In this document: positions 1-38,986 of the stretch, piece by piece
Numbering within the stretch: position 1 is the first letter of the stretch
How the letters are laid out: each line of letters starts with the position of its first letter
Assembly: GCA_018262895.1 (NCBI GenBank)
Contig: JADFDJ010000018.1
Location: 1 to 38,986, forward strand
DNA: 38,986 nucleotides
Direction: 5' to 3'
Source of the DNA: Methanomassiliicoccus sp.
GTDB taxonomy: Archaea > Thermoplasmatota > Thermoplasmata > Methanomassiliicoccales > Methanomassiliicoccaceae
Program-made: the position numbers and the translations under genes
The notes under the pieces: model-generated
Seen by the model: the letters and a program-made list of their open reading frames with translations, nothing else
Told to the model about the DNA's origin: nothing
The model's database searches: none

Positions 1-455
1 ACGAAGGATAAGAAGCGCTTCCACAACGCCAGCCATTGTCGGCTGGAGTTCTTCTTGCACAGAACAGAGTGGTCCGGAACGACGTCCAGAGCGAAGTATT
101 CGGCCATCATCACCAGGAGACCCTCGGTCTCCCGGAACGTGGCGTCGAAGAGCTAGCGGACAAGGAAGGCAATCATGAGATCGCGCTCCTGCACCGGCGG
201 TCGGCCGGTGCCTTTACGGCGTTACCAGTACGCGAACTCGTTCGCATGATATCTGATCGCCTCAAGCGAGAGGCGGTACTTGTTCACCATCACCTCGTCG
301 TACGCTCGCTGCTCGTTGAGCAGCGAGTCGAGGTCGATGGCGAATGTATCTAACTTCGCCTGACCGGTAAAGTTGAATATCTCGGCCGGCATTATGACTT
401 CAGTGGCTTCCAATCTACTACCTTCCAGAGCAGCTGGCAATATGTTGGACCACAC
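1..455 (-). pseudogene. Decayed DDE transposase, N-terminal part, runs off the window
   Basis: The minus strand reads as one continuous transposase-like sequence interrupted by two in-frame stops. The intact first part ends at a TAA near 222-224. The same frame then continues with GRPPVQERDLMIAFLVR, hits a TAG near 152-154, and goes on with LFDATFRETEGLL and VPDHSVLCKKNSSR up to base 1. The GRPPVxERD, FRETEGLL and VPDHSxL motifs are typical of the N-terminal region of IS5/IS4-type DDE transposases. The start may be the ATG at 392 rather than 455. The DDE catalytic core would lie outside the window. Because TAA as well as TAG interrupts the frame, decay is more likely than pyrrolysine readthrough. 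No terminal inverted repeat was recognised on the visible side. Confidence 0.75.
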
Positions 456-550
456 TTATTTATTTTGATAACAGTATTGATAACAAATCATAATTAGGCT
501 CAAGAGCCCCGTTGAGAGTTTAGAAACAAAGCCATAAAATGATAAAGTAA

Positions 551-1921
551 CTAACATTTACCATATTGAACGTCTAGGGGACCTACGACCAACCCTTTTT
601 TAGTCCTTACACCAATATCTTCTAGGTCCTCATCTTTTAATTCATCGACAAGCATCATCAGTCTTCTACCCATTTGTTCGATAAGACCAACCACGAGTGC
701 ATTGCCCATGCAGAAGTACCGCCAGTTCTCCGGCATCCCCTCTGTCCAGCCATCCTCGAAGCCGTTCAAACGCTCTGCTTCCACTGGGGTAAGAACACGA
801 TAGAGGTTTCTGCTCTCATCCACAGGAACGATATGGCTGATCCTGTTCGGCCTCCTGTTCCCATCGCTGGTCAGTAGCGTCCTGGACGGTTCATCGAGCT
901 TGTCCGGAAAGGGGATGGGGCCTTCATTATACTGGTATTCATGCCCGTTCCTATGAACGCGTGGCTCATCCTTCGCTCCTTTGCAGTATCTCCACGTCCT
1001 TTTGAAGCCGTCGGTTCCTCGGTCCTTCTCATCACCTATCCACTCTTCTGGTATGAGATATCTATCGTCGACGCTCTTCTCGAGCACACTGCCAAGGGTT
1101 CCCGTTCCAGTACTTCTGTCACATGTTACGGTAGGGACCACCCTTACAGTGAAGACCCTGCCATCTATCATGTAGCCAGCGTTCTGGAAATCAAACTCGA
1201 ACTTGTTTGTCATACGAACCAGATCTGACCAAAGGCAGATGGAAGCCCCTTTCGCATCGCCGTTCAATCTGCATGGGAACTCGGGTGCGAAGAACCCGTT
1301 GTCGGTCAGGACTTCGATATCGTACTTTCTCTCGTAGAGCGACCGAACGGTCTCCTTGACCAATGTCGCGAAGATGAATGTCCTTCTCCTTTTTTGAGGA
1401 TAGCCATAGTCGGAGGCATTGATGACCCTCCATTCTGCCACATATCCCATGTTGTTTAGGCAGGACAGGATGATACCGAAGTCCCTGCCCCTCTGTCCGG
1501 AAGGCGATCGAATGAGCCTATCGACGTTCTCCAGCAGCACGAACGGTATGGGCGTCCCTCTTTCCACGTTCTCCTTGAGTATCCTTTCGATGTGCCACCA
1601 CAGAACGCCCTTCTTCCCTTCGATCCCATTGGCCTTCGTGGTCGCGACCGAGTAGTCCTGGCATGGGAACCCCCCGACCAGCAGGGTCACGTGCGGTATG
1701 TCCTTCACATCCACCTTGCCGATGTCCTCGTTCACGCATTCGGTACCAGAGGCCGCAAAGTGCCTCTTGTAGCAATTAAAGGCCCATTGCTGTTTCCTTC
1801 CAGGCTCCCATTGGTTCGCCCAGACGACCCTCCATCCGCTCTTGGACAGTCCCAAGTGGAACCCTCCGACACCGGCGAATAGCTCACAAGCGGTCAGGTC
1901 TCTATCGCGCATCTCTCTCAC
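551..1921 (-). CDS. dcm: DNA (cytosine-5) methyltransferase of a type II R-M system
   Basis: This enzyme transfers a methyl group from S-adenosylmethionine to C5 of cytosine and protects host DNA from the neighbouring restriction enzyme. Motif I FAGVGGFHLGL lies at residues 15-25, motif IV GFPCQDYSV at 84-92 with catalytic Cys87, motif VI ENVDRL at 131-136 and motif VIII QKRRR at 176-180. A variable target-recognition region follows, then SRTLLTSDG and the C-terminal GNALVVGLI (motif X). At 456 residues it has a normal full length. The GTG start at 1921 overlaps the TGA of the restriction gene by four bases; an ATG at 1912 is an alternative start. It is the last gene of the minus-strand vsr-REase-MTase operon. 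By analogy with Sau3AI systems the target may be GATC, but specificity cannot be read from the sequence. Confidence 0.95.
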   Translation of the reverse strand: MREMRDRDLTACELFAGVGGFHLGLSKSGWRVVWANQWEPGRKQQWAFNCYKRHFAASGTECVNEDIGKVDVKDIPHVTLLVGGFPCQDYSVATTKANGIEGKKGVLWWHIERILKENVERGTPIPFVLLENVDRLIRSPSGQRGRDFGIILSCLNNMGYVAEWRVINASDYGYPQKRRRTFIFATLVKETVRSLYERKYDIEVLTDNGFFAPEFPCRLNGDAKGASICLWSDLVRMTNKFEFDFQNAGYMIDGRVFTVRVVPTVTCDRSTGTGTLGSVLEKSVDDRYLIPEEWIGDEKDRGTDGFKRTWRYCKGAKDEPRVHRNGHEYQYNEGPIPFPDKLDEPSRTLLTSDGNRRPNRISHIVPVDESRNLYRVLTPVEAERLNGFEDGWTEGMPENWRYFCMGNALVVGLIEQMGRRLMMLVDELKDEDLEDIGVRTKKGLVVGPLDVQYGKC

Positions 1922-3345
1922 CCAATGATATGAGATTCGCTTTCAGCAGATGATAACTTCGATTGCTTGCCAACTACGTGCGCTTCAGCGCCAACCTGTT
2001 GGGCGACATATTTTGCGTTAAGCCAGAAGCACTGCTTCCTCACCATCGAACCATCCGGAGCCCTTACCTTGTCTTGAGCATTTCGGCCATGAGGCCGAAT
2101 GTGGGAAACATGGTTATCCGTCATTTTAGGCAGGTCCTCATATCTCTTTTGCTTTATACGACGGACGGTCTCCTCCCACACTTTACGCACCTCCTCAAGG
2201 TCACTGTGAGGCATTGTCCAGAACATAACCTTCTTAAGTATTTTTTTACCATCCGGTCTCAACTGATAGATGACGAACAAAAATCTTCTCTCGAACATCT
2301 TCCTGATGGACGAGGTCTCCCAGTCCACCTCCTTTTCGAGTAAGACCGGATCGAACGCAGGAAATGATACGCTCTCCTTCATACCGCCGTCCACCTCAAG
2401 CTTGATGCTCCTTATTGTCACCTCGGCCCTCTCGAGCTCGAGCGCCCTCCGTTCAACGCCCAGTATTTTTCTCGTCATGAGCGCATTGTAATGTTTCACG
2501 TCTTTGCCATATTCTATCCCGAGCACGGATGCGATCTCCTCGGTGCTCTTACCGATGAAGGGAGCAAAGTGATCTATGACAATCTCCTCAAAAGACCGTC
2601 TCTCCAACTCCTTCTGGTCCTTTATGATCTTGTTAGCCATCTCTCTCTCGGAGTCCTGTTCCCTCATTCTCTGTATGATGGAGTTCACGTACGACTGCTT
2701 CAGGGCCAATGCCCTCTGCTTAGCTCGAATCTCAGAGAACGGCTGGACCTTTATTGCTCGAGAGAAGCTGTCCTTGGTGCATGCTCCCAGGTACATGGTA
2801 TCACCCTCCGATATCTCGTGAGCCTTCCCCGCCCTGACCTTAGCTCGGATGGTCTCCCAGTCCCTCCTGATGATCATCAGGTCATCCTCTGGGAAGGCCC
2901 ATCGACCTGCAAGCACCACCTTGAGATCGATGACCGACTGACGCTCTTTATGAACGTAGAACACCAGCAGTAGGTCACGATTCTTCCTCCAGAACGCTGA
3001 CGACAACCAATCCTCGTCCGCGATCTTCTCATAATTAATTAGATTGAGGACCAGTCGTTCCTTGGCCTTCAGAACGTCCCCCCTCTGTAGCGTGGGGCAG
3101 GACTTCAGCTCCACCCCTGCCTCGGAGAAATCCGGTACGCCGTCATGGTTTCCCGGACTTATCTTGAAGTATAGCCGTTCTAAAACCTCTCCGAAGGACC
3201 CTTTATTCTTAGATACTGATGGATAGGTGATGGAACCTTCTTCACTGGTCAACTCCTTCAGCGAGTGGCCCACTAGGCGGCGGGCGAAGCGTTCGATAGA
3301 TACCGGGTCCTTTTCATCGTACATCTTCTCCAACTTCCCACTCAT
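1918..3345 (-). CDS. Sau3AI/MutH-like type II restriction endonuclease
   Basis: This is a predicted DNA endonuclease that cuts unmethylated target sites. The N-terminal half contains the MutH/Sau3AI nuclease core: KGSFGEVLERLYF at about 48-60, then PDFSEAGVELKSCP at 71-84. The latter supplies the Asp72, Glu79 and Lys81 catalytic set (D-x6-E-x-K). The 475-residue length fits Sau3AI-type enzymes, which carry a second catalytically inactive MutH-like domain used in DNA binding. The C-terminal half here has no second D/ExK motif that I can see. The gene overlaps vsr upstream by 32 bases and the methyltransferase downstream by 4 bases, so the three are probably translated together. GATC specificity is an inference from family membership. 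Confidence 0.88.
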   Translation of the reverse strand: MSGKLEKMYDEKDPVSIERFARRLVGHSLKELTSEEGSITYPSVSKNKGSFGEVLERLYFKISPGNHDGVPDFSEAGVELKSCPTLQRGDVLKAKERLVLNLINYEKIADEDWLSSAFWRKNRDLLLVFYVHKERQSVIDLKVVLAGRWAFPEDDLMIIRRDWETIRAKVRAGKAHEISEGDTMYLGACTKDSFSRAIKVQPFSEIRAKQRALALKQSYVNSIIQRMREQDSEREMANKIIKDQKELERRSFEEIVIDHFAPFIGKSTEEIASVLGIEYGKDVKHYNALMTRKILGVERRALELERAEVTIRSIKLEVDGGMKESVSFPAFDPVLLEKEVDWETSSIRKMFERRFLFVIYQLRPDGKKILKKVMFWTMPHSDLEEVRKVWEETVRRIKQKRYEDLPKMTDNHVSHIRPHGRNAQDKVRAPDGSMVRKQCFWLNAKYVAQQVGAEAHVVGKQSKLSSAESESHIIG

Positions 3346-3856
3346 TCGGATCTCTCCTAATATCCCTTCCTATTCTTCGGACAATACCATCGATATCATC
3401 CTTCAGTTCACATTCCCAGACAACGATGGTTCGCCATCCTTGGGTCTTGAGCTCATCAAGGTTCCTGGCATCCCTGGACACGTTCCTTTCGAACTTCTCC
3501 GCCCAGAACCTTTCATGGGACTTAGGGGTGCAGGTTTGGCAAATGGGGCATCGATGCCAAAAGCAACCGTGGACGAAGATGGCCAACCGTCGCTTTGTGA
3601 AAACTATATCTGGCCTTCCGGGCAGGTCTTTGAGATTGACCCTGAACCCCCTTAGACCGGCGGCCCACAACGCCTTCCTGAGAGCGATCTCCGGTCCGGT
3701 GTCCTTACCTCGATTGGCGCTCATCACCCGTGAGGTTGCATCAGACAAGGGGATGGGTGCTCGGCCATCCCTTAGGTAATTTACCTCCTTGGCAGCCTTT
3801 CTGATAGGCATCAGCACGGTCGCTCCTATGATAATCCCCATCGCTGATTTGGCCAA
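3314..3856 (-). CDS. vsr: Vsr-type T:G mismatch nick endonuclease
   Basis: Very-short-patch repair endonucleases nick next to T in T:G mismatches formed when 5-methylcytosine is deaminated, so they usually accompany C5 methyltransferases. The core begins at about residue 45 with MSANRGKDTGPEIALRKALW and continues with LPGRPDIVF (catalytic Asp83), FVHGCFWHRCPIC (His96 and His101 plus zinc-binding cysteines), NVSRDARN and WRTIVVWECEL with the late zinc Cys. About 40 extra residues precede the usual start, so translation may begin at an internal Met such as residue 16. It is the first gene of the R-M operon. Its presence supports methylation at C5 by the neighbouring enzyme. Confidence 0.93.
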   Translation of the reverse strand: MAKSAMGIIIGATVLMPIRKAAKEVNYLRDGRAPIPLSDATSRVMSANRGKDTGPEIALRKALWAAGLRGFRVNLKDLPGRPDIVFTKRRLAIFVHGCFWHRCPICQTCTPKSHERFWAEKFERNVSRDARNLDELKTQGWRTIVVWECELKDDIDGIVRRIGRDIRRDPNEWEVGEDVR

Positions 3857-3988
3857 TCAAGGTTGCTATCCATTACTGATAGGACTGGAATAGTCCTGAG
3901 GTAAGCAACCCATGTGATGAATGGAACACCGGTCCTGGGATTGGGATGGATATGACAGGGGCCTCAGCTACTCTCACTGGATATTATC

Positions 3989-4016
3989 ATGACATTATAT
4001 CACTTGATGACATTAT
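3989..4016 (+). promoter_or_regulatory. Direct repeat ATGACATTAT x2 in the divergent promoter
   Basis: The 10-mer ATGACATTAT occurs at 3989-3998 and again at 4007-4016, 18 bases apart. The segment between and within them (ATTATATCAC) can serve as a TATA element about 30 bases before the ATG at 4029. No Shine-Dalgarno site precedes that ATG, so the transcript may be leaderless. The repeats lie in the 172-base region between vsr and the nuclease-helicase operon and could bind a regulator acting on either direction. Confidence 0.5.
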
Positions 4017-4028
4017 CCGGTCGAAACC

Positions 4029-5162
4029 ATGGCCGGAGGTATTTTCCTGATCCAATCGAACGGAGCCCTTAGCAAGATGGATGACACACCATACGAGAAG
4101 GAACTGGACCTGCAGCGATTGCTTGCAGACTACCCAGACCTACTGGCCGGAGACCAGATAGATAACAGGTCGCCCCGACGGTGGCTTCTCATTTCCAGAG
4201 AACTAGCATTGCCGTCTGAGGAGGATGGGCCCGGTCGCTGGTCCGTGGACCATCTGTTCGTGGACCAGGATGCCATCCCAACGATCATCGAGACCAAGCG
4301 TGGAGGCAACACCCAGATCAGAAGGGAGATCGTGGGGCAGATGCTCGAGTACGCAGCGAACGCCGTTCTCTACTGGCCAATCGACATCCTCAAGGAGAAC
4401 TTCAGGAACCGCTGCAGGGAAGAAGGCCAGGAGCCGGAGCAGGTCCTATCACAGTTCCTCGGTGGAGCGCTCGACGTTCAGGCCTTCTGGAGCAATGTGG
4501 AGACCAATCTGAGGTCAGGCAAGATACGACTCCTCTTTGTCTCCGACAAGATCCCAGAAACGCTCGTTCGTATTGTCGAGTTCATGAACCAGCAGATGCG
4601 CGATGCAGAGGTGCTCGCTGTCGAGATCCGGCAGTTCGTCTCCGAGGAGCACAAGGCCCTCGTTCCCCGGGTGCTCGGACAGACCGAAGAGGCCAAAGCC
4701 GCGAAATCAACGATCACATTGCCAAGGCAAGACGAGGGAACGTTCCTTGCGAGCTTGAGTGATGGAAGGAGAGCAATTCACCAGGCGATCCTTTCACTGA
4801 AGGAAACAGAGGGATTTCGAATTAACTGGACGGCACGCGGATACTCGTTATCATACGTGCTCGATAAAAGACCCATCCTGTTGCTTCAAGGGAACCTTCC
4901 GTACGGCAATTTCGATGAGGGGTGCTATTCCACGTTCTGGAGCATCAGAAAGAACGTCCCGCGTTCTGTAGATCTGATCATGAAGTACAGAGAAAGGTTA
5001 TTGGCCACCGGTCTGTTCGAAAAATCCAGTAACACATCAGAGGTCCGATGCACGTCAAAACTCGAACTTGACGAAAGGAAAGCAACAGAACTGGTCAGAT
5101 TGATGAAAGACCTCGTGTCCGACCTTCGAAAGCTCAGCAGCGAAGCTACTATCTCAGAGTAA
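4029..5162 (+). CDS. PD-(D/E)XK endonuclease-like protein, NucS-like fold
   Basis: This is a predicted DNA nuclease of 377 residues. The N-terminus has the helical segment YEKELDLQRLLADYPDLLAG seen in NucS/DUF91-like proteins. The nuclease core follows: WSVDHLFVD with Asp74, IIETKRGGN with Glu88 and Lys90, and QMLEYAAN at 104-111. A second half (about 230-377) has no motif I can name. It is the first gene of a plus-strand run; the AddB-like gene starts 30 bases after its stop. The start ATG sits just downstream of a TATA-like element, and a second in-frame ATG at 4077 lies nearer the conserved segment. Proteins of this kind often sit in defence islands. The substrate is unknown. Confidence 0.75.
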   Translation: MAGGIFLIQSNGALSKMDDTPYEKELDLQRLLADYPDLLAGDQIDNRSPRRWLLISRELALPSEEDGPGRWSVDHLFVDQDAIPTIIETKRGGNTQIRREIVGQMLEYAANAVLYWPIDILKENFRNRCREEGQEPEQVLSQFLGGALDVQAFWSNVETNLRSGKIRLLFVSDKIPETLVRIVEFMNQQMRDAEVLAVEIRQFVSEEHKALVPRVLGQTEEAKAAKSTITLPRQDEGTFLASLSDGRRAIHQAILSLKETEGFRINWTARGYSLSYVLDKRPILLLQGNLPYGNFDEGCYSTFWSIRKNVPRSVDLIMKYRERLLATGLFEKSSNTSEVRCTSKLELDERKATELVRLMKDLVSDLRKLSSEATISE

Positions 5163-5192
5163 CACGCTCACCCGCTCGGAGAGAGGAGCGGG

Positions 5193-8100
5193 TTGAGGCA
5201 TTCTAGGCTCGTCAGGTCAATGCCAGTCCAAGGTTTGAACGAAGTCGTTGAGTGCTTCCTGGAAAAATACAAGAGGAACCCGTTCGGATCGTTCCTTGTC
5301 CTGCCAGATCCTGCGATACGAGACCGGGTGAGACGGGGATTGGTAGAACGAGATATTCCTTTCTTCGGAGCATCGATCTGTACGACCGATGAGCTGGCCA
5401 AATATATCTTCGACTCCCTCAACCGGTCGGACACCATAGTAGATGAGCATACTATCGATCTCTCTCTGCTGAAGGTGCTGAGGGACAACGAGAAACAGCT
5501 CACATGGTTCGATGGGACATGGGTAACGGCCCAGGCCATGGTGCCTGAGATCAGGTCGTTCTTGGAGACCGTGGCAGACTTCCGAGCCGATCGTCCGAAC
5601 ATCCTGTCCGAGCTCCAGACGAAGCGAGGCGAACAGCTACGGTTGATCAGTGAGGGATACGAAAGATTCCTCTCGTCCAACCACCTGGTGGATCGTGGGC
5701 GCATGCTCGAATGGGCGACCGGAGCGGTCAAGAGCGGCGACTTCAGGGTCGATCACCTGGTCTTCTACGGACTGTATGATCCGAAGCCAGTGGAGAAGGC
5801 ATTCATCCGTGCATTGGTCGGTATAGCCAACGATGTGGATTACTACATCCCCCATGTCCAAGGGTGCAAGGCCTTCGTGGATGACGGCTCATGGCTGAAC
5901 GTCCAGGTGATAGAGGACATATCATCTGTCGAAGAAGAATGTGTGATGACATCCATGTTCTCTCCCAGCATGAGGCAGCATCTAGAACGAGTGAAGAAAG
6001 GGGTGTTCCGGGACCCCATAGACGAGATCCGGACCGTGGCCAGGGAGATTCGTTCGCTTATATCCTCGGGCGTGGTGCCGGGAAAGATTGCCATCTTTCT
6101 ACCACTTCGCTCCAAATCAGCCCCCGTGGTCCGGGAGGTGCTGGACGACTACGGAGTTCCGTTCGTTCTCCATCTGCCGACCCCGTTGTCAGAGTCGCCC
6201 ATCGTGATGTCCATATTCTCCATCCTAGAGGCCGTGGAGATGGAATTCGACCGCGATTCAGTCGTCCGCCTGTTAAGCTCCCCGCACTTCAGCTTCAAGT
6301 TCACCGACGGAGGAAAGGAGTCGACCCTTCATTGCAACGATGTCAACGAGATTAGCCTGCAAGCAGGTATACTAGGCGGCAAGACGTCCTGGGCCCTCCA
6401 CCTGCGATCGCTAGCGCTCCAGACCAGGGAGGAGATCGAGAAGGCGGAGGACGATATTAAGGCGATGGGCCTCAAACTTCAGCTCCAGAAGGTCGAAGGC
6501 ATTGAGGCCGGTTTAGGACAGCTCTTCGACCTCCTTTCATGGCTGGAAGGAGACCTCACCGTTGGACGGAGGACCGACGCGTTGCGCAGGATCATCGATC
6601 ATCTGGAAGTGGTCAAGAACATTGAGAAGGATGACGACAGCCTATACGAAATGGAGGTCCGCGCCCTGAACAAATTCCTATCCACCTTGGATGCGATGCA
6701 GATGAGCGAGCACATCGCCCCCTCAGGAAGTATGCAGATAAGCGAGTTCCTGGCCCGATTGCGGCTCTTGGCCTCATCGGAGGGATTCAACGAGGCCGAT
6801 GAAAACCTAAATGCGGTACAGGTGAGCGGCCTTAGGGCCTCGTACCTGATGCGCTACGACTACGTCTTCATCATAGGGATGATCGACGGCGACATCCCAT
6901 ACCTGGAGGCGGGAAACGCGTTCATCCGGGAGCGCGAGGCCGTCAGGATAGGCTTGCTTAGCAAGCACGATCAGCTGCGTCAGGAGCGTTTCTACTTCCT
7001 CTCCGCCCTGCTGTCGTCCAATATCCGCACCTACGTCAGCAGGCCGGAGACGAACGGCAAGGACATGCTGGTCCCCTCGTGCTTCTTCGAGGACCTTGAG
7101 CGAGCGTTCGAGATGGGATCGTTCGGTCAGGACCAAGAGGAATCCTCCTCCCTGTGCTGCCAGAGCATTGTGGGAGGGATGCTGTCGAAGAAGCTCACCC
7201 CTGAGCAAGTGAGAGTTGACCTGCCATTGCCGCTGGAGGAGGTATGCCAGCGCACCTCGGTGGAGTGCCTTGAGCGCATTGGCGAATATGATAGCCCATA
7301 CGATGGAGTGTTCGCCGATCCCACATGCATCGCCGAGCTGGGCTCACTACTGGCCAAGAGGGGAGTGTACTCCCCCTCACGCCTGGAATCTTACGCCCGC
7401 TGCCCTTTCCGCCACTACCTGAACTACATCATGAGCATCGAGCCGGTGGAGGCGATCGAGACGGAGCTGACCGCGCAGGAGAGAGGCCTGCTGTTCCACA
7501 GGATAGCTTACCGCTTCTACTCCGGTCTCAGGGCACAAGGGAGCACGCGGTTCACGGAGGGCCGGCTGGACGAGCTAACAGCTCAGATGAAGAGCATCGC
7601 GGAGGAGGAGCTCGATAAATATCATTATCAGGGCCCGGCCTGGGAGGCCTTCCGGAACAGCATGCTGGGCACGGATGCCAGGAAGGGTCTGCTCCGGGCG
7701 TTCCTGGAGAAGGAGGTGAAGAACGTATCCTCATTGTGCCCCAGGTACTTCGAGCTCTCGTTCGGCCTGCCGCTGGATGATGACGCAGATCCGTCCTCAT
7801 CGAGGGAGCCGGCAGAGATGGACCTTGGCGGCGAGAAGCTGAAGCTCAGATGCCGCATCGACCGTATCGATGCTACTCCAGACGGCCGGTTCGTGGTCCT
7901 GGACTACAAGACCGGTGCATCGACCCCCTCCGTCTCGTCTATAGAGAATGGCGTGGCGCTGCAGCTCCCGCTTTACATCCAGGCCGTGGAGAACGCCATG
8001 CCGGATATGAAAGGCATCGGCGGAGCCTACTACGGGGTCAGGAGCGAGAACGAGATCGACCACAAGTGCATCTTCGGGGACAGCGAGCACGGCGACGAGC

Positions 8101-8315
8101 TGAAGCCGTACTTCGGGGAGAGGAGGAAGTACAAGGACGCGTTCGCGGAGATCATCCGGCAATCGAACGGATACATCGCCTCGTACCTCAAGGGGATGAG
8201 AGCAGGACGGTTCAACCCCAACAAGGGGCCGGCGAAGTGCCCGCGGGGCTGCGAGTACGCGGCGATATGCCGCGTCGACCCCAGCAGGATGGAGGGCGAG
8301 AGCGATGATGAGTGA
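5193..8315 (+). CDS. AddB/RexB-like nuclease subunit with Fe-S cysteines
   Basis: This is the predicted partner of the downstream AddA-like helicase in a DNA-end resection complex. The C-terminal RecB-type PD-(D/E)XK nuclease has FHRIAYRFY, a DRID motif, DYKTG with Asp904 and Lys906, and QLPLYIQAVE. Four cysteines that flank the nuclease in AddB Fe-S domains are present: Cys737 in YARCPFRHYL, and Cys1016, Cys1020 and Cys1026 in CPRGCEYAAIC. The N-terminal helicase-like half lacks a recognisable Walker A, unlike AddB of Bacillus, so it is probably not an active motor. The TTG at 5193 follows a purine-rich ribosome site; the ATG at 5220 is an alternative. The stop overlaps the next gene by 11 bases, indicating translational coupling. 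Confidence 0.88.
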   Translation: MRHSRLVRSMPVQGLNEVVECFLEKYKRNPFGSFLVLPDPAIRDRVRRGLVERDIPFFGASICTTDELAKYIFDSLNRSDTIVDEHTIDLSLLKVLRDNEKQLTWFDGTWVTAQAMVPEIRSFLETVADFRADRPNILSELQTKRGEQLRLISEGYERFLSSNHLVDRGRMLEWATGAVKSGDFRVDHLVFYGLYDPKPVEKAFIRALVGIANDVDYYIPHVQGCKAFVDDGSWLNVQVIEDISSVEEECVMTSMFSPSMRQHLERVKKGVFRDPIDEIRTVAREIRSLISSGVVPGKIAIFLPLRSKSAPVVREVLDDYGVPFVLHLPTPLSESPIVMSIFSILEAVEMEFDRDSVVRLLSSPHFSFKFTDGGKESTLHCNDVNEISLQAGILGGKTSWALHLRSLALQTREEIEKAEDDIKAMGLKLQLQKVEGIEAGLGQLFDLLSWLEGDLTVGRRTDALRRIIDHLEVVKNIEKDDDSLYEMEVRALNKFLSTLDAMQMSEHIAPSGSMQISEFLARLRLLASSEGFNEADENLNAVQVSGLRASYLMRYDYVFIIGMIDGDIPYLEAGNAFIREREAVRIGLLSKHDQLRQERFYFLSALLSSNIRTYVSRPETNGKDMLVPSCFFEDLERAFEMGSFGQDQEESSSLCCQSIVGGMLSKKLTPEQVRVDLPLPLEEVCQRTSVECLERIGEYDSPYDGVFADPTCIAELGSLLAKRGVYSPSRLESYARCPFRHYLNYIMSIEPVEAIETELTAQERGLLFHRIAYRFYSGLRAQGSTRFTEGRLDELTAQMKSIAEEELDKYHYQGPAWEAFRNSMLGTDARKGLLRAFLEKEVKNVSSLCPRYFELSFGLPLDDDADPSSSREPAEMDLGGEKLKLRCRIDRIDATPDGRFVVLDYKTGASTPSVSSIENGVALQLPLYIQAVENAMPDMKGIGGAYYGVRSENEIDHKCIFGDSEHGDELKPYFGERRKYKDAFAEIIRQSNGYIASYLKGMRAGRFNPNKGPAKCPRGCEYAAICRVDPSRMEGESDDE

Positions 8316-11300
8316 GCGTCAGAAGGAGGCTATGGACCGCTCGCGCTCGCTGTGCGTCACCGCCGGGGCGGGCGCGGGGAAGACGTTCACGCTGGTGGAG
8401 AAGTACATCCACCTCATCAAGAGCGGCGTCGCTGTCTCCGAGATACTAGCCCTGACGTTCACCGAGAAGGCCGCAGCGGAGATGAAGCACCGCGTGCGCG
8501 AGGCCGTCATGAAGCTGCCGGGCGAGGAGTGGGACAGGGTCAGGGACGAGATCAACTGGTGCAAGATATCCACCTTCCACGCGTTCTGCGTCAACGTCAT
8601 CCGCGAGTTCCCGCTGGAGACCGGGGTCTCGCCCAACTTCAAGGTGCTGGAGGAGGTGGAGCGCAGGGAGCTTCAGAAGGAGGCCTGGGACCGGCTGCTG
8701 TCGCCTCCTGTCGACCGTGCGATCAACGACGCCCTGGTGCGCCTCCTGGCCGACATCCCCATGTCCAAGCTGATGGGCAGCATCCAGTTCATGTACGACC
8801 GCCGCTCGGAGGTCTCTACCTTCCTCGATTCGTTCAGGACGAAGGAGGAGCTGCTCGCCCGATGGAGCGAGATCGCCGACCTCTACCGGAAAGACGTGCT
8901 CGGCCGATGCCTTTCGGACACCGGGTTCATGAGCGCTGTCGAAGTGCTCCGTGCCCTTGCCATCAAGCACGGCGGCGGCAAGGACTCAGGGTGCAGGTAT
9001 CTGAGGGCGGTCGCCCCCTTGCTCGAAGAGATAAAGCCGGGAGCTCAGGAAGAGGCAGCGTGCAGGGCCGTCAGCGAGCTGAGGACGGTCAGGATCACGA
9101 GGAACGGGGGCAGCAAGCAGATGTTCGGCTCAGACCTGGAACGGTTCCGGGACGCGGTCGCGGAGGTCCAGTCGGCGCTCGAGCGCCATGGCACCGACGT
9201 TCTTGATGATGGAGCAGATGATCTCAACGACACGGCGGCCTCGATCATCCTGGACCTGAAGCTGGTCCTCGGCGCCTACCAGACGATCGTCAAGGGCATG
9301 AAGCGGGACAGCAACGCCATAGACTTCGAGGACATGATAGCCATCGTCCACGATCTCTTCGTCAGGGAACCGGGGACGGTCAAGCAGGAGTTCACCGACA
9401 GTTACCGCTACATCCTGGTGGACGAGTTCCAGGATACGGACGCCGTTCAGAGCGATATCATCTGGAGGATGGCTGGCGAGGAAGAAGCGAAGGAGCGGCT
9501 GTTCATCGTCGGCGATCCCAAGCAGTCCATCTACCTCTTCCGCAACGTCGATGTGTCGATGTTCAAGGACTTCCAGGGAAGGATCAACGATATGCTGGGA
9601 GGGAGGAGCATCCACCTCGATACCAACTACCGCTCCTCCCCCCAGGTCATCGAATTCGTGAACCATGTCTTCGGCCAGCTCATGGGCGAGGCCAGGGAGA
9701 GGTGGGAGTTCCGGTACCAGGAGATGAGGTGCTGCGAGGAAAGGATGAAGGACGAGGGCTCGGTCGAGCTGCTTCTCCTTCCCGAAGAGGGCGGCTCGGA
9801 GGCGGACTTCGTCGCCCGTCGGATACGCGACATCGTTGACAACGGATCAAGGGCGGTGTGCTGGTCAGAGGATGGGAAGAAGCATCTGGACACGCCTAGG
9901 CCGGCAGGTTACGGCGACATCGCCATCCTCCTGAGGGCGAAGACGCGGCTCCACGCGCTCGAGGACGCCCTGGGCCGTTACGGGATCCCGTACCGCGTCC
10001 ACGGGGGCCTGGGGTTCTTCGAGAGGCAGGAGATCATCGACCTTACCGTCCTTCTCTCCTTCCTCAGCAACGAGGATGACGACCTCTCCCTCTACGGTGT
10101 GCTGCGCTCCCCCTACTTCGCGTTCTCGGACGAGCAGTTCTTCCACATGCTCGGACGGCGGCACGGCTCCCTGTGGAACGAGCTCAAGGCGTACGCCGCG
10201 GATGCGGAGGACGAGCATACGAGAGCCTCGGTCAATAGGCTGGACCGCTGGCTCCACTACGCGCCGAGGCTGACCGTCCCCCAGCTGCTGAGCATGGTGT
10301 ACCGCGAGTCTGGGATCTTCGCGGTGTACGGTGCCCTGCCGGACGGGGAGCAGATGATCGCCAACCTCGAGAAGCTGCTGTCGATGGTCAGGAACGCCCA
10401 CTCGTCCGGCTTCCTCTCCCTGTCGGAGTTCAAGAGGTGGATGGAGCTGAGCATGGAGGCCGGAGCGAAGGAAGGCCTGGCTCAGCTCGCCGGCGGCGAG
10501 GGCTCGGTGAAGGTCATGACCGTCCACGCGGCCAAGGGACTGGAGTTCCCCATAGTCTTCGTGCCGGAGATGAACTTCATCAGGAACGATGACCCGTCCC
10601 TCCTCCTCTTCTCCGAGGACATGGGCCTGGGAGCGGACGCCCCGGACCCAACGGACGGATACAAGCTGAAGGCCTCGATGCCCAAGAGGCTGATCTCCAG
10701 GGAGCTGGGATCGAAGGGGTCAGCGGAGAGGAAGCGCCTCCTCTACGTGGCTCTGACGCGAGCGAAGGACCACCTGGTGATGTGCGGCAGCATGCCCAAC
10801 GAGAAGGACCAGGAGAAGGAGCTGTGGATCAACTGGATCACGCAGGCCGCGTCCATCGGCCCCGAGGACATCGGGTCCGGGGTCAAGGTCATCAGCTCGA
10901 AGCTATCAATGTCCATAGTCCAGGACCCCATGGCGTTCGAGGCGGAGGAGAGGGACACCGCCACCGGGTCCCTACTGGGTCCTGAAGAGCTGAGCGGATC
11001 CATCGTTCCTCGACCTAAGATCGAGGTGGTCCCGACCCCGCCGCCACGCTCCCCCTCCAAGGCGCACGAGCGGAGGAGGACCGATCCTACGGTCAGGGAG
11101 AGGTCGGAGCCGCCACAGATCGTCGAGAAGGGAGAGATGAGCTACCTCGATATTCCTACGGTCAGAGGAACGATCATACACGAGGTCCTGAGCGGCAAGG
11201 AAGCATCCACAGTGCTCAGGAGGTACGGCATCACCGATGCTTCGAGGGAGAGGGAGTTCTCCGCGATGTACGAGAGGCTCATGTCCGAGCCTATGATGGT

Positions 11301-11577
11301 AGGGGCCAAGGCGGTCTTCCGGGAGCTGGCGTTCATGGCCAAGGTCGACGGCGAGGTCTACAAGGGCAGGATCGACATGCTAGTGCAGAGTGAGGACGGG
11401 TCCTGGCTCGTGGTGGACCACAAGACCGGTCGCTTTGACGATGAGATCGGTGAGGGGAAGGTCAAAGAATACAGGCTCCAGATGGAGATATATGAGAAGG
11501 CAATAGCCGATCTGGTCAAGAAGAAGGTCAGCTCCTCGCTGTGGCTGGTCGACGAGGAGCGGACGATCACACTCTGA
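8305..11577 (+). CDS. AddA/RexA-like UvrD-family helicase-nuclease
   Basis: This is a superfamily 1A DNA helicase with a C-terminal nuclease, predicted to unwind and cut double-strand ends. It has Gln6 of the Q motif, Walker A AGAGAGKT at about 20-27, LTFTEKAAAEM (Ia), DEFQDTD at 373-379 (motif II), GDPKQSIYLFR from 403 (III), TNYRSSPQVIEFVN (IV), TVHAAKGLEFPIVF around His741 (V) and LLYVALTRAKDHLV from 812 (VI). The nuclease follows with TIIHEVLSG, GRIDML, DHKTG (Asp1038, Lys1040) and YRLQMEIYEKAI. At 1090 residues it matches AddA length. It overlaps the AddB-like gene by 11 bases and ends the operon. Both subunits keep nuclease motifs, as in AddAB rather than RecBCD. Base composition looks richer in G+C than the R-M genes. 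Confidence 0.93.
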   Translation: MMSERQKEAMDRSRSLCVTAGAGAGKTFTLVEKYIHLIKSGVAVSEILALTFTEKAAAEMKHRVREAVMKLPGEEWDRVRDEINWCKISTFHAFCVNVIREFPLETGVSPNFKVLEEVERRELQKEAWDRLLSPPVDRAINDALVRLLADIPMSKLMGSIQFMYDRRSEVSTFLDSFRTKEELLARWSEIADLYRKDVLGRCLSDTGFMSAVEVLRALAIKHGGGKDSGCRYLRAVAPLLEEIKPGAQEEAACRAVSELRTVRITRNGGSKQMFGSDLERFRDAVAEVQSALERHGTDVLDDGADDLNDTAASIILDLKLVLGAYQTIVKGMKRDSNAIDFEDMIAIVHDLFVREPGTVKQEFTDSYRYILVDEFQDTDAVQSDIIWRMAGEEEAKERLFIVGDPKQSIYLFRNVDVSMFKDFQGRINDMLGGRSIHLDTNYRSSPQVIEFVNHVFGQLMGEARERWEFRYQEMRCCEERMKDEGSVELLLLPEEGGSEADFVARRIRDIVDNGSRAVCWSEDGKKHLDTPRPAGYGDIAILLRAKTRLHALEDALGRYGIPYRVHGGLGFFERQEIIDLTVLLSFLSNEDDDLSLYGVLRSPYFAFSDEQFFHMLGRRHGSLWNELKAYAADAEDEHTRASVNRLDRWLHYAPRLTVPQLLSMVYRESGIFAVYGALPDGEQMIANLEKLLSMVRNAHSSGFLSLSEFKRWMELSMEAGAKEGLAQLAGGEGSVKVMTVHAAKGLEFPIVFVPEMNFIRNDDPSLLLFSEDMGLGADAPDPTDGYKLKASMPKRLISRELGSKGSAERKRLLYVALTRAKDHLVMCGSMPNEKDQEKELWINWITQAASIGPEDIGSGVKVISSKLSMSIVQDPMAFEAEERDTATGSLLGPEELSGSIVPRPKIEVVPTPPPRSPSKAHERRRTDPTVRERSEPPQIVEKGEMSYLDIPTVRGTIIHEVLSGKEASTVLRRYGITDASREREFSAMYERLMSEPMMVGAKAVFRELAFMAKVDGEVYKGRIDMLVQSEDGSWLVVDHKTGRFDDEIGEGKVKEYRLQMEIYEKAIADLVKKKVSSSLWLVDEERTITL

Positions 11578-11754
11578 ATTGCCCATCGATAAGGATGTAG
11601 GATGTCCATTCTTCAAGTGATCCAATTTGTCTCGGCCTCGTATCGCCACCTTCATTCTCTGCCATATTCATGTATATTCTACTATTGCATTTGAAGTTCA
11701 GTACATGCCACCCTGCAATCCAATTTTCCTTAGTCCACATGATAAATGATCATG

Positions 11755-11802
11755 TCCGATTTATCGGATATGTTCTAGCCATCTCGGACACATTTCTTAT
11801 AC
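11755..11802 (+). promoter_or_regulatory. Inverted repeats and TATA box before the 47-residue gene
   Basis: TCCGATTTATCGGA at 11755-11768 is a 6+2+6 inverted repeat. The half-site TCGGACA recurs near 11784-11790, in inverse orientation to TGTCCGA near 11753-11759. A TATA-like TTCTTATAC follows at about 11794-11802, some 35-40 bases before the ATG at 11837. The arrangement resembles an operator upstream of an archaeal promoter. Confidence 0.45.
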
Positions 11803-11836
11803 AACGGACCTCTAGAATGGACAGGAGGTATGTTCA

Positions 11837-11980
11837 ATGGGCTGTAAACCAAAATCCAAGGGTGAGCAACCGAAGGTCAAAGGACCCACCAATCCCGTTA
11901 GTAAAGCCTCTGAAGAGGACCGCAGCAAGAAGGTAACATCCAGCAAACCCACTTCCAAGGGCTCCAAGAAGAACAAGTAG
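11837..11980 (+). CDS. Small lysine/serine-rich protein, 47 residues
   Basis: I do not recognise a family. The ATG is preceded by a perfect AGGAGGT at 11823-11829, seven bases away, which is among the strongest ribosome sites in the window. The product begins MGCKPKSKGEQPKVKGP and ends in a lysine-rich tail (KGSKKNK). It is hydrophilic and basic, and is probably disordered. A single Cys lies at position 3. A TATA-like element and inverted repeats lie upstream. An overlapping ATG at 11830 gives only a five-codon frame. The stop is TAG, with a second in-frame TAG seven codons on. It could be a nucleic-acid-binding or stress-related peptide, but nothing in the sequence decides this. Confidence 0.65.
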   Translation: MGCKPKSKGEQPKVKGPTNPVSKASEEDRSKKVTSSKPTSKGSKKNK

Positions 11981-12032
11981 AAAAGCGAAATACAGATCTA
12001 GCATCTGTTCCGAGCGCCATCTAGGGCACGCC

Positions 12033-12902
12033 TTACTGGAGGTAGAAGATGTCCGCGACGTTGTCGCCGGCAGAGGTCACCCTCATGCTCTTTCCGCGTC
12101 CCTCCTTCTCGTCGACCCAGCCGTTCCTGATCCACCCATCGATGTAGTGGCGCGAGTAGTACATCTTCTCCGCCTGCAGGGCCCTCTCCCCGTGCCTGGT
12201 GTCCTTGTCCTTGAGCTTGGGGAGCCTCTCCGCGTCATAGGTCCACGCACCAGCCTCCTTGATGGATTGAATCATAGCTGAGTATTTAGTGGACTGACCT
12301 CTCTTCTTCCTATCTCGAAGTATCCTCAGCGCCACAACAAGGTCCTCGGGAGGCGGGCTCAGGTGGAATGTGGGCAGCTCGGTGGGCTCCCGAACCTCCC
12401 TGGACTGCCCGACGAGCTTGCCATCTATGCTGTAGCACTCCCTGATCCTGTCCTCTCCGGAGATGGTGTACTCCTTCGTGTGCACGGTGAACGGTTTCAC
12501 GCCCTTCACCATCATGGAGGCCACGGTGGCCGCGGCCGCGAACTCACTGGTCCCCGCGGAGACGTTGACGTACACGTCGTTCTCCATCTCCATCTCATGG
12601 GACATGACCGCCAGCAGTTCGGCCAGCACCTTCTTGAACCTGAAGACCTCGACCTTCCTCTCGACGATATCCTCATCCTTCAATCCTAGCTCGTTAAGCT
12701 GCCGCACCACCTCGCAGTAAAATTCACTGTAGATGCTGCTCTTCTTATCGGAACCCATCCCCCAATGGAGCAGATAGACCCTCTCGGCGCGCAGGTCCCG
12801 TATCGGCTGGACGATCTTCACGGTCTCGAACGTCACGCAGCTGATCACCACACGCAATCTGGGAGCGATACCTGCCGCAGGTCCGCTATCCGAGGTTGTC
12901 AT
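12033..12902 (-). CDS. HFX_2341-family (DUF6293) regulator, CARF-like N-terminus and winged helix
   Basis: This is a predicted ligand-sensing transcription regulator. The N-terminal Rossmann-like half starts LRVVISCVTFETVKIVQPI, continues with VYLLHWG, and has a glycine/serine loop YVNVSAGTSEFAAAATVAS. That loop corresponds to the ligand-binding loop of CARF domains. The C-terminal third (KLKDKDTRHGERALQAE onward, then SRHYIDGWIRNGWVDE and VTSAGDNVADIF) reads as a winged helix. The open frame extends to 12965, but a TATA-like GTTATATTA lies inside that extension at about 12950-12958, and the ATG at 12902 is preceded by GGTGA, so 12902 is preferred. It is divergent from the 13010 gene across a short shared promoter region. 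No CRISPR or Cas gene is present here. Confidence 0.8.
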   Translation of the reverse strand: MTTSDSGPAAGIAPRLRVVISCVTFETVKIVQPIRDLRAERVYLLHWGMGSDKKSSIYSEFYCEVVRQLNELGLKDEDIVERKVEVFRFKKVLAELLAVMSHEMEMENDVYVNVSAGTSEFAAAATVASMMVKGVKPFTVHTKEYTISGEDRIRECYSIDGKLVGQSREVREPTELPTFHLSPPPEDLVVALRILRDRKKRGQSTKYSAMIQSIKEAGAWTYDAERLPKLKDKDTRHGERALQAEKMYYSRHYIDGWIRNGWVDEKEGRGKSMRVTSAGDNVADIFYLQ

Positions 12903-13009
12903 TTCTTCACCATCTCGAGATCGATGAACTGTGATTGTAACACCAATATCTAATATAACATTCATAACGTTATAATGTTTACCTACTTCTCACAAGAATA
13001 CTCCCCTCG
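12903..13009. promoter_or_regulatory. Divergent promoter region with two TATA-like elements
   Basis: This 107-base segment separates the HFX_2341-type regulator (minus) from the 13010 gene (plus). For the minus gene, a TATA-like element at about 12950-12958 would start transcription near 12930. For the plus gene, GTTATAATGTTT near 12970-12981 would start transcription near 13000-13010, so the mRNA may be leaderless. The inverted segment AACGTTATAATGT lies between them and could be a binding site for the regulator itself. Confidence 0.45.
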
Positions 13010-13336
13010 ATGACGCAGCAGCAGTTCGATCGGATGACCCAGTACCTCATCTCCAACGGTGACGTGCCGGCAGTGACAAGCCAGGAGATCTACGAGTACG
13101 CGTGGAGCCAGGGGATAAGGCCGCTCAGGGAGAGCGCTCTCAAGTCCAGGCCGAATGTGAGCGGCCGAAGAACGCGGCCCAAGCGGAAACCAGGTAGGCT
13201 ACACGGGGGATCGTGGCGCGCACGAGTGTGGACATCCCTAATGGATGCTCAGCAATCGTTTGGTTCTGACATTGTATCGCACGCTGAGACCATCGACAGC
13301 GATGGGCGGGATGAGAGGGAGGTGGAGGAACTATGA
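13010..13336 (+). CDS. Hypothetical basic protein, 108 residues
   Basis: No family is recognised. The first 45 residues (MTQQQFDRMTQYLISNGD, then TSQEIYEYAWSQGIRPLRESALKSRP) look helical and could form a small helix-turn-helix. The middle part is very basic (RRTRPKRKPGR at about 53-63) and the tail acidic. No Shine-Dalgarno site precedes the ATG, which fits a leaderless transcript from the TATA-like element about 30 bases upstream. Its TGA overlaps the ATG of the zinc-finger gene by four bases (ATGA), so the two are translationally coupled. A DNA- or RNA-binding role is a guess from composition only. Confidence 0.6.
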   Translation: MTQQQFDRMTQYLISNGDVPAVTSQEIYEYAWSQGIRPLRESALKSRPNVSGRRTRPKRKPGRLHGGSWRARVWTSLMDAQQSFGSDIVSHAETIDSDGRDEREVEEL

Positions 13337-13506
13337 GGAATAGTACATGCCCTGTCTGCCGGGGCAACGGCCGCTGCCCTCTCTGCAGGGGCAGCGGTAG
13401 GGCAGGATACGCGAACAACAGCTCGCGGCCCGATCAGTTCCCTCGCTGCCCCAAATGCAATGCCACCGGCGTATGCATCCGATGTGGTGGGAGGGGCCGC
13501 ACCTGA
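13333..13506 (+). CDS. Stand-alone DnaJ-type zinc finger protein, 57 residues
   Basis: The protein consists almost entirely of four CxxCxGxG-like units: CPVCRGNG at 6-13, CPLCRGSG at 15-22, CPKCNATG at 39-46 and CIRCGGRG at 48-55. This is the cysteine-rich zinc domain of DnaJ/Hsp40, which binds two zinc ions and unfolded protein, but without the J domain or substrate-binding domains. The ATG at 13333 overlaps the previous stop and is preceded by a GGGAGGTGGAGGA tract, an excellent ribosome site. Similar isolated zinc modules occur as small accessory proteins; the partner here is unknown, with the coupled 108-residue protein as first candidate. Confidence 0.85.
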   Translation: MRNSTCPVCRGNGRCPLCRGSGRAGYANNSSRPDQFPRCPKCNATGVCIRCGGRGRT

Positions 13507-13550
13507 GCAACCATACCTCATATGAAAGATGAAACAAGCTGGGGGCAACT

Positions 13551-14270
13551 ATGTTGAGAAAAGAAGAAGTGCTTGGATTAAAGTCAAGACAGGTTGAGCT
13601 GTCCAGGCACATTCATATCATCCATTCATTGATACCCCTGTACGAGGGGAAAGAGAGAGAAGCGCTGGAGGACGCCTACCATTTGCTCAGAGAGAAGGCC
13701 CGCCTAATCAGTGAGGTGATCTTTTGGGAGGGGGGCGGTATGGATGAGATCGTGAAGGTGATGGTGAAGATGATGAAGAATGAGAACAGGGAACGGCTGA
13801 GGAAACAGGAGCTGTTAACAATGTCAGTGGAAAAAATTGAAGGATCTGTGGGTGCGAACGGGAAGGCCATATTGGGATGGCTGAAAGCAATTCAGGGGCG
13901 AAATGGAATAGAGCTATCGCCCACAAAGGGCGGATTGCATGTCTGCCTTAAGATGGACGGTCAACTCATCCCCCTGATCCAGGTATGGGGGAAGGCAGAT
14001 AATCGGAAGATAAGTGAAATGATCGAGACTCGCAAACAGTATCTCCCAAAGGGTTTGAACCTAACGAGGGGGGAAGAGATCTCGATAGCTGAACTGTTCG
14101 AAAGTGCGGGTTTCAAGAAGACCTCAGGAGAGCATCTGAACATGAGGTTATCGTATGGGGAGGATAGAAATCCTCATCTAAGGATCGGTCCAGAGCACCT
14201 GGACGGGATGGAAAAGGCACTGCTGGGTACGATCGAGATCATTCAGAGGGCGCAGCCAAGCCTGAGATAA
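13551..14270 (+). CDS. Hypothetical protein, 239 residues
   Basis: No family is recognised. Residues 1-100 are strongly helical and charged (SRQVELSRHIHIIHSLIP, then KEREALEDAYHLLREKARL and MKNENRERLRKQELL), suggesting a coiled-coil or helical bundle. A mixed alpha/beta part follows from about 105 (ILGWLKAIQGRNGIELSPTKGG and LHVCLKMDGQLIPLIQVWG). There is no signal peptide or membrane segment. The ATG at 13551 follows GGGGGCAACT, a weak ribosome site. It lies 44 bases after the zinc-finger gene on the same strand and may share its transcript. Confidence 0.6.
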   Translation: MLRKEEVLGLKSRQVELSRHIHIIHSLIPLYEGKEREALEDAYHLLREKARLISEVIFWEGGGMDEIVKVMVKMMKNENRERLRKQELLTMSVEKIEGSVGANGKAILGWLKAIQGRNGIELSPTKGGLHVCLKMDGQLIPLIQVWGKADNRKISEMIETRKQYLPKGLNLTRGEEISIAELFESAGFKKTSGEHLNMRLSYGEDRNPHLRIGPEHLDGMEKALLGTIEIIQRAQPSLR

Positions 14271-14439
14271 CCAACCGGAGAGAATGATATCCACATTTTT
14301 ACCAAGAATGGATAATAAATGAAGCGCTGGCCTCATGTGTTATCCCCTATGAGGCTGGCACTTTACATCGATTATTGGTTTCTGTCACTTTTATTGAATA
14401 AACAGCGAATTATCATGGCCACCGCTGTTCCATTGCAGC

Positions 14440-14997
14440 CTACTTCCTGTATTCCTTGCCGCTCGAGAACGCCTTCCCCACGACCTCTCCCAGGCGATAG
14501 TAGTTGTAGGCGGAGTAGATGATGGGGTCGATCTTCTTGGGATCCGGCTTTCCATCGGTCATGCAGTCCTTGGACATGAGGACGTCGACGACCTCCCCGA
14601 TGTGGAGGTTGTGGCTCCCCAGCTCGAGGCTGTGACGCAGCTCGCATTCGATGTTCACCGGGAACTCGCTGATCAGCGGAGCGGTCGCCAGTTTTCCATA
14701 GAAGGTCTCGAAGACCAGGTGCTTGTCGACCTTGCTGCCGGAGGTTATCCCGCAGTAGTCCATTTCCACAACGTTCTTGGTGGATGGTATGTTGACGCTG
14801 AACGTCCCGTTCTCGATGATCCCTTTCTCGGTATACCTGGATCTGTTGATAGCGATGGAGATCGCCGGAGGGTCCATGCACGCGACGCCCGTCCACGCTA
14901 CGGTCATGTAGTTCGGCTTCCCATCGACATTGGCACCGACCAGCACCGCCGGCATGACCGTCATGTACGGTTTGAACGCAAAGGATACCTTGTCCAA
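14440..14997 (-). CDS. Flavin reductase-like (flavoredoxin) FMN-binding protein
   Basis: This is a predicted FMN-binding oxidoreductase of the flavin reductase-like split-barrel fold, in which flavoredoxin is the nearest archaeal/anaerobe type. The sequence has the family layout: PAVLVGANVDGKPNYMTVAW near the start, PPAISIAINRSRYTEKGI, NGTFSVNIPS (the family signature), the Y/C-GITSGSKVDK segment, and PVNIECELRH followed by GEVVDVLMSKDC. At 185 residues it is full length. The start is a TTG at 14997 preceded by GGTGAT. A palindrome CCACAATGTGG lies 8 bases upstream and a TATA-like element behind it. A paralogue sits at 35227-35832. The physiological electron donor is unknown. Confidence 0.88.
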   Translation of the reverse strand: MDKVSFAFKPYMTVMPAVLVGANVDGKPNYMTVAWTGVACMDPPAISIAINRSRYTEKGIIENGTFSVNIPSTKNVVEMDYCGITSGSKVDKHLVFETFYGKLATAPLISEFPVNIECELRHSLELGSHNLHIGEVVDVLMSKDCMTDGKPDPKKIDPIIYSAYNYYRLGEVVGKAFSSGKEYRK

Positions 14998-15004
14998 ATA
15001 ATCA

Positions 15005-15042
15005 CCACAATGTGGAGGGCATCGGTGCCGCCATTATTTAAC
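15005..15042 (-). promoter_or_regulatory. Promoter with CCACAATGTGG operator-like palindrome
   Basis: The palindrome CCACA-N-TGTGG lies at 15005-15015, just upstream of the flavin reductase start. A TATA-like element (plus-strand ATTATTTAAC, 15033-15042) stands 17 bases further upstream, so the palindrome would cover the transcription start. The same 11-mer occurs at 23238-23248 in a comparable place, which suggests one shared repressor. Confidence 0.5.
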
Positions 15043-15172
15043 AAATATCGAGGCGCTTCGTGCGTCGCCACCCGCCCCCATAAGAGGAAGGGCATATTGC
15101 TCGCAAGATCTTACCTCATTTTCCGATCACAAGCAAATGACCTGGATGGCATTGCATGACAATGGTGGAACC

Positions 15173-15181
15173 TTAATATAG
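15173..15181 (+). promoter_or_regulatory. TATA box of the UbiA-family gene
   Basis: TTAATATAG is centred about 27 bases before the TTG at 15204. That spacing places transcription initiation at or next to the start codon, so the mRNA is probably leaderless; no Shine-Dalgarno site is present. Confidence 0.5.
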
Positions 15182-15203
15182 AGTCGGTAGCCAAACCAAT
15201 TCG

Positions 15204-16139
15204 TTGACGGAATTGGCCTCGAAGCATTTCACGAAGACCCTATTATTACTTCGGTTAGCGAGGCCACACTTCCTTGTCACAGGCATCTTGCTCTATACGC
15301 TCGGAGCACTCCTCGCGATCGTCAATGGAGCTGCCGTTGAACCTGCCGTTCTGGTCTTTGGTTACACCATCTTCTTGTTCTCACACATCTCCATGCACTT
15401 CAGCAACGACTACTTCGACCAGGAAGGGGATAGACGATCTCAACGTACACCGATGTCAGGCGGTAGCGGGGTCCTCGTTGAACACCCGGAGATGGCTCAT
15501 CTGGCTCTGATAGTTGCGGTCCTTTTGCTCATCGCCTCGACGGTCACCGCCGCGGCATTCACATTGTATTATTCGTACCCCGTATCCTTCCTGATCTTCG
15601 CCATTCTGGGTGCGCTACTTGGCTGGTTCTATAACGCCCCACCTCTCAGGCTCGCGTACCGCGGCCTGGGGGAGATATCCACCGTCATCGCCGTGGGATT
15701 CGTCATGCCCGGAATGGGTTATTTCGTCGCGTCCGGCACGATCGACCTTTGGTTCACAAACCTCATGCTCCCTCTCTTCTGCTATGGGCTTTTCTTCATC
15801 GTGACAGTGGAGATGCCGGACATCGAGTCAGATAGAATGGCCGGTAGGGAAAACCTGTTGGTCGATCATGGTCTCGAAAGTGGCACCAAGGTCGCTCTCT
15901 TTGCCACGGTACTGGCGACGGCCTTGCTCATCACCATCGCATATTTGGGCGTCTTCGGCTCGACCATAGACCTCTGGCCTCTGGTGCTATTTTCCCTAAT
16001 TCCCTTGACGATAGCGGCATATGGGGCCGTTCGGGATCTCCAGCAACGGGAAAATGTTCTCTCTCAGGTCAAGTTGAATTTCGCCGGCCTGATCAGTTTT
16101 GTCCTCGTCTTCATCGGTATCGCTTATGCTGCCCCCTAG
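15204..16139 (+). CDS. UbiA-family prenyltransferase (MenA-like), integral membrane
   Basis: UbiA-type enzymes attach a polyprenyl chain to an aromatic or other acceptor within the membrane. The first aspartate-rich motif is Asn68-Asp69-x2-Asp72-x3-Asp76 (SNDYFDQEGD) and is followed by SGGSGVL, as in MenA-like proteins. The second is MPDIESD near 206-212. About eight to nine hydrophobic helices are visible, and the 311-residue length is normal. A quinone-type lipid or archaeal membrane lipid product is possible; the acceptor cannot be told from sequence. The TTG start agrees with a leaderless transcript. The Rieske gene that follows on the same strand is about 220 bases away and has its own TATA-like element. 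Confidence 0.87.
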   Translation: MTELASKHFTKTLLLLRLARPHFLVTGILLYTLGALLAIVNGAAVEPAVLVFGYTIFLFSHISMHFSNDYFDQEGDRRSQRTPMSGGSGVLVEHPEMAHLALIVAVLLLIASTVTAAAFTLYYSYPVSFLIFAILGALLGWFYNAPPLRLAYRGLGEISTVIAVGFVMPGMGYFVASGTIDLWFTNLMLPLFCYGLFFIVTVEMPDIESDRMAGRENLLVDHGLESGTKVALFATVLATALLITIAYLGVFGSTIDLWPLVLFSLIPLTIAAYGAVRDLQQRENVLSQVKLNFAGLISFVLVFIGIAYAAP

Positions 16140-16361
16140 CCGGATCTCACTAGGTTTTCATACAATGTTCAATGATCTGCCTGCTCATCAACTGCGAATA
16201 CATATCAGTTGAGCTTGTTCTACGTCCTGTCGTCTGGACCTGGATATTGATCACATCTCTCCTAACACCAGAGGTTCAAATAGGGAGCGCTCAAATCAAC
16301 GAACGGTGTTTGCACGGCAAGCGTAAAGATCGGATCAAAGGCCGATGTCCCGCTAGGCGGG

Positions 16362-16637
16362 ATGATCGGGATCGAGGTTCAAGGGAAGAAACTCGTCTTG
16401 TTCAACGTTTCTGGCAAGTTCTATGCCATTGATGGGATCTGCAGCCACGCAGGCGGTCACCTCTGGGAGGGGCGTCTCATCAACGAAACGACGGTGAAGT
16501 GCCCCCGCCATGGCTCCGAGTACGATGTTCGCACAGGGAAGGTCCTACGCGGACCATGGATACCGTTCGGCAAGGCCCATGACCTGAGGGCTTATCCGGT
16601 GATCGAGGACGGGGAGGAGTTGTTCATGGACCTCTGA
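16362..16637 (+). CDS. Rieske [2Fe-2S] ferredoxin-like protein, start uncertain
   Basis: This is a small soluble electron carrier. The cluster ligands are clear: CSHAGGHL (Cys-x-His) and CPRHGSEYD (Cys-x2-His), followed by the TGKVLRGPW loop. The first ATG is at 16362, but in-frame codons upstream still read like the family's first strand (SVKIGSKADVPLGG, from about 16320). The frame stays open to a TAG at 16281, yet holds no ATG, GTG or TTG. Either a non-standard start is used, the ATG gives a truncated protein, or one base is missing. A GTG at 16306 would join the frame if the TTT run after it had one more T. TATA-like TTCAAATAG lies near 16276-16284. The partner oxidoreductase is unknown. 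Confidence 0.82.
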   Translation: MIGIEVQGKKLVLFNVSGKFYAIDGICSHAGGHLWEGRLINETTVKCPRHGSEYDVRTGKVLRGPWIPFGKAHDLRAYPVIEDGEELFMDL

Positions 16638-16977
16638 ATTTGATGCGATCACCGCTGTCCTTGAAAGGTAGCGCGAGGAATAAAATTTGAACCAATCGAT
16701 AACAATTATGTTGAAATCATTTGAGAAATTCGATATGTTCCTCCTCCAGGAAAATCATTATAAAAAAAAATTATAAAAATGTTCGGCCCACAAAAACCCC
16801 AACATTAACGCGTGTGAATAAATTTCTAGATGGATTGGTTACGAAGGTTCCCCCGCACTTACTGTCAAAATCGATGACCGCCATCATTCCTTACCAAGAA
16901 GTCGATGATGAGTATCACCACGACATCATCTCCGCAAGAGAAACGAATTAATCCAGAAAAGCGCATTTTATGCAGGC
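16638..16977. other. AT-rich intergenic region, no supported gene
   Basis: This 340-base stretch has a repeated TTATAAAAA motif (near 16758-16780, with a run of nine A) that may be a promoter element or a bent AT tract. A TTG-initiated frame at 16721-16951 has no ribosome site, no family resemblance and biased low-complexity content. Near the right end GAATTAATCC at about 16944 is a possible TATA element for the lipocalin gene. I see nothing else. Confidence 0.4.
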
Positions 16978-17448
16978 ATGGTGGCCGAGCTCAGGACAGT
17001 GGATCATGTCGATGTGGCAAGGTACATGGGAACTTGGTATGAGATCGCGAAGATACCGTTCAGGTTCGAGGAAGGTCTTGTCGGCATCACCGCGAACTAC
17101 ACGTTGCTTCCCAACGGCAAGGTCAGGGTGTTGAACAAGGGGTTCATAAACGATTTCAATGGAAAGGAGAAGACGGCGAAAGGAACCGCTGTGGTGGTCG
17201 ACAAAAAGACCAACGCCAAGCTGAAGGTAACGTTCTTCTGGCCGTTCGCAGCGGACTACTGGATCATCGAGCTAGGAAAGGACTACGAGTACGCGGTCGT
17301 CGGCCAGGAGTCTCGGGAATATCTGTGGGTCCTCTCAAGAACACCACAGATGGATGATGCGTTGTACGAGGAACTGCTGCAGCGCCTGAGCACCAAGGGA
17401 TTTGATACGACCAGGCTGGAGAAGAACCCACAACGGCCGATGCCATAG
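16978..17448 (+). CDS. Lipocalin family protein (Blc-like)
   Basis: Lipocalins are eight-stranded barrels that bind small hydrophobic ligands such as fatty acids. The signature GTWYEIAKIPFRFE is at residues 18-31, followed by ITANYTLLPNGKVRVLNKG, GKEKTAKGTAVVVD, LKVTFFWPFAADYWIIELG and YAVVGQESREYLWVLSRTP, all in bacterial Blc order. Unlike E. coli Blc there is no lipoprotein signal peptide, so the protein should be cytoplasmic. At 156 residues it is complete. No clear Shine-Dalgarno site precedes the ATG. It ends with TAG. The ligand is not known; acquisition from bacteria is likely since the family is rare in archaea. Confidence 0.93.
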   Translation: MVAELRTVDHVDVARYMGTWYEIAKIPFRFEEGLVGITANYTLLPNGKVRVLNKGFINDFNGKEKTAKGTAVVVDKKTNAKLKVTFFWPFAADYWIIELGKDYEYAVVGQESREYLWVLSRTPQMDDALYEELLQRLSTKGFDTTRLEKNPQRPMP

Positions 17449-17649
17449 AGATGCGATCGGGAAATACGCCAACTTTCAGTCCGCATCGAGGCTAATATGC
17501 ATTCCAAGAGCGGCAGGTTACGAGCCGTATCCAACGTTCAAGACGACATTCCGTAGGATAAGGCAGATGACCGTTCCCGACCACGTCCTGGAGGGGCACG
17601 GGAAGCAGCCTTGTCATCGTGGCCTCCATATGCGAGATAGGTCGATCGA

Positions 17650-17922
17650 TCACTTATTCTTCTTCCAGAAGGCGTCGGCATCTTTCTCCAGCTTATCTAA
17701 GCGGGTGTAATAGTCGGGGAACTCATTGAGGTGTGCCAGGGCGATCTTACCAGTCATTATCGGATCGTCATCGGTGACGTTGGTGGACATATCCCTGGTC
17801 CCATGCTCCAGCTCTACACCGAGACCCATCCGGAACTGCTCCACATCGAATTTGTCCCAGGTGATCCCCAGCTTTTTCCCAATTCTCTCTGCCTCCTTGG
17901 TCGTGAAGTACTTCTTGGCCAT
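17650..17922 (-). CDS. DUF5661 family protein
   Basis: This small soluble protein of unknown function matches the DUF5661 pattern: FTTKEAERIGKKLGITWDKF, FDVEQFRMGLGVELEHGTRD and the stretch ending ALAHLNEFPDYYTRLDKLE. The conserved histidines and glutamates in LGVELEHG and HLNEFPDYY could bind metal, but this is unproven. The open frame extends to 17976, yet the ATG at 17922 has GGAGAT nine bases upstream and begins right before the conserved region, so 17922 is chosen. The 201 bases between it and the lipocalin gene show nothing recognisable. Confidence 0.8.
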   Translation of the reverse strand: MAKKYFTTKEAERIGKKLGITWDKFDVEQFRMGLGVELEHGTRDMSTNVTDDDPIMTGKIALAHLNEFPDYYTRLDKLEKDADAFWKKNK

Positions 17923-18091
17923 ACGATCTCCGGCTGGAGGATTGTCGAGACAGGGTTTAAACAAATCTCTTTTCACGAGGTCCCATGTTCTACAAATTCA
18001 GGTATTATAAGAGGACAGCGCTCACCGATCTGTAAGCGAGAAGGCATCAATGTGGTTTATGTGAGCATGGCAGGCCTCTCTTGACGCTCAT

Positions 18092-18439
18092 TCACCTGGC
18101 GCACGAGCCTATGCCCGAAATCTCCTCATCCACCAGATCCATGATGATCGGCCGCATCACACTGTATTTCCAGTTGAAGCAGCACTCGATCCTGACCTTG
18201 CCGGAAGCCTCCTCGATGAAGGACGCCGTCACGTGGCAGTAATGGTCCTTCCAGCTTCTGGCATATCCCGGGAACAGGAAGATGGTCGAGTACCACGGGT
18301 TCCCCCGCTCCATCTCCAAGCACCGGGGGCGGTCGTCCCTGACCAGCCGGTAGGCCTGTTTGGCAAGGCATCGTAGGGCAGATTCATATGCGCTATCGAT
18401 ATCACCATCAATGGTAATGGAGGCAGAATGCTTGCTCAT
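18092..18439 (-). CDS. Hypothetical protein, 115 residues
   Basis: No family is recognised. It is a soluble alpha/beta protein: an N-terminal strand-helix (SASITIDGDIDSAYESALRCL), a mid part with HYCHVTASFIEEASGKVRIE, and five cysteines scattered through the chain. The fold pattern could resemble small SRPBCC or DUF1499-type proteins, but no diagnostic motif supports that. The ATG has GAGGTC seven bases upstream, a good ribosome site. An AT-rich region with AATATATTTAAG supplies a likely TATA element about 40 bases before the start. Confidence 0.6.
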   Translation of the reverse strand: MSKHSASITIDGDIDSAYESALRCLAKQAYRLVRDDRPRCLEMERGNPWYSTIFLFPGYARSWKDHYCHVTASFIEEASGKVRIECCFNWKYSVMRPIIMDLVDEEISGIGSCAR

Positions 18440-18707
18440 ATGGATTTGACCTCTTCATCAAGTCCGCTCGGGTCTTAAATATATTATGTTTAAAAAATAT
18501 TATTTTTATAATGAGCTATAAAAGGATCAGCGCATGAACGATCCATGGTCTGGCCGCTCTTTATCCGATCATAATTTTTTTAGCCATATACCTGAGGACG
18601 TTAGCAAAAGGACTTTCATCAAACCTAGACACAGATGCCCGGTCCTGATTACCATAAGCCCCAAACCTGGTCGAACAGGTTATTAGAAAGAGCGCATACA
18701 CCTGCTC

Positions 18708-19241
18708 GTGGATATACCGCAGACGATCGCATCGATCATCGAAGGCATGATGAGATTCCTTGCCCAGACGGCGGCAGATCCCCTCGCGTACAGCGTGGTC
18801 CTGTTCTTCTACGCCATCATGGCTGCGGTGTTCCTACCCATACCGGTGGAGGTCGGCCTTCTGCTGAGCCCCCATACACCGGTCATATTGCTGGCAGTCA
18901 TCCTGGGCCTCGGTAAGATGGTCGGGAGCGTACTGGTGTTCTACCTGGGCCTGGGCATCGGTAGCAAGGTCGAGGGCTGGTCCGTGAGATGGCCGGGGTT
19001 CGGATGGCTGGTCACCAAGTCCGAATGGTTGGTGAAAAAGCTGCACTACCTCGGCCTGTACCTCATCCTATCTGTTCCCCTGATGACAGATACCGTCCCC
19101 CTGTACATCTTCTCGATCTTGAACAAGCAAGGCGTGTTCACCGTGCACATGTTCGCGTTCGCGAACCTGTGCGCCGGCATAACCAGGGCCTCCATATCGC
19201 TCATCCTTCTCTCGTTCTTCGGAGTGGACCTCATCAACTGA
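18708..19241 (+). CDS. VTT/DedA-like (SNARE-associated) membrane protein
   Basis: This is an integral membrane protein of 177 residues with about four to five hydrophobic segments. It shows the VTT/DedA pattern: a re-entrant segment FLPIPVEVGLLLSP, followed by LGLGKMVGSVLVFYLGLGIGS, and a late helix with AFANLCAGITRASISLIL. DedA-type proteins flip phospholipids or isoprenoid carriers across membranes, so a lipid-transport role is possible. The GTG start at 18708 has no strong ribosome site. Divergent from 18092-18439, with an AT-rich 268-base spacer holding several TATA-like runs near 18475-18530. Confidence 0.7.
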   Translation: MDIPQTIASIIEGMMRFLAQTAADPLAYSVVLFFYAIMAAVFLPIPVEVGLLLSPHTPVILLAVILGLGKMVGSVLVFYLGLGIGSKVEGWSVRWPGFGWLVTKSEWLVKKLHYLGLYLILSVPLMTDTVPLYIFSILNKQGVFTVHMFAFANLCAGITRASISLILLSFFGVDLIN

Positions 19242-19575
19242 CGGTCTAGCTCGTTGCGTATGTTATGCAGAGGGTTGGAGGCATTATCCCGATCGCAGAT
19301 CATCGGCCTCTGGACCTGCGTGACGGCGAGGACCACACCCTCCCAGCTCGCGGTGGATGGATGACCATCAATCATTTATGGACGTATAACGCCCCTCTGA
19401 ACAACATCACCTGGCATCCTAAGCCATCGACGGCCAAACTCGAATGTCGGCGCGGCCGGGCAGATCCTTACCTCGCGCGTATGGTCGGGGCATGTCGGTG
19501 AGACGTCCGGAAGCGTTCCTCTTCCATGCATTCAGGAGGTTAAAAAAAGGAAAAAGAAGGAAGTCGTTTAGGCCG
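19242..19575. other. Intergenic region between convergent genes
   Basis: This 334-base region lies between the ends of the VTT gene (plus) and the large surface protein gene (minus). Only frames without ribosome sites or family resemblance are present. The right end holds the T-rich terminator described separately. I see no RNA gene or repeat. Confidence 0.5.
19541..19560 (-). terminator. T-rich terminator of the surface protein gene
   Basis: About 16 bases after the stop of the minus-strand gene ending at 19576, the transcript strand has CCTTCTTTTTCCTTTTTTT. Such T-rich tracts without a stem are typical archaeal terminators. Confidence 0.55.
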
Positions 19576-21984
19576 TCAGAAGGTGTTCTGGGGCGGGTCC
19601 GGGACGCTGTAGCTGCTCGGGTCCGGTTCCTGGTACTGGAAGGTCAGTACACCGGACCACGCAGCGCCGCTGCTGGAGAAGGACGATGCTCCAGAGGAAT
19701 CGGCCGTCCCCAGGAAGCCGGAGAACTCCTGGTATCCCCAGTACTCCAGATCGGCGACGTCGTCGTAGAAGGCCAGGTACTCGATGGTCAGGTGCCAGGT
19801 TATTGGCTGGTTCGACTCGTAGTCGCTGTCATGGTCCGCATAGTAGTGCACCTTCATCTGGTAGGTGCCGTACAGGTTCGTGGACTGTCCCGACCGGCTT
19901 GGGTCCGGCAGGACCATGGTGGAGGTGGCGTAGTAGTGCTCCGGACCGTAGCCCTCCCGGTTGTCGAAGTCAAGGTAGGGGTTCGTTCCAGTATCTCCCT
20001 TGTTGGCGTAGTAGATGTGCCTTCCCGCGGTGCTGTTCCTCGTTGGCTCCTGGATGTGCAGGTCCACGTCGCTGTTGCTCTGCCCCCATGTCAGGGTCAT
20101 GGTCAGAGCTGCCTGCGAGGCGGTGCTCTTGATCGTGTCCCTCAACCATCCCGCCCAGTTGGTGAAGGTGTTGCTGTCGGTGGCCAGTATGATGATGTCA
20201 TTGTTGCCCCGGTACAGCGGGACCTCCACCGAGAACTCCTTGGTCGTGGGGTCCAGGGCGGCCACGAACTTCTGGCCGCTCACCAGGACCAGGGTGCTGG
20301 TAACATTACCCTGCCCCCCGGAGATGGTCCCGGAGATGGTGACCTTGTTGGAGGTGGTGTCCCTGATGCCGTCGCCGTCGGTGTTTATCGGTGTCGAGCC
20401 CACAGGATCGGTGGTGCTGTCGGTGAGCTTCACCTCCGGGAACGTTGAGCTTCCCTGGAACTTGTTCTGGGCCATGTCGTACAGTCCCTTGAAGGCGTTG
20501 TTGGGCGTGAACACCTTGGCGCTGGCATGGTAGAACACGTTGAACTGCAGGGGGTTGTTGGCGTTGAGGCCGGACTCGAATATCTGGGAGAAGCCTCTGC
20601 TGTAGTTGTACGGTATCATCTGCTGGGCGGTCCTCACCGACGTCCCCGGGTTGTTGGGATCGTAGACATCGAACTTCCCGTCCGCGTACCGGTACGCGAG
20701 GATGGCATGGCCGCCCTGAGCGTAGGTGCCGTTGACGTACCGGGTCTTGAGGCCGATCAGCTGCGGCTCTCCGCTGACCAGCATTCCGTGGATTATGCCC
20801 ACCCCCACCTGCTTGGACGTGAGGTTCCCCTTCTCCGCCTCCGACAGCGCGGAGTAGATGCCGGTGACGCCGGCCTGGACGCGGGTCGCCAGCTGGATGG
20901 CGGTAGCATCGTCGCGCCACTGCGCGACATCGCCCTCACGGTACATCTGGTAGAGGCCGGCCCCGTTCCCAGGCTTCTGGTGCGAGTAGTACCACTTGGC
21001 ATAGCTGGTCATGCCCAGGCACACACCGCCCGACTGCTGGTAGGAGCCGTAGTTGGGTATGAACCACCCATCGTTCTTCGGCCGGAACCCGGTGTCCACG
21101 GAGAGGCTGGAGTTGAGGTCCTCGAACACCGAGAGGGCAAGCTCCACGGCCACGAACTTGGAGAAGGTGGCCGCCTGGAAGGAGAGGGTGTTCGCGGCGA
21201 GGTCCTGCCCGTCGAACCCTGTTGGCTCTAGGGTCTGCAGCACCGGATCGTACTGGTAGAACCTGACCCCCCGCTCATCGTCCTGGACCATGGTGGGATC
21301 GTATGGCAGGGTGACCCTCACCAGGCCGTCGAACATCTTGAAGGTGTCCCAGCTCGACGATCCGTCCGTATCTATCTGGATCATCTTGCTCGCTATCGAC
21401 GCACCCTCCGGCAGGCCGACCACGCTGGCCGTGTCCACGGTGGCGTAGCTGACGTTGAACTGTATCGGCTCCCTGGTCGCTGCCCCCGGGACCACGATCC
21501 TCATCCCGCTGAGAGGCGTCCCCTGACCTGCGGCGATGATCCCTCCCGCCCCGGTGACCGTTCCCGATGCAACCTGGGTGTACGTTCCGGTGGGTAGCAC
21601 CTTGGCGACCTTGACGTGGTCAGGGGCAGGGTCCACCGCCAGGGTGTTGTTCCTCCCCAGGTCCCAGGCGAAGAACGATAATAGGCCTGCGGAGACCACG
21701 ACGCCGGCGACGAGGACCGCGGCGACCATCATGAGCTGCTTGTTGCTCCACTTGCTGCGCCGTCCCGGGGGGCCGTTGTGCTGCGGTCCTCCCTGCGGCG
21801 GTCGGTACTGTGCGGTCGGCCGGTACTGCTGGGCCTGCGGTGGCTGCTGCCCTTGATAGTTGGGCTGCCAAGGCTCTTGTCCTTGCTGAGGTCCGGCAGT
21901 GTGGTCGTTGTACGAATATGGTGGTCGTTGGTCCAAAAATATCACCCGAACGATAGATGCTGGAACGGCCTCGTTCATGGCCAA
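19576..21984 (-). CDS. Membrane-anchored extracellular protein with C39-like cysteine peptidase fold
   Basis: The N-terminal 80 residues are rich in Gln, Pro and Tyr and lie in the cytoplasm. One membrane helix (about 84-106) anchors an outer region. Around residue 320 is GGVCLGMTSYAKWYY with Cys322, then GGHAILAYRY with His426 and FDVYDPNNPG with Asp442. This order is that of papain-like C39-family peptidases. The last 250 residues hold a beta domain (about 535-595) and a DUF2135-like segment with SNSDVDLHIQEP, NPYLDFDNREGYGPEH and YGTYQMKVHYY. The frame opens with TTG at 21984; the ATG at 21978 fits a leaderless transcript from the TATA element at 22003-22012. Peptidase activity is predicted, not shown; it could be a non-catalytic binding domain. 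Confidence 0.72.
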   Translation of the reverse strand: MAMNEAVPASIVRVIFLDQRPPYSYNDHTAGPQQGQEPWQPNYQGQQPPQAQQYRPTAQYRPPQGGPQHNGPPGRRSKWSNKQLMMVAAVLVAGVVVSAGLLSFFAWDLGRNNTLAVDPAPDHVKVAKVLPTGTYTQVASGTVTGAGGIIAAGQGTPLSGMRIVVPGAATREPIQFNVSYATVDTASVVGLPEGASIASKMIQIDTDGSSSWDTFKMFDGLVRVTLPYDPTMVQDDERGVRFYQYDPVLQTLEPTGFDGQDLAANTLSFQAATFSKFVAVELALSVFEDLNSSLSVDTGFRPKNDGWFIPNYGSYQQSGGVCLGMTSYAKWYYSHQKPGNGAGLYQMYREGDVAQWRDDATAIQLATRVQAGVTGIYSALSEAEKGNLTSKQVGVGIIHGMLVSGEPQLIGLKTRYVNGTYAQGGHAILAYRYADGKFDVYDPNNPGTSVRTAQQMIPYNYSRGFSQIFESGLNANNPLQFNVFYHASAKVFTPNNAFKGLYDMAQNKFQGSSTFPEVKLTDSTTDPVGSTPINTDGDGIRDTTSNKVTISGTISGGQGNVTSTLVLVSGQKFVAALDPTTKEFSVEVPLYRGNNDIIILATDSNTFTNWAGWLRDTIKSTASQAALTMTLTWGQSNSDVDLHIQEPTRNSTAGRHIYYANKGDTGTNPYLDFDNREGYGPEHYYATSTMVLPDPSRSGQSTNLYGTYQMKVHYYADHDSDYESNQPITWHLTIEYLAFYDDVADLEYWGYQEFSGFLGTADSSGASSFSSSGAAWSGVLTFQYQEPDPSSYSVPDPPQNTF

Positions 21985-22002
21985 AGATGAGCCAGAAAAT
22001 CA

Positions 22003-22012
22003 GTTTATAAAA
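22003..22012 (-). promoter_or_regulatory. TATA box of the surface protein gene
   Basis: On the minus strand this reads TTTTATAAAC, centred about 29 bases before the ATG at 21978. That distance predicts transcription starting at or just before the start codon. Confidence 0.5.
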
Positions 22013-22204
22013 TGATTATGTCAAAGGATTCTGGTGGTGATAACCAGTCATTTGGGAACAGGGCCTTGGGGAACGTTTTCGCCTCGCCCCTCACAACCCT
22101 ATGATGAACCATCGGGCACCGGCACAAGGTGCAGACCATGCTGGGCCGGTAGACAATTTTTCTGCCTTCAGAGCATTGAATGACCAATGATCATATCTCC
22201 AAGC

Positions 22205-22744
22205 TTACTTCGACCCGTCCGGCCGATGGCCAATCTTGACCGTAACGGTGACCTTCGGATGGGCGCTGTCAAGGACGACCTGGTGATCCCCGTCCTCACG
22301 GATCTCGATCCTCTTCGACCACCTCTTCACAGGACCGTTGGAGCTGTCGACATCCTCCTTGACGGACCCCGGTCCGCTCTTTACCAGGCGAGCCGTGACC
22401 TCGTGGTCGGCGATCACCTCCACCTTCAGCATGTCCCCCTGTCTTAGCCCATATGTCCTGGACTTCCACAGAGGGCCTGCCGCTGGCCTGCTGATGGTCC
22501 GATTGAACACCCGCTCCTTCTTCTGGAACCCCTCTTCATCGGTGACCTTTCCTCTTCGCCTTTCTTCCCTCTTCACACGCAGCTGTGGAAGGATAAAAAA
22601 GAGGCAGATGAGGAGGACCAAAAGGCCGATCAGCCAGGACCAGATGCCGAGGTTCAGCAGGATGTAACAGATGAAGAAGGAGCCTGCCGACAGTATGAGC
22701 GCGACGAGCACCAACGTGATTGTCCTGTTCCTACCCTCGGTCAT
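22205..22744 (-). CDS. Hypothetical membrane protein with two helices and an exposed beta domain
   Basis: No family is recognised. After a short charged start, two hydrophobic segments (ITLVLVALILSAGSFFICYILL and WLIGLLVLLICLFFILPQL) form a hairpin. The C-terminal 120 residues are soluble and beta-rich (LRQGDMLKVEVIADHEVTARLV and GDHQVVLDSAHPKVTVTVKIG). The open frame begins at 22792, but the ATG at 22744 (MTEGRNRT) comes directly before the first helix and is the better start. The C-terminal part resembles small beta-sandwich domains that sense or bind at the membrane, but no name can be assigned. Confidence 0.62.
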   Translation of the reverse strand: MTEGRNRTITLVLVALILSAGSFFICYILLNLGIWSWLIGLLVLLICLFFILPQLRVKREERRRGKVTDEEGFQKKERVFNRTISRPAAGPLWKSRTYGLRQGDMLKVEVIADHEVTARLVKSGPGSVKEDVDSSNGPVKRWSKRIEIREDGDHQVVLDSAHPKVTVTVKIGHRPDGSK

Positions 22745-22863
22745 TTTCTCGCAACAATATCTAGTCACCTCCAACGTTATAATTGTCCGCATCGGCCGCC
22801 CTGCTGACGTGCGGTCATCGTTGCCGGTCTGATGCCAGCGAGCGTGGTTTTTTATTGTCTATA

Positions 22864-22894
22864 AGAAAAAAGGCGAAAAAGGCCTGAGGCCCTT
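22864..22894 (-). terminator. Stem plus T-tract terminator of the 22901 gene
   Basis: Just after the minus-strand stop at 22901 the transcript has AAGGGCCTCAGGCCTTTTT, a short GC stem with a 3-base loop, followed by CGCC and a second run of six T. This would end the 103-residue gene's transcript. Confidence 0.6.
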
Positions 22895-22900
22895 CGATTA

Positions 22901-23212
22901 TTAGCTCTTATCTCCACCGGCTCTTTCCCTCTTGCGTTGATGCGAGGGGCCCTTCCGTACCGAGGAGAGGGACTCGGCATGCTTCAGCGCGAGGTAAAAA
23001 TTCATAGTCTCTTCCTGTACAAATCGCATGTGCCTCTCATTGATCATACTGGCGACCTGGGGATCGATGGACCTCGGGATCTTCAGGATGTACTCTATGG
23101 TCTCGCCTTCGGTAGAACGACCAACGGCCGATCCATTTCCCTTCTGTGTTGCACCGATCAAGTTCCTCTCCTCCTGTTTGTTCATTATCTCATCTGCGGG
23201 TTTGGTACTCAT
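22901..23212 (-). CDS. Hypothetical hydrophilic protein, 103 residues
   Basis: No family is recognised. The chain is polar and largely helical. A central part (EGETIEYILKIPRSIDPQVA, then NERHMRFVQEETMNFYLALKHAE) may form a dimerising helix pair, and the tail is basic (RKGPSHQRKRERAG). The length and the ends suggest a small regulator or antitoxin-like protein, but that is a guess. A TATA-like element (plus-strand CAATAATAAA at 23261-23270) and the CCACAATGTGG palindrome at 23238-23248 precede it, and a stem/T-tract terminator follows it. It therefore has a complete single-gene transcription unit. Confidence 0.6.
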   Translation of the reverse strand: MSTKPADEIMNKQEERNLIGATQKGNGSAVGRSTEGETIEYILKIPRSIDPQVASMINERHMRFVQEETMNFYLALKHAESLSSVRKGPSHQRKRERAGGDKS

Positions 23213-23237
23213 CAGCAGTCACCCAAATGCAACTTGA

Positions 23238-23270
23238 CCACAATGTGGACAAGCACATATCAATAATAAA
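23238..23270 (-). promoter_or_regulatory. Promoter with a second CCACAATGTGG palindrome
   Basis: The palindrome at 23238-23248 lies 26 bases upstream of the 103-residue gene. A TATA-like TTTATTATTG (minus strand, 23261-23270) lies 12 bases further upstream, so the palindrome would sit at the transcription start. This mirrors the flavin reductase promoter at 15005-15042. Confidence 0.5.
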
Positions 23271-23287
23271 GTCTGTGGCAAAAATAT

Positions 23288-23301
23288 TAGACATTTGTCT
23301 A
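23288..23301. promoter_or_regulatory. Inverted repeat TAGACA-TT-TGTCTA
   Basis: This is a 6+2+6 inverted repeat about 18 bases upstream of the minus-strand TATA element at 23261-23270. It is well placed for an activator or repressor of the 103-residue gene. Confidence 0.4.
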
Positions 23302-23409
23302 TTATTGATAAATAATACCAACTAAATTCCTCATCTTTTGTAAAAATGTTATATGTTCATCTTATGAAAAAAGAATCTTCGATACACATTGCACTCTTGA
23401 CTATTGTGG

Positions 23410-23432
23410 TTAGAATTCTAATGGTATATCCA
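23410..23432 (+). promoter_or_regulatory. Perfect palindrome TTAGAATTCTAA next to a TATA element
   Basis: The 12-base perfect palindrome at 23410-23421 abuts GGTATATCC at about 23424-23432, a TATA-like element for the plus-strand gene at 23492. The palindrome occupies the BRE position, where a bound regulator would block or recruit TFB. Confidence 0.42.
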
Positions 23433-23491
23433 CGTTCGATTACGGTTAAGCCACTCTGATGCCATTCCCCCAGCAGGGATGGTGAGATTTT

Positions 23492-24973
23492 GTGATTGCG
23501 AATCGCTCGGCGATGGATGCGTTCTTTGAGGAAATAAAAGGCATAGGCTTCTTTGGACGCCTGTTCTCCTGGGGCAGGATCCGTAAGTTGAGTTACGAGG
23601 CCAGCAACGAGTACGCGCTGATCAGGAGCCAGAGGGACGGCGTGAACCAGCAGCTGAATGGCCTAAACCTGCTGCTCGAGTCCGCCAAACGGGAGGCCGA
23701 GGCGGCCGGCAGAGAGGTGAGCAGGCTCACGGTCGAGCTCGCGCAGGCCAGGGCGGTTCTGGACGAGCATAAGGCTCAGCTCAACGAGCGCATCACCAGG
23801 ATAAGGGAGCTGGAGACCTCCACCGAGGCCAACGTGGAGAAGATCGCCGAGCTGAGGGCCCAGGTCTCTTCCCTGCAGCATAACGTCGAGGAGCTGAACG
23901 ATGACCTCACGGCGAGCGAGAGCAGGCTGGCCGAGGCGCTGACGGCGAAGGTGAGCAACGCCAACCGCGTCCAGGAGCTGGAGGCCGAGCTAGGCGAGCA
24001 GAGGAGGAAGCTCGAGGACCTCAACAACGTGCTGGCCGATCGCGAGAAGCGCATCACCCAGTTCGAGAGCGCGGAGCGGTCGAGGAGCGAGGAGCATGCC
24101 AGCAAGATGAGCGAGCTGGACCACTTCATGGCCGTCCTCAAGGAGGACAAGGCCCGGCTGGAGCTGGAGAGGGAGGCCGCGATGGAGAAGCAGTTCGAGG
24201 ACATGAAGAGGACCTGGCTGAACCACGAGCGGAGGGTAGAGGAGGCGCTGAGGTCCCTGTGCAATAAGCACGCCATCGAGTACGTTGGGAAGGAGAAGGT
24301 TCCGTTCAAGGGCAAGCCAGACAACACACTGCTGATCTGCGAGGAGTACGTCATCTTCGACGCCAAGAGCCCCCAGGGCGACGACCTGACCAACTTCCCG
24401 GACTACGTAATGAAGCAATCAAGCGAGGTCCAGAAGTACGTCAAGGAGGCCAACGTCAAGAAGGACGTCTACCTCGTCGTCCCGTCGAACACCATACACC
24501 TGTTCGACGAGCATACCGTGAACCACGGTGACTACAAGGTATACGTGGTGACCGTAGACTCGCTGGAGCCCATAGTCCTCAGCCTGAAGAAGATAGAGGA
24601 GTACGAGTTCGTCGATCAGCTGAGCCCGGAGGACCGGGACAGCATCTGCCGCGTCATCGGCCGGTTCAGCCACCTGACCAAGAGGCGCATCCAGGTGGAC
24701 GCGTTCTTCTGTGAGGAGAGCTTCAGGGCGCTCAAGGAGTGCGACTGCCTGCCGGAGGACATGACGGAGAGGATGGAGGAGTACGAGAGGTCGACCAAGG
24801 TGAACCCCCCGGTAGAGCACAAGGCGAAGCTGATCACCGAAAAGACGCTGCAGAAGGCGGTGGACGGCGTTAAGAAGGAATCCTTCTTCCTCGGCATCGA
24901 GACATCGGAGACGGTGTCCGGCAGCATCGAGGCCATGCCTCTGCTGAAGGAGAGGAAGAGGACTGACCCATAG
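23492..24973 (+). CDS. RmuC-like coiled-coil protein with PD-(D/E)XK core
   Basis: RmuC-type proteins combine a long coiled coil with a nuclease-like domain and limit DNA rearrangements in bacteria. Here residues about 45-260 are a continuous heptad-rich coiled coil. The next part has GKPDNTLLI with Asp277, then VIFDAKSP with Asp290 and Lys292, and QKYVKEA, matching the PD...DxK pattern of RmuC. A hydrophobic N-terminal patch (EIKGIGFFGRLFSWG) may touch the membrane. The GTG start at 23492 follows GGTGAG. The product is 493 residues, close to RmuC length. It ends with TAG. Assignment to RmuC proper is uncertain; the similarity is in layout and the metal-binding motif. Confidence 0.65.
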   Translation: MIANRSAMDAFFEEIKGIGFFGRLFSWGRIRKLSYEASNEYALIRSQRDGVNQQLNGLNLLLESAKREAEAAGREVSRLTVELAQARAVLDEHKAQLNERITRIRELETSTEANVEKIAELRAQVSSLQHNVEELNDDLTASESRLAEALTAKVSNANRVQELEAELGEQRRKLEDLNNVLADREKRITQFESAERSRSEEHASKMSELDHFMAVLKEDKARLELEREAAMEKQFEDMKRTWLNHERRVEEALRSLCNKHAIEYVGKEKVPFKGKPDNTLLICEEYVIFDAKSPQGDDLTNFPDYVMKQSSEVQKYVKEANVKKDVYLVVPSNTIHLFDEHTVNHGDYKVYVVTVDSLEPIVLSLKKIEEYEFVDQLSPEDRDSICRVIGRFSHLTKRRIQVDAFFCEESFRALKECDCLPEDMTERMEEYERSTKVNPPVEHKAKLITEKTLQKAVDGVKKESFFLGIETSETVSGSIEAMPLLKERKRTDP

Positions 24974-25022
24974 GTCAGGCCGAAGTGATGAGCATCACAT
25001 CAGGATGACATGACATGCCAGC

Positions 25023-25946
25023 TCATCTCCTCTTCGAGGACCTTGCCACCTCATCCACGTACAGACCAAGTGCCCTCTCGCTGGACCGCCATTCACCTCT
25101 CACCCTAAGGGCTGGGAGCTCACCCTGCTTTGCCCTCAGGGCAAGGTACTTTGCGGAGTAGAGGTCCTCATCCTGAAGTTCGACGAGGGGCCTCAGCTCG
25201 TCCTCAGCAGTGCCTACCTGGGACAGGAAGAGGAGAAGTGAGCTCCCCATGATCGCCTTCAGGTAGTCTTCCAATGGTGTCAGATATCCCCCGTTACCTT
25301 TTTCCAAAGCCCCTAAATATGTATCACGATCCAACGGAAGAACATGAACGGGCGGCCAGTTGTGCTTCAGGAAATGCAGATTCAGCAGCAACCTGCCTAC
25401 GCGCCCGTTGCCGTCGCTGAACGGATGTATGGACTCAAAGGAATGGTGCATCCATGATCCAAGCGTGAACGGGTCCTCACCTTCCAGGTCCCTTCGGTTA
25501 TACTCCTCTACCATGGTGTCCATTCTTTGTACCACCTTCTCTGGCCTTGGTGGGGTGAACGATGCCCCACGTATGGTCACGTTCGTCCTCCTCCACTGGC
25601 CGGCATCGGCCATGAGCCCTTTGAACACCTCTTCATGCAGCTCAAGGACGGTCACCAGATCTATAGCGCGGCCTCTTCGTCCCATAAGGTTCCTGAAAGC
25701 CCTTTCATGTTGAATCGTCTCCAAAATATGGGTGATAGGTCTATCGACACCTCTTCCATCGAGGAGGACCGCCTCTACCTCATCCTGGGTGAGTGTGTTC
25801 CCTTCGATAGCGTTTGTGCCATATGTATTCAGGGAGCTCACACCTTTCCAGATGGCATCTGGCAAAGTATCTAAGGATCCTCGGTTAAGGAATGCATTCC
25901 TTAGACGATTAAGTATGATTATATTCATTATATCGATTAAAGGCAT
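25023..25946 (-). CDS. fic: Fic family AMP-transferase-like protein with own inhibitory helix and C-terminal HTH
   Basis: Fic proteins transfer AMP or related groups to target proteins. The catalytic motif HPFSDGNGRVGR is at residues 174-185, with His174 and the Asp/Gly/Asn/Arg set complete. The inhibitory motif TNAIEG at 44-49 lies ahead of the core, making this a class II Fic protein held off by its own Glu48. The last 45 residues (AKYLALRAKQGELPALRVRG, then RSSERALGLYVDEVARS) look like an excisionase/MerR-type DNA-binding helix set. A TATA-like CTTAAATATT at about 25951-25960 predicts a start near 25930, so the internal ATG at 25928 may be the true, leaderless start. No separate antitoxin is adjacent. 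Confidence 0.93.
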   Translation of the reverse strand: MPLIDIMNIIILNRLRNAFLNRGSLDTLPDAIWKGVSSLNTYGTNAIEGNTLTQDEVEAVLLDGRGVDRPITHILETIQHERAFRNLMGRRGRAIDLVTVLELHEEVFKGLMADAGQWRRTNVTIRGASFTPPRPEKVVQRMDTMVEEYNRRDLEGEDPFTLGSWMHHSFESIHPFSDGNGRVGRLLLNLHFLKHNWPPVHVLPLDRDTYLGALEKGNGGYLTPLEDYLKAIMGSSLLLFLSQVGTAEDELRPLVELQDEDLYSAKYLALRAKQGELPALRVRGEWRSSERALGLYVDEVARSSKRR

Positions 25947-26281
25947 ACGTAATATTTAAGGATGTATGATTTTATTATAATATTGGCGTAAAATCATAGT
26001 ATTTATTAACCAATCTTGCACGCGGGTTTCGGACGGTCCGATCCCTTAAGAATGCCCTAGAAAAACTACCATTAGAAAACCTCCAAGACATCACGTAAGG
26101 AGTGAGTGGAAACGGTCAAAAATTTTGTCACTTAGATCTTTTCAAATTGGCGGTGTACCATACAACAGGAAAAAAACCAAAGGGCCTTCGCAATGCCGTG
26201 CGAGGAAGAAGGGAGAGAATGGAAGGGCTCCCGGCCTACAGGTATTTTGGCCGGGTCCGTTCCATCCCTATTTATTTATCC
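25947..26281. other. Intergenic region containing a long hairpin
   Basis: This 335-base spacer holds the promoter of the Fic gene on its left side, an AT-rich stretch to about 26010, and the 47-base hairpin at 26219-26265. Short frames on the plus strand (for example from 26102) lack family resemblance. No tRNA or repeat array is visible. Confidence 0.5.
26219..26265. repeat. Long imperfect inverted repeat (hairpin) near the 3' end of the 26282 gene
   Basis: The arms ATGGAAGGGCTCCCGGCC and GGCCGGGTCCGTTCCAT pair over about 16 bases with one bulge and a mismatch, around a 12-base loop (TACAGGTATTTT). It lies 17 bases past the stop of the minus-strand membrane protein gene. No T-run follows on the minus strand, so it is not a standard terminator; it may stabilise the mRNA 3' end, encode a small RNA or be a mobile-element remnant. 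Confidence 0.55.
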
Positions 26282-26842
26282 TCATCTCCTTCTCTGGCCC
26301 AACCACCATATGAGACCGATGGCAGCGGGGATAGCGAATATTATCAAGACCCATATGAGCGCGCTGAGCATCGAGTACACGAGATAGTCAAAGCTCCAGC
26401 TACCGATAGCGACGTTCCAGTTCCCGTCGATGTAGACCTTGAGCAGGAACGCGATGAACACAAGGAACGATATGGCGTTGCCGCCGTCCGACCTGCGGGA
26501 GCGGTTTCGAAGGAAACGGTACTGCCTCCTCTCCTCTAACGGCAGCCTCCTCCACCAGAGCCAGCCGACCACCGCCGCGATGATCACGGGGATGCCTATC
26601 AATAGGATCTCCCAGAACAACAGGTTCAGCAGGAACGTGACCAGATGCCCCACCGACCATAGGCCCAGCGTGGTAGGCACCATACCCGTGGACTGCGCCT
26701 GGCCCACGAACCATAAGTATACCAGCACCGCCCCGATAAAAGCCAGGACGGCCCCGACGATCAACAACAGAAACATCTTCCAGTGGTTTCTGAGAAATGT
26801 CCTCCACCCCTTGGGATCATTTACCGGTTCTGTATCGAACAT
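26282..26842 (-). CDS. Hypothetical four-helix membrane protein
   Basis: No family is recognised. The protein has a soluble start (MFDTEPVNDPKGWRTFLRNHW), two to three hydrophobic helices (MFLLLIVGAVLAFIGAVLVYL; HLVTFLLNLLFWEILLIGIPV), a charged loop rich in Arg (RRLPLEERRQYRFLRNRSRR), and two C-terminal helices ending in a basic tail. The open frame begins at 26968, but the ATG at 26842 has a GAGGGGGG run upstream and gives a normal N-terminus. It is probably a polytopic protein of the cytoplasmic membrane with no catalytic motif. The 3' hairpin at 26219-26265 follows. Confidence 0.65.
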   Translation of the reverse strand: MFDTEPVNDPKGWRTFLRNHWKMFLLLIVGAVLAFIGAVLVYLWFVGQAQSTGMVPTTLGLWSVGHLVTFLLNLLFWEILLIGIPVIIAAVVGWLWWRRLPLEERRQYRFLRNRSRRSDGGNAISFLVFIAFLLKVYIDGNWNVAIGSWSFDYLVYSMLSALIWVLIIFAIPAAIGLIWWLGQRRR

Positions 26843-27196
26843 CACATACCCCCCTCTTTCGAGATGTCGATTGAAAATTCGACGGCATGTTTGTTCGAGC
26901 CCGGCGCTCATATAGTTATTGCACGTAATTGTACGGTGCTTTGCGCTCTCAACAAAATTCCAGCTCATCTCATCGAGAGAACCTCAGTAACACTGGGAGA
27001 GGGACGCACATCTGATCGAGCACGTCGTGATCCGGTCTTAAACCACGGGATGGACCATGTGTCAACGGCAGGTGTTCTGCCAGGAATGAGAAATATACGT
27101 GCTAAGGAGAAATGTGCAACAAGAACGATCATTGTTGCTTTACGGCCGCGTCACGCCCCTATGGCGATCTTGACTTATTGAGTCGAGAGAATCGTT

Positions 27197-27319
27197 TTAC
27201 CAGTTAGCTAGACTGGTCCCACGCCTTCTCTTGAACGCCAACGGTTCAGTTCTACTTATGGAGACTACTTGTAGATCGTCACCCATAGGGCGTCGAGTCT
27301 CCGCGGTCCCGTAAAGCAC
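27197..27319 (-). CDS. Possible leaderless 40-residue protein
   Basis: A GTG at 27319 lies about 25 bases from the centre of a strong TATATA element at 27339-27346, the distance expected for a leaderless archaeal transcript. The frame reads LYGTAETRRPMGDDLQVVSI and ends SLANW before TAA, followed at once by the ACCAGT/ACTGGT hairpin. No family is recognised, and the frame is short enough to be chance. The same transcript could instead be a noncoding RNA. Confidence 0.22.
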   Translation of the reverse strand: MLYGTAETRRPMGDDLQVVSISRTEPLAFKRRRGTSLANW

Positions 27320-27563
27320 TATCTTTTTTGTCACAACGACTATATAGATTTTGCCTTTCCAGTATAGATATCGCGAATGCTGGCTATGCGCCAAGGTTCA
27401 AGCCCTCCCCCTCCTCGCGTCCGACCCCGCCTCCGCAGGCGTAGATCGTGAAGAGGGGACTTACGAAATCGACCGGTCAGCTACGGTAAATGCCGCGCCG
27501 ATCCTCCGTTCCAGCCTCGCTCACCCGGTGCTCTTCATTATTATAAAAATGATTGTGGGCAAA

Positions 27564-27573
27564 GTATTTAAGT
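27564..27573 (+). promoter_or_regulatory. TATA box of the trehalose-phosphatase gene
   Basis: GTATTTAAGT is centred about 42 bases before the ATG at 27611, predicting an mRNA start near 27592 and a short leader that carries the GGAG ribosome site at 27599-27602. Confidence 0.5.
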
Positions 27574-27610
27574 GGCGGGAGAGCCAAAAGAGAGAGAAGG
27601 AGTTGACGTC

Positions 27611-28429
27611 ATGACCATGGAGCTGATGATCGACGGGATGGAAAGATCGGCCCTCGACTGCTGGGACGACATCCTAGAGAGGCTCATGGGCGGCAGCCCC
27701 ATCGTGTTCCTGGATTATGATGGAACGCTTACGCCCATAGTGGAGGTCCCTTCCAAGGCCGTCCTATCTGACAGCATGCGCGGTACCCTCCACCGCCTCG
27801 CCAACTATTGCCCGGTGGCGCTGATGAGCAGCCGCAGCCTGACAGATGTCAGAAGCAAGGTGGGCCTGGACCACCTCATCTACGTTGGTAGCGGCGGCTA
27901 CGAGGTGCTTGGGCCCTGGGGGCACTACGTGGAGGACCGGGGTGAGAGGTTCAAGCCCCTGCTGGACCAGGCGGAGATGGCGCTGCGATACCGCATAGGC
28001 GACATACGCGGCGCTCTGGTGGAGCGCAAGCGGTTCGCGGTGGCGGTGCACCACCGGCTGGTGGACCCCAACGACTACCCCCGGCTGAAGACCGTCTTCG
28101 AGGACATCGCCAAGAAGTTCCCGGAGCTGGAGAGCGTCATGGAGAAGAGGGCCTTCGAGCTCCGGCCGAACGTAGACTGGCACAAGGGGAGGGCGGTGAA
28201 CCTGGTCATCGACATGATAGGCATCAGGAAGAACGCAGTACCCATGTACATAGGCGATGACGTCACCGACGAGCACGCCTTCAGGACCATAGGGGAGAAG
28301 GGCGTGACCATCCTGGTGACCGAGGTCCAGCGTCAGACGGCGGCAGAGTTCGTGCTGTTCGATTTCCAAGAGGTGCAGGAGCTGCTGGAGCGTCTGATCG
28401 TGTCGCTCGCCGAAGGCCGGTCAGAATGA
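27611..28429 (+). CDS. otsB: Trehalose-6-phosphate phosphatase (HAD family)
   Basis: This enzyme removes phosphate from trehalose-6-phosphate, the last step of trehalose synthesis. The HAD motifs are FLDYDGTLTPI (nucleophile Asp35, acid Asp37), MSSRSLTDVR, the family-specific VGSGGYEVLGP, the FELRPNVDWHKGRAV segment with its Lys, and YIGDDVTDEHAF with metal-binding aspartates. The ATG at 27611 is chosen because GGAG at 27599-27602 is eight bases upstream; the open frame extends further to 27572. The 272-residue length is normal. No trehalose-6-phosphate synthase is found in this window, so the substrate source must lie elsewhere. Confidence 0.93.
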   Translation: MTMELMIDGMERSALDCWDDILERLMGGSPIVFLDYDGTLTPIVEVPSKAVLSDSMRGTLHRLANYCPVALMSSRSLTDVRSKVGLDHLIYVGSGGYEVLGPWGHYVEDRGERFKPLLDQAEMALRYRIGDIRGALVERKRFAVAVHHRLVDPNDYPRLKTVFEDIAKKFPELESVMEKRAFELRPNVDWHKGRAVNLVIDMIGIRKNAVPMYIGDDVTDEHAFRTIGEKGVTILVTEVQRQTAAEFVLFDFQEVQELLERLIVSLAEGRSE

Positions 28430-28566
28430 CACGAGGAGGGCGATGCTGTCGGTTGTCCGAACCCCCCTTGGCATCCCCTCCTGTTCCGTTATGGTAGAGC
28501 AGAGGGACCGGTCAAACTTCGGTAGTGTGTTGTGGACGCCATGCTCTCATGGAGCAAGGGCGATGA

Positions 28567-30492
28567 TCATCTCGCCCTGCGTCGTCCCATTGTATACCAC
28601 ACGGTCCCGATGATGGCGACTGCCAGTCCTGCCATCATGACCACGCCGCCGGTGGATCCCAGGAAGGCAGCGGCATCATCGAAGAACGAGGACGGGACCG
28701 TCACGTTAACCGTGTCGCTGAGGTCACCGGAACCGCTATCGTTCTCGGCGTTCACCGTGTAGTAGTAGGTCGTTCCGCCCTTGAGGTCCCTGTCCTCCCA
28801 GACCGTTCCGTTGACCGTTACGAAAAATTCAACGGAGGAGGTGGTCCCGCGGTAGACCCCGTAACCGGTGATGTTCTCTCCGTAGATCGGAGGGGACCAT
28901 GTCAGTACGACCTTGCCGTCGGCGTAGGTTGCTTTCAGGTCGCGGGGAGCTGAGGGGTGCGGCGGTACACCTTCGACCGTGATCATGATGGCGCTAGTGG
29001 ACGCCCCCACGCCCTCCCCGTTGACGGCGGCGACCCTGCAGTAGTATTCCCTCCCGGCGACCAGGTCGGTTCGGAGGTAGGTCGTTCCATCGACGAACAC
29101 CGAGGAATAATCACCCTCCGTCCCCTCCCGCCAGTACAACAGGTAGCCGGTGATCGGCGAGCCCCCATCGGACACAGGCGCGGACCAGCTCAGGTCCGCC
29201 CTGCCGTTACCTGGCACTGCCGTAAGGTCCTGAGGAGCTCCCGGAACGGTCTGTATCTCAGGGGTGAGAGCGGCATACCTGACCACAAGATCAGTGGACG
29301 AAGGTAACCCCTTCAGGTAGAGGGCGTGAGCTGCGCCATGAGAGTCCACAACTATGGCTCCCGAATACACAGACCTTCCCCCGTCCTGCGGTTCAATAGT
29401 ATGGCCGCTCCATGAGCCGTCCAGGTTGGTCGAGTACATCAGCGATGAGCGTCGCCCGTCCGTGTAGATGATATGAGCTCTGCCATTCGGATCGCCGGCA
29501 ATGCGGGGGCTGTCCGCCCTTACCGATGTGGCCACCCTCTGCGCGTTCCAGAATCCCGTGCTCTCGTTGGCGTAGAGAAGCTCGTAGTTCGCGTTCACCA
29601 GGGCGAAGTGGACATGGTCCTGGGCGTCCACCACCATGGCTCCTCCGGGGATGAGGGACCTGTCAACCACCGTCTCCAGGCTCCATCCGCCGTCGGTCCT
29701 TGTGGCGTAGCGGTGATTGGCACCGTCCGAGTACAGTATGTACACGCGGCCCCGGGAGTCGAGGACCATGGCATGAACGTCCTCACCTTCAGCATCGATC
29801 GTCTGTACGCTCCACTCGCCCCCTGATCCCTCAGCGTACTTCAGCCCGGAGCCGATGTAGGCGATGTGCGCCACGCCCTCATCGTCCACAGCGATGCGCG
29901 AGTCCCTGCCCACGTCGCCGGAGCTGTCCACGATCTCGTATGACCACGAGCCGGCGGCGTTCGTGGCGTAGTGCAGGTCCCTGTCCGTAACATCGGTGAA
30001 GCTGAGATGCGCTCCGCCCTGCCCGTCGACGGCGAGGTAGCAGTCCACCCCCGCGCCGTGCGCCCCTTCGAGCGTTTGCGAGGTCATGGCCCCGCTAGCA
30101 TCGTTGGCGTAGTGGATATCGGTCCCGTCGCTGAAGCACAGGTGCACGTGGTCCTGGGAGTCCACGGCCATGGAGGTGAACCACCAGGGGGCCCCATCGG
30201 ATAAGCTCTGCATTGTTAGCGTCACCGACACGGACGCGTCCGCCGTGCCCGCATTGCCGATGAGCAGCCCTCCTGCTGACATCACGATGAGGAGTGCGAG
30301 AGCAAGAGATCTCCATTTTTTAACCACGGCCCTAACCTCAGCATGTCGGTTCAGGACGACCTGAGCCATCCTGCGGACGTCCAACGCCGTCGGTGAAGAT
30401 AACGCTTGGGCATCTGCCACTCGAGGCAGGGACGGGGAAGGCCCGGACCTCGGAACAGGAAGGACCTGCCTTGCGTCGCTCCGTACCATCAC
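28567..30492 (-). CDS. Surface protein with propeller-like repeats, two FN3 domains and C-terminal anchor
   Basis: This is a predicted exported, membrane-anchored protein. A hydrophobic signal/anchor (RSLALALLIVMSAGGLLIGNAG) lies at about 61-83. From about 90 to 400, repeats of 45-50 residues with the theme AVDsqGxvHixYxDg...lxYA (for example MAVDSQDHVHLCFSDG and LAVDGQGGAHLSFTDV) suggest a beta-propeller. Two fibronectin type III domains follow (about 415-505 and 510-600), then a helix VVMMAGLAVAIIGTVWY and RRRAR. The GTG at 30492 overlaps the stop of the gamma-CA-like gene (GTGATG), but the ATG at 30369 gives a more ordinary signal peptide. Function unknown; adhesion or binding is likely. 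Confidence 0.75.
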   Translation of the reverse strand: MMVRSDARQVLPVPRSGPSPSLPRVADAQALSSPTALDVRRMAQVVLNRHAEVRAVVKKWRSLALALLIVMSAGGLLIGNAGTADASVSVTLTMQSLSDGAPWWFTSMAVDSQDHVHLCFSDGTDIHYANDASGAMTSQTLEGAHGAGVDCYLAVDGQGGAHLSFTDVTDRDLHYATNAAGSWSYEIVDSSGDVGRDSRIAVDDEGVAHIAYIGSGLKYAEGSGGEWSVQTIDAEGEDVHAMVLDSRGRVYILYSDGANHRYATRTDGGWSLETVVDRSLIPGGAMVVDAQDHVHFALVNANYELLYANESTGFWNAQRVATSVRADSPRIAGDPNGRAHIIYTDGRRSSLMYSTNLDGSWSGHTIEPQDGGRSVYSGAIVVDSHGAAHALYLKGLPSSTDLVVRYAALTPEIQTVPGAPQDLTAVPGNGRADLSWSAPVSDGGSPITGYLLYWREGTEGDYSSVFVDGTTYLRTDLVAGREYYCRVAAVNGEGVGASTSAIMITVEGVPPHPSAPRDLKATYADGKVVLTWSPPIYGENITGYGVYRGTTSSVEFFVTVNGTVWEDRDLKGGTTYYYTVNAENDSGSGDLSDTVNVTVPSSFFDDAAAFLGSTGGVVMMAGLAVAIIGTVWYTMGRRRAR

Positions 30493-30986
30493 AGCCCGGA
30501 GCCATCATACCGGCGGTACCGCCCCTCTAGGTGCTCGTCCCTAAGAGCGTGGTACGCCCTGGCATTGTGCTCCGCTCGCTCGTGCAGCGTGGGATCGTCG
30601 GACCTTACCACGCGGCCTGGGATGCCCACCACCAGCGAGCGCGGGGGCACCCTCATGGTACCGGTGACCACGGCGTTGGCGCCGATGATGCAATCGTCGC
30701 CGACTACCGCTCCCTCCACGATGGTGGAGTTCATCCCGATGATGCAGCAGTCGCCGATGGTGGCCCCGTTGATTATGGCCCCATGGCCCACGGTGACGTT
30801 CTTACCGATGATCGTCGGGAACCCCGTCTCCACGTGGAGGACGGCGTGCTCCTGCACGTTGCTCCCCTCCCCGACCACGACCCTGTCATGGTCTGCCCTG
30901 ATGACCGCGTACGGCCAGATGCTAACCCCTTCGCCCAGCTCGTAGTTGCCTATCAGAACTGCCGTGGGATCGATGTACCTGCTCAT
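30489..30986 (-). CDS. Gamma-carbonic-anhydrase-like left-handed beta-helix protein, one zinc His replaced
   Basis: The protein has hexapeptide repeats typical of a left-handed beta helix and the layout of CamH/YrdA-type gamma carbonic anhydrases: WPYAVIRADHD with Arg30 and Asp32, SNVQEHAVLHVE with His51, and VGHGAIINGATIG with His68. In the family the third zinc ligand is a His five residues after the second, as in GHGAILHGC; here it is Asn73. The enzyme may thus be inactive, or be a scaffold. The ATG at 30986 has GGAGGT eight bases upstream; the frame extends to 31097. It is the upstream partner of the surface protein gene, overlapping it by four bases. Confidence 0.85.
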   Translation of the reverse strand: MSRYIDPTAVLIGNYELGEGVSIWPYAVIRADHDRVVVGEGSNVQEHAVLHVETGFPTIIGKNVTVGHGAIINGATIGDCCIIGMNSTIVEGAVVGDDCIIGANAVVTGTMRVPPRSLVVGIPGRVVRSDDPTLHERAEHNARAYHALRDEHLEGRYRRYDGSGL

Positions 30987-31130
30987 CCTGTCAACCTCCG
31001 TGGAGATATGGGGCCGGTATTTCATATAAGCCTCAGGGCGGAGCTTTGAACAGCCACCTGCTCTCGGCAGCGGTAAGCAAAGGGGAGCAAGAATCATGTA
31101 TCATGAGACCCGCTAACGTAAGGGGAGAGG

Positions 31131-31904
31131 ATGGTCATGGCCGAGATGTCGGTTGCTGAGGTAGGTCGCAGACTGGTCCGCGCTGGAGGATTGAGCACCA
31201 AGCCGCTGTGCGTGTATGGCGCTGAGGAGGTGGAGGAGGGATGGGTCCCGACCGGAAAGATCAACTACTGCCTGGTGAAGGCCCTCCTCACGCTTTCGAC
31301 GCAGGACCTGCCGCCGGCGTTCGTGGGCATGGACGTGCTAAGGGGCTGCTGCCCCGGTGGGGCGATACATCTTGGCTACGCGGAGGCCCCGGAGGGGCTG
31401 AAGTTCTTCCTCTCCACAGGCATACCCAGCTACCGCGGCGGTTTCGCCGAGTACTACAGAATGAGCCCGGAGATGGTGGAGGAGACCGACCGCATCGCGG
31501 GCAAGGTCACCGCTATCGCCAGGAACGTCGTCTTCCGACCGTGCGAGGACATGGGGGAGGACGAGGAGGCCGTGAGCGTGATGTGCTTCGGCACGGCCGA
31601 GCAGATACGCAACATCTTCGCGCTGTACTATTTCTCCTCCACCAACGTGTTCGGCGGCATCATCGCGGCCGGCGGATCGGCCTGCGCCACGCTGATCACG
31701 TACCCGTCGGGCATGTCCGCCAACGCCCCCCGGGACGCCATGTTCACCGGCCCCACGGACCCTACGGTGAACCGCTACTTCCCCCCGGACTTCATGGGCC
31801 TGGGGATACCCATCGGAGTGGCCAGGAGGATGTGCGAGCACATAGAGGAGTCGTTCGTGGTCAAGCGCCCCGAGATCGCCTTCCCCGAGGAGAGGGACGG
31901 CTGA
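31131..31904 (+). CDS. DUF169 domain protein
   Basis: DUF169 (COG2043) proteins are common in anaerobes, especially methanogens, and have no settled function. This 257-residue protein shows family features: an early KPLCVYGAEE, then NYCLVKALLTLS, the cysteine-bearing RGCCPGGAIHLGYAEAP, YRMSPEMVEETDRI, and FGGIIAAGGSACATLITYPS near the end. Conserved cysteines in CCPGG and GGSACA could hold metal or a cofactor. A GGGGAGAGG run lies directly before the ATG at 31131, so translation may begin at 31137, which has better spacing. Divergent from the gamma-CA-like gene across about 145 bases. Confidence 0.87.
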   Translation: MVMAEMSVAEVGRRLVRAGGLSTKPLCVYGAEEVEEGWVPTGKINYCLVKALLTLSTQDLPPAFVGMDVLRGCCPGGAIHLGYAEAPEGLKFFLSTGIPSYRGGFAEYYRMSPEMVEETDRIAGKVTAIARNVVFRPCEDMGEDEEAVSVMCFGTAEQIRNIFALYYFSSTNVFGGIIAAGGSACATLITYPSGMSANAPRDAMFTGPTDPTVNRYFPPDFMGLGIPIGVARRMCEHIEESFVVKRPEIAFPEERDG

Positions 31905-32036
31905 GAGGACCCTGCTTCTGAGAATTGGTGCCTGAGTGCGCTATCCAGGAATGGATATTATTTAGTCCTAGAATGCTAATCGACCATATGAGGGCCGTCC
32001 CAGGTCGGGGAGGTCCACGGGGGAGAGGTTAGAGCT

Positions 32037-33302
32037 ATGCCTGATAATTACAGAGCGCTCAAGGCCGGGGAGGGTGAGCACCATGTATATAAGGTACCTG
32101 CCGCCGCAGAGGGACAGGCCTTCAAGTTGACCACGGGGAAGCACTACATCGCGGTGAGCGCGGTCTGCTGGTTCATCAACAAGGAGGACACATGGTTCAC
32201 GAAGAGGATGGCATCTGGAATACTAGACATCAACATCGGGGACGAGGAGTACCACGTGGCCCTGGGGAAGTACGCGCTTTCCGGAGGGGTCAAGGTGGCG
32301 CCGGTGTTCAACAAGCCGGTGCTTGAGGACAGGAACTACCGGGGCGGCAACCTCACATTCTCCGCGTACCTGTCCTCGATAGCATCCAACACTGTGGCGG
32401 GGAAGATGCTCAAGAGTGCCGCCAGCAGCAGCTTGAAGATAGTCTCGGGGATGCTGGAGACCGCCGCCCTCAGCGGTCCGGCGAACATACTGGGCGCTGC
32501 CAGCAAGGACCTCGTGAGCAGCGTCCGGGAGGTGCTGGACGATAAGGAGCTGAAGTCCGAGCAGATATTCGACCCATCGGGGCTCTCAAGCTCCTACCGC
32601 GCCGAGGAGATCACCGGTCCGGACACCTATCTCCTGTTCTACCGCGGGGACGATCTCAGCCAGGACAAGATATCGATAAAGGAGAACGGAGGCCAGCTCA
32701 TGCCCTTCTACAAGGATGCCATCCTCAGGAACGGAGCTTGGCTGCTGCTCCGCATCTCAATCCGCAATGAGTACTCCGGGAAGCCTCGTCCCTGGTCGCA
32801 AGCAGTGGAGAAATGGAAGAACGATCTGCTGAAGCTCGTTCAGACGGCCTGCGAGAACGAGGACTCTAAGCCGGGGGCTATGGAGCAGCTCGAACCGGGG
32901 AAGCAGGGCAACAGGACGCTCTACGACGAGATGAACGACCTCTACACTCTGATACTGAACGATGGGGTGCTATGCAACACCGAGGCGCTCATCATCGCCT
33001 CCCTCCTGCGTACCATGTGTCGGAAGGCGTTGAAGGCCATAGAGGCAGGGGACCCCTCCATACTGATAGATGGTATGTACCGCACCTCCGAGAAGCTGGC
33101 TCAGGGGAAGCGCATCGACAGGGAGACGGATAAGATAATCCAAGAGACCGCCGTCCACACCAAGAGCCTGCGGCTCGGCTTTGTCGACAAGGACACTAGT
33201 CCCAAGAGGATTCAGAAGTTCACGAAGAAGGAGATCTTCGAGAACGCACAGTATCTGACGAAGGCCAAGTCCAGGTTCTCCCTGGCAGAGTACGTGAAGT
33301 GA
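32037..33302 (+). CDS. Hypothetical protein, 421 residues
   Basis: No family is recognised. The protein is soluble, with a beta-rich N-terminal part (GKHYIAVSAVCWFINKED; ILDINIGDEEYHVALGKYAL), a helical, Ala/Ser-rich amphipathic stretch at about 120-170 (SIASNTVAGKMLKSAASSSL; GMLETAALSGPANILGAA), and a charged helical C-terminal half. There is no signal peptide. A GGGGGAGAGG tract precedes the ATG at 32037 and a TATA-like ATATTATTTAG lies about 75 bases upstream, so it has its own promoter. The amphipathic segment could insert into or rest on a membrane, but I have no evidence for a specific role. Confidence 0.7.
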   Translation: MPDNYRALKAGEGEHHVYKVPAAAEGQAFKLTTGKHYIAVSAVCWFINKEDTWFTKRMASGILDINIGDEEYHVALGKYALSGGVKVAPVFNKPVLEDRNYRGGNLTFSAYLSSIASNTVAGKMLKSAASSSLKIVSGMLETAALSGPANILGAASKDLVSSVREVLDDKELKSEQIFDPSGLSSSYRAEEITGPDTYLLFYRGDDLSQDKISIKENGGQLMPFYKDAILRNGAWLLLRISIRNEYSGKPRPWSQAVEKWKNDLLKLVQTACENEDSKPGAMEQLEPGKQGNRTLYDEMNDLYTLILNDGVLCNTEALIIASLLRTMCRKALKAIEAGDPSILIDGMYRTSEKLAQGKRIDRETDKIIQETAVHTKSLRLGFVDKDTSPKRIQKFTKKEIFENAQYLTKAKSRFSLAEYVK

Positions 33303-33455
33303 TCACAAGGAGCTCTGTCGTCCCTGACGGCGGATGGCCGAGGATGAGACGAATCCCTTCACCATGTGGATCAGCACAGGTGTACCTTCGCCGAACTCAA
33401 TACAGCATACTGGGGTAGAGCGAGAAAGGGAAAAGCAGTCGGTCATGCAGATGCC

Positions 33456-33725
33456 TCACCGGCCCTTGTCCTCAACCTCGGTCGGGACCCCGGACTGGAG
33501 GCCATAGAACATACTATAGGTGCCACCTCTTCCGATGAGCTCCTGGTGTGAGCCCACCTCCGCGACCCTACCGTCCTTCAGGACCACGATGCGGTCGGCG
33601 TCACGGATCGTGGACAGGCGGTGCGCGATGATGAACGTGGTCCTTCCCTTCTTGAGACGCTCCAGGGTGGCCAGCAGGTCCGCCTCCGTCCTGGCGTAGA
33701 GAGCGGAAGTAGGCTCGTCCTGTAA
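33456..33725 (-). pseudogene. Remnant of an ABC exporter ATPase C-terminus
   Basis: The minus strand encodes DEPTSALYARTEADLLATL, FIIAHRLSTIRDADRIVVL, then DGRVAEVGSHQELI. This is the part of an ABC exporter from Walker B (normally LLDEATSALD) through the H-loop His to the C-terminus. Here the Asp after SAL is Tyr and everything upstream, including Walker A and the signature, is missing. The residues before the DEPTSAL segment (up to 33800) do not resemble an ABC protein, so the junction at about 33725 marks a deletion or insertion breakpoint. It is a gene relic with no likely function. Confidence 0.8.
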
Positions 33726-33959
33726 CCTCGTTCCATACAATCTTATGAACGGTGTTTTCGGCCACATCGACCCGTTCTGCCACAAGAACGTCATGGACAA
33801 GAAGGATCGGCGTCGTTGTCTGCTGGGATGACGTTACCACCGGTTTCTACAATAGTTCGGGATTAATTGTTGATAAAGAATTATACAATTAGAATTATTC
33901 CTATGACCAGTAAATACATAATGAACGTATAAGCCTATCAAAAGGAATGGTGGTCATCG

Positions 33960-35132
33960 ATGCTCCAAATCCTGTACGTTGATGATGAGATGGGCCTGCT
34001 GGAGATCGGCAAGATCTTCATCGAGCAGTCAGGAGACGCCCAGGTGGACACTGCGCTATCCGGGAAGGAGGCCATGTCCTTGATGTCAACGAAAGTGTAC
34101 GACGCGGTGATATCTGACTACCAGATGCCGGAGATCAACGGCATCGAGCTACTGAAGATGGTAAGGAACCAGCAAAAAGGCGTACCGTTCATCCTCTTCA
34201 CCGGAAAGGGCCGCGAGGAGGTTGTCATCGAGGCCCTCAATAACGGTGCCGACTTCTACTTACAGAAGGGAGGCGATCCCGTCTCCCAGTTCGCAGAGCT
34301 ACGGCATCATCTTAGGCAGGCGATCTCCCGACACCGCGCGGAGCTCATGCTGCGCAAGAGCGAAGAGCGTTTCCGCACCCTGATAGAGAACGCCCCTGTG
34401 GCCCTGGGCGTGGGTAGGCACGGCCGAATGCTTTACGCCAACCAGCGTTTCATGCACATGTTCGGATACGACGACAAGGCCGAGTTCTTGAAGATGGACT
34501 TCAACCTCCTCCTGGAGCCATCCGAACGGGACCTGGGCCCACTACTGCCTGCCGATAGCGAGGCCGGCACGATACTTCTGGAGAGGGAGCTCACGGGGCT
34601 ACGAAGGGACGGTACGCCCTTTCCTTTCCATATCATCGTGGCGAGCATCAGCCTCGAGGACGGACCAGGCCATCTGGCAGTTTTCACGGACATCACTGAG
34701 CAGAAGAGGGTGGAGGAGAGGTTCCAGGAGATACTTAACCGCCTCACCTTGGCCATGAACATGGCGAGCATCGCGTTCTGGAAGTACAACGTGAGCACCA
34801 AGACCATGGAGCTGAACGATCAGTTCTTTGTTCTGCTCGGAACCACTGCGGAGAGGGAGGGAGGTTACCTCATGTCCCGAGATACCTACCTTCAGGAGTT
34901 CGTTCATCCAGATGATCGCGAGCGGCTTGCGGAGATAGAGAACAAAGACTACGCCACCGGTCACCCATACCCGTATCTTCAGTACAAATACCGCGTTAAA
35001 AGACGGGACGGCTCTGTTCGAATCTTCGTGATACGCCTGAACTTCATCAAGGACGATCGGGGCAGGGTCGCCACCATCGAGGGGGTCTGCCAGGACATAA
35101 CCGATCAGAACAAGGTGTTCACCGACAAGTGA
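33960..35132 (+). CDS. Response regulator receiver with two PAS domains
   Basis: This is a soluble signalling protein. Residues 1-125 are a receiver domain with the acidic pair Asp8/Asp9, phospho-acceptor Asp53 in VISDYQMPE, and the Thr and Lys of ILFTGKG. Two PAS sensor domains follow (about 138-255 and 265-385), each ending in a PAC-type VFTDITEQ or VCQDITDQ. There is no kinase, HTH or effector domain, so it may pass a signal to another protein or be a truncated kinase. GGTGGTC ahead of the ATG is a weak ribosome site. The histidine kinase at 35884-38805 is the obvious partner candidate, though it is on the opposite strand. Confidence 0.9.
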   Translation: MLQILYVDDEMGLLEIGKIFIEQSGDAQVDTALSGKEAMSLMSTKVYDAVISDYQMPEINGIELLKMVRNQQKGVPFILFTGKGREEVVIEALNNGADFYLQKGGDPVSQFAELRHHLRQAISRHRAELMLRKSEERFRTLIENAPVALGVGRHGRMLYANQRFMHMFGYDDKAEFLKMDFNLLLEPSERDLGPLLPADSEAGTILLERELTGLRRDGTPFPFHIIVASISLEDGPGHLAVFTDITEQKRVEERFQEILNRLTLAMNMASIAFWKYNVSTKTMELNDQFFVLLGTTAEREGGYLMSRDTYLQEFVHPDDRERLAEIENKDYATGHPYPYLQYKYRVKRRDGSVRIFVIRLNFIKDDRGRVATIEGVCQDITDQNKVFTDK

Positions 35133-35226
35133 TCGACGACCACCATGTCAGGATGCCATTGCATAGATTTGTTCGCGGGACGATGAACTGTCATCTTGAG
35201 CTTATCGTCATTAGTGCCTCGGGCCA

Positions 35227-35832
35227 TCACCGTTTCAGCTTCTTCCCTATATCCCAGCACTTTGCGAACGGCCTTCCGAGCTTCCAGTACTCCTTGCGGT
35301 ACATATCGAAGAGCATCGGCCTGACCTTCTCCAGGTCGATGTTGCCGTCGGTCATGACACTTTCGTCGCAGTACGAGGCCACTATCTCACCGATGAAGAT
35401 CTGATGGGTGGAAAGGTCCAGCGTCTGGTACAAGCGGCACTCCATGTTCACCGGGGACGACACCACCATGGGCGCTGTTCCCAGCTCCCCATAAAAGGCC
35501 TCGAATAGATGCGATTTGTCCTCCTTCCTGCCGCTCACCAGACCGGCATAGTCGGTCTCCACCACATCGTCTTCTGAGGGGATGTTCACGCTGAAGGTCC
35601 CGTTCTCCTTGATACCCTGGACGGTATAGTGCTTGCTCTGAATCCCTACGGAGATGTACTGGGGGGTACTGAAGTTCAGGATCCCCACGTGCGCGATGGG
35701 AAGATAGTTGGGGCGGCCTCCGACGTTGGCCCCCACGATCGTCACTGGCATCGGGTACAAGCAAAGGCTTGGTCCTAGGTTCTTCTTCATATGAGTCCAA
35801 ACATGATGGCGATACCATAGTAAAAACTGCAT
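35227..35832 (-). CDS. Flavin reductase-like protein, second copy
   Basis: This is a paralogue of the protein at 14440-14997, with the same family order: PVTIVGANVGGRPNYLPIAHV, QYISVGIQSKHYTVQGI, NGTFSVNIPSEDDVVETDYAG, and the PVNMECRLYQTLDLSTHQIF segment followed by GEIVASYCDES. It would bind FMN. The open frame begins at 35832; the ATG at 35790 (MKKNLGPSLC) matches the usual N-terminus better but neither has a convincing ribosome site. It lies about 50-90 bases downstream of the histidine kinase gene on the same strand, so co-transcription is possible and links the sensor with a redox protein. Confidence 0.87.
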   Translation of the reverse strand: MQFLLWYRHHVWTHMKKNLGPSLCLYPMPVTIVGANVGGRPNYLPIAHVGILNFSTPQYISVGIQSKHYTVQGIKENGTFSVNIPSEDDVVETDYAGLVSGRKEDKSHLFEAFYGELGTAPMVVSSPVNMECRLYQTLDLSTHQIFIGEIVASYCDESVMTDGNIDLEKVRPMLFDMYRKEYWKLGRPFAKCWDIGKKLKR

Positions 35833-35883
35833 CTTTCTGGGAGCCGTAGAGCAGCAGCTCCCTCTCGCCGAAGATGAGCCCGT

Positions 35884-38805
35884 TCATCCCTGGCCGAGGA
35901 GCCTCGCGAGCTTGTCCTTCAGGTCCTGGATGGAATATGGCTTGGGAAGGAAATCAATGAACCCGTACTTCCGGGGCTCGGACATCACAGGGTCGTTGGA
36001 GTAACCGCTGGATACCATGGCCTTGAGGTTTCCGTCCAACTTAAGGATCTCCTGGATGGCGTCCTTGCCCCCCATCCCTCCCCGGATGGTCAGGTCCATG
36101 ATGAGCAGGTCGAAGGGTCTGCCCTCGGACAGCGACCGGGAGACCTGCTCGATCGCCTCCTCTCCAGTCCTGGCCATCTCCACGTTATGACCGAGGTCCG
36201 TGAGGATGGTGGATAGGACCTCAAGTATGGCTTCCTCGTCGTCCATGATGAGGATCCTCGAGGCCTTTACCTCCCCCCCGCTCTTCGCAACCTCTGGTGT
36301 CGGGATGGCCGGAGCATCGCTGGCCGGAAGATAGATGATGAAAGACGTTCCCAGCCCGGGCTCGGATTCCACATCGATGAAACCTTCGTGGTTCTTCACG
36401 ATGGACTGAACGGTCGACAGTCCCAGCCCGTTGCCGTTGGGCTTGGTGGTGAAGAAGGGATCGAAGATCTTGCCCAGGAGATCCGCCGGGATCCCCGGCC
36501 CCTGATCGGTGACCTTGACCTTGATGAACCCTCGGCCCCCATCCTTGTCGAGCGATTTGAAGTACCTGTCGGAATTGGACGCCTTTACGAATATCTTGCC
36601 TCCCTCCGGCATCGCCTGCACCGCGTTGATGACCAGGTTGTTGATCACCTGCTCCATCTGGAAGCGGTCCGCGTTTATCCGCCGGAGGTCGTCGGCGATG
36701 CGGTACTCAGCCTTCACATTGGTACCGGTCAAGGTGAACTCGATGGTCTTCCTGAGGAGCTCCCCCAGGTCGGTCGGCTCCTTTACAGGCTTCCCGCCCT
36801 TAGAGTAGGTGAGGAGCTGCTGGGTCAGGTTCCGGGCGTTCAGGGCCGAGCGGACGGCCTCCTCCAGACGATACCGGCTCCGCTCCCCGGTGGGGATGTC
36901 CTTCGACGCCACCTCGATGTTGCTGATTATGGACGTCAGCAGATTGTTGAAGTCGTGGGCGATGCCCCCAGCCAGGACCCCCAGGGACTCCAGCTTCTGC
37001 GTCTTGTTGAGCTCCTGCTCCATCCGCAGCTTCTCGGTGATGTCGTTACCCACCGTCTGGTACTCCACCAGCTGCCCTTTGGAATCGAAGATCCCCCTGA
37101 GCCTCCATTCTGTTGTCCTCACATCATCCTGCCCCAGGAAGATCCTGAGCTTCACCGGGTCGCTGTCCGGGGCTCTGGGAGTGAGACACCTCAGCGCTTC
37201 CTGGAACCTCCGGTTTTCATCCTCGTCGATAGAAGGGGAAAAGGTGCTGCCGATCAGCTTCTCCCTGGGGATCCCGTAGAACTCTGAGTAGGCCTGGTTG
37301 GCGAAGGTAATGGTGCCATTCCTCTGCCGCCGGACGATGAGTTCCTTCTGGCATTCCACGATGGCCCGGTACTCGGCCTCCTTTCTCTTCTTCTCCGTAA
37401 TGTCTATGCCCGCTGTCTGGACCTCCATCAGTTCTCCTCTCTCGTCGAAGTGGACCTTCCCCTGCCAGTGGATCCACATGTCCGTCCCGTCGAGGAGGCT
37501 GACGACGTGTTCGAAGTGGAAGACCGGAGATTCGGGAGTGGCCTTTCCGATCTGCTCCCATAACGCCCTATTCTCCTCCTCGTTCAGCAAGTCCCCGATC
37601 CTCGAATCGGTTATTTGCCTGGTACTTCTTTCTGCGAGCCTCTCGAACACAGGGTTGAAGAACGTGATCTGGCCGTTCCTGTCGAACGTCAGGATGGCCT
37701 CGGTCTGGTTCTCTATGATGGTCCTGTATCTCCGGTTGGTATCGGCCAGTTTCATCTGGAACTCGGCCTCGCGGAATTTCTTCTCTATCTGCCTGCTCAA
37801 CGTGACATCCTTTATGACAAGCATCCGGCCAGTCTTCTTCATCCTCCCGTAATCGAAGACGCTTATCCTGGCCTCGAACGTGCGGTCATCGGCATCCTTG
37901 ATCTCTGTCTCCCCCGTCCCTTGCGGTTCCTTGATGAGGCGCTCCAGGGCAGGGAACCTTTCCAGGAGGATATCTGAGCGCTGGAGGATGACATCCTTTC
38001 GTTCCATGCGGAGAAGCTTAAGACCGCTGGTGTTGACATCGTTGATCAACCCCTCCGAGTCCAGGACGAAGATCGCATCATTCATCAGGTCCAACATCTT
38101 CTTGCGCGCCACAGGCGCGATGTCGAACATGCCGAAGACCAAGGCGCTGATGTAGAAGAACAAAAATACCACGGTGAAGGTCAGACCATCGATGGGCATG
38201 ACCATGAGGTCCACGGTGAAGAAGGCAAACACGTTCAGAAGAACGCACATGGCGGCACCGACGTAGAACACGATGAGCAAGATACAGTTTCCTGCCTTAC
38301 GCAAGGATCTGGCCATGAAGTACAGGAGCACGACGCCCGAGGTGAAGCAGAATATCGACCAGGCGATGTTCATGTACGAGACATCATAGTGTAGGAAGGG
38401 GACCTCGTAGTCGGGGAGCGTCGTGAGGTAGAAGTTGGAGTTCCAGAGGTGCAACCAGTTATCGGTAAGGATGGAGAACGCGGCTATAGCCGGCATGATG
38501 AGAATGAGGGCCAGGTTCTTCCTTTTGAGGGGGTCGTAGCGGCCGGTGAACTCTCCCACGAAGAAGATGAACCCGGTGAAGACCACGACGAACATCAGGA
38601 CGTTGAAGTAGTACAGGACCTGGAGAGTGCTCTGGTAGGGTAGGAGCACCTGCAGAATGGCACCGACGGATATCAGTGCGCAGGCCGGAAGCATCACCAG
38701 TCCGGACCTTATCCGTAGCGGCCGTCTATCGTAGAGGGCGATGAGGACGGCGATGCATGCGAAGGCGAAAATGATATAACAGATGCAAAGTATGAACGCC
38801 CACAT
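35884..38805 (-). CDS. Hybrid histidine kinase: 7TM, PAS domains, HisKA/HATPase, receiver
   Basis: This is a membrane sensor kinase of 973 residues. The first 230 or so residues form about seven hydrophobic helices of the 7TM histidine-kinase N-terminal type. Three to four PAS segments follow (FDIAPVARKKML onward, then TIIENQTEAILTF and AIVECQKELIVRR). The kinase core has the phospho-acceptor His617 in GGIAHDFNNLL, the N box NNLVINAVQAMP, and DQGPGIPADLLGKIFDPFFTT with GNGLGLSTV. A C-terminal receiver carries Asp904 in LIMDLTIRGG. The ATG at 38805 follows GGGGAAGACC. Its receiver could be the in-built acceptor, or phosphate may pass to the REC-PAS protein at 33960. Confidence 0.95.
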   Translation of the reverse strand: MWAFILCICYIIFAFACIAVLIALYDRRPLRIRSGLVMLPACALISVGAILQVLLPYQSTLQVLYYFNVLMFVVVFTGFIFFVGEFTGRYDPLKRKNLALILIMPAIAAFSILTDNWLHLWNSNFYLTTLPDYEVPFLHYDVSYMNIAWSIFCFTSGVVLLYFMARSLRKAGNCILLIVFYVGAAMCVLLNVFAFFTVDLMVMPIDGLTFTVVFLFFYISALVFGMFDIAPVARKKMLDLMNDAIFVLDSEGLINDVNTSGLKLLRMERKDVILQRSDILLERFPALERLIKEPQGTGETEIKDADDRTFEARISVFDYGRMKKTGRMLVIKDVTLSRQIEKKFREAEFQMKLADTNRRYRTIIENQTEAILTFDRNGQITFFNPVFERLAERSTRQITDSRIGDLLNEEENRALWEQIGKATPESPVFHFEHVVSLLDGTDMWIHWQGKVHFDERGELMEVQTAGIDITEKKRKEAEYRAIVECQKELIVRRQRNGTITFANQAYSEFYGIPREKLIGSTFSPSIDEDENRRFQEALRCLTPRAPDSDPVKLRIFLGQDDVRTTEWRLRGIFDSKGQLVEYQTVGNDITEKLRMEQELNKTQKLESLGVLAGGIAHDFNNLLTSIISNIEVASKDIPTGERSRYRLEEAVRSALNARNLTQQLLTYSKGGKPVKEPTDLGELLRKTIEFTLTGTNVKAEYRIADDLRRINADRFQMEQVINNLVINAVQAMPEGGKIFVKASNSDRYFKSLDKDGGRGFIKVKVTDQGPGIPADLLGKIFDPFFTTKPNGNGLGLSTVQSIVKNHEGFIDVESEPGLGTSFIIYLPASDAPAIPTPEVAKSGGEVKASRILIMDDEEAILEVLSTILTDLGHNVEMARTGEEAIEQVSRSLSEGRPFDLLIMDLTIRGGMGGKDAIQEILKLDGNLKAMVSSGYSNDPVMSEPRKYGFIDFLPKPYSIQDLKDKLARLLGQG

Positions 38806-38913
38806 GCCTCGGTCTTCCCCGTTCTAGTTCTGAACTGGGCATCGCGATTTTCTTAGATGTGGCTCTGACGCTAAACGCACTTGAAGAGTTCTAAATGGAT
38901 CTCTACTTCTAAA

Positions 38914-38968
38914 ATTTCTATAGAAATATGTATTTTTAGTAAAATTTAAGGTGGCGCACCTTATATAC
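38914..38968 (+). promoter_or_regulatory. Two palindromes and a TATA element at the right edge
   Basis: ATTTCTATAGAAAT at 38914-38927 is a perfect 14-base palindrome. AAGGTG-GCG-CACCTT at 38948-38962 is a 6+3+6 inverted repeat that overlaps CTTATATAC (38960-38968), a strong TATA box. The plus-strand promoter would serve a gene beyond the window. The repeat is placed to control TBP or TFB access. Confidence 0.5.
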
Positions 38969-38986
38969 CCAGCTGTTCAGGAAAGG

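What the first reader, a model, noticed from the sequence alone, without database searches (positions are those of the whole stretch)
551..11577. R-M-Vsr operon facing a nuclease-AddB-AddA operon
Two divergent units share one short promoter region: Vsr, a Sau3AI-like enzyme and a C5 methyltransferase on one side, and a PD-(D/E)XK protein with AddB- and AddA-like subunits on the other. Restriction creates double-strand ends, which the AddAB-like complex is suited to process, so a joint defence island is plausible. The stand-alone nuclease at the head of the second operon is the unexplained part.
Basis: partly seen in the sequence, partly recalled or inferred. Interest (0 to 1): 0.75.

Follow-up and report, generated by a model that had tools for sequence, protein, structure and literature searches.

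The report
Archaeal AddAB operon beside restriction cassette
In a methane-producing archaeon, genes for a DNA-end-chewing machine normally thought of as bacterial (AddAB) sit next to a restriction system, and relatives show the machine staying put while the neighbouring restriction system changes, which suggests it may destroy the viral DNA that different restriction systems mark or cut.

Summary
In detail: C5 methyltransferase, Sau3AI-type endonuclease and Vsr (minus strand) face a PD-(D/E)XK nuclease, AddB and AddA (plus strand) across 217 bp. The host genome carries McrA, so it is a methanogen.

The narrow idea of a dedicated Sau3AI-AddAB unit fails. Across 147 genomes of the order the two do not co-occur (Fisher p=0.40), and the Vsr-Sau3AI-methyltransferase cassette usually stands alone. 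The nuclease is a solo NucS/Shedu-like gene: 0 of 35 relatives elsewhere lie near addAB. Its place before addB is shared only with one species of the same genus. A related but distant nuclease adjoins addBA in two other archaeal lineages.

The broader idea gains support. Archaeal addBA repeatedly adjoins different restriction or modification systems: Sau3AI R-M, DndFGH, DrmD-methylase-DruE-like genes, type III and Hma-like methylases and, on haloarchaeal plasmids, BREX. BREX lies within 2 kb in 6 of 11 plasmids carrying both (0.3 expected, P=9e-8). Near-identical addBA modules (85-93% DNA identity) carry unrelated systems upstream. AddA and AddB keep every catalytic and Fe-S residue.

Best reading: AddAB is a constant end-processing module beside exchangeable restriction systems. 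Functional coupling is inferred, not shown.

The parts
551..1921 (-). C5-cytosine DNA methyltransferase of the R-M cassette (motifs GGFPCQ, LLENV, PQKRRR intact)
   Evidence: PF00145 193.9 bits; dcm superfamily TIGR00675 199.6 bits; PADLOC MTase_II 1e-136; motifs read from the translation
1918..3345 (-). Sau3AI-type restriction endonuclease (expected site GATC); catalytic DFSEAGVELK (D...E-x-K) present
   Evidence: NF040973 433 bits, cut-off 300; MutH PF02976 88 bits
3314..3811 (-). Vsr mismatch endonuclease; ORF opens at TTG 3856, likely start ATG 3811
   Evidence: TIGR00632 133.8 bits, cut-off 97.85; ATG with GGAG upstream read from the sequence; the G135 homologue starts at about the equivalent place
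3812..4028 (.). 217-bp divergent intergenic region; TATA-like AT-rich stretch about 30 bp before the nuclease ATG, compatible with a leaderless archaeal transcript (read by eye, not tested)
   Evidence: sequence
4029..5162 (+). NucS/Shedu-like PD-(D/E)XK nuclease with a variable C-terminal domain (about residues 236-377)
   Evidence: invariant D74 H75 L76 F77 V78 D79 Q80 D81 P84 and near-invariant E88, K90, R98, R99, Q104 in 28 relatives; AF2 model pLDDT 82.5; Foldseek NucS prob 0.99, EndoMS 0.94, SduA 0.63, all E>0.02; PADLOC PDC-S11 E=5e-10
5193..8315 (+). AddB: helicase-dead (no Walker A), Fe-S cysteines C737, C1016, C1020, C1026, nuclease D890, D904, K906, Q924
   Evidence: PF12705 126.9 bits; all eight residues invariant in 40 archaeal AddB proteins; N-termini without Walker A
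8305..11577 (+). AddA: SF1A helicase plus C-terminal nuclease (K26, D373, E374, R443, R819; D1024, D1038, K1040, Q1059)
   Evidence: TIGR02785 406 bits; PDB 3u44 250 bits; residues invariant in 41 archaeal AddA proteins except a truncated end in G126
12033..12965 (-). CARF plus winged-helix protein of the HFX_2341/DUF6293 family, convergent with addA; probable island member (regulator)
   Evidence: PF19810 and PF22665; lies near addAB in every genome of the order found with both: G000, G015, G126, G134 and a remnant in G017

Best explanation
The locus is an archaeal defence island built on an AddAB helicase-nuclease. AddB-AddA is the constant part. Beside it lies an exchangeable restriction system, here a self-contained Sau3AI-type (GATC) R-M cassette with its own Vsr repair enzyme. 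Proposed mechanism: the restriction system recognises and cuts foreign DNA lacking its modification; AddAB loads on the double-strand ends, unwinds with AddA and degrades both strands with its two nuclease domains, while a host Chi-like sequence would convert it to repair on the host's own chromosome. Vsr corrects T:G mismatches left when the methylated cytosine deaminates. The stand-alone nuclease is a separate solo defence-type gene of the NucS/Shedu-like PD-(D/E)XK kind that was captured in front of addB in this genus. Shown: gene identities, intact catalytic residues, repeated neighbourhood and partner exchange. Inferred: that AddAB acts on ends made by the neighbour, that archaeal AddAB has Chi control, and the nuclease's role.
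For: Residues: every AddA and AddB catalytic and Fe-S residue examined is invariant in 40-41 archaeal proteins. Neighbours in the same order: DndF-DndG-DndH directly after addA on the same strand in G015; DrmD-like helicase, split IIG/DrmMI-type methylase and DruE-like helicase directly after addA in G135; type III methylase next to addB and HmaB/PbeA-like genes nearby in G134. Haloarchaeal plasmids: BREX or DNA methyltransferase annotated within 13 kb in 14 of 27 addBA loci; BREX gap of 2 kb or less in 6 of 11 plasmids carrying both, expected 0.3, P=9e-8. Exchange: addBA blocks 85-93% identical in DNA, with similarity ending in the addB promoter region, carry BREX (L188), methylase plus DrmD-like helicase (L178, L187), Hma-like methylase (L185) or TIR/DUF262 genes (L184) upstream. 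Controls: 17 restriction/modification/nuclease queries gave no hit in 20 random 14-kb regions from the order; neighbours of addAB match 142 PADLOC families (71 proteins) against 48 for controls (117 proteins).
Against: No functional data. Proximity may reflect only a shared insertion hot spot (addBA often lies beside plasmid parA and cdc6). Sau3AI itself is not associated with addAB in the order (p=0.40). Several addBA loci have no visible restriction system (G137, G139, G141, L179, L194). In the family f29 genomes addBA has a stable non-defence-looking context. AddA and AddB score below the bacterial AddAB equivalog cut-offs. The 17 control queries came from addAB neighbourhoods, which favours a low control count.
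Confidence: 0.6

Rival explanations
1. Neutral co-location: addBA and restriction systems share a defence or plasmid hot spot, so they are often neighbours but do not work together.
For: Sau3AI and addB are independent across the order; many partners are unrelated to each other; on plasmids addBA lies between variable genes and parA, as expected of a hot spot; R-M cassettes are mobile by nature.
Against: In G015 and G135 addBA is co-directional with the restriction genes at gaps of about 150-240 bp; partners are mostly of one functional kind, modification-dependent restriction.
Confidence: 0.28
2. AddAB is a host repair enzyme: it resects and repairs breaks, including accidental self-cuts by restriction enzymes, and its defence link is secondary.
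For: Established role of bacterial AddAB; stable chromosomal context in f29 genomes; RmuC-like gene close to addB in G135 and Mre11/Rad50-like pairs near addBA in G126 and Halapricum.
Against: Patchy distribution: 11 of 147 genomes in the order and 19 of 390 in the phylum sample, unlike a core repair enzyme; common on plasmids.
Confidence: 0.22
3. Nuclease-AddB-AddA is a dedicated three-gene defence system in which the NucS/Shedu-like nuclease acts on DNA ends that AddAB cannot process, for example when a virus blocks AddAB.
For: Order conserved in G000 and G019 (76/67/76% identity); related nuclease right before addB-addA in Halalkalicoccus jeotgali and beside addA in G134; Gabija, OLD and retrons are known to respond to RecBCD inhibition and Shedu to DNA ends (PMC12904381).
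Against: 0 of 35 closer relatives lie near addAB; the closely related addBA of Halalkalicoccus FCH27 lacks the nuclease; most addBA loci lack it.
Confidence: 0.12
4. Dedicated joint unit of Sau3AI R-M-Vsr with nuclease-AddAB.
For: Divergent layout across 217 bp; a MutH/Sau3AI-family endonuclease also sits directly before addB in Haladaptatus QDMS2, next to BREX.
Against: No co-occurrence in the order; G019 has the operon without the cassette; G135 has both about 195 kb apart.
Confidence: 0.05

Closest known systems
Bacterial AddAB (B. subtilis 3u44 type) helicase-nuclease
   Same: addB-addA gene pair; AddA SF1A helicase with C-terminal nuclease; AddB with inactive helicase part, Fe-S cysteines and nuclease
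   Different: Archaeal host; below NCBIfam equivalog cut-offs (406 of 708 bits for AddA, 93 of 904 for AddB); patchy and often plasmid-borne; set beside changing restriction systems; Chi recognition unknown
Sau3AI R-M systems with Vsr
   Same: Sau3AI equivalog model passed; C5 methyltransferase; Vsr; the same kind of cassette in most of the 17 other Sau3AI genomes of the order
   Different: Nothing unusual apart from its neighbour
BREX-5 and DISARM/Dnd-type islands in archaea
   Same: These modification-dependent systems are the usual neighbours of haloarchaeal addBA and of addBA in G015 and G135
   Different: addBA is not listed as a component; the BREX diversity paper PMC12839542 does not use AddAB, AddB, RecB or UvrD
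NucS/EndoMS and Shedu SduA nucleases; PADLOC candidate PDC-S11
   Same: Predicted fold, D-x13-E-x-K spacing, conserved Q after the lysine
   Different: No Pfam NucS_C or SduA match for this protein; different C-terminal domain; function untested

Membership tests
AddAB helicase-nuclease | AddA: Walker A/B and arginine motifs of an SF1A helicase plus C-terminal PD-(D/E)XK nuclease | tested here: met
   K26, D373, E374, R443, R819, D1024, D1038, K1040, Q1059 conserved; PDB 3u44 250 bits
AddAB helicase-nuclease | AddB: C-terminal nuclease flanked by four Fe-S cysteines | tested here: met
   C737, C1016, C1020, C1026 and D890, D904, K906, Q924 invariant in 40 proteins
AddAB helicase-nuclease | Scores above the NCBIfam addA/addB equivalog cut-offs | tested here: not met
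   406.4 of 707.65 bits (addA_Gpos), 93.4 of 903.7 (addB_Gpos); TIGR03623 best for AddB, 109.7 of 299.6. Hence called AddAB-type, not a bacterial equivalog
AddAB helicase-nuclease | Chi-regulated end resection | not testable with these tools
   needs purified enzyme or genetics
Sau3AI restriction endonuclease | NF040973 equivalog score and MutH-type active site | tested here: met
   433 bits, cut-off 300; DFSEAGVELK in the translation
Sau3AI restriction endonuclease | Cleavage at GATC blocked by the partner methyltransferase | not testable with these tools
   specificity inferred from family only; GATC in the window 257 against 285 expected, no strong avoidance
Vsr endonuclease | TIGR00632 above cut-off, next to a C5 methyltransferase gene | tested here: met
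   133.8 bits, cut-off 97.85
NucS/EndoMS | NucS_C (PF01939) match and EndoMS fold | tested here: inconclusive
   No Pfam match; Foldseek prob 0.94-0.99 but E 0.03-0.08
Shedu SduA | SduA_C (PF14082) match | tested here: not met
   1 of 28 relatives at E=0.08 only
PADLOC PDC-S11 | Strong match to the PDC-S11 models | tested here: inconclusive
   window 5e-10 over the nuclease part; G134 relative 9e-64; PDC-S11 is itself only a candidate
Dedicated R-M/AddAB unit | Co-occurrence and adjacency of Sau3AI R-M and addAB in other genomes | tested here: not met
   2 of 11 addB genomes carry Sau3AI, p=0.40
AddAB-anchored restriction island (proposed) | addBA adjacent to some restriction/modification system more often than random placement | tested here: met
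   BREX gap of 2 kb or less in 6 of 11 plasmids, 0.3 expected, P=9e-8; 4 of 9 resolved order loci

The most novel reading that the evidence does not exclude
Archaeal AddAB is a shared effector for modification-dependent restriction systems: BREX, Dnd, DISARM-like and R-M front ends plug into the same addBA module, and where a NucS/Shedu-like nuclease heads the operon it acts as a back-up on ends that AddAB fails to process. AddAB would then supply the DNA degradation step not yet accounted for in archaeal BREX.
Probability: 0.2. Interest if true: 0.82.

Novelty: new variant of a known kind. Interest (0 to 1): 0.58.

Why it matters
AddAB is treated as a bacterial repair enzyme, while archaea are expected to resect ends with HerA-NurA and Mre11-Rad50. 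Finding intact AddAB in methanogens and on many haloarchaeal plasmids, linked to changing restriction systems, makes a direct test possible of whether end degradation is a separable module shared by different defence systems. It bears on what destroys DNA after BREX recognition, and suggests addBA as a marker for finding new archaeal defence systems.

Tried and rejected
Sau3AI-AddAB as a conserved pair: rejected by order-wide counts. Nuclease as a fixed AddAB subunit: rejected, 0 of 35 relatives near addAB and no widely recurrent neighbour. Nuclease on phages: no match in 50,697 phage records. Solved structure for nuclease or AddB by sequence: none. A TGA reported inside the G019 nuclease proved to be its ordinary stop near residue 370. 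CRISPR as the reason for the CARF gene: cas1 is absent from G000, G017, G126 and G134 and present in G015 only; no CARF relative near the haloarchaeal addBA loci read. GATC avoidance in the window: not striking. A sharp base-level insertion site upstream of addB: similarity first seemed to end at one base, but the shared block runs about 60 bp further in most plasmids, so it is simply the addB promoter region. Paper searches for archaeal AddAB with BREX gave nothing relevant; most subscription journals are not in that library.
Full report
WHAT IS THERE. The window is contig C9 of a 2.34-Mb, 99.7% complete genome that encodes McrA, so it is a methanogen; Methanomassiliicoccales is my inference, and kinship below uses the tool's own labels. 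The six genes are as described, with family scores in the observation check. MTase and REase overlap by 4 bp, REase and Vsr by 32 bp, nuclease and addB are 30 bp apart, and addB and addA overlap by 11 bp. The divergent gap is 217 bp if Vsr starts at ATG 3811. Operon structure is inferred from spacing only.

THE RESTRICTION CASSETTE. It is a normal Sau3AI-type system: the endonuclease passes the NF040973 cut-off (433 against 300 bits) and the Vsr model passes its own. In the order, 18 of 147 genomes have a Sau3AI relative, and a Vsr and a C5 methyltransferase lie beside it in nearly all. It is a self-standing unit. GATC specificity is inferred from the family.

THE NUCLEASE. No Pfam or NCBIfam model matches it. 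Its relatives share an N-terminal domain of about 230 residues with D74 invariant and E88, K90, R98, R99 and Q104 nearly so, and a variable C-terminal domain. AlphaFold2 gives a confident N-terminal domain. Foldseek's plausible enzyme matches are NucS/EndoMS (prob 0.94-0.99) and SduA (0.63), with weak E-values. The D-x13-E-x-K spacing agrees with NucS as I recall it from memory. Thirty-five relatives from Acidobacteria, cyanobacteria, Proteobacteria, Actinobacteria, haloarchaea and others have no AddA, AddB, Sau3AI or Vsr in their flanks of up to 10 kb, and no neighbour recurs widely. That scan favours close relatives, and some contigs were short. In the order only the same-genus genome G019 has it, again directly before addB. 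So it is a scattered solo gene that joined addBA in this genus.

ADDAB. AddA matches B. subtilis AddA best among solved structures. In 41 archaeal AddA and 40 AddB proteins every catalytic residue examined and all four Fe-S cysteines are invariant, apart from one protein cut by a contig end. AddB has no Walker A, as in AddAB and unlike AdnAB (the AdnAB contrast is general knowledge). Scores are below the bacterial equivalog cut-offs, so I call it AddAB-type. AddB occurs in 11 of 147 genomes of the order (leaving out two very weak matches) and 19 of 390 in a phylum sample.

DOES ADDAB GO WITH SAU3AI? No. Two of 11 addB genomes have Sau3AI against 16 of 136 others (Fisher p=0.40). In the second of the two, G135, the loci are about 195 kb apart. 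G019 keeps nuclease-addB-addA without the cassette; its divergent neighbours are a HerA-like ATPase and an AAA_23 protein.

DOES ADDAB GO WITH RESTRICTION IN GENERAL? The evidence says yes. G015: addB-addA is followed on the same strand by DndF, DndG and DndH. G135: addB-addA is followed by a DrmD-like helicase (718 bits), a IIG/DrmMI-type methylase split in two frames and a DruE-like helicase. G134: a type III methylase lies 0.6 kb from addB, and HmaB-like and PbeA-like genes lie 7-11 kb beyond addA. By contrast G137, G139 and G141 have no evident restriction genes nearby. Seventy-one neighbours of addAB matched 142 PADLOC families at E<=1e-8, against 48 for 117 control proteins; seventeen queries taken from these neighbourhoods had no hit in twenty random regions.

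HALOARCHAEAL PLASMIDS. AddB relatives are on 44 plasmid records, all haloarchaeal among those listed. I read 27 loci. Fourteen have BREX genes or a DNA methyltransferase annotated within 13 kb; several more have DrmD-like helicases by tblastn. In four Natrinema and Halocatena cases brxA is divergent from addB at 129-346 bp. Of 11 distinct plasmids with both a PglX-type BREX gene and addB, six have a gap of 2 kb or less (0.3 expected, P=9e-8) and nine 15 kb or less (2.2 expected, P=5e-6), under uniform placement. I left out one near-duplicate H. salinarum record. The test treats plasmids as independent and does not exclude a shared hot spot.

EXCHANGE. L178, L184, L185, L187 and L188 have addBA-parA blocks 91-93% identical in DNA and AddA proteins separated by branches of about 0.02. 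Upstream of addB they carry respectively a methylase with a DrmD-like helicase, TIR/DUF262 genes, an Hma-like methylase set, an Eco57I-type methylase with helicase, and BREX. Similarity stops in the addB promoter region. The AddAB module is constant and its neighbour changes, which is what the Sau3AI/HerA difference between G000 and G019 looks like too.

NUCLEASE AGAIN. Two independent addBA loci have a related NucS-like protein: G134 next to addA (PDC-S11, 9e-64; hhalign to the window family E=1e-8) and Halalkalicoccus jeotgali directly before addB-addA (hhalign E=1e-9), the same order as here. Its sister addBA in Halalkalicoccus FCH27 lacks it. This fits an optional island member, perhaps with affinity for addBA.

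CARF GENE. A CARF-winged-helix gene of the HFX_2341 family ends 0.46 kb after addA. In the order, every genome found with both genes has them within about 6 kb: G000, G015, G126, G134 and a remnant in G017. Random placement gives about 7e-10 for the four intact cases, ignoring shared ancestry. HFX_2341 is a global repressor that lowers cas expression (PMC11434293). In G055 the relative lies beside a Cas12a gene. It may regulate the island.

MECHANISM AND LIMITS. Restriction creates ends, AddAB degrades them: this follows from known RecBCD/AddAB biochemistry, not from data here. The strongest alternative is neutral co-location in a hot spot. I put the coupling reading at 0.6. I found no paper describing archaeal addBA with BREX in the held library, which is not proof of novelty.

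Noticed in passing
window 12033-12965; L072, L092, L094, L075: HFX_2341-type CARF-winged-helix gene lies within about 6 kb of addAB in every genome of the order found with both (four intact, one remnant), though cas1 is absent from most of these genomes.
   Followed up: partly
L109:6724-11586 (G055) and L108:6714-11384 (G071): The same CARF family sits beside a Cas12a gene (confirmed by Pfam in L109) with Cas4/Cas1/Cas2-sized genes behind it, a possible regulator of type V-A CRISPR in this archaeal order.
   Followed up: partly
L199:4890-5738 (Haladaptatus sp. QDMS2 plasmid): A 282-aa MutH/Sau3AI-family endonuclease sits alone between BREX-5 pglZ and addB-addA, with no C5 methyltransferase annotated beside it.
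   Followed up: no
L169:12054-17085 (G135): A IIG/DrmMI-type methylase is split over two overlapping frames (978 and 730 aa), a possible frameshift or phase-variable gene, between DrmD-like and DruE-like helicases.
   Followed up: no
L071:14583-19001 and L147:348-3366 (G019): Unknown 347-aa protein, HerA-like ATPase and a 704-aa Rad50-like ATPase occupy the slot taken by R-M in the window; possibly an undescribed defence operon.
   Followed up: partly
L095:3403-7232 (G126) and L190:7535-12417 (Halapricum plasmid): Mre11/Rad50-like pairs lie close upstream of addB in two unrelated archaea, so two end-resection machines are neighbours.
   Followed up: no
window 14440-14997 and 35227-35832: Two similar flavin-reductase-like proteins about 20 kb apart on the same strand (by eye from the translations).
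   Followed up: no
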